A stretch of 50,106 nucleotides of DNA from Hyphomicrobiaceae bacterium (lineage in GTDB: Bacteria > Pseudomonadota > Alphaproteobacteria > Rhizobiales > HXMU1428-3): assembly GCA_021775775.1 (NCBI GenBank), contig JAJFHF010000097.1:1-50106 (forward strand), written 5' to 3'. Shown here one piece after another: positions 1 through 50,106 of the stretch (its first letter is position 1; each line of letters begins with the position of its first letter). Below the pieces are notes generated by a model. That model worked only from the letters and a program-made list of their open reading frames with translations, did not search any database and was not told where the DNA came from. The position numbers were made by a program, and so were the translations under genes.

Positions 1-512
1 CAACACATGCCGCTGGAGTTGTTGGCTGCGATCCCGCCGATCATGGCTGAGTTGATTGAGGCTGGATCTGGGCCGATTTTTTTCTGGATAGGTTTTAATT
101 TTTGATTGGCTTGGCTCCCGGTTAGAGCTGGTCCTAATGTGATGTGGTTTCCATTGCTGGTCAGCTCATTTTGGCGCCAGCCATCATTGCCTAATTTGAC
201 CAAGATGCTGTCTGTTACGGCTTGGCCCGATAGGCTTGTGCCGGCTGCACGAAATGTTATGGGGGTGTTATAGGTGCTGGCTAATTTACATAATTTGGCA
301 ACTTCGGCTTCGTCATTAACCAGGGCGACGAGTTTTGGGGTTAGACGATAGACACTGGCATCTGTTCCTTGAACAAAACGACTTAGTTCATCGGTTATTA
401 TTTGCTCATCAGGTAAAATATTTATCAAAGCTTGATGGAACGAGCCGTAGTCAGGCTTTGACCGTTTGTCGTTTGATGCAGCGGTTATTTGATCCATGTT
501 TGTTTGACCCAT
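1..512 (-). CDS. FAD-binding / Fe-S D-lactate dehydrogenase-type oxidoreductase (5' part, runs off window)
   Basis: Reading the minus strand from ATG at 512 gives about 170 residues with no stop before the window edge; the ORF track missed it because it is cut. The visible part is the N-terminal half of an FAD_binding_4 (PCMH-type) domain: a TDASVYR-like segment, then FRAAGTSLSGQAV, then IGPDPASINSAMIGG followed by AANNSSGMC, the flavin-binding signature of the large two-domain family that includes YdiJ and FAD/4Fe-4S D-lactate dehydrogenases. Full-length members are roughly 900-1000 residues with a C-terminal Fe-S/CCG region, which would lie outside the window. The expected role is oxidation of a 2-hydroxyacid such as D-lactate or D-2-hydroxyglutarate; substrate cannot be told from this part. 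A second in-frame ATG at 497 is also possible, because a 15-bp tandem duplication has copied the start-codon region. Family sure, exact enzyme uncertain. Confidence 0.85.
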   Translation of the reverse strand, partial: MGQTNMDQITAASNDKRSKPDYGSFHQALINILPDEQIITDELSRFVQGTDASVYRLTPKLVALVNDEAEVAKLCKLASTYNTPITFRAAGTSLSGQAVTDSILVKLGNDGWRQNELTSNGNHITLGPALTGSQANQKLKPIQKKIGPDPASINSAMIGGIAANNSSGMC

Positions 513-524
513 GTTGGTTTGATC
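488..524. repeat. 15-bp tandem duplication over a start codon
   Basis: TTTGATCCATGTTTG (488-502) is followed at once by TTTGACCCATGTTGG (503-517) and a partial third copy TTTGATC (518-524). On the minus strand it encodes the start of the D-lactate-dehydrogenase-type gene, so both copies carry an in-frame ATG (at 512 and 497). Confidence 0.8.
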
Positions 525-1000
525 TTTTCGAAGATGTAGAAATGTCCATATTCTTTTTTGTAATCAGTTTGTTTTCGCAATACTGCAATTCTTTGAATGG
601 GGCTGTAGCGTATTGTCCCCTATCATGGACTATGAGACGGAGTGTAGTAATTTAGTACTACCACACGAAGATGTTTTAGGGCACATGGTGGGTGGCTTTA
701 TCTTTTATTTGGTAAGTTAAATGCTTTAAAATTTTTGTCCTATGACCTTCTTTTGTCTGCGCTCTTCATAGTATGACAATAAAATGATTGATTGTTTTGG
801 TCGTCATACGGTAATATTTTTATAATTTGTGCCAATTTGTCATTATTTAGTCTATAGTTTTTCGTGCAGGCGACCTCCTTCAAATTGCCTCCTTCAAATT
901 AATTGTGTCCTTTAAATAAGGTCTTTGGTTTTGTTTCATCTTTTGTTGATTTTTTTTCAAGAGATGTTTTTTATATGTTGAGATTGGGATTGTTTTTTCT
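513..1000. other. Intergenic region between divergent genes
   Basis: About 490 AT-rich bases between the divergently read dehydrogenase-type gene and pyc, so it should hold both promoters. I cannot place them with confidence. The ORF at 335-655 overlaps the dehydrogenase gene antisense and looks spurious. A 14-bp tandem repeat lies at 874-900. No RNA gene or terminator hairpin was seen. Confidence 0.5.
874..900. repeat. 14-bp tandem repeat upstream of pyc
   Basis: CCTCCTTCAAATTG at 874-887 is repeated at 888-900 (CCTCCTTCAAATT), ending 100 bases before the pyc start. Probably a slippage duplication; no regulatory role can be shown. Confidence 0.7.
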
Positions 1001-4000
1001 ATGAAAATTAAAAAAATACTTATTGCGAACCGTGGTGAAATTGCAATTCGAATTATGCGTGCGGCAAGTGAATTGGGCATTGAAACCGTGGCGATTTACG
1101 CCAAAGAAGATCGACTTTCCCTCCATCGTTTTAAAGCAGATGAAGCTTATCAAGTTGGTGGTGGTTATGGCGGGCGTGGGCTTGGCAATAAAGTTTTAGG
1201 ACCGATACAATCTTATTTAGCTGGTGATGAAATTATTGATATTGCTAAACGTGCTGGTGTTGATGCGATCCATCCAGGTTATGGTTTTCTATCTGAAAAT
1301 CCTGAATTTGCGGATTTGGTTGTCGCCAATGATATCATTTGGATTGGTCCAAAAGCTGATATCATGCGCGAATTGGGCAATAAAGTAAGCGCGCGTAATG
1401 TGGCGCAGAGCGCGGATGTGCCGGTTTTACCAGCGTCGCCCCCTTTGCCAGATGACCCTGCTCAAATTCGCGATGTTGCCAATGAGATTGGTTTTCCTGT
1501 TATGCTGAAAGCGAGTTGGGGTGGCGGCGGTCGCGGGATGCGGGTCATCAATAATGAGCAAGAATTGGACCGGTTGGTGCCAGAGGGGCAGCGCGAATCT
1601 GAGGCTGCTTTTGGCAATGGTGAAGTTTATCTTGAAAAATTTATTGATCGCGCGCGTCATGTTGAAGTGCAGGTTTTGGGTGATTTGCATGGCAATCTTG
1701 TTCATTTGTTTGAACGTGATTGTTCTATCCAGCGGCGTAATCAAAAGGTTATTGAACGCGCGCCGGCTATTTATTTAACACAAGAACAACGCAGTGATTT
1801 GTGTGCCAGCGCTATTAAATTAGCGCAGCAAGTTGGTTATCAAAATGCTGGTACCGTTGAATTTCTGATGGATGAGCGGACCGGATTGTTTTATTTTATT
1901 GAGGTGAACCCGCGCATTCAGGTTGAGCATACTGTGACAGAAGAGATCACCGGGATTGATCTTGTCAAAGCGCAGATTTTAATTGCGCAAGGGGAGACCA
2001 TTGGGACAACAAGTTGCGGCGTGCCAACCCAAGAGCACATAGCGATTAATGGGCACGCGATCCAATGCCGGGTCACAACGGAAGATCCTGAAAATAATTT
2101 TGTACCTGATTATGGACGGATTAGTTTTTATCGTAATTCATCAGGCTTTGGTGTGCGCCAAGATGCGGGCAACGCCTACTCTGGTGCGATTATCAATCAT
2201 TATTATGATAGTTTGTTGGAAAAATTAACTGTGTGGGCCTCTAGCCCAGATGAAGCCATTGCCCGTATTTTGCGTGCTTTGAAAGAAGTTCGTATTCGCG
2301 GCGTGACTACAAATATATCATTTTTAGAAAATTTGATTTCTCATCCTACCTTTAAAGCGGCTGATTACACGACAACGTTTCTGGATAAAACGCCAGATTT
2401 GTTTACGTTCCCTAAACCTCAAGATCGTGCGTCTAAGCTGCTTGATTATTTGGCTGAAGTTAGTGTGAATGGGAATAGCCTGGTTGAAGGGCGCCCTTTG
2501 CCTAAAGTTAAATTGTTACGTTCAGTGTTGCCACCAAAGAGGCCGCCTGAGGGTGGGGAAAGTGAAGCTGGTGAGGCAAAACAAAAAAACGCTAAAAATG
2601 TTTTGGACCAACAGGGGGCGCCGGCGGTTGCCCAGTGGATGCTTGATCAAACAAAGCTCTTAATTACAGACACGACAATGCGTGATGCTCATCAATCTTT
2701 GTTAGCGACACGTTTGCGGACAAAAGATATGGCGGTTATTGCGCCGTTTTATCATGAAAACTTAGATGATTTGTTCAGTGTTGAATGTTGGGGCGGCGCG
2801 ACCTTTGATGTCTCCATGCGGTTTTTGAATGAGTGCCCTTGGAATAGATTGTCGGTTTTGCGACAAAAAATGCCAAATACTTTGTTGCAAATGTTGCTAC
2901 GCGGGGCCAATGCGGTTGGTTATACCAATTATCCTGATAATGTGGTGCGCTCTTTTGTCAGCCAAGCGGCACAATCTGGTATTGATTTGTTCCGGGTGTT
3001 TGACAGTCTCAATTGGGTTGAGAATATGCGTGTTGCCATGGATGGTGTGCTTGAGAGCGGTAAATTGCTTGAGGCGACTTTGTGCTATACGGGGGATATT
3101 TTGAACCCTGATGAAGCACAATATGATCTTGATTATTACCTTAAAATGGCTGACGAATTAAAAGGGGCCGGTGCTCATGTGCTTGGTCTTAAAGACATGG
3201 CTGGTGTGTTGAAACCAGAAGCGGCTCGTTTGTTAATCAGCGCCTTGAAGAGCCAAACGGGTTTGCCAGTTCACCTTCATACACATGATACGAGTGGGTT
3301 TGCTTCTGCGACGCTTTTGGCTGCTAGTGAGGCTGGGGTTGATTGTGTTGATTGCGCCATGGATTCATTTTCGGGGCTGACGTCGCAAGCTAATTTAGGC
3401 TCATTGGTTGAGACATTGCGTTATACACCGCGTTGTTCGCAAATTAGTTCGCAAGCGATCAGAGATGTTTCTGATTATTGGGATCGGGTGCGCGGGCAAT
3501 ATAGTGCGTTTGATGTTGATATTAAAGCAGGCCTTTCTGAGGTTTATTTGCACGCAATGCCTGGTGGGCAATATACTAATTTAAAAGAACAAGCGCGCTC
3601 TTTGGGGATTGAAGATCAATGGCCTGAGATTGCTTTAACTTATGCTCAGGTTAATGAAATTTTTGGCAATATTGTTAAAGTGACGCCTACCTCGAAGGTG
3701 GTTGGTGACATGACATTGTTTATGATATCGGCTGGTCTTAGCATTGAGGATGTTTTGTCGCCTGATGTTGAGATTGCTTTTCCTGATTCTGTTGTGCAAT
3801 TTTTTAAGGGTGATTTGGGGCAACCACCAGCTGGCTTCCCAGCTGCGTTGCAACAAAAAGTGCTTAAAGGGGAGACACCGTTAACGAGCCGGCCAGGTGC
3901 TTTGCTTGCCCCGGTGGATTTAGATAAAACTAGTGACGAGATTGTTGAAAAATTAGGTCGTAAAATATCTGATGAAGATTTGAATTCTTATCTGATGTAT

Positions 4001-4501
4001 CCCAATGTGTATTTGGACTATGCCACCTTTACACAGACCTATGGTGATGTTTCTGTTTTGCCAACCAGTGCTTTTTTCTATGGGCTCGCACCAGGCGAGG
4101 AAATTTCTGTAGAGATTGAGACCGGTAAGGTGCTTGATGTTAGTTGCGTTGCCACTGGTGAGGTTGATAGCAAAGGGCTTCGTGATGTCTTTTATGAATT
4201 AAACGGTCAGCCTCGTTCTGTGCAAATTGCGGATAAGTCATTTGTTCAAAACAAAATTGAACAGAAAAAAGCTGATCCTCTTAATGATATGCATATTGGC
4301 GCTCCCATTCCTGGCATGGTTGGTTCTATTCATGTCGCTGATGGTGACAAGGTTGAAGAGGGAACTTTGTTATTAACCATTGAGGCTATGAAAATGGAGA
4401 CCTCTGTCTACGCAGATCGCTCAGGCGTTGTTTCATCTGTTTATGTGAAAGAAGGTGTGCAGATTGATCAAGGGACCCTTTTGGTTGAATATAAAGCTTA
4501 A
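1001..4501 (+). CDS. pyc: Pyruvate carboxylase
   Basis: Biotin-dependent enzyme that makes oxaloacetate from pyruvate, bicarbonate and ATP; the main anaplerotic reaction in the cytosol. At 1166 residues it has the usual length of the single-chain enzyme. Domains in order: biotin carboxylase/ATP-grasp (about 1-460; starts KKILIANRGEIAIRI, glycine-rich WGGGGRGMR, and EVNPRIQVEHTVTE), carboxyltransferase TIM barrel (about 545-840; TDTTMRDAHQSLLATR, and HLHTHDTSG metal-binding histidines), then the PC allosteric region, and a C-terminal biotinyl domain whose lysine lies in EAMKMET. A charged, Gly/Glu/Lys-rich linker sits between the first two parts (about 508-535). The start agrees with family N-termini. 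It stands alone, with gaps of more than 350 bases on both sides. Confidence 0.97.
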   Translation: MKIKKILIANRGEIAIRIMRAASELGIETVAIYAKEDRLSLHRFKADEAYQVGGGYGGRGLGNKVLGPIQSYLAGDEIIDIAKRAGVDAIHPGYGFLSENPEFADLVVANDIIWIGPKADIMRELGNKVSARNVAQSADVPVLPASPPLPDDPAQIRDVANEIGFPVMLKASWGGGGRGMRVINNEQELDRLVPEGQRESEAAFGNGEVYLEKFIDRARHVEVQVLGDLHGNLVHLFERDCSIQRRNQKVIERAPAIYLTQEQRSDLCASAIKLAQQVGYQNAGTVEFLMDERTGLFYFIEVNPRIQVEHTVTEEITGIDLVKAQILIAQGETIGTTSCGVPTQEHIAINGHAIQCRVTTEDPENNFVPDYGRISFYRNSSGFGVRQDAGNAYSGAIINHYYDSLLEKLTVWASSPDEAIARILRALKEVRIRGVTTNISFLENLISHPTFKAADYTTTFLDKTPDLFTFPKPQDRASKLLDYLAEVSVNGNSLVEGRPLPKVKLLRSVLPPKRPPEGGESEAGEAKQKNAKNVLDQQGAPAVAQWMLDQTKLLITDTTMRDAHQSLLATRLRTKDMAVIAPFYHENLDDLFSVECWGGATFDVSMRFLNECPWNRLSVLRQKMPNTLLQMLLRGANAVGYTNYPDNVVRSFVSQAAQSGIDLFRVFDSLNWVENMRVAMDGVLESGKLLEATLCYTGDILNPDEAQYDLDYYLKMADELKGAGAHVLGLKDMAGVLKPEAARLLISALKSQTGLPVHLHTHDTSGFASATLLAASEAGVDCVDCAMDSFSGLTSQANLGSLVETLRYTPRCSQISSQAIRDVSDYWDRVRGQYSAFDVDIKAGLSEVYLHAMPGGQYTNLKEQARSLGIEDQWPEIALTYAQVNEIFGNIVKVTPTSKVVGDMTLFMISAGLSIEDVLSPDVEIAFPDSVVQFFKGDLGQPPAGFPAALQQKVLKGETPLTSRPGALLAPVDLDKTSDEIVEKLGRKISDEDLNSYLMYPNVYLDYATFTQTYGDVSVLPTSAFFYGLAPGEEISVEIETGKVLDVSCVATGEVDSKGLRDVFYELNGQPRSVQIADKSFVQNKIEQKKADPLNDMHIGAPIPGMVGSIHVADGDKVEEGTLLLTIEAMKMETSVYADRSGVVSSVYVKEGVQIDQGTLLVEYKA

Positions 4502-4881
4502 AAAACGAGCTCCATGGGGTGATTTGTTTTGTTGTACTTTTGCACCATAATTTTCTTTTTAGCCTGCGGCATATGAGCATATATCTGCATACTACATTAT
4601 TTATTTTCAAGCTTGTTAAGCTGACCTTGGTTACGTAACGCAAGAAGCCAATATAATTGCTTGGTTTTTTGAAAGGTTACTTTTTAGATAGGTTATATGG
4701 AGATTTATATGGAACAAGTTTTATCTCTTCAACTGAATGTCGTTAAGGATAAACTGATATAGGAGATCGCCCGTTTTTGGGAGGTTGCTCTTATTGGTTT
4801 GTTTAAATAAGACTTGAAAAATGGTATTATTAGGGGCATTGTTTAATCTGTTAATTCACAAGTTGGATGGAGATGTTTTGT
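4502..4881. other. Intergenic region, pyc to RHH gene
   Basis: About 380 bases without a convincing gene. A 21-codon ORF at 4697-4762 (starting MEIYMEQVL) has no clear ribosome binding site and I do not call it. No strong terminator hairpin was seen after pyc. The promoter of the following small regulator is presumably in the AT-rich second half. Confidence 0.45.
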
Positions 4882-5208
4882 ATGTGTGAGCTATTTTCAA
4901 AACAGCCTATTGAGGCATACTCATCTCAAACTCGTTCTGTTCGTTTATCTGGCCATGCCACTAGTGTGCGTCTTGAAGGTGCATTTTGGAACATTCTCGA
5001 AGAGATTGCTGATAGACAAAAGATGAGCTTAGGGCGCTTTTTGTCACTTTTATATGATGAAGTGCTTGAATTAACGAATGATGTCGATTCTCTAACTTCC
5101 AATTTTACATCTCTTTTGCGCTGTGCTTGTTTGACTTATGTATCTTGTTTGCGTCGCGATGAAGTGTTTGAATGGAAAAAAATTCCTATTCGGGAATGTG
5201 TTGGTTAG
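4882..5208 (+). CDS. Ribbon-helix-helix (RHH_4-type) small protein
   Basis: A protein of 108 residues matching the short alphaproteobacterial RHH_4 family: after a short MCELFSKQ leader comes TRSVRLSGHATSVRLEG, the DNA-contacting beta-strand type segment, then a helix with FWNILEEIADRQ, and MSLGRFLSLLYDEVLE. The family has a two-helix ribbon-helix-helix fold and is thought to bind DNA as a dimer; specific targets are generally unknown. I start it at 4882, not at the track's 4867, because GGAG at 4869-4872 is nine bases upstream of this ATG and family members commonly begin with MC. The C-terminus has a FTSLLRCACLTYVS segment, also typical. It is transcribed alone ahead of the LuxR-type gene, 280 bases further on. 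Confidence 0.8.
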   Translation: MCELFSKQPIEAYSSQTRSVRLSGHATSVRLEGAFWNILEEIADRQKMSLGRFLSLLYDEVLELTNDVDSLTSNFTSLLRCACLTYVSCLRRDEVFEWKKIPIRECVG

Positions 5209-5433
5209 ATTTCGATGTTTTGATTAAATTGATGTGATTTTGTTCATACTCGATTTGTTCATATGGTTTGCGCTTTATGATTAATTTCTTAAATTTTTGG
5301 GCTGCGATTGAGGTCTCTTTTATTCGTTGAGAGCGATTGCATTGCAGACATAAATTTTCTTGGTTTGGACATCTTATCTGCTGCTTTCGTGGGCTCCTTT
5401 TTCATTAATTTCATTGTTCAGTCTTTTAAAGAT

Positions 5434-5457
5434 AACGATTTACCTGATTAAATCGTT
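5434..5457. promoter_or_regulatory. Perfect 9-bp inverted repeat upstream of the LuxR-type gene
   Basis: AACGATTTA (5434-5442), six-base spacer CCTGAT, and TAAATCGTT (5449-5457) form a perfect dyad ending 30 bases before the ATG of the LuxR-type regulator. Position and symmetry fit an operator or a leader hairpin. That the neighbouring regulator binds it is only a guess. Confidence 0.45.
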
Positions 5458-5487
5458 CAATTTATTAGTCGCAAATGGTGATGTTAT

Positions 5488-6255
5488 ATGCCTAATCATG
5501 ATTATTCATTGAATTCTCAAATGAATGGAAACTCCCAATTAAGTGATAAGATTAACATTGGGACTGTTTTGCTGCTTGATCAACATCCTCTTATTTGCCA
5601 AGGTTTGGAAAGTATTGTTTGTGATATCTTTGATAGCGTTGTTGTCAGGAGGATTAATAGCCTTGATCAGGTTGAGGAAATTAAATCATATCTGATGCCT
5701 GATATTCTTGTGTTTGTGGATCTTTTTTCTCTTGGCTCATGTGCCCTTGATGAATTGATTAATTTTAGGGTTGGGAACAGAGATGTTAAAATTGTTATCT
5801 GTTCTGATACGGATGATACGTGTTTGATTAACTGGTGTTTGTCTCTTGGTGTCTCTGGTTTTATTTCAAAAAGAGCCTCTGTGTCTGATGTGAAATTGTC
5901 GATCGAATATTTGCTTAGTGATAATTCTTTGCACACTTTAAGTGAGCATGCTTGGACACCACGTCAATTTAAACCTTCCCAAGCCCAAGAGATTGTTATT
6001 GAGCCGTGCAAATTTCCGTTGAATAATTTGACTTCAAAAGAGCTTGCTACATTAAAATATTTAACCAGTGGTATGAGCAATCGTAATATAGCCGAAAAGC
6101 TTGGGGTTGCAGAGAGCACCACGAAAAGTCATGTGGCTTCAATTCTACATAAAATGGAAGTTCTCAACCGGACGGAAGCTGTCTCGGAATATCATCGTGC
6201 TTGTCGTTTATTAGATGATAGCCCTGAAGAGTTTTTAGCTCATAGTATGGGCTAA
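5488..6255 (+). CDS. LuxR/FixJ-type response regulator with degenerate receiver
   Basis: 255 residues. The N-terminal part (about 26-150) has a response-regulator receiver pattern: VLLLDQHPL replaces the usual acidic pair (only one Asp), PDILVFVDLF holds a possible phospho-acceptor Asp one residue out of the usual register, IVICSDT and GFISKRA provide the Ser/Thr and Lys positions. The C-terminal part (about 180-235) is a clear LuxR helix-turn-helix: LTSKELATLKYLTSGMSN then IAEKLGVAESTTKSHV. It is therefore a NarL/FixJ-type transcription regulator. No histidine kinase lies nearby, so it is an orphan; whether it is phosphorylated is uncertain. The ribosome binding site is weak (GGTGATG). A perfect inverted repeat lies just upstream and may be its own control site. 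Confidence 0.85.
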   Translation: MPNHDYSLNSQMNGNSQLSDKINIGTVLLLDQHPLICQGLESIVCDIFDSVVVRRINSLDQVEEIKSYLMPDILVFVDLFSLGSCALDELINFRVGNRDVKIVICSDTDDTCLINWCLSLGVSGFISKRASVSDVKLSIEYLLSDNSLHTLSEHAWTPRQFKPSQAQEIVIEPCKFPLNNLTSKELATLKYLTSGMSNRNIAEKLGVAESTTKSHVASILHKMEVLNRTEAVSEYHRACRLLDDSPEEFLAHSMG

Positions 6256-6277
6256 GTTGGTCGTTTGAGTTTAGCGT

Positions 6278-6529
6278 TTATGCTAACCCACCAACAAAGG
6301 GTTCTGTCTCATTTGAGTTTGCCAGGCTAAGACGGACGGGGCCTTGGCATCCTCTTTTTGTGCATTTTAAGTGCTTTTCCAATTCATCTAAATAAAGATA
6401 AGCAAATTGGGGCTGTTTTAATAATTCTTGAGGCCATTCATTGTGCCCATGATTGCAGATGCGACAGGTAACCTCAATGGGGTGCTCTGGGGCTAGATCT
6501 CGTAATTGTAGATCGTGTTTCCAATTCAT
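6278..6529 (-). CDS. Small cysteine-rich protein coupled to the Y-family polymerase
   Basis: 83 residues starting MNWKHDLQL. The ATG overlaps the polymerase stop codon as TAATG, with GGA nine bases upstream, so translation is very likely coupled; the track's start at 6535 is a TTG and less likely. The protein has one CRIC pair near the N-terminus and a CTKRGC pair near residue 60, plus histidines between (CNHGHNEW), which together look like a zinc-binding site. The middle (LKQPQFAYLYLDELEKHL) is predicted helical. I do not know a named function; small proteins like this are seen beside ImpB/DinB-like genes in related bacteria as far as I recall, but I could not check. Expected role: accessory to the polymerase, by context only. 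Confidence 0.7.
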   Translation of the reverse strand: MNWKHDLQLRDLAPEHPIEVTCRICNHGHNEWPQELLKQPQFAYLYLDELEKHLKCTKRGCQGPVRLSLANSNETEPFVGGLA

Positions 6530-7779
6530 TACCAAAAATCCTCCATACTTGGGATTCGTGTATAGGAGATTTTTCCACCGGCATAGCCACCAGGTGGCGG
6601 GCGCCAGGCGCCAAGACTTAGGACTGTGCGGCCATATTTATTGTTAAGTCTATCTGTTAAGCTTGCGATGGTTTCCCATTTTTCACGCATTGGATCTTGA
6701 TCAACAAACATATCTAGTTGGCGTTCATCGCACGAGCCAAGATCAAACAGTGCGACTGCAACCAATTTGGCTTTTTGGTGCTTTGGTAATGTGGCCATTG
6801 CGATATCCCACATATAATCAAGGCTGTTGAGACAGGCTTGATCATCCTGGATGCCATGTAGGGAGATTTGTTTGCCCCAACGAAACTCATGGTGACGTAG
6901 GGTGAGAAACATTGAGCCGGCGCAAAGTTTGGCGCGGCGCATACGGCGTGCGGCTTTGACGAGTAGGAGCCGTGAGCATTCACGGGCGTTTTTTAAAGTG
7001 CGGTAGTCAGGGGGAAGCACGCGGCTGTGGCCAAACATGGCCCGTTTTGATGAGGGCTGGGCGTGAATGTCAAACCCATGCAGGGCATACCAGAGCCGTT
7101 CGCCGGTGACGTTGCCCCATAGTTTGCGCATTTGCTTTGGATCGAGATGCCATAGCTGTGTCATGGAAAAAATCCCTGCGCGCATGAGACGTTTGTGCAT
7201 ACGCTTGCCAATGCCGGGGACATCTTCTATGGGCTGGGATAATAACGCGGTGGGCATGTCTTTGGGATGCCAGATGGTTATGCCATTTGGTTTGTCTATT
7301 TTGCAGGCCATTTTGGCCAATTGCCGGTTGGCGGCAAAGCCGATTGAACAGGTGATTGAGGTGCCGATATTTTCACGTAGGCGGGTTTTGATTTGGTTGG
7401 CAATTGCTGTTGGGTTTTGTCCGTCGCGTTCATCAAGGCGGCAAGTTAGCTCATCGATTGATTTGATGGCTTGAATAGGTAAAACGGCTGATATTTCAGC
7501 GCATAAGGCGTTATGAGCGCGCCGATATAGATCAGGGCTTTGTGGAACTAAGATGAGATCTGGACAGATGGCTTTGGCTTGCTCAATTGGCATGACATTT
7601 TTGACGCCGCGCTTTTTGGCTTCTTTGGAGCAAGCAATGACACAGGTGTGGCTTGTTGTGTCAAAAGGGATAACGCCAACAGGATGTCCGCGCAAAGCGG
7701 GGCGCGCTTGTTGCTCAACAGAGGCGAAAAAACCATCAAAATCGAGATATAGATATTCTATCTGGGAGGGTTGACGCAT
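6529..7779 (-). CDS. Y-family (DinB/ImpB-type) translesion DNA polymerase
   Basis: A protein of 416 residues when started at ATG 7779 (MRQPSQIEYLYLDFDG); the track extends 25 codons further to a TTG, which no motif supports. The palm holds the catalytic acidic residues of Y-family polymerases: YLDFDGFFASVEQ near the N-terminus and SIDEL near residue 115. CSIGFAANRQLAKMACKIDKP and the helix-hairpin-helix PIEDVPGIGKRMHKRL follow, then a little-finger region. The tail ends GGKISYTRIPSMEDFW. Because the catalytic residues are present it should be an active lesion-bypass polymerase, DinB (Pol IV)-like, unlike the inactive ImuB. No imuA or dnaE2 is in the window. Such proteins are often mislabelled as type VI secretion protein ImpB. 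The stop overlaps the start of the small cysteine protein. Confidence 0.88.
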   Translation of the reverse strand: MRQPSQIEYLYLDFDGFFASVEQQARPALRGHPVGVIPFDTTSHTCVIACSKEAKKRGVKNVMPIEQAKAICPDLILVPQSPDLYRRAHNALCAEISAVLPIQAIKSIDELTCRLDERDGQNPTAIANQIKTRLRENIGTSITCSIGFAANRQLAKMACKIDKPNGITIWHPKDMPTALLSQPIEDVPGIGKRMHKRLMRAGIFSMTQLWHLDPKQMRKLWGNVTGERLWYALHGFDIHAQPSSKRAMFGHSRVLPPDYRTLKNARECSRLLLVKAARRMRRAKLCAGSMFLTLRHHEFRWGKQISLHGIQDDQACLNSLDYMWDIAMATLPKHQKAKLVAVALFDLGSCDERQLDMFVDQDPMREKWETIASLTDRLNNKYGRTVLSLGAWRPPPGGYAGGKISYTRIPSMEDFW

Positions 7780-7926
7780 GATACAGCTGGCCCTTTTGTT
7801 TTTGGGGTGGATTGCCTTTAATTGGAACGTAACATGAACATCCGGGCGGCGCAATGGAGAGATTTATGGATATAAGGGAAAAAACACTTGAATGAAGTTT
7901 GGCGCTAAATCAATGAAAAGGACGTT

Positions 7927-7958
7927 TTAAGCTTGAAGAGGCTCGTTAAGCTTGAAGA
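7927..7958. repeat. Direct repeat at the mocA 3' end
   Basis: TTAAGCTTGAAGA occurs at 7927-7939 and again at 7946-7958, just downstream of the mocA stop codon. The copies are 19 bases apart. No terminator shape is evident. Confidence 0.6.
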
Positions 7959-7960
7959 AT

Positions 7961-8572
7961 CTAGGTTTTTGTTTCAGGCGCTTGATTAATGTCTTTTTGC
8001 TGGTCAATATCATAATGAATGGCATTGGTTGAGAGAGATATTGTTTTGATGGTGCCAGGGTGTGCTTTAAGTAAAGAGCGGGCGCCTTGATCACCTTGAA
8101 GGGTGCTCAATTCAGAGAAGAACTCGCGTGAAAATAGGACAGGGTGGCCTGGTTGTTTATCTTTGATGGGGACACATATTTTTTGGTTTTGCTCAGGTAT
8201 AAAGGCATAGGATAGTTGGTGGAAATGATCAGCTTGAATAAGCGGCATGTCTGCGAGACAAATAAACGCGGCGTCAATGTCTGGATTAAGGTGGGCTGCA
8301 CCGGTTGCGATAGATGTTCCCATACCTGATAAATGATTTGGATTTTCGACAAGCTGAAAATTTTGGTGATTAATGGTTTGTATGAGTGTTTGGGCTTCAT
8401 GGCCGAGTACGCAGATCATTTGGGAAAATTGTGTTTTTTCAATTTCATTTATGGCGTGTTGGATTAAAGGCTTGCCTTTGAAATCGTGCAAGAGTTTGTT
8501 GTGTCCGATAAATCTTTTTGAAAGGCCCGCTGCTAGCAATATCGCGGCAAATTTAAAACCCGGATTCAGCAT
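7961..8572 (-). CDS. mocA: Molybdenum cofactor cytidylyltransferase MocA
   Basis: 203 residues of the NTP_transf_3 family. The N-terminal nucleotide-binding signature is ILLAAGLSKRF with the lysine in NKLLHDFKGKPLIQH; VENPNHLSGMGTSI and CLADMPLI (metal-binding Asp) and PGHPVLF follow, all typical of MocA. The enzyme transfers CMP from CTP to Mo-molybdopterin, giving the cytosine dinucleotide cofactor used by xanthine-oxidase-type hydroxylases. Its start overlaps the end of xdhC by seven bases and it is last in the operon iorA-iorB-xdhC-mocA, which makes the function assignment strong: the operon codes for the enzyme, the cofactor insertion factor and the cofactor-maturing transferase together. 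Confidence 0.9.
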   Translation of the reverse strand: MLNPGFKFAAILLAAGLSKRFIGHNKLLHDFKGKPLIQHAINEIEKTQFSQMICVLGHEAQTLIQTINHQNFQLVENPNHLSGMGTSIATGAAHLNPDIDAAFICLADMPLIQADHFHQLSYAFIPEQNQKICVPIKDKQPGHPVLFSREFFSELSTLQGDQGARSLLKAHPGTIKTISLSTNAIHYDIDQQKDINQAPETKT

Positions 8573-9564
8573 ATTAACTCACGTTGTTGAGCTTGTTGGA
8601 CAAGTTGAGCCAAGATGGAGATGGCGATTTGTGGTGGGCTTTTCGAGGCGGGAATGAGGCCTATGGGGCCGTTGACGCGTGCTATATCAGCTTTTGAGAC
8701 GCCATATGATTGTAGCGCTAGTTGGCGCAATTCATGAGCGTTCTTGCTGCCCATTGCTCCGATGAAAAAGGGAGATTTTTTTAAGAGCTCAGATAAAAGC
8801 GGAATTTCCAGATCATGGTCATGGAACATGACAATACTGGCAGATGCTTCATCGACAAAATTGGTGATGAGCTGGGAGGCTTGATCTAGAGAGGTGGTCT
8901 TAAATTGATTGCTAGCTAAGTGACCTTGCAGCGTTTCATCATTGGTTGCAAGGGCTGTCTCAAACCCTGCTTGGTGAGCGAATTGAGCCAAATAAAAAAC
9001 ACCTGGTCCGCTGCCGGCTATGAATAGACGCGGTTTTGGAAAGTAGGAGCGATGAAATTGGTTTGGGTCATTTTTATCTAATCCTGTTTTGATTTCATTT
9101 TTGTAGGGTGCGAATTTGCAGGTGCCTTGTTCAATGTTCATGGTAAGGGTGCTGGATAGGCGACTGGTTTGATTGTTTAAGATTTGATCTAAAACGTCAT
9201 CGGATAGCTGACCATCAAAATAAAGATCTATGGCACTGCCACAGGGAAGTTTAAGGTCCATATATTTTGAACCCTTGCCATATCGAACCGCGCGTGCGCT
9301 GTTGGTTTTTATAACATCAAGGGCTTCTTGAATGATGGCTTGGCCCAAACAATCTGAGGCGATATAGCCAACGCTCTCACCTGTTTGTGAAATGGCCATT
9401 TGTGCGCCGATGGGGCGCGGCGCTGTGCCTTCACGGTTGATAAAGGTAACAAGGGCTGTTTTTTGTCCTTGATCGCGCCAGGTTTTCATTGTGGGCAAAA
9501 CGTTATCAACAAATATGGGGGTTGTTTGCGTCGTTTTTTGTTGGTCTATGGATGTAGCAAGCAC
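8566..9564 (-). CDS. xdhC: XdhC/CoxI-family molybdenum hydroxylase maturation protein
   Basis: About 332 residues. The N-terminal XdhC_CoxI domain has TFINREGTAPRPIGAQMAIS; the C-terminal Rossmann-type domain has LFIAGSGPGVFYLAQFA and FIGAMGSKNAHELR, matching the usual YIGALGSR motif. XdhC proteins bind molybdenum cofactor, assist its sulfuration and insert it into xanthine-oxidase-family enzymes. The gene lies between iorB (overlapping or nearly so) and mocA (seven-base overlap). The track starts at 9588, which is a TTG without a ribosome binding site; I prefer the in-frame GTG at 9564, which has AAGGA upstream, although at long spacing. The long linker between the domains is Asn/Lys-rich and variable. 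Confidence 0.88.
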   Translation of the reverse strand: MLATSIDQQKTTQTTPIFVDNVLPTMKTWRDQGQKTALVTFINREGTAPRPIGAQMAISQTGESVGYIASDCLGQAIIQEALDVIKTNSARAVRYGKGSKYMDLKLPCGSAIDLYFDGQLSDDVLDQILNNQTSRLSSTLTMNIEQGTCKFAPYKNEIKTGLDKNDPNQFHRSYFPKPRLFIAGSGPGVFYLAQFAHQAGFETALATNDETLQGHLASNQFKTTSLDQASQLITNFVDEASASIVMFHDHDLEIPLLSELLKKSPFFIGAMGSKNAHELRQLALQSYGVSKADIARVNGPIGLIPASKSPPQIAISILAQLVQQAQQRELIC

Positions 9565-9580
9565 GTTTGGTCTTCTTTCC

Positions 9581-11818
9581 TTAAGCAAATTCTACTGCGT
9601 TTTTTAGTGGCAATTCACGGATGCGGTTTCCTGTGAGATTAAAAATGGCATTGGCTAAAGCTGGCATTGATGGCGGGGTGCCTGGTTCGCCGACACCGCT
9701 AATATGAGGTTTGTTTTGCAAGGTTTTGACCTCTATTTGGGGGGCTGTTGCCATGCGTAGGGCATCATAGCTATCAAAATTACCTTCAACGACTTGCCCA
9801 TTTTCAAAGGTAATTTCACCATAGATAGCGGCACTAAGACCATAGATGATGCCAGACATCATTTGAGCTTCAATGTTACGTGGATCAAGGGCGGTGCCAA
9901 CATCAAGGGCGCACCAAACCTTATCTACTTTGAGGCCATCTTCGCTGTTTGAAATTTCTATGATTTGAGCAACGGGGGTATTAAAACTATAAGTAAAAGC
10001 AACACCGCGCCCTTTGTTTTTGGCTAAAGGTTTGTCCCAATCGGCCATCTCAGCGACGGCCTTTAGAACTTTATAAGATGGTTCATGTTCATTTTTCATC
10101 AGTTGTAGACGCATGGCAACGGGGTCGATGTTTTTAGATGCAGCAAGCTCATCAAGAAAACATTCATGGAAAAAACCGTTGTAGGAATTGCCGACTGAAC
10201 GCCAAGGCCCAAGGGGCACAGCAATATCTGAAATGTATCCATTTACTTGATAATGTTCAATGGCATAGGGTTGATCAAAGCTGCCTTCAACCAGTATTTT
10301 GTCTGGCCCAGGAGGTGCCATGCCCATAAAACGGCTGCTAAATTGTTGGAAACAGGAAGGGCTGGCTATATCGGCTTTTAAAGCAATTGGTTGGTCGTTG
10401 CCCATGCGTCCTTCAAAATGTGCAATTGCGCCAGGACGATAAAAATCATGGCGCATATCTTCTTCTCGACTCCATGTGGTTTTAATTGGCAGACCTGGCA
10501 TTGCCATAGCCATTTTAACGGCCAAATCACTAAAGTCATATTCACAGCGGCGGCCAAAGCCTCCCCCCATATAAGGGGTATATACTGTTACAGCCTCAGA
10601 ATTGAGACCGGCAACTTTAGCGGCATGATCGCGAACCAAAACGGGTGCTTGATTGCCCGCCCAAACCGTTAATTTATCATCTTTTAACAGGGCAACTGCG
10701 TTCATTGGTTCCATGGTTGCATGGGCAAGAAACGGAACGGCGTATTGCGCCTTGATAATATCTTTTGTTGGTACCAAAGCTGTGTTTACATCCCCATCAT
10801 CGCGCAAAGTCGAATTGGGTTCATTGTTAAAGGCTTGCTCAATTTGTGAGAATATGGCTTTTGTATCAGGTGGATAGGGGGCCTCTTCCCACTCGATTGT
10901 AATTTTTTTTGCAGCTTCAAAGGCTTGCCAGGTGTTGTTAGCGATCACACCAATCCCGTCGCCTAAATCAACAACCTTTTTGACGCCAGGCATCTCTTTT
11001 GCTTTTTTTGCATCAAATGATTTCATCTTCGCGCCGAGCTGCGGGTTCATCCGGATCGTTGCAAAAAGCATCCCTTCAAGTTTGGTATCTATGCCAAACT
11101 CGGCTGTGCCTGTGACTTTCTCTACCATGTCAACACGTGGCATGTCTTTACCAAGATAGCGCCATTCAGATGGGTCTTTTAATTTGGGTGCTTCGGGTGG
11201 TGGGATTTTTGCGGCTTCAGGTGCCAATTGAAGATAGGAGAGCTTTTGTCCATCTGGTAAGATGACAAACCCATCTTTGGTTTTTAAGGTTGATGCTTTT
11301 TGTCCCGTTTTGTCAGCGGCCGCTTCAATCATGGCATAACGGGCGGCAGCTCCGGCAAGACGCATTTTTTCAAAGGCATCGCGTGTGGAGGTGGAGCCCC
11401 CTGTTATTTGTATTCCCATAATTTTTCCGACGGCACCCATGATATTTTCTAATTTATCTTTAGTGCTGTTTTCTTTATATTCGGGATAGGGCAATGTAGC
11501 GACTTTTTCATTATAGTAAGTGCCGCTTGCAGGGCCGTGCATGGTTTTTATATCTTGCCAGGCAACATCCAATTCTTCTGCTACCAATGCGGCCAGGGTT
11601 GTGTGCACACCTTGCCCCATTTCCGCGCGCGGTGTGATGATGGTTATTCCCTCTTTGGTAATCAAAAGATAGGGGTTTAGGGTTGTTTCACCCTTACCAG
11701 GCTTTAAAGGATTTTCCAGCTCTTTTGTGACTTGGTAATAGCCAAAAGCAACGCCGCCCGCGATGGCGGCAGAACCGATGAGAAAAGTGCGTCTGGTGAT
11801 TGTTCCTAGTTTTCCCAT
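9581..11818 (-). CDS. iorB: Molybdopterin-binding subunit of isoquinoline 1-oxidoreductase-type aldehyde/hydroxylating dehydrogenase
   Basis: 745 residues from ATG 11818, chosen because AGGAG lies eight bases upstream and the protein then begins with a twin-arginine signal (ITRRTFLIGSAAIAGG). The export signal puts the enzyme at the periplasmic side. Motifs of the xanthine-oxidase large-subunit family are present: EMGQGVHTTLAALVAEELD, YMGGGFGRRCEYDF, GPWRSVG and, near the C-terminus, GVGEPGTPPSMPALANA, which carries the active-site Glu. Isoquinoline 1-oxidoreductase beta-type enzymes bind the molybdopterin cytosine dinucleotide cofactor and hydroxylate N-heterocycles or oxidise aldehydes; the substrate here is unknown. 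The partner [2Fe-2S] subunit is encoded four bases upstream. No cytochrome c subunit gene is visible nearby, so the electron acceptor is open. Confidence 0.9.
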   Translation of the reverse strand: MGKLGTITRRTFLIGSAAIAGGVAFGYYQVTKELENPLKPGKGETTLNPYLLITKEGITIITPRAEMGQGVHTTLAALVAEELDVAWQDIKTMHGPASGTYYNEKVATLPYPEYKENSTKDKLENIMGAVGKIMGIQITGGSTSTRDAFEKMRLAGAAARYAMIEAAADKTGQKASTLKTKDGFVILPDGQKLSYLQLAPEAAKIPPPEAPKLKDPSEWRYLGKDMPRVDMVEKVTGTAEFGIDTKLEGMLFATIRMNPQLGAKMKSFDAKKAKEMPGVKKVVDLGDGIGVIANNTWQAFEAAKKITIEWEEAPYPPDTKAIFSQIEQAFNNEPNSTLRDDGDVNTALVPTKDIIKAQYAVPFLAHATMEPMNAVALLKDDKLTVWAGNQAPVLVRDHAAKVAGLNSEAVTVYTPYMGGGFGRRCEYDFSDLAVKMAMAMPGLPIKTTWSREEDMRHDFYRPGAIAHFEGRMGNDQPIALKADIASPSCFQQFSSRFMGMAPPGPDKILVEGSFDQPYAIEHYQVNGYISDIAVPLGPWRSVGNSYNGFFHECFLDELAASKNIDPVAMRLQLMKNEHEPSYKVLKAVAEMADWDKPLAKNKGRGVAFTYSFNTPVAQIIEISNSEDGLKVDKVWCALDVGTALDPRNIEAQMMSGIIYGLSAAIYGEITFENGQVVEGNFDSYDALRMATAPQIEVKTLQNKPHISGVGEPGTPPSMPALANAIFNLTGNRIRELPLKNAVEFA

Positions 11819-11822
11819 TTCC

Positions 11823-12287
11823 CTAACTCCTTTGCAAACGCGTTGCCGCTTCATGGATGGCGGCGCGTATGCGCGGGTAAGTGCCACAGCGGCATAAATT
11901 GCCCGACATGGCGTCATCTATGTCTTCATCGGTTGGTTGGTTGTTTTCTTGCAAAAGGGCTGTTGCGGCCATGATTTGGCCGGATTGGCAATAGCCGCAT
12001 TGGGCGACTTGGTGTTCCACCCAGACTTGTTGGATGATCGTCATATTTTCAGGGGTGCCAATGCCTTCGATGGTTGTGACTTTACCTTCAACGTCACCAA
12101 CAGATAGGGAGCATGACCTTGTTGGTTCACCATCAACAAGAACTGTGCAAGCGCCGCACATGGCGATGCCGCAGCCAAATTTTGTACCGACAAGCCCTAG
12201 TTCATCGCGCAAAACCCAAAGAAGAGGCGTTTGTGGGTCAGCCTCTATTGTTATATCTGAGCCATTGATGTTTAGGGAGCGCCCCAT
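11823..12287 (-). CDS. iorA: [2Fe-2S] subunit of isoquinoline 1-oxidoreductase-type enzyme
   Basis: 154 residues, the usual size of the small subunit of these molybdenum hydroxylases. Two iron-sulfur sites are seen: a plant-ferredoxin-type [15 protein letters not shown] followed by the fourth cysteine in PTRSCSL, and a C-terminal helical domain with [10 protein letters not shown] and [10 protein letters not shown]. It passes electrons from the molybdenum centre in IorB to an external acceptor. It has no signal peptide of its own, as is usual; it should be exported folded with its Tat-tagged partner. First gene of the operon; the promoter should lie in 12288-12362, though I cannot identify it. 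Confidence 0.93.
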
Positions 12288-12362
12288 TTATTGATACCTA
12301 ATTTTTACACTACTTGTTCAGATCGACTTTATCAGTTTTTTTCATCTAATGTATGATAAAAA

Positions 12363-12875
12363 CTAGGCGTCGGGCAATTTCCAATCTGGGCGTGGGAAAT
12401 GGCAGCTATATCCATTTGGATTATGTTCTATATAATCTTGATGGTCTTTTTCAGCTTCCCAGAAGGTCCCATTGGGAACCAGTTCTGTTACGATTTTTCC
12501 TGGCCAAAGATTTGTGCTCTCCACATCTGAAATGGTTTGAATGGCGGTTTGTTTTTGCTGCTCTGATGTATAGAAAATAGCCGATCTATATTGGCTGCCA
12601 CGATCATTGCCCTGTCTGTTTGGGGTTGTTGGGTCATGGATTTGAAAAAACAAAGCAAGTAAGGCGCGGTATGAGAGTTGGGCCGGATCAAAGATGACTT
12701 CGATGGCTTCTGTATGGCCGGTTGTGCCGGTTTTTACGTCGTTGTAGGTGGCGTTTTCTAGCTGCCCGCCGGTGTAGCCAACACGGGTTTTAAGGACACC
12801 AGCTTGTTTGCGAATGAGATCTTGCATGCCCCAAAAGCAGCCTCCGGCTAAAAGTGCTCGTTCTTGAGAGGGCAT
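12363..12875 (-). CDS. msrA: Peptide methionine (S)-S-oxide reductase
   Basis: 170 residues from ATG 12875, preferred to the track start at 12893 because AAGGA lies about eight bases upstream and because it leaves a four-base gap to msrB instead of an overlap. The catalytic cysteine is in the family motif [10 protein letters not shown] near the N-terminus; RVGYTGG and YRSAIFY blocks follow. It reduces the S epimer of methionine sulfoxide in oxidised proteins or free methionine. MsrB for the R epimer lies directly upstream in the same operon, so the pair covers both epimers. No signal peptide, so cytosolic. Confidence 0.95.
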
Positions 12876-12879
12876 GACG

Positions 12880-13329
12880 TTATTCCTTTTCAAATAAAGC
12901 TAAATAAGAAGTGTAACCTCTTTGTTCTAACTGTGTGAGAGGGATGAATTCTAGGGCGGATGAGTTGATGCAATAGCGCAGGCCCGTGGCTTCCTTTGGC
13001 CCGTCAGGGAATACATGACCAAGGTGGCTATCACCATATTTGGAGCGCACCTCAGTGCGGCGCATGCCGTGGCTATCATCAAACTCTTCAATAATGTTGT
13101 TTGTTTCTAGTGGCTGGGTAAAGCTTGGCCAGCCACAGCCTGAGTCGAATTTGTCATTTGATGAAAAAAGAGGTTCACCAGAGACGATATCAACATAAAG
13201 CCCTTGGGAATTGTGATCATTGAACTCATTGCTGAAGGGTTGTTCTGTGCCGTTTTCTTGGGTGACACGATGTTGTTCTTTTGTCAGCTTGGCTATTTTA
13301 TCGGGGTTTTTTTTGTAATTCTCGGTCAT
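12880..13329 (-). CDS. msrB: Peptide methionine (R)-S-oxide reductase
   Basis: 149 residues. Motifs: CGWPSF near the middle, [10 protein letters not shown], and the catalytic cysteine in [12 protein letters not shown]. The two CxxC pairs that bind zinc in the E. coli type are missing (GEPLFSS and [13 protein letters not shown] stand in their place), so this is the zinc-free form; the cysteine before GWPSF could be the resolving one. It reduces the R epimer of methionine sulfoxide. No signal peptide is seen. First gene of the msrB-msrA pair; the ribosome binding site is weak. Confidence 0.95.
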
Positions 13330-13441
13330 AATTTAGAAGCTCTGTTTCTTTTGGATAGGTTTGGTTTTTAAGAAAACCTATGTGTTTTTTTGAGTATATC
13401 CAAAAGAAGGGCCTTTGAGCAAGATGGGGGCAGAGAGGAGC

Positions 13442-13472
13442 AAGCAAGACGGCTTTGAAAGCCATCTTGCTT
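13442..13472 (-). terminator. Long hairpin after the DUF4189 gene
   Basis: AAGCAAGACGGCTTT (13442-13456) and AAAGCCATCTTGCTT (13458-13472) form a 15-bp dyad around one base; in the minus-strand transcript the single mismatch becomes a G-U pair. It begins 24 bases after the DUF4189 stop codon. There is no U-run behind it on the minus strand, so it may act as a 3'-end stabiliser or a Rho-assisted terminator rather than a classical intrinsic one. Confidence 0.5.
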
Positions 13473-13495
13473 TAGGGGAGGATTTGGTTTTACTG

Positions 13496-13885
13496 CTAGC
13501 GCTTGGTGCAGACCCAGCGCTTTACTTTGCAATTGTTATCATGCTTGCGGCAGGTTTTACGGGCTTTCCACTTGGCATTTTTTATGCTGTTACCCCAATG
13601 GGCACCCCAGCCACCATTCTGTCCTATGGCCACTGCGCCGCATGCGTTTCTAAACCAAGTGGCGATGCGGCAATCAGATGCATATTGGCGGCATTTTTGA
13701 AGCGCTTTGTTGTTTGCTTTCCATTTTGATGAATAATCAAAGGACCATCCCATTGCCTTGGTAGAGGGAGAGATGGCTATGGCGCCAAAATAATTTTTTG
13801 CACTCGCCTGGCTCGCGGTTATGGCTAGAAATAATCCGGTGATGAGCGTTAGGATTATGGCTTTGCCGCTTTTTGAATTGTTCAT
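13496..13885 (-). CDS. Secreted DUF4189-family protein
   Basis: 129 residues with a Sec signal peptide (hydrophobic IILTLITGLFLAITAS, cleavage after SASA-like ASQASA). The mature part has the DUF4189 pattern: NYFGAIAISPSTKAMGWSFD, then Trp/Cys-rich segments with six spaced cysteines (KCRQYASDC, NACGAVAIGQNGGWG, TCRKHDNNC, WVC), suggesting disulfides in the periplasm. The family repeats a short AIA-type beta unit; its function is unknown. It ends about 24 bases before a long hairpin. The plus-strand ORF at 13415-13729 is its antisense shadow. Confidence 0.82.
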   Translation of the reverse strand: MNNSKSGKAIILTLITGLFLAITASQASAKNYFGAIAISPSTKAMGWSFDYSSKWKANNKALQKCRQYASDCRIATWFRNACGAVAIGQNGGWGAHWGNSIKNAKWKARKTCRKHDNNCKVKRWVCTKR

Positions 13886-14292
13886 GACCTTACGTTCCTT
13901 GTCGTTTTATCATTTTGTGTGTTTATCTGTGTCCAGCTTTTTTAAATCGATGATTATAGTTTTAGATTATTTATACGATTGGCTCAAATTAAAGATTTGT
14001 AATATTGCTATAAACTTCATTATATCAATGCTTTAAATTTTATCTTGATGATTGTTATTGATATCAAAAAGATCCCTTTTAGGAGGTTGTACATGGGGGG
14101 CTTAAAGCTTATATCATTTAATGGTTAGAATGATTTATGGTGTTTTGATGAGAACATTTGTTTATAGTGTTCTTGTCTTCTAACTCAATTGCAGTGTAGT
14201 GGTGGATATTCAAAGAATTTCCTTTTATGATAAGAATTGATGCGTAGAGTTTAGACTAAAATGTAAGAATTATAATTGTGAGGTTAAGGAAT
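13886..14292. other. Intergenic region between divergent DUF4189 and metallopeptidase genes
   Basis: About 400 very AT-rich bases between divergent genes. It must carry both promoters; none can be fixed by eye. The notable element is a perfect AGGAGG Shine-Dalgarno followed by an 11-residue ORF (listed separately). Confidence 0.5.
14093..14128 (+). CDS. Possible 11-residue leader or small peptide
   Basis: ATG at 14093 is preceded at six bases by AGGAGG (14081-14086), the best ribosome binding site I saw in the window, and opens an 11-codon ORF, MGGLKLISFNG, ending in TAG. Such a site in an otherwise AT-rich spacer suggests real translation initiation. It lies 164 bases upstream of the metallopeptidase start. 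No regulatory amino-acid run is present. It could also be chance. Confidence 0.3.
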   Translation: MGGLKLISFNG

Positions 14293-15324
14293 ATGCGTTG
14301 GAGAGATCGCGAAGGTAGTCGAAATGTTGAGGATCACCGTGGCCGCCAAGGAGGGCGTCAGGGCGGGCGATTTGGATTGCCATTTCCTGGAGGTGGCGGA
14401 CGAAAAATGCGTATGCCTGGACGCCGTGGTGGTGGGATTAGTATTTGGACCATTGTGATTATGCTGGCCTTTATGTATTTCACGGGTAAGTGCGACCCTG
14501 GTATGATTTTGCGTGAGATTGCAGGCGGCCAAGGGCAGTTTCCCCAATTAGAACGCCAACAAAAATCACCACAAGCGCCGCGTATTGATATTGATCCTTT
14601 ACCTGACACAGGACAAGATTTTCGCCGGCCTGGGGAACAAAGCCAGTTAGGCAAGCCACGTCCTCAAAACGCTGAGATGAAAGATGAAATGGGTAAATTC
14701 ACCTCTGTGGTGTTACGTGAGACAGAACTTGTCTGGCAGAAGATTTTCAAACAAATGGGACGGACTTATAAAGAGCCAACACTGCGTTTATTTGAGCAAT
14801 CTACGCAATCAGCTTGTGGCCCTGGTATGCGGGCAATGGGACCATTTTACTGCCCACTCGATCAAAAGGTCTATGTTGATTTGCACTTTTATGGAGAATT
14901 GAAACGTAAATTCGGCGCGCCGGGTGATTTTGCGCAAGCTTATGTGATTGCTCATGAGGTTGGCCATCATGTGCAAACCTTGCTGGGGATTGCTGGTAAA
15001 GTTCAAGCGCGTAAAGCCCGTATCTCTAAACGAGACGGTAACGCTTTGCAGGTCCGAATGGAATTGCAAGCTGATTGTTTTGCTGGTCTTTGGGCGCGCC
15101 ATGCTGATGCAACCAACCAAATTTTAGAAGATGGTGATTTGGAAGAAGCGATTAACGCGGCGTCTAAAATTGGCGATGATAATATTCAACGTAAAACCCA
15201 AGGGCATGTTGTGCCAGAAGCCTTTACGCATGGCACATCTGCGCAGAGGATGCGCTGGTTTAAAGAGGGATATGATACGGGCAATATGCGCTCATGCGAC
15301 ACCTTTAATGCAACCTCGCTTTAA
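14293..15324 (+). CDS. ypfJ: Neutral zinc metallopeptidase, YpfJ family
   Basis: 343 residues from ATG 14293 (MRWRDREGSRNVED), which matches the typical MRW...NVED start of YpfJ proteins and has GAGG nine bases upstream; the track start at 14278 is a GTG. An Arg/Gly-rich cytosolic stretch (about 15-55) precedes one transmembrane helix (ISIWTIVIMLAFMYF). The C-terminal domain carries the zinc-binding HEVGHH motif in YVIAHEVGHHVQ, and VRMELQADCFAGLWA supplies the third-ligand helix. Four cysteines (SACG, FYCP, DCFAG, RSCDTF) are conserved positions in the family as I recall. The substrate is unknown. A strong intrinsic terminator follows. Confidence 0.92.
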   Translation: MRWRDREGSRNVEDHRGRQGGRQGGRFGLPFPGGGGRKMRMPGRRGGGISIWTIVIMLAFMYFTGKCDPGMILREIAGGQGQFPQLERQQKSPQAPRIDIDPLPDTGQDFRRPGEQSQLGKPRPQNAEMKDEMGKFTSVVLRETELVWQKIFKQMGRTYKEPTLRLFEQSTQSACGPGMRAMGPFYCPLDQKVYVDLHFYGELKRKFGAPGDFAQAYVIAHEVGHHVQTLLGIAGKVQARKARISKRDGNALQVRMELQADCFAGLWARHADATNQILEDGDLEEAINAASKIGDDNIQRKTQGHVVPEAFTHGTSAQRMRWFKEGYDTGNMRSCDTFNATSL

Positions 15325-15387
15325 TTAAAAAAGATTTTTAATTCCATATTTCTTTTTTAAAAAGCCCATATATAAAACTTGTTGTTT

Positions 15388-15431
15388 GCTCAGCCCCTCT
15401 TTTTTATAAAAGAGGGGCTGAGCTTATTTTT
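15388..15431 (+). terminator. Intrinsic terminator of the metallopeptidase gene
   Basis: GCTCAGCCCCTCTTTT and its perfect complement AAAAGAGGGGCTGAGC (ends 15423) around a TTAT loop, followed by TTATTTTT. The T-run is on the plus side, so it mainly ends the ypfJ transcript; the converging minus gene (ends 15441) may use the same stem. Confidence 0.9.
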
Positions 15432-15440
15432 AAAACAAAA

Positions 15441-16319
15441 TTATATATCGCTGCCTTGATAAACCGTTTGTTTGCAGTAGGTTTTTAATTGTTGCAAATG
15501 ATAGCAAATCTTGGCGGCATCAAGTGCATTTGGAAGCGGGCCGGTTACCAATTTATATTGAGGTTTGTTATCAACCACTAGCGTGACGTAACGCGGGTTA
15601 AGTGCCGCCAATGATGAACTGTATTTGGTTGTTAAGCGCACCCAGGCATTTTTGAGCTTTTTCAGATCTGGGTAATTGCCTAAGGAGACAGCAAACATGG
15701 TGCGGGTTACTTCAGGCTTAAAAGGGATCATCTCTGATTTAAGGGGGGGTTGGGCTTGTAATAGAATGGGTATAGGGATCTGTTTTTTGGCTCGCTCTTC
15801 AACAGGGGGGGTGGTTTGATTGATCTGTTTTTCAATTTTTTGGGTGTCGAGGCCGGCACCTTGGAGGTTGTTTCCTTGTTTATCTTGGCTCTTTGTATTT
15901 AAGGCGGTTTTTACGTTGATCAGTGGTTTTGCTAATGTCCCTGTAACGGAGCCTAAATTCTCTTCAATTTTTTTAATTCTTTTGGCCAGTGCAGTGTGAT
16001 CTTTATTGAACTGAGCGACCTTACCATTTACCTTATCAATCTTGTTTTCTAACGCATAATATTTGTTGTTTAGCTCTTTGAGTTGTTTGTTTGAGAGCGC
16101 GATTGTCGATTGAATTCCCTTAAGGTGGTTTTCTATGACCATTTTTTCTTTTGGCTGCTGGGCAGGTGTCGACATGGCTGTTTGGACGGCTGTTTGGCTT
16201 GGCATAGTGTTGATCATGAGGTTGGCTATATATCCCATGGCGCCTAGCGCGGCTACGATCCATAGAGTTATATATAAAAAAGATGAGCCAGAAGAAGATT
16301 GGCGTTTTGCTTGGCTCAT
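15441..16319 (-). CDS. Membrane-anchored coiled-coil protein with SPOR-like C-terminus
   Basis: 292 residues from ATG 16319 (MSQAKRQSSSG), chosen because AAGG lies eight bases upstream. A short cytosolic N-terminus is followed by one transmembrane helix (FLYITLWIVAALGAMGYIANL), a periplasmic coiled coil of about 70 residues (IALSNKQLKELNNKYYALE onward), a Gln/Pro-rich linker and a C-terminal domain of about 80 residues: FAVSLGNYPDLKKLKNAWVR and YKLVTGPLPNALDAAKICYHL look like the two halves of a SPOR fold. SPOR domains bind denuded glycan strands at the division septum. No named homologue recognised; a cell-envelope role is inferred from architecture. Convergent with ypfJ, divergent from glmU. 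Confidence 0.72.
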   Translation of the reverse strand: MSQAKRQSSSGSSFLYITLWIVAALGAMGYIANLMINTMPSQTAVQTAMSTPAQQPKEKMVIENHLKGIQSTIALSNKQLKELNNKYYALENKIDKVNGKVAQFNKDHTALAKRIKKIEENLGSVTGTLAKPLINVKTALNTKSQDKQGNNLQGAGLDTQKIEKQINQTTPPVEERAKKQIPIPILLQAQPPLKSEMIPFKPEVTRTMFAVSLGNYPDLKKLKNAWVRLTTKYSSSLAALNPRYVTLVVDNKPQYKLVTGPLPNALDAAKICYHLQQLKTYCKQTVYQGSDI

Positions 16320-16630
16320 ATGATTGACCTTTTCGCACTCTTGTTTGTTTGAAATTGAGCCTTGGTACAAATAATTTTAAAAATGCAAGTGCATCTAAAA
16401 GTGAGCGCAGGCTGGTATTTTGATCATAAGTTCTATGAGTCGTTGATTTTGGTCAATTGGGAAAGAGAGTGTTTTGGCATAGTTTTTGCCTAAAACGGTG
16501 TAATAACTGCTCACTATTGGTGCAAATTGATTGTTTATTGTGTCATTCTTTCATAACGTCTTGCCTGACTGTCTTTGAACGTCGATTCACCTGATTTTCG
16601 TAAAATAGCATTAAATAGAAAGTTTCCTTT
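16320..16630. other. Intergenic region between divergent SPOR-like gene and glmU
   Basis: About 310 AT-rich bases, expected to contain the two divergent promoters. No hairpin, repeat or credible small gene was seen. The glmU ribosome binding site is poor (only AGAAAG about 10 bases upstream). Confidence 0.4.
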
Positions 16631-18004
16631 ATGTCTTCATCTTCTCTTCTGATTGTTGTTTTGGCAGCAGGAATGGGAACTCGAATGAAATCGAGCCATC
16701 CCAAAGTCATGCATAAGGTTGGTGGTAAAGAGATGGTGGGGCATGTGATTGATCTTGGCGTGGCTCTGGGAGCTGATGAGTGCGCTGTTGTTGTTGGGCC
16801 TGATATGAGTGCGCTTGAGCAGGTTGTTAGCAAGCATTTTAAGCAGGCTCAGATATTTGTGCAGGAAGATCGTTTGGGTACGGCTCATGCGGTGTTACAA
16901 GCGCGCTCGGTGCTTAACACAGGGGCGGCAAATGAAGGGCTTGTTTTGGTTTTATATGGAGATACGCCGTTATTAACCAAAGACGCTTTGCAAGGGCTCA
17001 TCGATCAGCTCCATAATGGTGCTGATGTCGGGGTTTTGGGCTTTGAGGCTGAGGAGCCGACAGGCTATGGTCGTTTGTTGCTTGATGAGGCAGGTGAATT
17101 GGCCGCCATTCGCGAAGAAAAAGATGCAAGCGATGAAGAGAGCTTGGTGTCGTTTTGTAATTCAGGCGTTATGGGCTTTGCGCGCAAACATATGCTCGAT
17201 TTGCTAGATCAAATTGAGAATAAGAATGCCAATGGGGAATATTATTTAACTGATGCCATTGAAGTGGCGCGCACGCGTGGTCTCAAAAGTATTGCGACTG
17301 TCTGCCGGGAAGATGATGTGCTTGGCGTGAATGATCGTGTGCAGCTATCACAAGCAGAGCGGATTTTTCAAGATCGCAAACGCGTTGACGCCCAGCGCGG
17401 TGGGGCAACATTGATTGCCCCCGAGAGCGTGTTTTTCTCAAGCGATACTGTTATTGGCCGCGATGTGATCATTGAGCCGCATGTGGTTTTTGGCCCTGGA
17501 GTGACCATTGAAGATGGCGCGTATATTCATAGTTTTTGCCACCTTGAACAAGCGGTGATTGGGCCGAACGCTTTGGTTGGTCCTTATGCACGGTTGCGCC
17601 CGGGCACCACTTTGGCACAAGGGGCCAAGGTTGGAAATTTTGTTGAGATTAAAAAGGCGACCATTCAAGAGGGGGCGAAAGTTAATCACCTCACTTATAT
17701 TGGGGACGCTGACGTTGGCGCGCGGGCTAATATTGGGGCTGGGACCATCACATGTAATTATGATGGGTTTTTTAAACATAAAACCATCATTGGGGAGGAG
17801 AGTTTTGTTGGATCAAACTCATCTTTGATCGCACCGGTGACAATTGGCAAAGGGGCATTTATAGGCTCTGGTAGTGTGATATCTGAGGATGTACCTGATG
17901 ATGCCCTGGCGATTACCCGCCCGAAACGACAAATTTTTGAGCGCTGGGCTGTGCGGTATCGGGCCAGCCAGCAACGCAAGAAACAATCCTTGAAACATAC
18001 GTAA
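16631..18004 (+). CDS. glmU: Bifunctional GlmU: GlcN-1-P acetyltransferase / UDP-GlcNAc pyrophosphorylase
   Basis: 457 residues, standard length. The N-terminal half is the uridylyltransferase: LAAGMGTRMKSSHPKVMHK nucleotide-binding loop, LYGDTPLL metal-binding Asp, and GYGRLL. From about 255 the left-handed beta-helix begins, with hexapeptide turns (VIGRDVIIEPHVVF, NFVEIKKATIQEGAKVNHL, YIGDADVGARANIGAGTITCNYDG) and the acetyltransferase site. The enzyme makes UDP-N-acetylglucosamine for peptidoglycan and lipopolysaccharide, in the cytosol. GlmS, which makes its precursor, follows 201 bases downstream; the gap is large enough that glmS may have its own promoter. Confidence 0.97.
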   Translation: MSSSSLLIVVLAAGMGTRMKSSHPKVMHKVGGKEMVGHVIDLGVALGADECAVVVGPDMSALEQVVSKHFKQAQIFVQEDRLGTAHAVLQARSVLNTGAANEGLVLVLYGDTPLLTKDALQGLIDQLHNGADVGVLGFEAEEPTGYGRLLLDEAGELAAIREEKDASDEESLVSFCNSGVMGFARKHMLDLLDQIENKNANGEYYLTDAIEVARTRGLKSIATVCREDDVLGVNDRVQLSQAERIFQDRKRVDAQRGGATLIAPESVFFSSDTVIGRDVIIEPHVVFGPGVTIEDGAYIHSFCHLEQAVIGPNALVGPYARLRPGTTLAQGAKVGNFVEIKKATIQEGAKVNHLTYIGDADVGARANIGAGTITCNYDGFFKHKTIIGEESFVGSNSSLIAPVTIGKGAFIGSGSVISEDVPDDALAITRPKRQIFERWAVRYRASQQRKKQSLKHT

Positions 18005-18041
18005 AGTTTAGAAATGGCACGTGATTTGCTCTTATTAGGGA

Positions 18042-18059
18042 AACACGCTACTGCGTGTT
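18042..18059. repeat. Inverted repeat in the glmU-glmS spacer
   Basis: AACACGC, loop TACT, GCGTGTT: a perfect 7-bp stem 38 bases after glmU. No T-run follows. It could be a Rho-linked 3' end or a leader element of glmS; the spacer shows none of the conserved core expected for a glmS ribozyme. Confidence 0.4.
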
Positions 18060-18205
18060 GAAACTAATCTTTATGAATTGTTTAAATTGCGTCAAATTAT
18101 CACTTTGAGACAAGTTTGAACCAGGAAACTGTGCATTTTTCTTAAGGTTTTGAGGCAAATTCTTATAATTTTTAATTCAATAAACCTATTTGATGGAGCC
18201 AATTT

Positions 18206-20035
18206 ATGTGTGGGATTGTCGGCATAATCGGAACTGAACCGGTGGCGGTGCGTTTGCTGGATGCTTTGAAACGCTTAGAATATCGCGGCTATGACAGCGC
18301 CGGGATTGCAACCTTACATGATGGTAAATTAGAACGACGCCGGGCTAAGGGTAAACTTGTTGCGTTGGAAAAACGTTTGTCTGATGAACCGCTGGGCGGG
18401 ACGATTGGGATTGGGCACACGCGTTGGGCGACACATGGGAAACCAACGGAGAAAAATGCGCATCCTCATATTTCTGGTGGGGTTTGTGTTGTTCACAATG
18501 GCATCATAGAAAATTTTAAAATTTTACGTGCTGAGTTAGCCAGTGATGGCTATGACTTTGTTACTGAGACTGACACGGAAGTGATTGCGCATTTGATTGC
18601 CAGAGAGATTGATGCTGGCAATGATCCGCAAGCGGCGCTTAAGGCTAGTTTGGAGCGCCTTGAAGGGGCCTTTGCATTGGCTGTTTTGTTTCAAGGGCAT
18701 GACAATTTAATGATTGGGGCGCGCCGTGGTAGCCCCTTTGCAATTGGTTATGGATCTGATGATCAACCTGGAATGTTTATTGGGTCTGATGCGTTTGCAC
18801 TGGCCCCGTTTACCAATCGGATTGCTTATCTTGAAGAGGGTGATTGGGTGGTGCTGTCCAAAGATAGTGCCACAATTTATGATGAGGGCGGGGCGCAAGT
18901 TAACCGACCGATCACAACCTCTATGGCCAATGCGTTGCTCGTGGATAAAGGTAATCATCGTCATTTCATGGCGAAAGAAATTCACGAACAGCCTGAAGTG
19001 ATTTCGCGTACGCTTTCGCACTATATTGACCTTGGTAATGAGAAAGTTGATTTCTCTTCGCTTGATATTGATTTTCAATCGTTAGACCGGCTGTCTATCA
19101 CAGCGTGTGGGACGGCATATTATGCCGGGCTTGTTGCAAAATATTGGATAGAGAAATGGGGTGGCTTGCCGGTTGATGTGGATGTAGCTTCTGAGTTTCG
19201 CTATCGCGAACCATTGTTAAGTGATAACGGGGCGGCTTTGTTTGTGTCACAATCGGGTGAGACAGCTGATACTTTGGCTTGTTTGGCCTATTGTAATGAA
19301 AAGAACCAAAAAACGCTTTCAATTGTAAATGTGCAAGAAAGCTCTATTGCGCGTGGGTCCGATGCGGTCTTACCAACGTTGGCTGGCCCTGAAATTGGGG
19401 TTGCGTCGACCAAAGCGTTTACCTGCCAGCTAACTGTGCTTGCTGCTTTGACCATTCATATCGGGCGCCAACGCGGTGTCCTTAGCAAAGAGCAAGAAGT
19501 TGAATTGGTGCATTCCCTCGTTGAAGTGCCACGGTTAATCTCTGAGATGTTGGTTGAGGAAGCTAAGATTGACGCGATATCGCAGCAGCTTGTTCATGCT
19601 AAAGATGTGCTTTATTTGGGCCGCGGCATTCATTACCCCCTTGCTTTAGAAGGGGCGTTAAAATTAAAAGAGATTTCTTATATTCACGCCGAGGCTTATG
19701 CGGCTGGTGAGTTAAAGCACGGACCGATCGCTTTGATCGATGAAAATATGCCGGTTGTGGTGGTGGTGCCAAAAGATGGTTTGTTTGATAAGACCATTTC
19801 CAATTGCCAAGAAGTTGCCGCGCGCGGCGGGCAGATTATATTTATTAGTGATTGTGACGCTAAGACCACGGGTTGTGATTTTGTTAGTCAGATCTCATTG
19901 CCCAGGGGCAATGAATTTATTGCCCCTTTACTATGCGCGATACCGGTGCAGTTGTTAGCTTATTATACAGCCGTTCATATGGGAACGGATGTTGACCAGC
20001 CGCGTAACTTAGCAAAATCTGTTACGGTTGAGTGA
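18206..20035 (+). CDS. glmS: Glutamine-fructose-6-phosphate aminotransferase (isomerizing)
   Basis: 609 residues, standard length. Catalytic Cys2 follows the initiator Met (MCGIVGIIG), as required for the N-terminal nucleophile glutaminase; GHTRWATHG and VHNGIIENF complete that domain (about 1-220). Two SIS sugar-isomerase domains follow (about 290-430, with TACGTAYYAGL and SQSGETADT; and about 460-600, with EGALKLKEISYIHAEAY). It ends AKSVTVE, the usual C-terminus. It forms glucosamine-6-phosphate from fructose-6-phosphate and glutamine, the first committed step to UDP-GlcNAc. GGAG seven bases upstream fixes the start. Confidence 0.98.
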   Translation: MCGIVGIIGTEPVAVRLLDALKRLEYRGYDSAGIATLHDGKLERRRAKGKLVALEKRLSDEPLGGTIGIGHTRWATHGKPTEKNAHPHISGGVCVVHNGIIENFKILRAELASDGYDFVTETDTEVIAHLIAREIDAGNDPQAALKASLERLEGAFALAVLFQGHDNLMIGARRGSPFAIGYGSDDQPGMFIGSDAFALAPFTNRIAYLEEGDWVVLSKDSATIYDEGGAQVNRPITTSMANALLVDKGNHRHFMAKEIHEQPEVISRTLSHYIDLGNEKVDFSSLDIDFQSLDRLSITACGTAYYAGLVAKYWIEKWGGLPVDVDVASEFRYREPLLSDNGAALFVSQSGETADTLACLAYCNEKNQKTLSIVNVQESSIARGSDAVLPTLAGPEIGVASTKAFTCQLTVLAALTIHIGRQRGVLSKEQEVELVHSLVEVPRLISEMLVEEAKIDAISQQLVHAKDVLYLGRGIHYPLALEGALKLKEISYIHAEAYAAGELKHGPIALIDENMPVVVVVPKDGLFDKTISNCQEVAARGGQIIFISDCDAKTTGCDFVSQISLPRGNEFIAPLLCAIPVQLLAYYTAVHMGTDVDQPRNLAKSVTVE

Positions 20036-20275
20036 TTCGAGATGTTTGTGAATCTTGATATTTTAAACTGAAAAATTAGTGTGATTGATGCGATTTGTTT
20101 GTGGTTTGTTCCCGATTTATCATAGTTTTGCCGCATGGTTTGTTTTATAGTCCTAGTCAGGTTATATAAATGAAAGCCAAGACCATTAGGATCAAGATGA
20201 ATAAGATCTAGGTGAACATGACCATTATTTAATTTGAACTAAAATTTTTAGCTTGGATGTCATAATTAAGGTGTT

Positions 20276-21736
20276 ATGGGACAATTAATTGCAAAATTTA
20301 AGTCAGTTGTATGGCTAAGAGGAATTGCAAGACGGGTTATCTGTCTACCTGCAATCTGTCTGGTGCTTGCTTTTGCTAATGTTGGCTCCAAGGGCAGCTT
20401 TCCTCGTGCTATGGCGGATGATGCGCTCACTCAGGCCAATGCAGCGTTGATTAATGGCAAATATAGAGATGTTGTCTCTCATACGGGTAAAGTGGTGGCG
20501 AATGGCAAAGCTCAACCTGATATGATGGCTAAAGCCTTGCTTTTGCGCGGCATTGCATATCGCAATCAGGGAAAAATTGCTCAATCAATTGCTGATTTCT
20601 CCAATGCTGAATGGTTACAAAAATTGCGCGGGGTTGAATTGCGCCGGCTTTATGCTGAACGGGCGCTGGCTTATGACGCTGTTGGACAAACAGCTTTGGC
20701 GACTAGGGATCGCAAGTTTGCCGGCTCTAATCGGGCGGCTGATGCACAAAAGGGTGTTAAACAGCGTGAGGTTATCTTAAATGGTGGCCAAAACGGGAAG
20801 ATAGTGAGAACGACTTCTGTGCAACAACAGCAAAGTGCAACGTCTGAATTCTTTGGTGGCTTGGGGAATTTATTTGGCTTTGGCCCACAGAAAAAACCAG
20901 CTCAAGATGTTAAAGTGGCGGCTGTGAGAAAAGAAGCCACGAAGACGCCCTCGTTGCGCGAAATTCCAACGATTGATTCTGCTGAGGCTAAACTGAACCG
21001 CGAAAAAACGGCAGCTGAAGGTGCCCTTAAAGACACTCGAAAACAAGTTGTTGGCACAAAAACTACTGTTGCTCCCTCCAATAGTGCCTGGGCGGCCCAA
21101 CGCACAGCTTTGGATAAAGCGGCTGCTGATAAGACAAAGAAAGTTATTACAGAGACAACCAATAGTGGTGTTGTGAAGCAATCTGTTGGGAGCTTGCAAA
21201 AACCTGTGGTTCTAGCTCCTAAAAAAGTTAAAGAACCTGTTTCTCAAAACCCGGTTAGCTCATTTTTCCAAAATGTCTTTGGCGGCGCTCAACAAGCCCC
21301 TGAAACACCTGTTGGAGCTGGTGAGGATATTATTGTGGCTGATCAGGTTGCCTCATTGGAGACGAAACCAACAAAAACCAAATATAAAGAATGGGTGCCT
21401 CCTAAACGGGCCGTTAAAAAGAGCGCTCCTAAGAAAAAAATTGTGAAAAAACCTGCTGCGAAAAAGTCTGTGAAACCACCTCAAGGCCGTTCGCTTTATC
21501 ATGTGCAGCTTGGTGTGTTTGGTGAGGTGCAAGCGGCTGACAATTTTGTAACACGGTTAAATTCTAAATATAAATCGCATGTAGGTACGAAAACAGCCAT
21601 GGTCGTGGAAACTGATTTGGGGCAATCGCGGCGGCAATATCGGGTTTATTTAGGGCCGTTTCGTAGTAAAGAGAGCAGTTTGAAGAGTTGTAAGTCTCTT
21701 AAAGAGCTTGGCTTGGGGTGTTCTTTGGTTAAGTAA
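20276..21736 (+). CDS. Exported TPR and SPOR domain protein
   Basis: 486 residues. A long N-region precedes a hydrophobic signal segment (VICLPAICLVLAFANV) with likely cleavage at AMA-DD. The mature N-terminus (about 50-150) looks like two or three TPR units (ALTQANAALINGKYRDVVSH, ALLLRGIAYRNQGKIAQSI, ERALAYDAVGQTALATRD). A long low-complexity Ala/Lys/Thr/Pro linker ends in a Lys-rich block (VKKSAPKKKIVKKPAAKK), then a C-terminal SPOR domain (SLYHVQLGVFGEVQAADNFV, RVYLGPFRSKES). TPR plus SPOR suggests a periplasmic scaffold that binds septal peptidoglycan and recruits partners; this is inference. It follows glmS by 240 bases. Confidence 0.8.
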   Translation: MGQLIAKFKSVVWLRGIARRVICLPAICLVLAFANVGSKGSFPRAMADDALTQANAALINGKYRDVVSHTGKVVANGKAQPDMMAKALLLRGIAYRNQGKIAQSIADFSNAEWLQKLRGVELRRLYAERALAYDAVGQTALATRDRKFAGSNRAADAQKGVKQREVILNGGQNGKIVRTTSVQQQQSATSEFFGGLGNLFGFGPQKKPAQDVKVAAVRKEATKTPSLREIPTIDSAEAKLNREKTAAEGALKDTRKQVVGTKTTVAPSNSAWAAQRTALDKAAADKTKKVITETTNSGVVKQSVGSLQKPVVLAPKKVKEPVSQNPVSSFFQNVFGGAQQAPETPVGAGEDIIVADQVASLETKPTKTKYKEWVPPKRAVKKSAPKKKIVKKPAAKKSVKPPQGRSLYHVQLGVFGEVQAADNFVTRLNSKYKSHVGTKTAMVVETDLGQSRRQYRVYLGPFRSKESSLKSCKSLKELGLGCSLVK

Positions 21737-21876
21737 CCTTAGTTTGGTTTTATTTACATTTTGGCCGCTAAATCAGTATCCTGTCTCTTTAAATTTAGAC
21801 TTTCTTTCCTAATATATTTAGCAATTTAAAATCTTGAAGGTTTGTTGAGAGTAATTTTTTAAAGTTTTTGGATCTT

Positions 21877-22662
21877 ATGACAAAGAAAAACAAAAAAAAT
21901 CTAGAGGCTTCATCTGGGCTATCAAGTGAAGAGCCAACGCCGGGTAGTTTGGCTCAATTGGCGCATGGAGACCAAGAAAAGAAATCAATTCGTATTGGGC
22001 CCCAGTTACGCAACTCTTTTCTGACTGGTTTGATCATCGTTGGACCTATCGGCATCACTATTTATATGGTGTGGACATTTATCGATTTTATCGATAGTTG
22101 GGTTACGCCTTATTTATTGAAGTTATTTCCAAATATTCCCCTTCCTGTAGAATCAATCCCTGGTATTGGTTTGGTTGTTGCCATTTTGGGGATTATGATC
22201 ATTGGGGCCTTTACGGCTAATTTGTTTGGCCGCTCGCTTTTGAGTTATGGGGAGAGTGTGTTGGACCGGATGCCGGTGGTGCGAAATTTGTACCGGGCAT
22301 TAAAACAAATATTTGAAACGGTTCTCTCTCAAAGTGGGAATAGTTTTCAAAAAGTGGGTGTGATTGAATATCCGCGCAAAGGCCTTTTTGCCATTGTTTT
22401 TGTCTCCACGGAGACAAAGGGTGAGATTGAGGAACGCTGCGCTGATGGGGATCGGTTTTTAAGTGTGTTTTTACCAACGACGCCTAATCCAACCTCTGGG
22501 TATTTACTGTTTGTCCCTGAGAAAGATATAACCATTCTTGATATGTCGGTTGAGGAGGGCGCTAAGCTCGTTATTTCGGCTGGCTTGGTTGTTCCAGATA
22601 GCCAACAATCTAAACTTAAGGCAAATGGGCAGAAGATTGAGACGATAGACGAAAAGGCCTAA
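21877..22662 (+). CDS. DUF502-family inner membrane protein
   Basis: 261 residues from ATG 21877; the track begins nine bases earlier at a TTG and I cannot exclude it. A charged N-terminus is followed by a transmembrane helix in SFLTGLIIVGPIGITIYMVW and a second in IGLVVAILGIMIIGAFTANL, with the DUF502 core between and after (FIDSWVTPYLLKLFP, RMPVVRNLYRALKQIFET, FVSTETKGEI, PTTPNPTSGYLLFVPEKD). The family is widespread in proteobacteria and chloroplasts; its members are membrane proteins without an established biochemical activity. Convergent with recG, with only 17 bases between the two stops. Confidence 0.85.
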   Translation: MTKKNKKNLEASSGLSSEEPTPGSLAQLAHGDQEKKSIRIGPQLRNSFLTGLIIVGPIGITIYMVWTFIDFIDSWVTPYLLKLFPNIPLPVESIPGIGLVVAILGIMIIGAFTANLFGRSLLSYGESVLDRMPVVRNLYRALKQIFETVLSQSGNSFQKVGVIEYPRKGLFAIVFVSTETKGEIEERCADGDRFLSVFLPTTPNPTSGYLLFVPEKDITILDMSVEEGAKLVISAGLVVPDSQQSKLKANGQKIETIDEKA

Positions 22663-22679
22663 TGGCTTTTAATGTTTCC

Positions 22680-24806
22680 TTAGCCGGCACTAAACAGTTT
22701 GATGGCTTCATCACATTCAAATAAATATATGAGCGTGCGCAACGCTTTGCCGCGTTCAGATTTTAGTTTGGGATCTTGATGCATGATAAGTTTGACATCA
22801 TCATTGGCGGCCAAGATCAGCTCAGAGAGATTGGGGACATTCGCGACGCGAAAATCGCGCTCGCCGCTTTGGCGCCGGCCAAGCATTTCGCCCCCGCCCC
22901 TTAATTTTAAATCTTCTTCTGCTATGAGAAAGCCATCTTCTGTGGCGCGCATGGTCTCTAGCCGTTTTTTGGCCGTTACGCCTAGGGGGGGCGTGTATAA
23001 AAACAGGCATGAAGATTGGCGCTCACCACGCCCGACCCGGCCACGCAATTGGTGCAATTGAGAGAGACCAAAGCGCTCGGCATGTTCGATGATCATGATT
23101 GAGGCATTGGGAACATTGACGCCCACTTCAATCACAGTGGTGGCGACCAAAACGGGCAATTCACCAGAGATAAAACGGGCCATTACCTCATCTTTTTCAG
23201 GTCCCTTCATTTGGCCATGAACGAGGCCTATGCGATCACCAAAGAGTTGTTTGAGATGGGCACAACGCTCTTGGGCCGCGGCCAACTCGATTTTTTCAGA
23301 GCTTTCAACCAGGGGGCAGACCCAATAGGCTTGGGCGCCTTCTTGTATGGCGCGTTTGAGCCCTTGTATGACATCTTCTAGTCGATCTATAGGGATGACG
23401 CGGCTGGTGACGGGTTTGCGCCCTGGGGGTTTTTCATCTAATTTTGAGACATCCATATCACCATAGTTGGTCATGAGGAGGGTGCGCGGAATGGGAGTGG
23501 CGGTCATGACAAGAAGTTCGGCGCCATCAGGGCCGGCTTTGGCTTGTAGGGCCAGTCTTTGTTCAACGCCGAACCTGTGTTGTTCATCAATGATGGCAAA
23601 GCCTAGATTTTTAAATTCAACATCGGCTTGGAACAGGGCATGGGTGCCAACAAGGCAATCTATGAGCCCTTCTTTTAGGGCCAGTAGCAATTGTTTGCGC
23701 GCGCGTCCTTTTTCGCGCCCGGTTAGCAGCCCTAAGCGAATGCCTGCTTGTTCACAAAGGGGGGCAAGGGTTTCGATGTGTTGGCGTGCCAAAACTTCGG
23801 TCGGTGCCATGAGAGCAGTTTGAAAGCCAGCTTCAATGGCCGCGGCCGCTGTTAATAGAGCGATCACCGTTTTACCAGAGCCCACATCACCTTGTAACAG
23901 GCGCAGCATGCGGTTTTCGCTGCCTAAGTCTTGGTATATTTCGTCTAGGGCGCGTGCTTGAGCACCGGTTAACTCAAAGGGCAGGGCCTTGAGGATTTTA
24001 TCACGGATTTGTCCGTTGCCCTTTATGGATCGTCCTTTTTTCATGCGGAGTTGTTGGCGGACAAGGGCGAGCGAGAGTTGTTTGGCTAGCAATTCATCAT
24101 AAGCAAGCCGTTGGCGGTGAGGGCTGTCAGCTGCGATATCTTCTATGATTTGCGGGCGATGTAGGCTTGTGAGGGCTGTTTGGAAATCGGGCCAGTTTTG
24201 TTTTTTTAGCCAGGCTGGGTCTTGCCATTCCTCCAGTTGGGGAATGGCGGGAATGAGTTGGCTCATGGCTTTTTGTAAGGTCTTGGAGGTGAGGCCTTGG
24301 GTGAGGGGGTAGACCGGCTCTAGGGTGGGGAAGTTTTCAAATTCTGCTTTTGTAAGTATGTGATCGGGATGGGGGATTTGTAAATGGTCGCCATATTGCT
24401 CTGGTCGGCCAGCTATATAGCGGAGTTCGCCTATGGGTAATTGTTGTTGAAGATATTTTGGGTCAGAGCGAAAAAAGATTAGGTCTATAACCCCGGTGGA
24501 ATCTTCTAGCTTTGCGCGGGTTGGGGCTTTTGAAAAGCGGGTTTTGCCGCGCGCTGGGGGGCCTTTTAGGGAGACAACTTTGGCGTCAAAGGTGGCCAAC
24601 TCACCAGGGCGCAGATCTTTAATTTTTGGGCGGTTCGAACGATCAATAATGCCCGAAGGAAAATGCCATAAAAGATCAATTTTGCGCGCGTCTTTAATTT
24701 CCCCTGGGCGATCGAGAAGTTTGGTCAATAGGGTTTTTAAGCGCGGACCGATGCCTTTAAGGTCTGCGATATCTGAAAAGAGGGGCTGTAGACGTGTTGG
24801 GCGCAT
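22680..24806 (-). CDS. recG: ATP-dependent DNA helicase RecG
   Basis: 708 residues, standard length. An N-terminal wedge/OB-fold region (about 1-250; DLKGIGPRLKTLL, and GPPARGKTRFSK) precedes the superfamily 2 helicase core: Walker A GDVGSGKTVIALL, motif Ia APTEVLARQH, motif II IIDEQHRFGVEQR (DEQH box), motif III VMTATPIPRTL, motif V VIEVGVNVPNA and motif VI HQLRGRVGRG. A TRG-type segment (RLETMRATEDGFLIAEEDL) follows. RecG remodels stalled replication forks and Holliday junctions. It is divergent from sdhE, as is common in alphaproteobacteria, where recG, sdhE and mfd often cluster. Confidence 0.98.
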   Translation of the reverse strand: MRPTRLQPLFSDIADLKGIGPRLKTLLTKLLDRPGEIKDARKIDLLWHFPSGIIDRSNRPKIKDLRPGELATFDAKVVSLKGPPARGKTRFSKAPTRAKLEDSTGVIDLIFFRSDPKYLQQQLPIGELRYIAGRPEQYGDHLQIPHPDHILTKAEFENFPTLEPVYPLTQGLTSKTLQKAMSQLIPAIPQLEEWQDPAWLKKQNWPDFQTALTSLHRPQIIEDIAADSPHRQRLAYDELLAKQLSLALVRQQLRMKKGRSIKGNGQIRDKILKALPFELTGAQARALDEIYQDLGSENRMLRLLQGDVGSGKTVIALLTAAAAIEAGFQTALMAPTEVLARQHIETLAPLCEQAGIRLGLLTGREKGRARKQLLLALKEGLIDCLVGTHALFQADVEFKNLGFAIIDEQHRFGVEQRLALQAKAGPDGAELLVMTATPIPRTLLMTNYGDMDVSKLDEKPPGRKPVTSRVIPIDRLEDVIQGLKRAIQEGAQAYWVCPLVESSEKIELAAAQERCAHLKQLFGDRIGLVHGQMKGPEKDEVMARFISGELPVLVATTVIEVGVNVPNASIMIIEHAERFGLSQLHQLRGRVGRGERQSSCLFLYTPPLGVTAKKRLETMRATEDGFLIAEEDLKLRGGGEMLGRRQSGERDFRVANVPNLSELILAANDDVKLIMHQDPKLKSERGKALRTLIYLFECDEAIKLFSAG

Positions 24807-25000
24807 TAAACAGACTTAAAGTTGGTGTTGGCTTGCATCAGTTCTTTTTGGTTTGTGTCAATTATTTGTTCTTAATTGTCAAATGGGTTTCATAAGGCTA
24901 TATGGGTGTCTGGTGTTTTTACAACAAGTGGTTGGCTTTGTATTGCTTGTTTTTCACATCTCATTTCATTTAAACCGGTTATCCTTTGGAAGATATCTCT

Positions 25001-25261
25001 ATGAGCTCTTTGACAGATCGACAAAAACGGGCCATTTACCGGGCTGTCCATCGCGGGACAAAAGAAATGGACTGGTTGCTTGGTAAATATGTTGAAGCTC
25101 ATGTCGCCAGCATGGATGAGGCGTGCCTTGATAATTTAGAAGGGTTTTTGCAGTTGCCGGATCCTTTGTTAGAACTATGGCTTATGGGACGTGATGAAGA
25201 GATCCCAAATGATTATATTCATTTGGTTGAAGATATTCGATCCTATCATAAACTTAGCTGA
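25001..25261 (+). CDS. sdhE: FAD assembly factor SdhE
   Basis: 86 residues from ATG 25001, with GGAAG eight bases upstream; the track's 24986 start is a TTG. The five-helix SdhE fold is recognised from RGTKEMDWLLG (the RGxxExD motif needed for flavinylation) and LLELWLMGRDEEIP. SdhE promotes covalent attachment of FAD to the flavoprotein subunit of succinate dehydrogenase. It sits between recG (divergent) and mfd (same strand, 62 bases on), the usual alphaproteobacterial arrangement, so it may share a transcript with mfd. Confidence 0.93.
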   Translation: MSSLTDRQKRAIYRAVHRGTKEMDWLLGKYVEAHVASMDEACLDNLEGFLQLPDPLLELWLMGRDEEIPNDYIHLVEDIRSYHKLS

Positions 25262-25323
25262 TTGTTGGTGATCATTTGTGTAATTTTGATTTTTGTTTGT
25301 AATTTTGTGGTGCTAGATTTTTT

Positions 25324-28300
25324 ATGACATCGAATGCTTTTTTTTCACAATTTGAAGTTTCCCAAGTCACTGATTTAGAGACGGCACCCTCTTTGGGGTT
25401 AGGCCGGGTGCTTGGCGGGCAAGAACCGCTTGCATTGGCTCAATTGATTGAGAGCCTTTCTTTGGGCAAAGGCGCTGGCAAGGCGGCTGATTTTGATGTT
25501 TTGCATGTGTGCCGCGATGACACCCAAGTGGAAATTTTAAAAGAGGGACTTACTTTTTTTGCCCCTGAGGTGAAAGTTTTAAGCTTCCCTGCCTGGGATT
25601 GTGTGCCCTATGACAGAGTTGGCCCCAAACCAGAGATTGTGGCGCAGCGTATAGCCACTTTGGCGCAATTGGAAAAGGGCAAGCGGCGCGGCGTTCGATT
25701 GATATTGACGACGCCGCGCGCGCTCATTCAAAAACTGCCGCCGCGGTCTTTTGTGCGCTCCAATATTAAAATTTTAAGCCCAGGCAAACGCATTGATCGG
25801 GCGCGGTTTTTGGCTCGGCTTAGTGCTATGGGTTATATCCGTTCTGAGATGGTGATTGATAAAGGTGAATTTGCGGTTCGCGGCGGGATTATCGATTTGT
25901 TTTTGGCAGGCTATAAGCAGCCGCTTCGGCTTGATTTTTTTGGTGATGAATTGGAAAGCATCCGCCAATTTGACCCTGCCTCCCAGCGCACCACCCATAA
26001 ATTAAACCGGGTGACGTTGCTGCCGGTTAGTGAGTTTGATTTTAGCGAAAAAGCGCGCGCTTTGTTTCGCAAAAACTATCTTGAACATTTCGGTGCGCCC
26101 CAAGGCCATGATGCGCTTTATGAGGCGGTGAGTGAGGGACAGAGTTTTCAAGGGATGGAGCATTGGCTGTCTTTCTTCCATGAAAATTTGGACAATTTGT
26201 TTGATTATATCCCGCATGTCTTGCTGTCTCGTGATCTGGATGTGGATCAAGCGATTACCGCTCAGTTTGAACAGGTTGATGAGCATTTTGAGGCCCGCAA
26301 ACAAGCGTTGGAGCAACAAAATTTTGGGGCACCGCCTTATCATCCTGTACCCAAACAAGAAGTTTTCATCTCTAAAGAGCAATGGGGGGAAAGGATTGCG
26401 ACTTTGCCCCGTTTGGCAATGAGCCCTTATGATCTGGAAGATAGCGCCAGGACGAAAGAGGTTCGTGATTTTGATCAGGTGGGGGCGCTTGATGGCAAGG
26501 CTGGGTTGCAATTTGTGGTGGAGCGGCGTGATGATCGGGCCAGCCTGTTTCAGTCCGTTGTGCGCAAGATTAAAGAGCGGCAAAAAAAGGGTTTGCGGGT
26601 TGTTGTCGGTGCGTGGAGCAATGGTTCGCGTGAGCGGCTGCGTAGCTTGTTGAGAGATGCTGGGCTAGAAGGTGATCAGCTTTGCGAGAATTGGCAAGAG
26701 GTTACGGCACTCGATAAACATCTGGTTGGGTTTGTGGTGCTGGGTTTAGAAAGTGGGTTTCAAGCGGGTGATGTTCTCATCATTGGGGAACAGGATATTC
26801 TCGGCGATCGGTTGGTCCGGCGCAAAAAACCGCGCAAATCTGATGCTGAGGTGCTTAAAGAGGCCTCTACTTTGTCGCTGGGTGATTTTATTGTGCACCA
26901 AGAGCATGGCATTGGGCGTTTTGAAGGGTTAAACACCATAACGGCGGCTGGAGCGCCGCATGATTGTTTGGAGTTGCATTATCATGGGGGGGATAAGCTT
27001 TTTCTTCCCGTTGAGAATATTGAGCTGCTCTCACGTTATGGAACGGAAGGGAGCCATGCAGCCCTTGATAAATTGGGCGGGACGTCGTGGCAAAGCCGCA
27101 AAGCTAAAATTAAGCAAAAATTGCTCGATATTGCTGGGCATCTGATTGGCATTGCAGCGAAACGGGCGTTGCGCAAGGCGCAGGTGCTTGAGGTTTCTCA
27201 AGAGCAATGGGATGAATTTAGTGCTCGTTTCCCCTATGAAGAGACAGAGGACCAGTTGACCACCATTGAGACGGTGCGTGATGATTTGGGCTCTGGCAAA
27301 CCGATGGATCGGTTGGTATGCGGTGATGTGGGGTTTGGTAAAACGGAAGTGGCGTTGCGGGCTAGTTTTGTGGCCGCGATGAATGGGGTTCAGGTGGCGA
27401 TTGTGGCGCCAACGACGCTCTTAGCGCGCCAGCATTATAACGGCTTTAAAGAGCGCTTTGAGGGTTTGCCGATTAAAATAGCGCATGCTTCGCGGTTGGT
27501 GCCTGCCAAACAGCTTTCACTTGTCAAAGAGGGTTTGGCAAGCGGCGATGTGGATATTGTGATTGGCACTCATGCGCTTTTGGGTAAATCAATTGCGTTT
27601 CGTGATTTGGGATTGTTGATCATTGATGAAGAGCAACATTTCGGCGTTCAGCATAAAGAACGCTTAAAAGAGCTAAAAGATGATGTGCATGTGCTGACGC
27701 TTTCAGCAACACCAATACCGCGCACGTTGCAGATGTCGCTAACGGGCGTGCGTGATTTATCGTTGATTACCACGCCGCCGGTTGACCGGTTGGCGGTGCG
27801 CACTTATGTGAGCCCGTTTGATGCGGTGGTTATTCGTAATGCTTTGTTGCGCGAGCGGTTTCGCGGGGGCCAAAGCTTTTTTGTTTGCCCACGGGTGAGC
27901 GATTTGGATGAAGCTGAAGCCTTGTTAAAAGAACATGTCCCTGAATTGAAGGTGGTGCGCGCTCATGGGCAAATGGCGACGGGTGAACTTGAAGATGTGA
28001 TGAACGCGTTTTATGATCGTAAATATGATTGTTTGCTCTCAACCACGATCATTGAATCTGGGCTTGATATACCTAGTGCCAATACGATGGTGATTTACCG
28101 GGCTGATAAATTTGGGCTGGCGCAACTTTATCAATTGCGCGGCCGGGTCGGGCGCTCTAAAGCGCGTGCTTACGCTTATATCACCACACCGGTGAATAAG
28201 GCTTTGACGCCAGCAGCGGATAAACGGCTGAAGGTGTTAGCCACTCTTGATAGCCTTGGCGCTGGGTTTACTCTGGCGGCGCATGACCTTGACCTGCGCG

Positions 28301-28905
28301 GGGCTGGTAATTTGGTGGGTGAGGAGCAATCAGGCCACATACGTGAGATCGGCTATGAGCTGTATCAATCTATGCTAGAAGATGCCATTGCTGAGTTGAA
28401 AGAGGGGGGGGCAAGCAAACCATCTGAATGGACGCCAAACATTCAACTGGGTACTTCTGTGCTTATTCCTGAGACTTATGTGAATGATTTACAATTGCGG
28501 CTTAGTCTCTATCGCCGGCTTTCTAGCTTAGAGACCCGCGATGAGATTGATGAGTTCAAAGCAGAATTGCATGATCGTTTTGGTCCGTTGCCCGAGGAGG
28601 TCACTCACTTAATGGAGATCATGCATATTAAGAGTTTGTGCCGCGCTGCTGGTGTTGACCAAATTGAAGCAGGGCCTAAGGGTGTGCAAATTGGCTTTCA
28701 TATGAATAAGTTTGCTAACCCTGATGGGTTGATTGCGTTGGTTAATTCTCAATCTTTAAAAATGAAAATCTTGCCCAATCAAAAAATTCTCTATCTGGCC
28801 AATTGGAGCGAGCCGCAAGAGAGATTGGAAGGGGTTACCAAGATCATTGAAGATTTAAAAAGGCTTGTTGCTCAAGATGATGTCAAACAGGCCGCTTCCG
28901 CCTAA
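25324..28905 (+). CDS. mfd: Transcription-repair coupling factor Mfd
   Basis: 1193 residues, normal length. Order: UvrB-homology domains (about 1-350; WDCVPYDRVGP, AVRGGIIDLF), the RNA-polymerase interaction domain (about 530-580; GDFIVHQEHGIGRFEGL), then the RecG-like translocase core with Walker A CGDVGFGKTEVALR, APTTLLARQH, LLIIDEEQHFGVQHKE, LSATPIPRTLQMSLTG, IESGLDIPSANT and YQLRGRVGRSKARAYAY, and a C-terminal autoinhibitory domain (from about 1010; IPETYVNDLQLRLSLYRRLS). Mfd removes stalled RNA polymerase and recruits UvrA. The stop overlaps the stop region of the convergent PleD-like gene by four bases. Confidence 0.98.
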   Translation: MTSNAFFSQFEVSQVTDLETAPSLGLGRVLGGQEPLALAQLIESLSLGKGAGKAADFDVLHVCRDDTQVEILKEGLTFFAPEVKVLSFPAWDCVPYDRVGPKPEIVAQRIATLAQLEKGKRRGVRLILTTPRALIQKLPPRSFVRSNIKILSPGKRIDRARFLARLSAMGYIRSEMVIDKGEFAVRGGIIDLFLAGYKQPLRLDFFGDELESIRQFDPASQRTTHKLNRVTLLPVSEFDFSEKARALFRKNYLEHFGAPQGHDALYEAVSEGQSFQGMEHWLSFFHENLDNLFDYIPHVLLSRDLDVDQAITAQFEQVDEHFEARKQALEQQNFGAPPYHPVPKQEVFISKEQWGERIATLPRLAMSPYDLEDSARTKEVRDFDQVGALDGKAGLQFVVERRDDRASLFQSVVRKIKERQKKGLRVVVGAWSNGSRERLRSLLRDAGLEGDQLCENWQEVTALDKHLVGFVVLGLESGFQAGDVLIIGEQDILGDRLVRRKKPRKSDAEVLKEASTLSLGDFIVHQEHGIGRFEGLNTITAAGAPHDCLELHYHGGDKLFLPVENIELLSRYGTEGSHAALDKLGGTSWQSRKAKIKQKLLDIAGHLIGIAAKRALRKAQVLEVSQEQWDEFSARFPYEETEDQLTTIETVRDDLGSGKPMDRLVCGDVGFGKTEVALRASFVAAMNGVQVAIVAPTTLLARQHYNGFKERFEGLPIKIAHASRLVPAKQLSLVKEGLASGDVDIVIGTHALLGKSIAFRDLGLLIIDEEQHFGVQHKERLKELKDDVHVLTLSATPIPRTLQMSLTGVRDLSLITTPPVDRLAVRTYVSPFDAVVIRNALLRERFRGGQSFFVCPRVSDLDEAEALLKEHVPELKVVRAHGQMATGELEDVMNAFYDRKYDCLLSTTIIESGLDIPSANTMVIYRADKFGLAQLYQLRGRVGRSKARAYAYITTPVNKALTPAADKRLKVLATLDSLGAGFTLAAHDLDLRGAGNLVGEEQSGHIREIGYELYQSMLEDAIAELKEGGASKPSEWTPNIQLGTSVLIPETYVNDLQLRLSLYRRLSSLETRDEIDEFKAELHDRFGPLPEEVTHLMEIMHIKSLCRAAGVDQIEAGPKGVQIGFHMNKFANPDGLIALVNSQSLKMKILPNQKILYLANWSEPQERLEGVTKIIEDLKRLVAQDDVKQAASA

Positions 28906-30272
28906 GCTGTTTTAACGTCGGGTAGGTGATTGAACGTGCTGGGTTGTTTGGTGAACAACTCTTGGGCGCTTGTCTCGCCATTTGATTCAATGATCTGTGC
29001 GGTTAATTCGACGCTTATGGGGGAGCAATCTGTTTCACAGATGAATTGCGTTCGTTTTACAATGCCCTCAATGCGTTTTAAGACATTGGCGGCATCTTCA
29101 TAGTTTGTATCAGGTAAGGTTAGGGTGAAGGTGCGCCCTGAGATGCGTGCGGCTAGATCTTCACCACGAATGATGGTCATTAGAATTTCTGAGACTTGAC
29201 GCAGGACATTATCGCCAGCGGCAAAGCCGAATTGTTCGTTGATGGTGTTGAGATTATCAATGTTTGTGGTGATGACGGTAAATTTGCGCTTGGCGGCATT
29301 GTGATCTTTTATGAGTTGGGCCAAATGTTCTTGATAAAAACTATAGGTGAATAAACCTGTGAGGGCACAATTGGTTGGAATGTGGCGGGCAGATAGATAT
29401 GATTTGGTGATGAGAGATCTGAAGCGCCATTCTTTTATGAGACTGGTGGTGCGTAAGATAAGCTCGTTACTATTTACTGGTGCGTCAATGATATCTGTTA
29501 TGCCCGCTTCATAGGCGATGTGGCTATGGCTGAGTTTTGAAGGGTAGGCGACCAGTATGATGGGAAGGCTGTAAAATTGAGGATCGCGTTTTATTTTTTC
29601 AACGAAATCAAAAAAACGTGTCGGCATTCTTCCTCCGTTGATAATCACCATATCAAAGGTTTGGCGTCGCAGATATTCTGCTGCTGTCTCTAGAGATAAT
29701 GTGCCAACGAGGGTTGCGATGGGGGCGAGGGTTTCTTCTATTGATGAATAGCCATTGGGGCGCCCGGTGATTAAGATTGTAGCGTCTTTTATGGGTGTGC
29801 AATATTTTGATTCAATAAATTCTTGAAGTGCTGGGGCGTTATATTTTTTTGAGATTTCGTTGCGACGGTTTAATTCTGATTGGATGGTGGTGAGCCGTGA
29901 CTGGGCTTTGATACGAGCGATGACTGATGGGATGCGGATTTCACCAAAGATTAAATCATCAAAATGATGCTCTTGTTGTTCTTGTAACAAATTGTGCGCA
30001 ATGCCTATGCAAATGAGCCTGATATTTTGAGTTTGTGGGTTTAATTTTATTTTTTGAGCTAATTTTAAACAGGTCTCCATCTGCTCTTTGTTTTTTAATT
30101 CTGAGGCATCAAAGATTAGAATCTTGAAGCTTTTGGAATGTTGCAGGTTTTGACTTAGCTGTGTGTACAGACTTTGAGAGGTGGTAAAACCGGCTGTTTC
30201 AAGCGCATTTTTTAGTTTGTTTTCAGATGGTTGCCTGGAATTAATTACTAGGACTTCTATTTCATCTGGCAT
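28902..30272 (-). CDS. PleD-like REC-REC-GGDEF protein with inactive GGDEF and intact I-site
   Basis: 456 residues, the length and layout of PleD: two receiver-like domains (about 1-130 and 160-285) and a C-terminal GGDEF domain (about 305-435). Receiver 1 keeps ILIFDASEL, with a possible Asp; receiver 2 has MVIINGG where the phospho-Asp should be, so it is degenerate. The GGDEF domain keeps NIDNLNTINEQFGFAAGD, but the signature motif reads SGRTF, which cannot support diguanylate cyclase chemistry. Five residues before it stands RGED, a correctly spaced RxxD inhibitory site that binds cyclic-di-GMP in active homologues. I infer a catalytically dead c-di-GMP sensor. No membrane segment. Monocistronic, it ends against mfd, and a partner is not evident. 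Confidence 0.82.
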   Translation of the reverse strand: MPDEIEVLVINSRQPSENKLKNALETAGFTTSQSLYTQLSQNLQHSKSFKILIFDASELKNKEQMETCLKLAQKIKLNPQTQNIRLICIGIAHNLLQEQQEHHFDDLIFGEIRIPSVIARIKAQSRLTTIQSELNRRNEISKKYNAPALQEFIESKYCTPIKDATILITGRPNGYSSIEETLAPIATLVGTLSLETAAEYLRRQTFDMVIINGGRMPTRFFDFVEKIKRDPQFYSLPIILVAYPSKLSHSHIAYEAGITDIIDAPVNSNELILRTTSLIKEWRFRSLITKSYLSARHIPTNCALTGLFTYSFYQEHLAQLIKDHNAAKRKFTVITTNIDNLNTINEQFGFAAGDNVLRQVSEILMTIIRGEDLAARISGRTFTLTLPDTNYEDAANVLKRIEGIVKRTQFICETDCSPISVELTAQIIESNGETSAQELFTKQPSTFNHLPDVKTA

Positions 30273-30358
30273 TATGAACCTGACCGTTGTGGGCTGTGTT
30301 TGCTAATCTGTAGTATTTGACCTGATGGGTGTTAAAAATTTGGTAATTTATGGTTTTT

Positions 30359-31921
30359 TCAAGTGGTTGGTTGAATAAATAGTTGGCTTTTGTCTACCTT
30401 GCCAGCTTTGTTGCGCGGCAGTGACGTGACAATTGTTAAGTCCTTGGGGTGTTTATAAGGCGCCAACTGGTTGGTTAGAAGCTGCATGATTTGGTCTTTA
30501 ATCTCATGATTTTTAATGGGGTGGTCTTTTCTCTTATTTGTTGGTTTGTTTAGGACAATCACTGCAGCAATGATGGAGAGATCTGGTCGGATTTGTTTTT
30601 CATAAACAGCGGCCTCTTGCACATATTCATGAGATAAAAGGAGCGTTTCAATCTCTATGGGAGAAACACGGTAACCACCGGCATTCATGATCTCATCGGC
30701 GCGCCCAAAATGAGTTAGGTTTTGCTCTTCATCTATCGAGCCAATGTCTCCGGTGATGAACCAGGGGCCGCGAAATTGTTGTTTTTGTTCCTTGTCTCTT
30801 TGCCAATAGGAGAGCATCAAACCTGGATCTGTATTATGGATGGCGATGAGGCCTTGTTGGTTTGGCTCTAGTGGTGTGAGGGCGGAATCTTGTGGTAATG
30901 GCTGTAGGGGCAAGATAACTACGCGGCGCCCTTTTTGAATGCGCCCTTTTGCCTGCTCTGGGACAGTTATATTTGGCGCGGTTGAAACATAAGTAGAGAT
31001 TTCACTTTGGCCCATGGCTTCGTACAATGAACATCCTGTTTGGGTTTTCCATTCAGTATTCACTTGTTTGGAGAGTGCTTCGCCTGCGCTTAAGCCATGA
31101 CGCAATGAGGCCATGTGTTGCTTTGTAGGTTGGCTATATTTTAAAATTTTTCGGTAAACGCCTGGGACGGCGACAAAAATGGTTGCTTGATGGGTTTGAA
31201 TTAAATTGGGCCAAAGAGATGGGCTTTTCTCTCCATGATAGATGAGGGCTGTTGCTCCTTGTAACCAGGGGTCCATTAGGCCGACACCTAGTGTGTATGT
31301 CCAATTAAAATCGCCGGCGTGTAAGACACGGTCGCCGTGTTTGATATGATGCCAGCCTTGTTGCATGGGAATACGCCCTTGTAGGGTGCGATGGGCATGA
31401 AGGACCCCTTTGGGGTGGCTGGTGGTGCCACTGGTGTAGATTAGGTATGCGGGATCATTTGGTTGGCTCTCATAATAGTCTGTTATCGGGGGCTCATGCA
31501 TAAAGGCCAAAATATCTGCTTGGGTGATGACATGTGGGTTGGTCTCGTCTGGACAAGGTAAATCGCGCGCACAAGCCCACCAGGTCGCTCCCTTGTGATG
31601 CTTGGTATCTTTGGCAAAGAACTCTAACTCTGATGTCGTGAGGTGAGCTGATAAGGGGATGGGGACAAGGCCGGCAGCAATGGCACCAAAGAAGGTGAGG
31701 GCAAAGGCGGCGTCACTGTGCAGGCGTAACAATAAAAAGTCGCCTGGTTTCATGCCTTTCTTTATGAGGCCACCTGCGATTGCGCGGATGGTGCAATCGA
31801 GCTGGGCATAGGTCCATTGGGTTTGGGGGCATTCTTTGAGAGGGGCGCCGATTATTTCTAAGGCGAGCGCTGCTGGGATGTTGTGAGCTTGTTGCCCGAT
31901 GGCTGCTTTGCTTAAATTCAA
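30359..31921 (-). CDS. AMP-forming acyl-CoA synthetase/ligase
   Basis: 520 residues. ANL-superfamily motifs are all present: P-loop YLIYTSGTTSHPKGVLHAHR, YEAMGQSEIS (A5), WFITGDIG (A7), GRADEIMNAGGYRVSPIEIE (A8), and the catalytic lysine in LPRNKAGKVDKSQL. The enzyme should activate a carboxylic acid as acyl-AMP and pass it to CoA. The pattern resembles benzoate-CoA-ligase-like and medium-chain acyl-CoA ligases, but the substrate is not readable. The start is a TTG at 31921 with AGAG seven bases upstream; no better start exists in this frame after the upstream stop at 31949. The gene is 27 bases behind a degenerate paralogue on the same strand, so the two are probably co-translated or co-transcribed. 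Confidence 0.88.
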   Translation of the reverse strand: MNLSKAAIGQQAHNIPAALALEIIGAPLKECPQTQWTYAQLDCTIRAIAGGLIKKGMKPGDFLLLRLHSDAAFALTFFGAIAAGLVPIPLSAHLTTSELEFFAKDTKHHKGATWWACARDLPCPDETNPHVITQADILAFMHEPPITDYYESQPNDPAYLIYTSGTTSHPKGVLHAHRTLQGRIPMQQGWHHIKHGDRVLHAGDFNWTYTLGVGLMDPWLQGATALIYHGEKSPSLWPNLIQTHQATIFVAVPGVYRKILKYSQPTKQHMASLRHGLSAGEALSKQVNTEWKTQTGCSLYEAMGQSEISTYVSTAPNITVPEQAKGRIQKGRRVVILPLQPLPQDSALTPLEPNQQGLIAIHNTDPGLMLSYWQRDKEQKQQFRGPWFITGDIGSIDEEQNLTHFGRADEIMNAGGYRVSPIEIETLLLSHEYVQEAAVYEKQIRPDLSIIAAVIVLNKPTNKRKDHPIKNHEIKDQIMQLLTNQLAPYKHPKDLTIVTSLPRNKAGKVDKSQLFIQPTT

Positions 31922-31948
31922 AAGATTGCTCTTTATGTCATGTGCTGA

Positions 31949-33622
31949 TTAATGAGAGGGTAAAATGTTTTTACGTTCAATTATACCATCTTGAGTGCGC
32001 GGTATTTGCGTGACGGTGACGAGCTTTTCTGGGATCTTTACTGGAGAAATGTTTTGATCGATCAGGTGTTGTTTGAAATCTTCATATGAGAGTGGGTCGC
32101 CTGGGCGCGGGATAATAGCGGCAAATAAACGCTCGCCAAGGAGAGGATCCATAATTGAAAAGGCTGCGGCATCAACAAAACCTGGATAGGTTTGATAGAG
32201 GCGATCTAGTTCAAGACCTGATAATTGATTGGCCCCGTGATAGATGGTGTCTTGATTGTGCTCAATTTCTAGGGTGCTTAAGGCTTGATCTATGAGACGA
32301 GCGGTTAGATGGGTTTGTTCCCAATGCTCATTGAAATTGCTAAGGGGGCTTATTGTCATTTGATCTTGCCAGTTGGCAAAGCCGACAATTAAACCGCTAA
32401 CCTCTAAGCGGCCCTTTAGCGTCTGATTAAGATCGCCGGCTTTTTGAGTGGCCCCTTGCAGGCGAGTTTGGATAAAAGGTGGGTTTATCACGCTATCTTT
32501 ATGGGCTAGCTCGCTATTGCCTAGTTTTAAAATCCCCTCGTCTTCGTTGGGGACTTGGCTTGTGATTAAACACAGACCGTTGAGATTAAAGAAAACCGAA
32601 CTGTTTGGGGATAGGGGGATTTTCTTTGATGTATTTTTACTTGATTTTTTATTTGATTTTTTACGGTGCGCTGGGGTGGAAGCTATTAAAATTAAGTGGG
32701 GTAGGTTTTGTAGGGTAAATTCTTGAGGCTCAAAAGCGCCGTGTAATTTTTGTTCCAAACCTTGGGGGAGCACAGCTTGATCTATGGTGTGGTTTTGAAA
32801 CCGATCGAGCAAGAATTTTTGCTTTAGCTGTGAGGTGATATGTAATGTGCCGCCTTGGGTAATCCAGGGAACAAAAGCTGCTATCAAACCTGGCAGCGTT
32901 GTTGGGCTATAGGCTGTTAGAATTGAGGGGCTGTCACTGACTTTGGTTTGTTGTGCAATCAGGTGAGCATTGGCCATCATCTGAATATGGGTGTAGGCGA
33001 CAGGGTGGGGCGCTCCGTCTTGGTCACTGGACCAGCCGATGAGGGCTACTTGTTCTTGTGAGCGACAAATCGTGAAATCGTTGTTTGCTGGCGCCGGTGT
33101 CTCACATGCAATGGTTTGATGAATGTCTGGGAGTGGGGTGACCCCATCTGGTAGGTTTTGATCTTGCCCTAAGCCAAAAATAAACCGTAAATTAAGGTGG
33201 TCAGCGGCTATTTCAAATAAAGAGGCAAATGGGTCATAGGTGGGTGTGGATTGATGAACAATCACTCCTTTTGCATTGAGCTTATTGAAAGCTTGCTCAA
33301 TTTCAGATTTGCGCCAATGAGTGGGTAAACAACAAGGGACGAGCCCGGCATTAAAGAGCGATAATAAAATCAATGGGGTTTCTGCAATGTTGGGCAATTG
33401 CACAAGGATAATATCACCGTCATTTAGGCCAAATTGACGAAAAAACTGGGCGGTTTGTTGAATATAACGCTGGGCATGTGTGTATGTCAGGTCTGTTATG
33501 GTGCCTAAACCGAGCCGTTCGGCATTACCAAGCCGTTCGGCATTGGGACAATCTGTTAAGGCGATTGCGTCAGGTTTTTTTTGCGCAACCGATAAAAATA
33601 TTTGATCTAACGTTTGACTCAT
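31949..33622 (-). CDS. Degenerate AMP-binding (acyl-CoA ligase-like) protein
   Basis: 557 residues, uninterrupted frame. The N-terminal third keeps the ANL fold (YTHAQRYIQQTAQFFRQFGL, GDIILVQLPN, LFNAGLVPCCLPTHWRKSEI), and the C-terminal part keeps a recognisable end (GFVDAAAFSIMDPLLGERLF, PEKLVTVTQIPRTQDGIIER). But the catalytic motifs are lost: the P-loop is replaced by IGWSSDQDGAPHPVAYTH (about 195-212), there is no A5 aromatic/TE motif or A7 GD motif, and the C-terminal catalytic lysine position in the PRTxxGK motif is isoleucine. A Lys/Ser-rich insertion (KKSNKKSSKNTSKK) lies in the middle, and residues 27-38 are a NAERLG duplication. I infer a pseudoenzyme, perhaps a partner of the active ligase 27 bases downstream. 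It follows the yejA-like gene by 56 bases on the same strand. Confidence 0.75.
   Translation of the reverse strand: MSQTLDQIFLSVAQKKPDAIALTDCPNAERLGNAERLGLGTITDLTYTHAQRYIQQTAQFFRQFGLNDGDIILVQLPNIAETPLILLSLFNAGLVPCCLPTHWRKSEIEQAFNKLNAKGVIVHQSTPTYDPFASLFEIAADHLNLRFIFGLGQDQNLPDGVTPLPDIHQTIACETPAPANNDFTICRSQEQVALIGWSSDQDGAPHPVAYTHIQMMANAHLIAQQTKVSDSPSILTAYSPTTLPGLIAAFVPWITQGGTLHITSQLKQKFLLDRFQNHTIDQAVLPQGLEQKLHGAFEPQEFTLQNLPHLILIASTPAHRKKSNKKSSKNTSKKIPLSPNSSVFFNLNGLCLITSQVPNEDEGILKLGNSELAHKDSVINPPFIQTRLQGATQKAGDLNQTLKGRLEVSGLIVGFANWQDQMTISPLSNFNEHWEQTHLTARLIDQALSTLEIEHNQDTIYHGANQLSGLELDRLYQTYPGFVDAAAFSIMDPLLGERLFAAIIPRPGDPLSYEDFKQHLIDQNISPVKIPEKLVTVTQIPRTQDGIIERKNILPSH
33513..33548. repeat. 18-bp in-frame tandem duplication in the degenerate ligase gene
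   Basis: AGCCGTTCGGCATTACCA (33513-33530) is repeated as AGCCGTTCGGCATTGGGA (33531-33548), 15 of 18 bases alike. It adds six residues (NAERLG twice) without breaking the frame. Confidence 0.85.
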
Positions 33623-33678
33623 TGAGAGGCCCGCTCAATTAAAGGAATATAGGTTTGCTTTTTTAAAATTTTTCTTTG

Positions 33679-35526
33679 TTATGGCTTTTTAGCGGCTGCC
33701 TCAATCGAGCGCGTATCCCACCAGGTATCAAGTAATGTGCCATAAAAAGAAGCTTTACCAGGGTGCCCCAAATAGGTCCAATGCGCAAGCCATTGGCGCT
33801 TTAAATGATAGAGTGGGATCACGTAATCCCCTGAAAGAAGCAATCTATCTAAACTGCGCACACTTGATGTGAATGATTTGGTGTCTTTTGCGGCTAAAAG
33901 GGCCGTTATCGCGTTATCGACATTGGGGTCTTTTATGCCTGCAAAGTTAAATGAACCTTGGGTACCTGCTTGTTTTGAGCTCCAGCGGAAGAGTTGTTCG
34001 TTGCCAGGAGATAATGAACCTGACCAATTGTTTTGTAACATATCAAAATCAAAACTGAGTTTGCGCTTTTGATATTGGGTCGAATCGACTTGGCGCAAGC
34101 TTGTCTTTACACCGATTAATTTTAGGTTTTCGATAAAGTTAAGTAACAAGGCTTCTTGAGATTTGCTGACGGTTAAAATTTCAAATTCAAACGGGGTGTT
34201 TGTGGCGCTGTTGATGAGTTGGCCGTCTTTTAAAACGTAACCAGCTTGTTTTAGAAGGCTTAAAGCTTTGCGGATGTTGCGCCTGTCTAGACTTTTGGTG
34301 CGGTTGGTGGGTTGTTGTTTTGTCCCAGTGAACAGGGAGGGATGATCTGTTTTGAATTGTTCACTTAAGATGGTTTGTTCAAGGGTGTCAGCTGGATGAC
34401 CATATGAAGAGAGGATGGAACGATCAAAATAGCTTTGGGTGCGGGTGTATAGGTTGTGGTATAATTTGCGATTGATGTCTTCAAAATTGAACATGTGATT
34501 AAATGCGGTCCGTACGCGCTGATCGTTGAATTGTGGGCGCCTTGTGTTAAAGACAAGCGCAGACATGCCAGAGGGAATTTTCAGCTCAAATTCTTTTTTA
34601 ACAACGCGTCCATCCTTGATGGCGTTAAAATTATAGCTGGTGGACCATTTGCCTGGGTCGCCCTCATAGGTCACGTCGTGCAGACCTTTTTTAAATGCTT
34701 CAAATAGAGTGTTGGCATCACGGTAATAGGTGAAGCTTATGGTGTTAAAATTATAACGCCCTCTATTGACGGGTAAATCATTGCCCCAATAGTCACGGTT
34801 GCGCTCATAGGTGACTTGTTTGCCAGCGTCGAGTTTGGCTAAGCGGTAGGGGCCTGACCCTAGGGGAGGGGTCAGGGTGGTTTTGCCAAATTGTTCTGCA
34901 GTCATTGCGTGTTTGGGTAAGATGGGCATTAGCCCTATGATCAGGGGCATTTCACGATCGCCATCAGCATCGAAGGTGAATTTAACCCCTGTTGAGCCGA
35001 TTTTTTCAATTTTGCTCACTTTTGAATAATAGGTGCGGTGGTTTGGACGTCCATTTTTTTTCAATAATTCATGAGAAAAAATGACATCTTCAATTGTAAC
35101 TGGCATTCCGTCTGAAAATTTAGCTTTTTCATTAATGTGGAATGTGATTGAGGAGCGGTCGTTGGGGACTGTTATGGTTTTTGCGATCAAGCCATAGAGA
35201 GAAAAGGGTTCGTCCAAGGCTCGACCAAGTAGGCTTTCATATAGATAGGCGCGCACGCCAGCGGCACTCGATCCTTTGATATTCAATGGGTTTAGGTTGG
35301 AGAACGTACCTTGCACGCCTAAATTTAAAGTACCGCCTTGGGGGGCTTTGGGGTTTGCATAGGTGAAATGATCAAAGGTTTGTGGATATTTTAAAGCTCC
35401 ATGCATGGCGATGCCATGACTTTCAGATGTTTCCGCTTTTAGGCCTGAAGAGACGATTATGAGCATTGAAATGAGACATAAAGCACATGCTAGACCTGTT
35501 TTTTGAGCTGTCATTATCATTGGCAT
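33679..35526 (-). CDS. YejA-like periplasmic oligopeptide-binding protein
   Basis: 615 residues with a signal peptide (CALCLISMLIIVSSGLKA, cleavage near KAE). The mature protein is a family 5 solute-binding protein of the YejA type: HGIAMHGALKYPQTFDHFTYANPKAPQG-like start, LYESLLGRALDEPFSLYGL, FSDGMPVTIEDVIFSHELL, PLGSGPYRLAKLDAGK and YERNRDYWGNDLPVNRGRYNF. YejA proteins deliver peptides (for example microcin C-type or host peptides) to the YejBEF importer, but no permease or ATPase genes are in the window, so it is an orphan here. AAAGG about ten bases upstream supports ATG 35526. Downstream on the same strand, after 56 bases, come the two ligase-type genes. Confidence 0.85.
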   Translation of the reverse strand: MPMIMTAQKTGLACALCLISMLIIVSSGLKAETSESHGIAMHGALKYPQTFDHFTYANPKAPQGGTLNLGVQGTFSNLNPLNIKGSSAAGVRAYLYESLLGRALDEPFSLYGLIAKTITVPNDRSSITFHINEKAKFSDGMPVTIEDVIFSHELLKKNGRPNHRTYYSKVSKIEKIGSTGVKFTFDADGDREMPLIIGLMPILPKHAMTAEQFGKTTLTPPLGSGPYRLAKLDAGKQVTYERNRDYWGNDLPVNRGRYNFNTISFTYYRDANTLFEAFKKGLHDVTYEGDPGKWSTSYNFNAIKDGRVVKKEFELKIPSGMSALVFNTRRPQFNDQRVRTAFNHMFNFEDINRKLYHNLYTRTQSYFDRSILSSYGHPADTLEQTILSEQFKTDHPSLFTGTKQQPTNRTKSLDRRNIRKALSLLKQAGYVLKDGQLINSATNTPFEFEILTVSKSQEALLLNFIENLKLIGVKTSLRQVDSTQYQKRKLSFDFDMLQNNWSGSLSPGNEQLFRWSSKQAGTQGSFNFAGIKDPNVDNAITALLAAKDTKSFTSSVRSLDRLLLSGDYVIPLYHLKRQWLAHWTYLGHPGKASFYGTLLDTWWDTRSIEAAAKKP

Positions 35527-35918
35527 GTGTTTTTAAACCTTTTGCTCAATTAAGTTGGTAACCATTGTGTGATTAATAGCATTTAAAACGTATTTATGGC
35601 TTTTAAAAGTGATGTTTTGAAGGTAAAAATGAAAGTAATATAAAATTTTTAAGTTATATGGAAAAGCCAAAAACCGTGTCTTTCATATCACGGGGCGAGA
35701 ATAGTTAAGTGATCTAGGCGATCAAATAGTTCAAATTTGATGCTGGTCATGCCATTGCCTTATTTCAATGTATTCAGGCATAGAAACTTTATTTAAATAA
35801 CCTATGTTGAATGGCATTAAAATTTGCTATTCTTTAGGGGACAATTTTATTCCCCTTTATAAAAATAATATGATTGAGAAATTGGGGTAGCTTAATGTTA
35901 CAAGAGAGAGGCATCACT
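35527..35918. other. Intergenic region between divergent yejA-like and ialB-type genes
   Basis: About 390 AT-rich bases between divergent genes; both promoters should be here. A 12-bp palindrome TTATTTAAATAA lies at 35789-35800, and a hairpin-forming AGGGGA/TCCCCT pair at 35836-35856. A TTGAAT / TATTCT pair at about 35808-35834 has a 15-base spacer, too short to claim as a promoter. Confidence 0.45.
35836..35856. promoter_or_regulatory. Inverted repeat in the ialB leader
   Basis: AGGGGA, nine AT-rich bases, TCCCCT: perfect 6-bp arms, ending 62 bases before the ialB ATG. It may be an operator or a leader hairpin; no known regulator consensus was recognised. Confidence 0.35.
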
Positions 35919-36632
35919 ATGTGTTTGCGGAAAATTATAAAAAATCAATTTAGATTGGTTTTGACTTTGGCTTTAGGTCTGGTAGTGGCCTCATTGCCAG
36001 TAAATGCAGCTGATAAAGCTAAGAAAAAAGCGTCTAGCGAGCCTAAAAGCGCTTGGATTAAGATTTGTGACGAGGTCAAATTTAAAGATGTCACGAAGAA
36101 TGCAAAAAAAGACGGTGCCAAAGCCGAGGCGAAAAAGAGAAAAATCTGTTTAACTCAGCATGATAGTTTGAATACATATACCGGGGCCCCGCTTATATCG
36201 GCTTCTGTTAGAACTGTAACAGGTGATGAAAAATCACGTTTTATGGTTTCTGTACCTTTAGGGATGGTTATTCCAGCGGGTGTATTGGTAAAAGTTGATG
36301 ATGAAAAACCTTTTACCATCAAATATTCTTTTTGCCATCAGGTTGGTTGTGTTGCCGAAATTAATATGGAAGCCGCTTTGTTTGAGAGCTTGAAAAAAGG
36401 TAAAAAACTTCATGTTAAAGTGCTTGCTATTTCTGGTAAGCCTGTTGTTTTTCCCGTTTCTTTGAATGGCTTTAATAAAGCTCATGGCGGGCCGTCCATT
36501 TCTAGTGAAAAATATGGGAAAGCACTTAAATCAGCAGCCTTGCAAATTCGTAAAATTCGGTCTGATCAAGCTAAGAAAAAACGCGATGAAAAAATTATGA
36601 ACGCGGGTAAAAAGACAGAAAAGAAGAAATAA
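35919..36632 (+). CDS. Invasion-associated locus B (IalB)-family exported protein
   Basis: 237 residues from ATG 35919 (MCLRKIIKNQF), with GAGAGG seven bases upstream; the track start at 35874 is a TTG that ignores this site. A signal peptide (LVLTLALGLVVASLPVNA) is cleaved at about VNA-AD. The IalB core is seen in WIKICDEV, KICLTQHD, SVPLGMVIPAGVLVKVDD, YSFCHQVGCVAEI and VLAISGKPVVFPVSLNGF; four conserved cysteines probably form disulfides. An unusual Lys/Ala-rich charged tail (AKKKRDEKIMNAGKKTEKKK) follows. IalB is named for Bartonella erythrocyte invasion, but the family is widespread in free-living alphaproteobacteria, so no pathogenic role should be inferred. An intrinsic terminator lies downstream. 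Confidence 0.88.
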   Translation: MCLRKIIKNQFRLVLTLALGLVVASLPVNAADKAKKKASSEPKSAWIKICDEVKFKDVTKNAKKDGAKAEAKKRKICLTQHDSLNTYTGAPLISASVRTVTGDEKSRFMVSVPLGMVIPAGVLVKVDDEKPFTIKYSFCHQVGCVAEINMEAALFESLKKGKKLHVKVLAISGKPVVFPVSLNGFNKAHGGPSISSEKYGKALKSAALQIRKIRSDQAKKKRDEKIMNAGKKTEKKK

Positions 36633-36685
36633 ATGAATTTCAGTTTGATTGTGTGAACTGCACATTCAAGACTAATTTATAGATT

Positions 36686-36719
36686 AAAAAAGCCACTCAT
36701 TTTTGAGTGGCTTTTTTTT
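36686..36719 (+). terminator. Intrinsic terminator, ialB side (probably bidirectional)
   Basis: AAAAAGCCACTCA, short loop, TGAGTGGCTTTTTTTT. The stem is flanked by A-run and T-run, so it can also end the opposing citE-like transcript whose stop is at 36770. Confidence 0.92.
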
Positions 36720-36769
36720 GTAAAACTATGTTGGGATGAGAAGGGTTTTTTTCAAGTTCCCCTTTTTTT

Positions 36770-37819
36770 TTACAGTTCGTAAGCTTTGGCAAGGTCTGGA
36801 TCTTTTTGGGCGACGATTTTGGCCAGGTCAACGATTACCTTGGCTTGTTTCCAGGTGGCGTCGTCTTGCATCTTTCCGTCTATCATAACGGCACCCGTGC
36901 CATCAGGCATGGCTTCTAAGATCTTTTTTGCAAATAATACCTCTTGCGCATCTGGGCTGAAGACTTCTTTGGCAATGGTGATTTGGTTAGGGTGCAGTGT
37001 CCATGTACCAACGCAGCCTTGTAAAAAGGCATTGCGGAACTGAGCCCGGCACGCATCGCTATCCGAAAAGTCACCAAAGGGGCCATAGAAGGCTTTTATG
37101 CCATGGCCCATGCAAGCATCAACCATTTTGGCAACTGTATAGTGCCAAAGGTCTTGTTGAAATAGGGTGCGATTGCCGGTGTCTGTTGGGTCTTCTAAAA
37201 CGCCATAAAAGGGATGACCACCACCAACACGGGTGGTCTTCATGCCGCGTGATGCGGCCAGATCTGCTGGGCCTAAACTCATGCCTTGCATGCGCGGGCT
37301 GGCACCGGCGATGTCTTCAATGTTATTGACGCCTTCAGCTGTTTCTAAAATGGCATTAATAAGGATTGGCTTTGTAATGTTATGTTGCGATTCCAGTTGA
37401 GCCAAGAGTTGATCGAGATAGTGAATGTCCCAGGGGCCTTCGACCTTGGGTAGCATGATGACATCGAGTTTGTTGCCCACTTTAGAGACGATCTGAGTGA
37501 GGTCATCTAGAAACCAAGGGCTGTTGAGGCAATTAACGCGGGTCCAAAGCCCCGTTGAGCCAAATTCGTTGTTTTGGGCCAATTCTATAAAGCCTGCGCG
37601 CGCTTGTTCTTTGGCGTCAGCGGGGATGGCATCTTCTAGATTGCCCAAAACCACATCAACCGTTGGGATAACAGCTGGCAATTTTGCGCGGATCTTTTCA
37701 ATGTGAGGCGGGATGAAATGGATCATACGTTCGAGTGATGTTGGTAGTTGTCTTAATGGCTCTGGAGCGCCAATTGATAGAGGTTTATAAAAGGCGCTGG
37801 GTGTTTTGGTTTGTGACAT
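36770..37819 (-). CDS. HpcH/HpaI aldolase / CitE-like CoA-ester lyase (malyl-CoA lyase-like)
   Basis: 349 residues. TIM-barrel motifs of the HpcH/HpaI-CitE family: [13 protein letters not shown] (metal-binding Glu/Asp region), [13 protein letters not shown] with the substrate-binding Arg, [33 protein letters not shown] (Glu ligand), and [14 protein letters not shown]. The late [20 protein letters not shown] matches the malyl-CoA lyase branch closely. The likely reaction is reversible cleavage of a malyl- or methylmalyl-CoA-type thioester to glyoxylate and an acyl-CoA. The N-terminal region is longer than in Rhodobacter Mcl1, so a different CoA-ester substrate is possible. AGGA lies about ten bases upstream of the ATG. 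No ethylmalonyl-CoA or serine-cycle genes are next to it. Confidence 0.82.
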
Positions 37820-37931
37820 AGTGTATTTATCCTAAAATTTTATCGTTAGCATGGTGCCGTGCTCATGGTTATTGTGATTGGATAGAAGAGCCTTAAAGCT
37901 TACAGGCATCAGTCCTTAAGACCATCGATAC

Positions 37932-38834
37932 TTAAGACCAGCGCCGGTTCGACCACATGAATTGTTCTGGGTTTTCTCTTATCCAGCCTTCAAAGGTTTT
38001 TTGAATGTCTGCAACAATTGTTTTTATATCTTCATCTGAATTTTCAGTTCGAGGGACTTTAACTTCATGCATCTCAACTTGAAATTGTGATTTAGTTCCA
38101 ATTCTTATACAGCGACCGATCCAAAGTCTTGTTCCCAAACGGCGTGCTAACATAGCGGGGAAGGGGGGAGATTTGGCTTCTTTGCCAAAGAAAGGCACCT
38201 CAACGCCGCTACGATCATATTGATCAGCTAAAAAGCCTAAACGACCGCCATTTCTAACATAAGCCCCAATTTGCCGCGCGGTGTCTTTACCAGCATGGAT
38301 GCCGCCGGCACCGCGGCCTTTGGCAAATAAGCCACCGGGGTATAGATCTGCGCGCTGGGCGCGCAAATAGGCATCAACCAGCGGGTTCTTTACAAGGCGG
38401 TAAACGGCGGCTGGTTTCATGCCGGCAACGGCCAACGGCCACATGGCCAACTCCCAATTGCCGGAGTGCATAGAGACACCAATAGCTGAGCCCATTTTGC
38501 CTCGATATCGCTCGAGCATTTTTGGATTTAGCACTTCTATGTTTTCTGGGCGCTTTAACACACGGTCCATTTGCATGGTCTCTGCCATGACCCGGCCAAG
38601 ATTGCCCCACATGGCTACAGCGATGGCCTCGCGCTCTGCTTGCGTTTTTTCTGGAAAGGCTTGGGCTAGATTGGCAAGCGCTCTGTCATGTCGGCGGCCA
38701 CGGGCGGCCAAAATTTGCCACCAATAGGCTGAAAATTTAACGGCGGTATCAAGGGGCATGATCCGGATCATGCCAATGATGACGCGCAAAACACTATATT
38801 CTGCCCAGTAACGTAGGTGTAACCAAGGTGACAT
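37932..38834 (-). CDS. lpxL: Lipid A biosynthesis acyltransferase (LpxL/HtrB family)
   Basis: 300 residues. The N-terminus has a membrane-associated segment (LRVIIGMIRIMPLDTAVKF); the catalytic HxxxxE box is HSGNWE near residue 120, followed by AVYRLVKNPLVDAYL and LGFLADQYDRSGVEVPFFGKEA, the usual acyl-binding blocks, and the C-terminus ENPEQFMWSNRRWS, which closely matches the EQYMW-HRRW ending of the family. It adds a secondary acyl chain to lipid A at the inner leaflet of the cytoplasmic membrane. GAGG stands eight bases upstream of the start. Downstream 3' end overlaps a small direct repeat CTTAAGACCA (37915-37924 and 37931-37940). Which LpxL/LpxM-type paralogue it is cannot be told. Confidence 0.92.
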   Translation of the reverse strand: MSPWLHLRYWAEYSVLRVIIGMIRIMPLDTAVKFSAYWWQILAARGRRHDRALANLAQAFPEKTQAEREAIAVAMWGNLGRVMAETMQMDRVLKRPENIEVLNPKMLERYRGKMGSAIGVSMHSGNWELAMWPLAVAGMKPAAVYRLVKNPLVDAYLRAQRADLYPGGLFAKGRGAGGIHAGKDTARQIGAYVRNGGRLGFLADQYDRSGVEVPFFGKEAKSPPFPAMLARRLGTRLWIGRCIRIGTKSQFQVEMHEVKVPRTENSDEDIKTIVADIQKTFEGWIRENPEQFMWSNRRWS

Positions 38835-38940
38835 TTATGAGGCCTCTTTTATGCTTTGTTATGATCAAAGGTAAAAGCCACATAAACTATTGACTGGTCA
38901 AGTGTTGATTAAAGGGGGAGTGAAAAAGCCCTAAAAACCA

Positions 38941-40167
38941 TTATTGAGCTTGCATAAGAGGGGGGAGATTATTTGTGCTGCCAAGCCCTTGTTGCATGAG
39001 TTGATTTCGCAAAGTTTTGTTTGCATTCAAAAGATTAAGACCAGCGGTGCGCATAATTTTTAAAGGTAGAAATGACATTAACAATGATTTGTTGAGCAAA
39101 TCGATGGCTGTGGTGCGATTGTGGACATCGAGGAGGCGGCTTTGATTGTAACGCTGTTCAAAGTTTGTAAGATCTTGGTTTAATGTGTTTTGATCTGATA
39201 ATGCGTGCACCAAACAGGCACTATCTCTTAGCCCAAGATTTAAACCTTGTGCGCCGATGGGGGGGATGACATGGGCCGCTTCGCCCACCAATGCGATGCG
39301 GTTGGCGGCAAATTTATCAACTTTTAAACCGCTGATTGGAAAACAAACGCGTTTGTCTACGCTGGTTATGGGGCCCCATATGGCTTGTGTGGTGTCATAA
39401 AGTTTTTCTGCAAAAGCGGTTTCATCTAACGAGATGACCTGTTGGGCTTTGTGTGGGCTCAAACTCCATACCAAGCTGGCGTGATGTTCTTTTAAGGGGA
39501 TTAAAGTGAGTGGGCCTGATGATCTATGAAATTCGATTGAGGTGGCGTTGTGGGGTAACTCATGAGTAAAGGAACAAGCGATTGCGCTTTGATCATATGA
39601 CCATTGTTTGGTCTTGATGCCACTGGCTTTACGTGAGGGGGAGCCGCGTCCATCTGCGCCAATGAGTAAATGGCATGTGTAGGCATTGCCTTCTTGGGTT
39701 TGGATTTTTACGTGATTGCAGTGCCCCTCCTTGTGGCGTTCAATCAAGGTCACAGCTTTTGTGTCTACCCACGTGATGTTTGGATGGTTCTGTATCTCTT
39801 TGATGAGGGTTGTGTTTAAATTTTTGTTTGGAATGTTTTGAGCAAAGGCGTCTTTGCCCAGTTCATTGGCAGAGAAATAACAATCTGGAGCGCGCATCAA
39901 GCCGCCGCAATCATCAATCATGCGCAGAGCGGATAGGGGCGCACTATGGGCACTCAGTTGCTCCCATAGCCCAAGATTTTGGAGCATGTCTAGTGAGGGC
40001 AACATAAACGCTGTTGTGCGGGTATCTTGTGCATTCGTTTCGCTTGTCGGTTTCGGGCCAAAGATGGTGAGCGAATATTGTGTCTTTTGAGCGAGGGCAA
40101 GTGCCGTAATAAGGCCTACGGGGCCCTGGCCTATAATGGCGATGTCACTGATGTGGTCTGGTTGCAT
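38941..40167 (-). CDS. UbiH/UbiF-family FAD-dependent hydroxylase
   Basis: 408 residues. Flavin-binding fingerprint IAIIGQGPVGLITALALA at the N-terminus, the DG motif in LLIGADGRGSPSRKASGI, and the second FAD motif RIALVGEAAHVIPPIGAQGLNLGLRD, which matches the UbiH/UbiF/Coq6 branch (GEAAH instead of GDAAH is common in alphaproteobacteria). It should hydroxylate the benzoquinone ring in ubiquinone biosynthesis, near the inner membrane; which ring position cannot be read from sequence. Monocistronic on the minus strand between lpxL and the porin cluster. A weak CGGAT site is eight bases upstream. Confidence 0.85.
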   Translation of the reverse strand: MQPDHISDIAIIGQGPVGLITALALAQKTQYSLTIFGPKPTSETNAQDTRTTAFMLPSLDMLQNLGLWEQLSAHSAPLSALRMIDDCGGLMRAPDCYFSANELGKDAFAQNIPNKNLNTTLIKEIQNHPNITWVDTKAVTLIERHKEGHCNHVKIQTQEGNAYTCHLLIGADGRGSPSRKASGIKTKQWSYDQSAIACSFTHELPHNATSIEFHRSSGPLTLIPLKEHHASLVWSLSPHKAQQVISLDETAFAEKLYDTTQAIWGPITSVDKRVCFPISGLKVDKFAANRIALVGEAAHVIPPIGAQGLNLGLRDSACLVHALSDQNTLNQDLTNFEQRYNQSRLLDVHNRTTAIDLLNKSLLMSFLPLKIMRTAGLNLLNANKTLRNQLMQQGLGSTNNLPPLMQAQ

Positions 40168-40498
40168 AAGCTTATCCGGTGAAGATGAAAAAACTGGGTG
40201 TTTTATTGTAATGATATTTTATGCTTTTTGACAAACTATCTTCACACGATTTTATTTCACCTTCAAATTAAACATGTTGGGGTTCGCCTTGATTTGTGTC
40301 TGTCTGGCCACAATGGTTTTAAAGATTTTTAAGGCCGAGGGTTTGTTACATGGCTGTCATATAAGGCTTTTATAGCTGGGAGCACGTTAATATTTGGAAG
40401 AGATGTTTTGCGTTGTTTCTTAAACAGGGGCGCATTTCGTTTTTTCTCAATAGTAGCTGATTATTGAAATCAATACTGTAACAAATGGAGATTTGATC
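40168..40498. other. Intergenic region between the divergent UbiH-type gene and porin 1
   Basis: About 330 bases that must hold the promoters of both divergent genes. No leader block like that of porins 2 and 3 is present. I saw no hairpin or small gene. Confidence 0.4.
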
Positions 40499-41809
40499 AT
40501 GATTGGGGGATTTATGAATTCCAAAATCTTTCTTGCAGCTGTCCTTACTGGTGGGGTGATGATGAGTGCTGCTGGACCTGTAATGGCTGCTGATTTTGGC
40601 AGCGATTGTTGTGCTGATTTAGAAGAGCGCGTTGCTCTTCTCGAGGCAAGCACAGCGCGTAAAGGTAACCGCAAAGTGTCTTTAACAATTTATGGCAAAG
40701 TCAATCAATCCCTTGGCTATTGGGATGATGGTTTTGATGATGATGTTTATTCTTTTACCAATGATACCTCACGCTCTCGCTTTGGTTTAAAGGGCAAAGC
40801 TAAACTTAATAGCGATTGGTGGGCCGGTTATAAAATTGAAATTGGTGTGCGTTCTGAAGATCAAGGTTCGTTAAATGCTGGTGATGATGATGGAGGTACT
40901 GGTTTGGACATTCGAAAATCGGAATGGACCATTGGCAGTAAGACTTATGGTTCTCTAACCATGGGTGAAACCAGTTTTGCAACAGATGGCATTACACAAA
41001 TTCAAGTTGCCAATATTAAGCATTTTGCCAATCCAGATGTGCTGGATGCTAACGATAGTTTTAATATTCGACAATCTGGTACCGGGGCTAATGTTGGCCA
41101 ATGGGATAATCTGGCTCAAGTCTTTGAACCAGGTGAGGGGTCTCGCGGTAGTATGATCCGCTATGAGACACCAACACTTGCCGGCTTTAAAGTTTCTGCT
41201 GCTTGGGGTGAAGATGATGTATGGAATGTTGCTTTGCGCTATAAGGGCAAATTTAATGACTTTAAAGTTGCAGCTGGTATTGGTTATGGCGAAGCGAGTG
41301 AGAATGATGAAGAGTGTACAGCTGTAGCTGGCGATAGAAAAAATGCTGATTGTCAAGAGATGGGCATGTCAGCTAGCATTAAGCATACACCTTCTGGCAT
41401 TTTCGTAACCGGTGCTTATGGCATTCGTTGGGATGATGGCCGGGCTGAAAACCTTGTTGCCGCTGGTTTTCAAGGGGATGATGAAAATAGCTTTTATCAT
41501 ATCCAAGCTGGTATTGAAGGCAATTGGGTTTCACTTGGTCGGACAACCATCTTTGCTGGGTATTATGACCGTGATGCGGGACATACACTTAGAGATAATT
41601 CTGGTGCTTTAAATGTATTTAACGGTAGTACCATCACTAATTTTGAATTTGATATGTGGGAAATTGGGTTTAACCAACATATTTCAGCAGCGGCGATGGA
41701 TTTTTATATTCACTATAAGGAATATGATGCCGATGTGACGACAGTGGCCGGGGCCCTTGATACGCAAGGGTGGCGCACGCTTATTGTTGGCGGGCATATT
41801 AAGTTTTAA
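40499..41809 (+). CDS. Outer membrane porin 1
   Basis: 436 residues from ATG 40499, with GGAG eight bases upstream. The signal peptide ends VMA-ADFG. The mature N-terminus is FGSDCCADLEERVALLEAS, a short acidic coiled-coil-like segment with a vicinal Cys pair, shared with both paralogues downstream. The rest is a beta-barrel: alternating strands such as VSLTIYGKVNQSLGYWDD, WWAGYKIEIGV and the terminal aromatic strand ending GGHIKF, which is the outer-membrane insertion signal. Acidic loops are rich in Asp/Gly. It should be a trimeric general porin in the outer membrane. It is more divergent than porins 2 and 3 are from each other and lacks their RRNEMFIK and EDFVIINSNG segments. An intrinsic terminator follows. 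Confidence 0.9.
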   Translation: MIGGFMNSKIFLAAVLTGGVMMSAAGPVMAADFGSDCCADLEERVALLEASTARKGNRKVSLTIYGKVNQSLGYWDDGFDDDVYSFTNDTSRSRFGLKGKAKLNSDWWAGYKIEIGVRSEDQGSLNAGDDDGGTGLDIRKSEWTIGSKTYGSLTMGETSFATDGITQIQVANIKHFANPDVLDANDSFNIRQSGTGANVGQWDNLAQVFEPGEGSRGSMIRYETPTLAGFKVSAAWGEDDVWNVALRYKGKFNDFKVAAGIGYGEASENDEECTAVAGDRKNADCQEMGMSASIKHTPSGIFVTGAYGIRWDDGRAENLVAAGFQGDDENSFYHIQAGIEGNWVSLGRTTIFAGYYDRDAGHTLRDNSGALNVFNGSTITNFEFDMWEIGFNQHISAAAMDFYIHYKEYDADVTTVAGALDTQGWRTLIVGGHIKF

Positions 41810-41837
41810 TCATCTTGTCTATGTCTATGATTGCGTG

Positions 41838-41870
41838 AGGAGCCTTGAGATTTTTCAAGGCTCCTTTTTT
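41838..41870 (+). terminator. Intrinsic terminator of porin 1
   Basis: AGGAGCCTTGA (41838-41848), six-base loop, TCAAGGCTCCT (41855-41865), then TTTTT. Perfect stem. Confidence 0.95.
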
Positions 41871-42352
41871 ACTATCTGGTCTGTTTTAACGTGAGAGACG
41901 GTGTGTTTATTTGTGGTTTTCTTATCACAACATTTAAAAACATTTTTAGCTAAGTCTTTGTATTTCCTCATAATTAGAGTCGTTCTAATTCTAAATTGCC
42001 TTAACCTAGCGATCAGGCATTCACAGTCATCTTGTTTTTTTATATATATTTCAAAGGTTTATGTCTTTATAAGGCCGAATGCTGTTGGCTGTTTTCCCAG
42101 TGGTCTTAACGTTTTTGTTTTTGGGATTTTTGGCCTTGGGGTAAATTTTTTTGGGGCGACAATTTAGCTATTGCAGATCTCGGATTAAATACTTATCAGT
42201 TTCATTGCTTGGGGCACATCAACGATATGTCCCTTGGTTAGTGAATCAGGTCAGATTTAATTGATTTGATTTTGTCCAATTGGTTTTTGCCCCAATGGCT
42301 TAGACCAAACATGTGTGCACCTTGAATGCACAATATGTATAAGAGGAAAATA
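41871..42352. other. Intergenic region upstream of porin 2
   Basis: About 480 AT-rich bases. The 88-residue ORF at 41901-42167 is Phe/Leu/Val-rich, has no ribosome binding site and no recognisable family, so I treat it as spurious. The last 40 bases contain the leader block shared with porin 3 and the ribosome binding site AGAGGA. Confidence 0.5.
42316..42338 (+). promoter_or_regulatory. Conserved leader block of porin 2
   Basis: TGCACCTTGAATGCAC followed by AATATGT. The same 23 bases, with one change, stand at 44060-44082 upstream of porin 3. The block contains an inverted repeat, GTGCA-CCTTGAA-TGCAC at 42315-42331. It ends 14 bases before the start codon, so it lies in the leader of the mRNA. 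Confidence 0.6.
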
Positions 42353-43543
42353 ATGAATACGAAACAAATAGCCTACAGTGCCCTAACGAGTGCCCTGTTT
42401 TTTACCCTGCCCACGATTGCACAGGCTGCCGACTTTGGTGGTGATTGTTGTGCCGACTTAGAAGAGCGGGTTGCCGTTTTAGAAGCTACGAGCGCACGCA
42501 AAGGCAATCGCACTATTAAGTTGAAGATCTATGGCCGCGTGAATAAAGCTTTGCTTTTTTGGGATAATGGCCAGGACAGTGATGTTTATAATGTTGATAA
42601 TGATAGTTCTATCGGACGTATTGGTGTGCGCGGAAAAGCGAACATTAACTCACAATGGTCTGCTGGCTATCGCATTGAATTAAGTGTTACGTCTGCGGAA
42701 TCCGATCGCGTTGATGCTGGGCATGAGATACCGGGTAAAAACGATGCCAATGGTGATGATGGTGATGGTGGGCGTATTGAAATACGGCGCAACGAAATGT
42801 TCATCAAAAACAAGACTTTTGGTAGCATCACTTGGGGGCGCACTCATCATGGTATGTACCATACAGCTAAGGCTGATTTAAGTGGCACTCATTTGGTGGG
42901 GCGTAATGATGGGCTTCGCTATATTGAAGATTTTGTCATTATTAACTCCAATGGTAGCGTGAACCAGAATACAGACTGGGATGATATTTTTGCAGGAGAT
43001 TTTGATCTTAGCCGTGACGATGTTATTCGCTATGACACGCCGACAATTGCTGGCTTTAAAGTGAGTGCTTCGTGGGGGGAAGATGATGAATATTCAGTTG
43101 GTGTTTTTTATGCCGGTGAATTTGGAGATATTAAAATAGCAGCCGCTGCCGGTTTTGGTATTGATGAAGAGGGCGACCGCCAGGAAATCCTCAATGGATC
43201 TGGTTCTATTATGCATACACCTACGGGTCTGTTTCTAACCGGGTCTTATGCGACGCGCGAAGATGATGATACCGGTGATGAGGAAGAGACCTATCAAATC
43301 AAAGGTGGTGTTAAGCAATCTTGGAACAGCTTTGGGACCACTGCTGTTTATGGTGAATATATTGGCACTGATGTTGACACTCACGGGGAAGGTGAAATTT
43401 GGGGCCTTGGGGTTGTCCAGAAAATTGATGTTGCCTCTATGGAGCTTTATGCTGGCTATCGTCATTATGAAGCTGATTTAGATAGCGGCGTAGCTACTGA
43501 AGATTTCCAAACAGTGATCACTGGGGCTAGAATTAAGTTTTAA
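42353..43543 (+). CDS. Outer membrane porin 2
   Basis: 396 residues from ATG 42353, with AGAGGA five bases upstream; the track start at 42326 is upstream of that site. Signal peptide ends AQA-ADFG. The mature N-terminus FGGDCCADLEERVAVLEAT repeats the Cys-Cys coil of porin 1. The barrel includes IKLKIYGRVNKALLFWDNG, WSAGYRIELSV, RRNEMFIKNKTFGSITWGR, EDFVIINSNG and a terminal ITGARIKF. It is clearly the closer relative of porin 3, sharing several long blocks. Expected to be a diffusion channel in the outer membrane; selectivity unknown, though Asp-rich loops suggest cation preference. Single gene with its own terminator. Confidence 0.9.
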   Translation: MNTKQIAYSALTSALFFTLPTIAQAADFGGDCCADLEERVAVLEATSARKGNRTIKLKIYGRVNKALLFWDNGQDSDVYNVDNDSSIGRIGVRGKANINSQWSAGYRIELSVTSAESDRVDAGHEIPGKNDANGDDGDGGRIEIRRNEMFIKNKTFGSITWGRTHHGMYHTAKADLSGTHLVGRNDGLRYIEDFVIINSNGSVNQNTDWDDIFAGDFDLSRDDVIRYDTPTIAGFKVSASWGEDDEYSVGVFYAGEFGDIKIAAAAGFGIDEEGDRQEILNGSGSIMHTPTGLFLTGSYATREDDDTGDEEETYQIKGGVKQSWNSFGTTAVYGEYIGTDVDTHGEGEIWGLGVVQKIDVASMELYAGYRHYEADLDSGVATEDFQTVITGARIKF

Positions 43544-43578
43544 AGTCGCTTGATTTTGCTATCTTTTCAATAAAGTTT

Positions 43579-43607
43579 AAAGGGCTCCTTTGGGGGCCCT
43601 TTTTTAT
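43579..43607 (+). terminator. Intrinsic terminator of porin 2
   Basis: AAAGGGCTCC, loop TTTG, GGGGCCCTTT (one G-U pair in RNA), then TTTTTA. Confidence 0.9.
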
Positions 43608-44098
43608 TTCTGGGTTGATCAGCCCGCTGACCTTATTGTGGTGTTCTGATCACATGTTTAAGAAATGCATTTTTGCGCCTGTGTTTGTATTGTTAAAAAT
43701 GGTCAGGTCATTCTTATGTTTTTCTAATTGAAATTGAGACCTATTTTGCTCGGTCTTTATTTTTGTTAGTGTGTTTTATTCGTTTCATTCCAATTGATTA
43801 TATAAAAAAATTGTACTGGCTAATTGTTCCAGTGATATGGATTAATTCGCGTTATCATTTGTTTGTTTAGAGAAAATGGTGGGTATCTATTTATGGCGTG
43901 GAATTAATTGTGTTTGCGAAGGGGGCTCGAATCATTGTCAGTTTTGAATGGTGCTGCGTTATATTATTTGGGGTTTTTAATAAATAAAATTTGTAGGTTA
44001 TTTGAGGGGATCTTTTATTTTAGGGATGCCTCTCAACATTCATTTTGAGTAAATATTTATGCACCTTGAATGCACGATATGTTTTTGAGGGGATAATA
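43608..44098. other. Intergenic region upstream of porin 3
   Basis: About 490 AT-rich bases with no convincing gene. The end carries the porin leader block (44060-44082) and GAGGGG, the ribosome binding site of porin 3. The long spacer implies an own promoter for this gene. Confidence 0.45.
44060..44082 (+). promoter_or_regulatory. Conserved leader block of porin 3
   Basis: TGCACCTTGAATGCAC followed by GATATGT; 22 of 23 bases agree with the porin 2 block. TGCA-CCTTGAA-TGCA forms an inverted repeat. It ends 16 bases before the start codon. Confidence 0.6.
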
Positions 44099-45289
44099 AT
44101 GAAAAAAATATATTTACTGTGTATAGGGATGATAAGCGGTTTAATTTTAAATTTTGGAACTCAAGTTTTCGCGGCTGATTTTGGCGGTGATTGTTGTGCC
44201 GATCTTGAAGACAGGGTTGCTCTTTTAGAAGAATTATCGGCTCGTAAAGGCAGCAGCCGAACGTCTTTGCAAATATATGGTAGTGTTAATCGTGGCTTAT
44301 TGTATTGGGATAATGGCCACGATAAAGACGTTTATTCAGTGAATAATGATAGCATTGAAAGCCGAATTGGTTTTCAAGGAAATGCTAATATTGATTCTGA
44401 ATGGTCGGTTGGCTATCGCATAGAATTAGGGATCCATGTCTCTGATTCAGATCGGGTTGATGCCGGGCATCGAATCGTGGGTAAAAATAACGCGCATGGT
44501 GATGATGGCGATGATCGTATGTTTGATTTGCGGCGCAATGAAATGTTTATAAAAAGCAAATCATTGGGGAAGCTTACCTGGGGGCGAACAAATCATAGCC
44601 TCGATGATACCAGTAAGGTGGATTTAGGGGGCACTAATATTGTGGGTCGTAATGATGGCAATCGATTTATCGAAGACTTTGTTATCATAAATTCAAATGG
44701 GACCGTTAATCAAAATACTGATTGGAGTGATATCATTCCTGGGAACCTTGAATATGCTCGTGATGATGTCATTCGATATGAAGCGCCAACAATAGCAGGT
44801 TTTCGGGTGAGTGCCACATGGGGCGAGGATGATGAATATTCATTTGCGGCCTTTTATGCCGGCGAATTTGGCGGCGTTAAAGTCGCGGCAGGCTTTGGTT
44901 ATGGCATAGATGATGATGGCGATCGCCAAGAAACCATTAATGGCTCAATTTCACTGCTTCATATGCAAACAGGCCTATTCTTCACTGGCTCATATGGCAA
45001 TCGTGAACATGATAATTCTGGCGCTGAGGAAGATGTTTATCAGATTAAAGCTGGTTTGAGGCAGACCTGGAATTCTTTTGGGAAAACCATAGTGTATGGT
45101 GAATATATAGGAACCAAAGTGGATAATCATGGCGATGGTGAAATTTTTGGTCTTGGCGTTATTCAAAAAGTTGATACTGCAGGGATGGAATTGTATACAG
45201 CGTATCGCCATTATGAAGCTGATCTTGATAGTCAAGTTTCAACTGAAGATTTCCAAACATTGATAACTGGGGCACGGATTACTTTCTAA
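44099..45289 (+). CDS. Outer membrane porin 3
   Basis: 396 residues from ATG 44099 (MKKIYLLCIGM), with GAGGGG six bases upstream; the track begins 18 codons earlier at a TTG inside the leader block, which is unlikely. Signal peptide ends VFA-ADFG, then FGGDCCADLEDRVALLEEL, the same Cys-Cys coil. The barrel follows porin 2 block by block (VDAGH, RRNEMFIKSKSLGKLTWGR, GRNDGNRFIEDFVIINSNG, WGEDDEYSF) and ends ITGARITF. It is a duplication product of porin 2, older than a very recent copy because many synonymous and conservative changes are seen. Outer membrane channel; own terminator. Confidence 0.9.
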   Translation: MKKIYLLCIGMISGLILNFGTQVFAADFGGDCCADLEDRVALLEELSARKGSSRTSLQIYGSVNRGLLYWDNGHDKDVYSVNNDSIESRIGFQGNANIDSEWSVGYRIELGIHVSDSDRVDAGHRIVGKNNAHGDDGDDRMFDLRRNEMFIKSKSLGKLTWGRTNHSLDDTSKVDLGGTNIVGRNDGNRFIEDFVIINSNGTVNQNTDWSDIIPGNLEYARDDVIRYEAPTIAGFRVSATWGEDDEYSFAAFYAGEFGGVKVAAGFGYGIDDDGDRQETINGSISLLHMQTGLFFTGSYGNREHDNSGAEEDVYQIKAGLRQTWNSFGKTIVYGEYIGTKVDNHGDGEIFGLGVIQKVDTAGMELYTAYRHYEADLDSQVSTEDFQTLITGARITF

Positions 45290-45315
45290 CTTTCTTGGGC
45301 AATATTTGTAGGTTT

Positions 45316-45342
45316 AAAAGGCACTCATTGGGGGCCTTTTTT
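45316..45342 (+). terminator. Intrinsic terminator of porin 3
   Basis: AAAAGGC, loop with ACTCATTGGGG, GCCTTTT then TT. The stem is shorter than in the other two porin terminators but has the same position and the same GGCCT-type right arm, in keeping with duplication. Confidence 0.75.
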
Positions 45343-45579
45343 ATGACTGCACTGTGAGAATTACTACGAACGGATTGAAAAAATGCGGTTTTATTATGAA
45401 TGTGTGACATTTTTTTGTTGCTAATATGATACATGCATTTTTATGTTCGGCTTATATTACAAATTTTTCAATAAGTTAGTTGTGTATAAGTAAAGCTTGC
45501 ACTTAATTGTTATCAATTGCATATTGAATTGCATGAGCCTGGGGTGATTCGCTCATGTAATTTAATTGAGGTCAGTTTT

Positions 45580-45957
45580 GTGAAACCGTTATTTGCCATC
45601 GTTATGGCAGTGTTTGGGGCATTTTTCTTTCATGTCCAGCATGCCTATGCCTTCCAAGAATCGGAAGTGGCTGTTACTGCGCCTGAACGCAGTACAGATG
45701 GGCAAGGTTTGGCGCTTAAGCAAAATCTATCAGCTAAACAAAAAGGTGCTGCAGCTCTTGCAGATGTTCACAACAATTCCAACTATAAGAAGAAACAAGG
45801 TCGAACCCTTTATATACCAGGTTTTGGTACTATAGGGACCTTGCCTCAGTTGGATTTTGGACTTGAGCTGCTTTATCAAGATGAAGAATTGCGCGCTTCA
45901 GAGCGTGCTAAAGATGATGACTTGGCCATTAAAGGGCGCATTAAGCACAAGTTTTAG
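45580..45957 (+). CDS. Small exported protein with an outer-membrane-type C-terminus
   Basis: 125 residues from GTG 45580, with GAGGT seven bases upstream; the track's start at 45517 lacks a ribosome binding site and would place 21 residues before the signal peptide. Signal peptide KPLFAIVMAVFGAFFFHV with likely cleavage at AYA-FQ. The mature part is hydrophilic, then has IPGFGTIGTLPQLDFGLELLY, an acidic turn, and the last strand LAIKGRIKHKF. The ending Phe after alternating residues resembles an outer-membrane beta-signal, but the protein is too short for a barrel by itself. I do not recognise the family. It stands alone between porin 3 and the convergent mobA gene. Confidence 0.65.
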   Translation: MKPLFAIVMAVFGAFFFHVQHAYAFQESEVAVTAPERSTDGQGLALKQNLSAKQKGAAALADVHNNSNYKKKQGRTLYIPGFGTIGTLPQLDFGLELLYQDEELRASERAKDDDLAIKGRIKHKF

Positions 45958-46065
45958 TCTCGATCTTTTTCTCTTTTTCTCTTTCATAAAATTGAAAAAA
46001 CAATCTTTGGCTGTTGTTTCAGTTGTTGGCTTCGCTTATCAAGACCTGTTCATTACTGGTTACTT

Positions 46066-46734
46066 TTATGCATGTGCTAATTGTCGATAGTGCTCAAAAT
46101 CTTCTGGCTTATTAACATTAAAAAAGGGATCAACTTTTTGCCCGTTGATGGTCTCATCAGCAAAGTTGAGAGCGCAATTGGGGTGTTGTTCGCTCCAGGC
46201 ACGTATTTTTCTTACACCGCTTAACAAGGCAGTCTCTAAGATGGTTTGATAGTGAAGCGGCCACAAACCAAAAATAGGGTGATAGTAGCCATGTGATTGC
46301 GCCAGAATAATACTATTGGGTGCCTGTGTTTCACTGTGTTGCATCATTGTTTTTGCAAAATTTGATGGGAAGAAAGGGGTGTCAGCTGCAACTGAAATTA
46401 GATGGGTTGTGTCAGGCGCGTTGTCCTTGGCCCATAACATCGTGCTATGAAGACCAGCCAAAGGGCCTGCATAATCTGGGATTTTATCCGCGATGATTGG
46501 AATTGTTGCAAAGGCTTGGGTATCGGGTAAATTTTCTTTTATGGTTTGAGGGGGGCTGTTAGAGCTAATGATTATGGTCTCTAATTGCGGCTTTAGGCGT
46601 TTTAAAACTTCGCTTAGTAAATTTGTTTGATTGATAGGTTTTAAGAATTTATCTTCGCCTCCCATTCGCCTTGATTTCCCGCCGGCAAGAACAACGCCAA
46701 GAGGTGTTATTGAGTTATGGGAAGGTGCGCTCAA
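46066..46734 (-). CDS. mobA: Molybdenum cofactor guanylyltransferase MobA
   Basis: 222 residues. The nucleotide-binding motif VVLAGGKSRRMGGEDKFL is the MobA signature; ISSNSPPQ, IPDYAGPLAGLHSTM (PL-GPL-G motif) and SVAADTPFFP with the metal-binding Asp follow, and NVNKPEDF is the usual C-terminal block. It links GMP to Mo-molybdopterin, giving the guanine dinucleotide cofactor of formate dehydrogenases and other DMSO-reductase-family enzymes. The initiation codon is TTG, overlapping the fdhD stop as TTGA, so translation is coupled to fdhD. There is no better start before the nucleotide-binding loop. Confidence 0.92.
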   Translation of the reverse strand: MSAPSHNSITPLGVVLAGGKSRRMGGEDKFLKPINQTNLLSEVLKRLKPQLETIIISSNSPPQTIKENLPDTQAFATIPIIADKIPDYAGPLAGLHSTMLWAKDNAPDTTHLISVAADTPFFPSNFAKTMMQHSETQAPNSIILAQSHGYYHPIFGLWPLHYQTILETALLSGVRKIRAWSEQHPNCALNFADETINGQKVDPFFNVNKPEDFEHYRQLAHA

Positions 46735-47603
46735 ATGAGTTGCTCCGTTGTTGGCTGGGGTTGGTTTATTGTTATGGCTTGTTTGGTTGGAGTTGTATCA
46801 TACGCGATTCTATCAATTCCAGAGAGAGCAACAAAACGTTTGCCGCGCGCTCTTCCAATGAGGGTTAACTGTGCCGCTCTGGCCAATTGGACAGCCCAAG
46901 CGGTAAAGCCTGATCTGGAAATGAGAATGGGAATTTGCATTTTTACAGTTTTGATGACCATTTCACTGGTGAGCCGTCCTGTGGTGTAGAAAATTTTATC
47001 ATCTGGTCTGATATTGTTGAGAAACATAAAACCGGCAATTTTATCGATGGCATTGTGACGACCGACATCTTCCATATACAGTAATGGCTCTTGATCTTGG
47101 CACAAGACGCAGCCATGAATCGCGCCCGTTTTTAAGTAGAGTCTTGGTGTCATGTTGATGGTTTTTAACAAGGGGTAGAGCGTGCTGGTTTTAATGTGAG
47201 TTTCATATTTAAGCTCTTGGCCCTCAATTGTGTCGATTAAATCTCCAAATATCGTGCCTTGACCACAGCCCGAGGTTTGAATTTTACGTTTCATTTTTTG
47301 TTCAAAATTTGTTTCCCCCTTGGTGCGAATGACAATTGTATCAATATCTTCTTCGTACTCAATTTTTGTGACTTCATCTTCTTTGTGAAGCATGTTTTGA
47401 TTAACAAGGTAGCCAACGGCCAACAGGTCAGGGTAATCGCCTATGGTCATTAATGTGACAATTTCTTGGGAATTTAGGAAGATTGTAAGCGGCTTCTCGT
47501 GTATTATTGAGGCCGCTATGGCATTGCCGTTATGATCAATGCCAGCCATTTCACAATAAAGCTGAGAGTTTTCCGGGTTTGGGTAGATTTTTTTGTCAGT
47601 CAT
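46731..47603 (-). CDS. fdhD: Formate dehydrogenase accessory sulfurtransferase FdhD
   Basis: 290 residues. FdhD family motifs: IIHEKPLTIFLNSQEIVTLM, TIGDYPDLLAVGYLVNQ, RTKGE, KTGAIHG and EDVGRHNAIDKIAGFMFLN, then FYTTGRLTSEMVIKTV and SRSGFTAWAVQLA. FdhD transfers sulfur from IscS to the molybdenum cofactor before insertion in formate dehydrogenase. The usual CxxC of the catalytic loop reads SGCGQGT, with only the first cysteine, whereas a new pair CVLC appears later; this may define a subfamily. Partner of mobA (TTGA overlap). No fdh structural genes are visible, so the target enzyme lies elsewhere. Divergent from the coiled-coil gene; the shared spacer is about 290 AT-rich bases without visible elements. 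Confidence 0.93.
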   Translation of the reverse strand: MTDKKIYPNPENSQLYCEMAGIDHNGNAIAASIIHEKPLTIFLNSQEIVTLMTIGDYPDLLAVGYLVNQNMLHKEDEVTKIEYEEDIDTIVIRTKGETNFEQKMKRKIQTSGCGQGTIFGDLIDTIEGQELKYETHIKTSTLYPLLKTINMTPRLYLKTGAIHGCVLCQDQEPLLYMEDVGRHNAIDKIAGFMFLNNIRPDDKIFYTTGRLTSEMVIKTVKMQIPILISRSGFTAWAVQLARAAQLTLIGRARGKRFVALSGIDRIAYDTTPTKQAITINQPQPTTEQLI

Positions 47604-47894
47604 TCAAAACCTAAGAGTTACAGAAAAAAGATATATATATCACTATATGATGAGCTTAAGGCGATGCCTAGATTTTTGCTTAGTTAAAAGGGATATGAAT
47701 TGATAGCTAAAGGTAAAAAACCGTTTAATGTGGCGTGGTGTGCATTTTATATATAATAGTTATTTTCTAAGTAGTAATAAGCATATAAAATGTTTAATTG
47801 ATTGTTTGCTTTAAAATAACCATTCTACCTAGTATGATGGTTGTTTTAATAGCCGTAGATTGTTGATTTCAGTATTGGGTTGAGGTATTGCGTT

Positions 47895-48467
47895 ATGGTT
47901 CAGATTGATTCTTCTGTAGAGGTGGAGACACGGCGTTTTCGTTGGGTATCTGGTTGGGTGTGGTTTATGAGCTTGTTAAATTTGCTGCTCATTATCACGC
48001 TTGGGTTTGTTTTGTGGAAGGTGGTGCCCGGTGTTGCGCAAATGAGAACCGCTATCCAAGAGCGTGATCAATCTTTTTTGGAACGTGATCAGGCCTTATT
48101 ACAACGCAATCAGGCGGTTATTGAAAAAGAACATGCTGATAATGAACGCAAACGGACGCTGGATAAACGAGATGTGGGTGTGGTTGCCGCTGAAACAGAG
48201 CGTGATCAGGCTATATTACAGCGCAATCAAGCCATCATAGAGCGTGATCAGGCCTTTAAAGAGCGTGCTCAAGCTTTTGATAAGCGCTTTACAGAAATGC
48301 AAAAACGTTTTGATGAGGCGTCGCGAACTTTAAATGCGCTTGATAGCCAGCTTACGTTAGCGCAAGAAAATCAAAAGAAATTAGGTGTATTGATGCAAGC
48401 TCAAACGGATGCATTCCACGGGGCTGTGAATAAACTTGAGGAGTTGATCAATGGGCGTGTTCAGTAA
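47895..48467 (+). CDS. Inner-membrane coiled-coil protein with heptad-like ERDQ repeats
   Basis: 190 residues from ATG 47895, with GAGG nine bases upstream; the track start at 47880 is a TTG that overlaps the ribosome binding site. A short basic N-terminus is followed by one transmembrane helix (VWFMSLLNLLLIITLGFVLW). From about residue 54 to 135 there is a charged seven-residue repeat of the form ERDQALL / QRNQAVI, almost copied twice (ERDQALLQRNQAVIE and ERDQAILQRNQAIIE), which forms a long coiled coil, presumably in the periplasm. It ends LEELINGRVQ. I do not recognise a family. It overlaps the next gene by 17 bases, so the two are surely co-expressed and probably act together. Confidence 0.75.
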   Translation: MVQIDSSVEVETRRFRWVSGWVWFMSLLNLLLIITLGFVLWKVVPGVAQMRTAIQERDQSFLERDQALLQRNQAVIEKEHADNERKRTLDKRDVGVVAAETERDQAILQRNQAIIERDQAFKERAQAFDKRFTEMQKRFDEASRTLNALDSQLTLAQENQKKLGVLMQAQTDAFHGAVNKLEELINGRVQ

Positions 48468-49290
48468 GAGTTTTGGTCTTGGCATTTTTATGACGTTTTG
48501 CACGTTTTTGAGTGCATCGGCGATAGCTGCAGATGATTTGGATGAAATGGTGGTTACTTGGCAAAAGCTGAATGAACGCATTCAAAATTTGCGTGTCCCG
48601 CCACCTGATTTGACCAAAGTGATTTATCGTAAAATTCCCTTTGAATATGTAGAAGCTGTCGAGATTACTGATGACCCTACACGGGTTCCAATTCGCGGCT
48701 TTGCTTTTGACCTTCCTAAAAGCCGCATTGTCATCATTCAAAATTTATTTGATACGGCGGGTGCCTCTCTTTCTGATTTGGCTAAATTGCAGTTTGCTAA
48801 AATGTTACGCTCTTTATTGCCGCGCCCCGCTTTGCAACGGGCCTTTGAGATTGAGGTGAGGGGGTTTACAGATATTCAGACTTTTGGAGATCCGGTCAAT
48901 TTAAAAAATTGTAACATTAGCCGTCCTAATAATAATGCTTGTCTTGGTAAGGCGCGGGCTCAAAATACAACGTCTGTTTTGCAGACCTATGTTCAACAAA
49001 CTTTGGGGTCTCCATTGCCCCTTATTCAAAAATATGACCCTGATCCTTTGATGCTTAATCTAAATATTCAATCTGAGGGCAAAGTATGGACGGCGACGGG
49101 CGCTGAGGATAACGCAAGGCAAATTGCTAAGTTGTTTGATCTTGAGCCTTATTTAGACAATGAGATTTCTGAGAGTGAAATTTTGTTGATTAGGCAAAAA
49201 GCTTCTAAAAAAGCCAAACGAATGAAGAAAGATATAGAATCTATTTTGCAACCATTTCGTTGTGCTATTGTGATTGCTTGGCGCAGCTAG
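48451..49290 (+). CDS. Periplasmic protein with an OmpA-like domain, partner of the coiled-coil protein
   Basis: 279 residues. GAGGAG seven bases upstream fixes the start. Signal peptide GIFMTFCTFLSASAIAA, cleavage near AIAA-DD. A short helical segment (VVTWQKLNERIQNLRVPPPD) precedes a domain with RAFEIEVRGFTDIQTFGDP and CLGKARAQNTTSVLQTYV, which corresponds to the GHTD and LSxxRA motifs of OmpA-C-like peptidoglycan-binding domains, although His is replaced by Phe and the cysteines (NLKNCN, NACLG) may form a disulfide. The C-terminus is basic and helical. No lipobox is present. By analogy it could bind peptidoglycan or pack against the coiled-coil partner. Named function unknown; the OmpA-like call is moderate. 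Confidence 0.7.
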   Translation: MGVFSKSFGLGIFMTFCTFLSASAIAADDLDEMVVTWQKLNERIQNLRVPPPDLTKVIYRKIPFEYVEAVEITDDPTRVPIRGFAFDLPKSRIVIIQNLFDTAGASLSDLAKLQFAKMLRSLLPRPALQRAFEIEVRGFTDIQTFGDPVNLKNCNISRPNNNACLGKARAQNTTSVLQTYVQQTLGSPLPLIQKYDPDPLMLNLNIQSEGKVWTATGAEDNARQIAKLFDLEPYLDNEISESEILLIRQKASKKAKRMKKDIESILQPFRCAIVIAWRS

Positions 49291-49350
49291 GTCTGTGTAC
49301 TTTCCTAGATTACTAGAGTGCTAATGAGTTGTTGGGCGCATTGAATTGAT

Positions 49351-49389
49351 GCTTTGATCATTAGCTTTGATTATTGGCTTTGATCTATG
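49351..49389. repeat. Three 13-bp tandem units upstream of the NnrS-type gene
   Basis: GCTTTGATCATTA, GCTTTGATTATTG and GCTTTGATCTATG follow each other without gaps, ending 71 bases before the start codon. Regular spacing of the GCTTTGAT core could serve a regulator, or be a slippage product. Confidence 0.7.
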
Positions 49390-49460
49390 GCAATGATGTT
49401 TCTTTAAAAATCATATCTATATAGAGCCGCATATTTTTCTTCTTTGAGGGGGGTATTATT

Positions 49461-50106
49461 GTGTCGCCTGATCCCAAATCTATAGGTAGTGGCTTTGATG
49501 GACCTGAAATCTTGAAACATGGATTTGGTCCTTTTTTTCTAGGTGCTGGCGTCTTTGCGTTTGCGGCAATTCTCATTTGGATTTTTTCATTTTCCACCGC
49601 ATGGTCTTTTCTTGAAGGAAAGGACCTGCGTGGTTGGCATGCGCATGAGATGATTTTTGGATTTTTGGGGGCCATTATCTCAGGGTTTGTTTTGACGGCT
49701 ATGCCTAACTGGACGGGCCGTATTCCTATTGCTGGTTATAGGTTGTTGGTTTTGTTTGGCTTTTGGCTGGCTGGTCGTATTGCCATGATGGTGGGGGCTG
49801 ATGGATCCATTAGCGTGATCGCGCTAGAGGGTGCATTTTTGATTTTGCTTAGTTTGGTTGTGTGCAGAGAGGTGTTGCTGGCTAAGAATTGGCGCAATCT
49901 GCCGGTTGCTCTTTTGATCTCATGTTTTGCGTTTGCAAATCTGCTTTTTCACTTTGAAACTCTGCACTGGTATGAATTGGGGCCTGATGCTGGTTATGGT
50001 CAGCGCTTGGCGCTTGGTGTGGCTATGATCCTTATTGCCTTGATTGGCGGGCGAATTATCCCAAACTTCACATTGAACTGGATGAAAAAACAATCGATAG
50101 AGGCCG
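49461..50106 (+). CDS. NnrS-family membrane protein (5' part, runs off window)
   Basis: GTG at 49461 with GAGGGGGG seven bases upstream opens a frame of 215 codons that continues past the window edge; the ORF track lists only its antisense shadow. The protein is a multi-spanning membrane protein: LKHGFGPFFLGAGVFAFAA, RGWHAHEMIFGFLGAIISGF, TAMPNWTGR and GGRIIPNFTLNWM are hallmark NnrS segments, with conserved histidines in GWHAHEM. NnrS proteins are heme- and copper-containing membrane proteins linked to nitric oxide handling and denitrification. No denitrification genes are visible beside it. Complete members are about 400 residues, so a little over half is here. Confidence 0.88.
   Translation, partial: MSPDPKSIGSGFDGPEILKHGFGPFFLGAGVFAFAAILIWIFSFSTAWSFLEGKDLRGWHAHEMIFGFLGAIISGFVLTAMPNWTGRIPIAGYRLLVLFGFWLAGRIAMMVGADGSISVIALEGAFLILLSLVVCREVLLAKNWRNLPVALLISCFAFANLLFHFETLHWYELGPDAGYGQRLALGVAMILIALIGGRIIPNFTLNWMKKQSIEA

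Follow-up and report, generated by a model that had tools for sequence, protein, structure and literature searches.

An apparently dead acyl-adenylating protein family is maintained across the Hyphomicrobiales and usually adjoins the gene of a peptide-binding transport protein

Among kinases and phosphatases, pseudoenzymes have been studied extensively. In ANL enzymes, the A7 aspartate serves ribose binding and the C-terminal domain is needed for adenylation. No described ANL-fold pseudoenzyme family was found in the open literature, an incomplete body of work that lacks most subscription journals, and the novelty of such a family is therefore provisional. Pseudoenzymes as such are a known kind (PMC10211241), and YejA of Sinorhizobium meliloti, a solved relative of the protein encoded next to the gene described here, has been crystallised with short peptides bound (PMC10128002). 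The gene of interest, D, appears from its sequence to belong to an ancient and apparently dead acyl-adenylating family that is kept by selection and found across the Hyphomicrobiales. The family usually lies beside the gene of a peptide-binding transport protein and often occurs without an active ligase.

The window, that is, the whole stretch of 50,106 nucleotides analysed here, comes from a Hyphomicrobiaceae bacterium (contig JAJFHF010000097.1) and contains two ANL genes at 30359-33622, A and D, with 27 bases separating their frames (Table 1). Both frames, one complete and one degenerate, were confirmed as a first-pass annotation had described them. Transcription runs in the order SBP (the solute-binding protein gene), D, A, GGDEF, placing D upstream of A. 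Across loci, genes for UbiH-like, LpxL-like and CitE-like proteins and the divergent IalB gene are followed by SBP-D-(A)-(GGDEF)-(FrnE), which converges on mfd, with recG behind; the order SBP-D-(A)-(dead GGDEF)-mfd is fixed.

Table 1. Coordinates of the features of the locus within the window.
Feature	Position	Strand	Description
A, active-type ANL ligase	30359..31921	minus	520 aa, TTG start; benzoate / medium-chain acyl-CoA ligase-like, all motifs
D, pseudo-ANL protein (putative)	31949..33622	minus	557 aa, ATG start; ANL domains full length, catalytic motifs gone
SBP, YejA/MbnE-type extracellular solute-binding protein	33679..35526	minus	directly upstream of D
PleD-like GGDEF protein, dead active site	28902..30272	minus	downstream of A; SGRTF replaces GG(D/E)EF
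RGED-LAARI-SGRTF: intact I-site, normal spacing to degenerate GGDEF motif	29127..29168	minus	
mfd	25324..28905	plus	convergent with operon; fixed end of conserved locus
IalB-domain protein	35874..36632	plus	divergent from SBP gene; other end of conserved locus
D P-loop (A3) place, reads WSSDQDGAPHP, residues 197-207	33002..33034	minus	motif lost in 66/66 homologues
D signature R146...G152...P-D159-G160	33143..33187	minus	residue conservation in 54 representatives
D codon at A10 catalytic lysine place, Ile547	31982..31984	minus	Lys in 6/66 D, 32/32 A homologues

D is not peculiar to the window. A protein search returned full-length homologues 52-55% identical to it in the same genus and more in many other families of the order, and a profile built from 18 homologues and applied at E<=1e-70 found D in no fewer than 194 of the 398 Hyphomicrobiales genomes sampled. 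True members in families f22, f42 and f51, checked by eye, score below this cut-off (1e-49 to 1e-64). Sampled genomes from the rest of the class gave two matches to the profile only, both intact enzymes, and a scan of genome contigs placed one D locus (L069) in the metagenome-assembled Hyphomicrobiales bacterium OFTM288, with one further generic match. A single score cut-off for membership was rejected after a motif check because intact enzymes and true members overlap in score: intact enzymes outside the order reach 1e-103 against the D profile, and families f2, f5, f6 and f29 contain unrelated intact ligases that score 1e-46 to 1e-58.

In a tree of ANL proteins all D proteins form one clade (support 100/100) whose stem measures 1.27 changes per site. 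Its nearest outsiders are intact Cupriavidus, Sphingopyxis and Natrinema proteins, a grouping that is itself supported at 100/100. A falls in a distant, benzoate-CoA-ligase-like clade of the same tree, and D diverges faster, with end branches of about 1.0 against 0.5 for A. Profile matches to solved structures also differ, the closest relatives of D being aryl-acid AMP ligases along the full length (E 1e-46 to 1e-53) and the best relatives of A being benzoate-CoA ligases. D scores 80 bits against the cut-off of 723.55 for TIGR02275 (EntE/DhbE aryl-acid AMP ligase) and A stays under every NCBIfam cut-off. Because tree and solved-structure profiles place the two apart, D did not arise by degeneration of a copy of A; that origin was rejected, and with it the earlier description of D as a paralogue in that sense, since D nests with intact EntE/DhbE-like class I enzymes and A elsewhere.

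The presence of D says little about that of A. A profile search found A in 110 of the 398 genomes, with both genes in 58, D only in 136, A only in 52 and neither in 152; without correction for kinship among the genomes, the 58 co-occurrences compare with about 54 expected (odds ratio 1.25, p=0.37; 1.53 and p=0.07 at a looser cut-off). One alternative interpretation of D is that it serves as heterodimer partner or allosteric regulator of A, another ligase being served where A has been lost or has moved. Pseudoenzyme-enzyme heterodimers are established in other families (PMC10211241), the two genes adjoin on the same strand in 26 of the 58 genomes that have both, spanning eight family codes, and in two loci (L085, L139) their frames overlap by 4 bases, which suggests translational coupling. 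We nevertheless consider this interpretation unlikely, because the presence of the two genes is statistically independent, 136 of the 194 D genomes have no A orthologue, whole families (f2, f5, f23, f31) have A directly after SBP with no D between them, and the two proteins come from different ANL branches; in other families, f41, f11 and f28 among them, A is located elsewhere in the genome. Co-occurrence thus does not make D and A an obligate pair: the association is weak, and A is an optional neighbour rather than an obligate partner. Where the genes adjoin, A and D may form a dedicated heterodimer, which cannot be the general role of the D family. The first-pass annotation had proposed a two-gene pair, to be abandoned if D showed no association with the active ligase; the pair does recur in 26 of the 398 genomes, but little association was found and the proposal largely falls. 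A TTG start codon, which the annotation suggested may set the ratio of A to D, was likewise rejected as a conserved device: TTG is the only common start that fits A in the window, but other members of the genus start A with ATG or GTG, 6-16 residues longer. In two loci of f21 (L082, L112) A may also start with TTG.

At the level of fold, D remains an ANL protein: PF00501 (AMP-binding) and PF13193 (AMP-binding_C) score 65 and 30 bits in the window protein, both above cut-off, against 180 and 49 bits in A. The motifs tell the two apart. Those of A are complete (YTSGTTSHPKG, YEAMGQSE, ITGD, GRADEIMNAGGYR and PRNKAGK), and the matching places in D read WSSDQDGAPHP, NLNGLCL, EQTHLTA and PRTQDGI, leaving the window protein without P-loop, A5, A7 or A10 lysine and with the A8 glycine turn partly retained. 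Among D homologues the P-loop (S/T)GTTGxPK, present in A, occurs in 0 of 66; the A7 aspartate is replaced by Leu, Ile, Val and others in all 66; and the A10 lysine is kept in six, with Ile in the window. This recurrence of the same losses in 66 homologues indicates that motif loss in the window protein is more than chance. The losses first read from the window therefore stand family-wide for the P-loop, for A7 and, mostly, for the A10 lysine; that of A5 stands in the window only, the place being acidic in 52 of 66 homologues. Measured against what a catalytically competent ANL enzyme needs, D falls short at the P-loop, the A7 aspartate and the A10 lysine. A structure prediction of D from two sequences only (window and L069) gave a pLDDT of 34 and was not used, so that fold and pocket of D rest on sequence profiles.

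A second alternative is that D is still catalytic, for instance by carrying out the thioester half-reaction on acyl-AMP supplied ready-made, or by using residues that have migrated. The acidic A5 place, the A10 lysine in 6 of 66 homologues and the threonine of A7 and glycine of A8, both common among them, would fit such an enzyme, and other pseudoenzymes offer examples of catalytic residues that have migrated (PMC10211241), but we regard residual catalysis as distinctly improbable: the P-loop and A7 aspartate are gone from all D proteins, and the C-terminal ANL domain is cut or missing in f12, f34, f35, f42 and f50 (L088, L103, L149, L174-L178, L180), being absent in whole families. Conservation also points away from the ATP site, with column information averaging 1.89 bits over D but only 1.30 bits at the A3 place, and both A3 and A8 columns less conserved than the D protein average, which argues that the ATP site is not what selection on D protects.

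D is under purifying selection and is maintained, as first proposed. In close pairs its dN/dS is 0.044, 0.053, 0.052, 0.070 and 0.099, far from 1 and in a range like that of neighbouring genes, more distant pairs being saturated. These values lie below those of A in the genus of the window (0.11-0.16) and in f7 (0.13); in f21 the values are 0.11 for D and 0.07 for A. One pair (L134/L135; 0.75 for D, 0.34-0.56 for neighbours) was set aside because ORF starts are uncertain there and all genes are raised. D also carries conserved residues that intact relatives do not share. Among 54 representatives, R146 is conserved in 96%, G152 in 96%, D159 in 93% and G160 in 100%, where intact relatives have T/L/E at position 146, and R146, D159 and further residues such as R498 are conserved in D but not in those relatives; P286 is conserved in 100% of D proteins and W103 is also conserved. 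The D-specific conserved signature sits in the N-terminal domain.

The frame of D is unbroken in almost every one of about 200 genomes, and its presence changes few times on a tree of mfd. It is broken, a finding that would have counted against maintenance, in three species only, two of them of one genus, where D is split into two frames (L136, L164/L188, L171/L186) and which may reflect real recent loss or sequencing error. That D is a decaying relic held by its operon position and slowly disappearing, as these split frames, the C-terminal shortening in several families, the lack of D at the locus in some families (f2 and f23 among them) and its long branches might suggest, is very improbable and largely contradicted by dN/dS of 0.04-0.10 within the range of its neighbours, by the open frames and few changes of presence, and by conserved residues that intact relatives lack.

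D combines a fold recognised by profile, the loss of catalytic residues and a gene under selection, the features by which a pseudoenzyme is recognised, and we consider it probable that D is a pseudoenzyme of EntE/DhbE-type descent that lost ATP handling once and was kept for a non-catalytic role. Observed support for this reading, as we count it, consists of the repeated loss of the C-terminal domain, monophyly, motif loss, selection, the signature and gene order. The ancestor would have been a stand-alone aryl-acid-AMP-ligase-like enzyme of the EntE/DhbE type; ATP handling would have been lost at or before the base of the Hyphomicrobiales, and selection for the non-catalytic role would have retained D since. 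We infer that its large N-terminal domain may still bind a small carboxylate or acyl ligand, or a protein partner, and that D may act as sensor or scaffold for an operon led by a YejA-type peptide-binding protein. The best reading of the locus is thus an ancestral pseudo-ANL protein with a putative binding or regulatory role of its own, encoded next to mfd in an operon of the form yejA-like/D/(A)/(pseudo-GGDEF).

The neighbours of D bear on what that role might be. SBP lies directly upstream of D on the same strand in 68 of 68 D loci measured, at a median gap of 24.5 bases and with overlap in 19 of 68. Its sequence aligns throughout with solved YejA and MbnE (E 1e-109 to 1e-163), and by analogy the SBP paralogue beside D would bind peptides; there are no permease genes beside the SBP gene. 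Further YejA-like copies, with 38-41% identity to SBP, lie elsewhere in the same genome (contigs C252 and C205 of G000). SBP is not obligatory and D can persist without it, since D has no SBP gene alongside in f42 (L177, L178, L180), in f51 (L038, L182) and in one f50 genome (L176). In all of these loci D keeps its usual place, which in f42 and f51 adjoins the IalB gene, and it seems to have outlasted the gene that normally precedes it.

Farther down the operon, the GGDEF protein of the window has lost its catalytic motif and kept an RGED I-site (RxxD) at normal spacing. Among 31 aligned proteins at the locus the I-site is present in 28 and GG(D/E)EF in one, the second GGDEF gene of L106. Because the I-site is kept and the catalytic motif lost, the protein is likely a c-di-GMP receptor, judging from the known role of this site. 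In 26 of the 48 loci where mfd can be seen, D is joined by a dead GGDEF gene, which occurs in no locus truly lacking D; the one apparent exception, L101, comes from a contig fragment of G006, a genome that carries D on a different contig. The association is significant on loci (Fisher p=0.004) and not by independent pairs on the mfd tree, where D changes about three times and its independent losses are too scarce to test the link phylogenetically. A more far-reaching and speculative possibility, to which we give a low probability, is that two dead enzymes make up an envelope-signalling module ancestral in the Hyphomicrobiales: D, as a pseudo-ANL sensor of acyl or aryl ligands, and a PleD-like pseudo-diguanylate cyclase bearing only a c-di-GMP I-site. 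Both would act in one operon with the YejA-type peptide-binding protein, and peptide uptake or use would depend jointly on c-di-GMP and ligand state.

Because the family spans the order, occupies a fixed genomic place, lost catalysis in a single event that can be placed and has intact sister enzymes, the role of an acyl-adenylating fold after adenylation becomes directly testable. We caution against annotating D genes as AMP-dependent synthetases.

Comparison with described enzymes places D and A differently. The solved enzymes EntE, DhbE and PchD (TIGR02275) are matched by the D profile along their full length, but D lacks the P-loop, the A7 aspartate and mostly the A10 lysine, its C-terminal domain is optional and, in contrast to these enzymes, no siderophore genes lie near it. 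The nearest intact sequences are plasmid proteins of Cupriavidus, Sphingopyxis and Natrinema annotated as 'class I adenylate-forming enzyme family'. They share about 30% full-length identity with the D protein of L078 and, unlike D, keep all motifs. On the Cupriavidus and Sphingopyxis plasmids (L151, L152) these intact relatives stand among genes for nitronate monooxygenase and alpha/beta hydrolase, a catabolic-looking setting. A shares full motifs with benzoate and medium-chain acyl-CoA ligases (best profile match E 1e-83), although it stays below every NCBIfam cut-off, so that these matches do not assign it a substrate. As for regulatory pseudoenzymes, FAM20A and MTMR13 (PMC10211241) have a demonstrated enzyme partner, whereas any partner of D is putative; like D, they have lost catalytic residues and retained fold and selection.

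Follow-up and report, generated by a model that had tools for sequence, protein, structure and literature searches.

Why would two of three adjacent porin genes carry the same short sequence just ahead of their ribosome binding sites, and the third lack it? Porin control is a main route by which Gram-negative bacteria tune entry into the cell, and apparently little is known of it in marine Hyphomicrobiales. The window analyzed here is a stretch of 50,106 nucleotides that makes up one entire contig (G000:C263) of a 2.7-Mb genome. It contains a tandem of three porin genes, flanked by a UbiH-like gene and a small ORF, then MobA-like and FdhD-like genes; these neighbors are presumably what their names say, the names having been read off the translations. 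The porin genes are:

40499–41809, plus strand: porin 1, block absent, upstream start ATG-ATT-GGG-GGA
42353–43543, plus strand: porin 2, 396 amino acids, Pfam Porin_4
44099–45289, plus strand: porin 3, 396 amino acids, Pfam Porin_4, sister to porin 2

The start of porin 1 is most likely the upstream ATG at 40499 (MIGGFMNSK...), the same start type as in the porins of congeners. Porins 2 and 3 form a sister pair (support 100/100) and are closer to each other than either is to any congener's porin; the pair is the product of a lineage-specific duplication. Their proteins are 65% identical and their fourfold-degenerate sites 37% identical, and divergence at these sites is near saturation.

Despite this divergence, the leaders of porins 2 and 3 share a block of consensus TGCACCTTGAATGCAC-RATATGT, in which they agree at 22 of 23 positions. 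The initial annotation had assigned the block to these two leaders, without porin 1, and placed it just 5' of the ribosome binding site. Both points hold: the block is not present in the porin 1 leader, and it precedes a Shine-Dalgarno-like sequence in each of the other two. The features of the two leaders, with the Shine-Dalgarno-like sequences as read in the sequence, are:

41907–41964, plus strand: second patch common to the leaders, porin 2 side, with TTGTG-N10-CACAA; opens TTATTTGTGGTTTTCTTATCACAACATTTAAAAACATTTTT
42314–42332, plus strand: inverted repeat TGTGCA-CCTTGAA-TGCACA, leader 2 only
42316–42338, plus strand: the block in leader 2, TGCACCTTGAATGCAC-AATATGT, starting 37 nt before the ATG
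42342–42347, plus strand: Shine-Dalgarno-like AGAGGA of porin 2
43633–43691, plus strand: second patch, porin 3 side, aligned to the patch at 41907
44060–44082, plus strand: the block in leader 3, TGCACCTTGAATGCAC-GATATGT, starting 39 nt before the ATG
44087–44093, plus strand: Shine-Dalgarno-like GAGGGGA of porin 3

A 16-base core is identical at 42316–42331 and 44060–44075. The local alignment of leaders 2 and 3 spans 40 nt (31/40 identical) and scores 45, against a top score of 41 among 2000 pairs of dinucleotide-preserving shuffles. When leader 2 is queried against its own genome, the sole significant second place is leader 3 (E 7.5e-5; the next match has E 0.04). Identity is 16/16 and 6/7 inside the block, falls through 6/10, 9/20, 9/30, and 9/40 moving outward upstream, and is 7/14 on the downstream side; in the first 30 bases of the coding sequences it is 14/30. 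The edges of the block are thus sharp. The surrounding spacer had been described as diverged beyond alignment by eye; this does not hold throughout, as the second patch, roughly 450 nt before each start, is alignable.

Is the block simply what is left of the duplication? Residual homology, or a small patch of gene conversion that serves no function today, would fit the sisterhood of porins 2 and 3, the second patch of similarity that persists in their distal spacer, and the lack of the block in every relative examined. The neighborhood of the block argues otherwise. Since fourfold-degenerate sites are only 37% identical, a 22/23 block is unlikely to be passive homology; with 0.37 as the identity per site, the probability that a given 23-mer agrees at 22 or more positions is about 5e-9. 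The flanks are 23–60% identical, and gene conversion would have to have involved an unusually short tract, about 25 nt long. We consider a functionless remnant improbable: judged from the sequence, the block was presumably kept by selection, or by a very short conversion tract, with passive leftover homology unlikely. The initial annotation had tied residual homology to a lack of conservation in relatives; the second half of that pairing is borne out, and the saturated surroundings oppose the first.

Relatives were covered at several depths. The 23-mer, with up to 3 mismatches, was not found in seven other genomes of the genus, which are metagenome-assembled Hyphomicrobiales. The syntenic locus is readable wholly or partly in six of the seven, with two porins in G001, G006, and G007 and one in G004; contig ends fall inside it in G002 and G003. 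The block is also absent from the 78 porin loci that ranked best among named genomes, and a search of 398 genomes of the order at the same tolerance returned two matches only, both in unrelated contexts (one upstream of a gene for a GntR-type regulator, the other within a gene for a dnaQ-like exonuclease) and consistent with chance. None of the relatives examined yielded a 1:1 orthologue of porin 2 or 3, so the absence of the block from them is not a fair test of its conservation. The case for conservation comes from a single paralogue pair in one species.

Within the genome itself, the proposed search for the block found the exact 16-mer core in two copies, both at these porin leaders. Allowing 3 mismatches adds 16 further places, against roughly 20 estimated by chance. 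Searches with the 16-mer, with TGCAC-N6-TGCAC, and with looser cores gave no sign of a regulon, most matches lying inside ORFs. The companion check for a complementary small RNA came back empty: places in the genome nearly complementary to the block occur at chance number and mostly within ORFs. The literature search on TGCAC repeats and porin leaders in this group found nothing specific.

What, then, does the block conserve? The initial annotation had pointed to an inverted repeat, which is real in leader 2, where TGTGCA-N7-TGCACA gives a 6-bp stem and the TGCA/TGCA pairing probability is 0.79–0.99. Leader 3 retains just TGCA...TGCA, and there the probability is 0.00; its CCUUGAA can pair instead with UUUGAGG of the ribosome binding site. 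Since the stem is not formed in leader 3, the inverted repeat is not the conserved feature, and a hairpin element common to both leaders was set aside. What the block conserves is primary sequence, not structure. It is very unlikely that the conserved feature is a structured RNA hairpin ahead of the ribosome binding site, even with the well-formed stem of leader 2 and with a hairpin at the same place in several congeners' porin leaders (z as low as about -5); for porins taken as a class, upstream hairpins are only marginally enriched (53 porins versus 88 controls, p = 0.02). Rfam 15 covariance models run over 40168–45600 gave no family at gathering score, and nothing at the block even when matches with E as high as 5 were admitted.

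Other folds were seen in and around these leaders. In congeners' first-porin leaders (porin starts at L048 7774, L047 8920, L016 1459, and L023 1459), a stem GAACCTT...AGGTTC with a varying loop lies just before the ribosome binding site, with z to about -5. Leader 3 holds TTTGAGGGGAT twice, at 44001 and at 44084 over the ribosome binding site, and between them, at 44029, the complementary CCTCTCAA, which could pair with either copy; in a test fold with the first copy blocked, CCTCTCAA was not paired with the ribosome binding site. Downstream of porin 3, the leader of the small ORF (45500–45580) folds unusually well (z about -4.1) and holds TTGCATATTGAATTGCATG, which is loosely block-like.

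A sequence-specific site may act as DNA or as RNA. Read as DNA, the block consists of two 11-bp direct repeats, TGCAC-CTTGAA and TGCAC-RATATG, with TGCAC at block positions 1 and 12 of both copies. This is the arrangement of an OmpR/PhoB-type box, two direct repeats at an 11-bp period; the spacing is exact, the two units cover 22 of the 23 conserved bases, and conservation of primary sequence rather than structure suits a DNA-binding protein. In addition, the genome has a sigma-54 gene, and the block retains GCAC...TGCA at sigma-54 spacing. An operator or promoter element for a protein, with OmpR/PhoB-type geometry or as a poor sigma-54 promoter, is possible on these grounds, and we lean somewhat against it. 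TGCAC-N6-TGCAC occurs 5 times in the genome, about the chance number, and the other three places are within ORFs, so that further OmpR/PhoB-type sites, sought as strict TGCAC repeats, do not stand out from chance. Only 14–16 nt separate the end of the block from the ATG, a gap that holds the ribosome binding site, and a sigma-54 promoter here would yield a leader of about 12–14 nt.

Two promoter classes were tried at the block and rejected. For sigma-54, both copies have TG in place of the -24 GG and match at 8 of 12 positions, and a 9/12 site lies elsewhere in the same spacer. For sigma-70, similar sites in the region do not exceed those in shuffles.

Other elements lie further upstream. TTGTG-N10-CACA(A) occurs in all three porin spacers (IG1 at about 40293, 41908–41930, and 43634–43656); this imperfect dyad of fixed spacing is possibly an upstream operator. 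The porin 1 leader (40168–40495) has a PhoB-box-like GTTACATGGCTGTCATATAAGGCTTTTATAG, which aligns with the strongly conserved part of first-porin leaders in the congener loci compared (L047, L048, L016, and L023).

Our best guess is that the block is a short, sequence-recognised cis-regulatory site, with action in the mRNA leader slightly likelier than action on DNA. Its distance to the ATG is nearly constant, at 37 and 39 nt. In the congeners' first-porin leader two parts are conserved, a distal one with a PhoB-like box (GTTACAGAACTGTCATATAACTCTTCTAAATCTG) and a proximal one that directly precedes the ribosome binding site, and a large indel lies in the stretch between them; this pattern looks like a distal promoter followed by a long transcribed leader. 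The common distal patch of leaders 2 and 3 also counts for RNA action, as does nucleotide-level constraint at the translation start of the group's porin genes; against it count the lack of a conserved RNA structure, of an Rfam family, of a complementary RNA, and of the block in any relative. A coding explanation was discarded: the 2-nt difference in distance to the ATG puts the two copies in different frames, and reading from the ATG within the leader 3 copy runs into a TAA ahead of the porin start.

In the model that we favor, the site would have been present in the porin 2/3 lineage before the duplication, and both copies would have been retained since something recognises their sequence. 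Most likely it would act within the 5' untranslated part of the mRNA, immediately ahead of the ribosome binding site, where a small RNA or RNA-binding protein may dock on the block and jointly tune the translation or stability of the porin 2 and 3 mRNAs. That the block is transcribed in both porin mRNAs and acts on translation we infer tentatively, at a little short of even confidence. The initial annotation's proposal of a site for a small RNA or protein acting on translation survives in part: a functional cis site is the best reading, given its position before the Shine-Dalgarno sequence and conservation beyond chance and beyond neutral expectation, and the hairpin falls away. The site is most likely a small, putative regulatory sequence at the level of the species.

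The constraint at the translation start is best seen in related porins. Among 53 Hyphomicrobiales porins whose start is backed by a ribosome binding site (loci L047–L131), 36 begin M-x-G-(G/E); these are related sequences, not independent ones. Codon 3 is GGG in 36/36, and codon 4 is GGA in 29, GAA in 5, and GGT in 2, which makes GGA the choice in 29 of the 31 that encode glycine there. Deeper in the same genes, GGG accounts for 4.5% of glycine codons and GGA for 5.5%. The residue at codon 2 varies (I, F, T, Y, V). This codon choice points to selection on nucleotides, probably on GGGGGA in the RNA, and not on protein, and it is a stronger RNA-level signal than the porin 2/3 block. Porin 1 carries the GGG-GGA start (ATGATTGGGGGA at 40499–40510); in porins 2 and 3 the M-x-G-G / GGGGGA start is gone, and the block sits in their altered start region. 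This loss and the block may be connected; we think it doubtful that the block is a lineage-specific post-transcriptional element that arose when the start was lost, as a new recognition site that took over joint translational control of the two duplicated porins.

Having outlived the saturation of its surroundings, the block gives a search for the porin pair's regulator a small and well-defined target. In itself it is a finding of an ordinary kind: a single conserved cis site, present in two copies in one species. How does it compare with known sites? PhoB/OmpR-type boxes are two direct repeats at an 11-bp period, with CTGTCAT as the PhoB half-site. The block resembles them in its two TGCAC repeats at exactly 11 bp and its 22-bp extent; it differs in half-site sequence and in lying between the promoter region and the ribosome binding site, close ahead of the start codon, rather than at -35. 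The sigma-54 (-24/-12) promoter consensus is TGGCACG-N4-TTGCW, and the block has GCAC and TGCA at matching spacing; however, TG replaces the -24 GG, only 8 of 12 positions match, and equal or better matches lie elsewhere in the spacers. NtrC sites read TGCAC-N7-GTGCA; the block shares TGCA arms with them, but 7 bp rather than 9 separate its arms, and leader 3 does not retain the outer dyad. The site of VrrA on Vibrio cholerae ompA is a small-RNA target in the mRNA leader of an outer-membrane protein (PMC2628432). No small RNA is known or was found for the block, which, unlike sites of the VrrA/ompA type, is limited to two duplicated porins of one species; the likeness is that of a short, unstructured-sequence site near the ribosome binding site of an outer-membrane pore gene.
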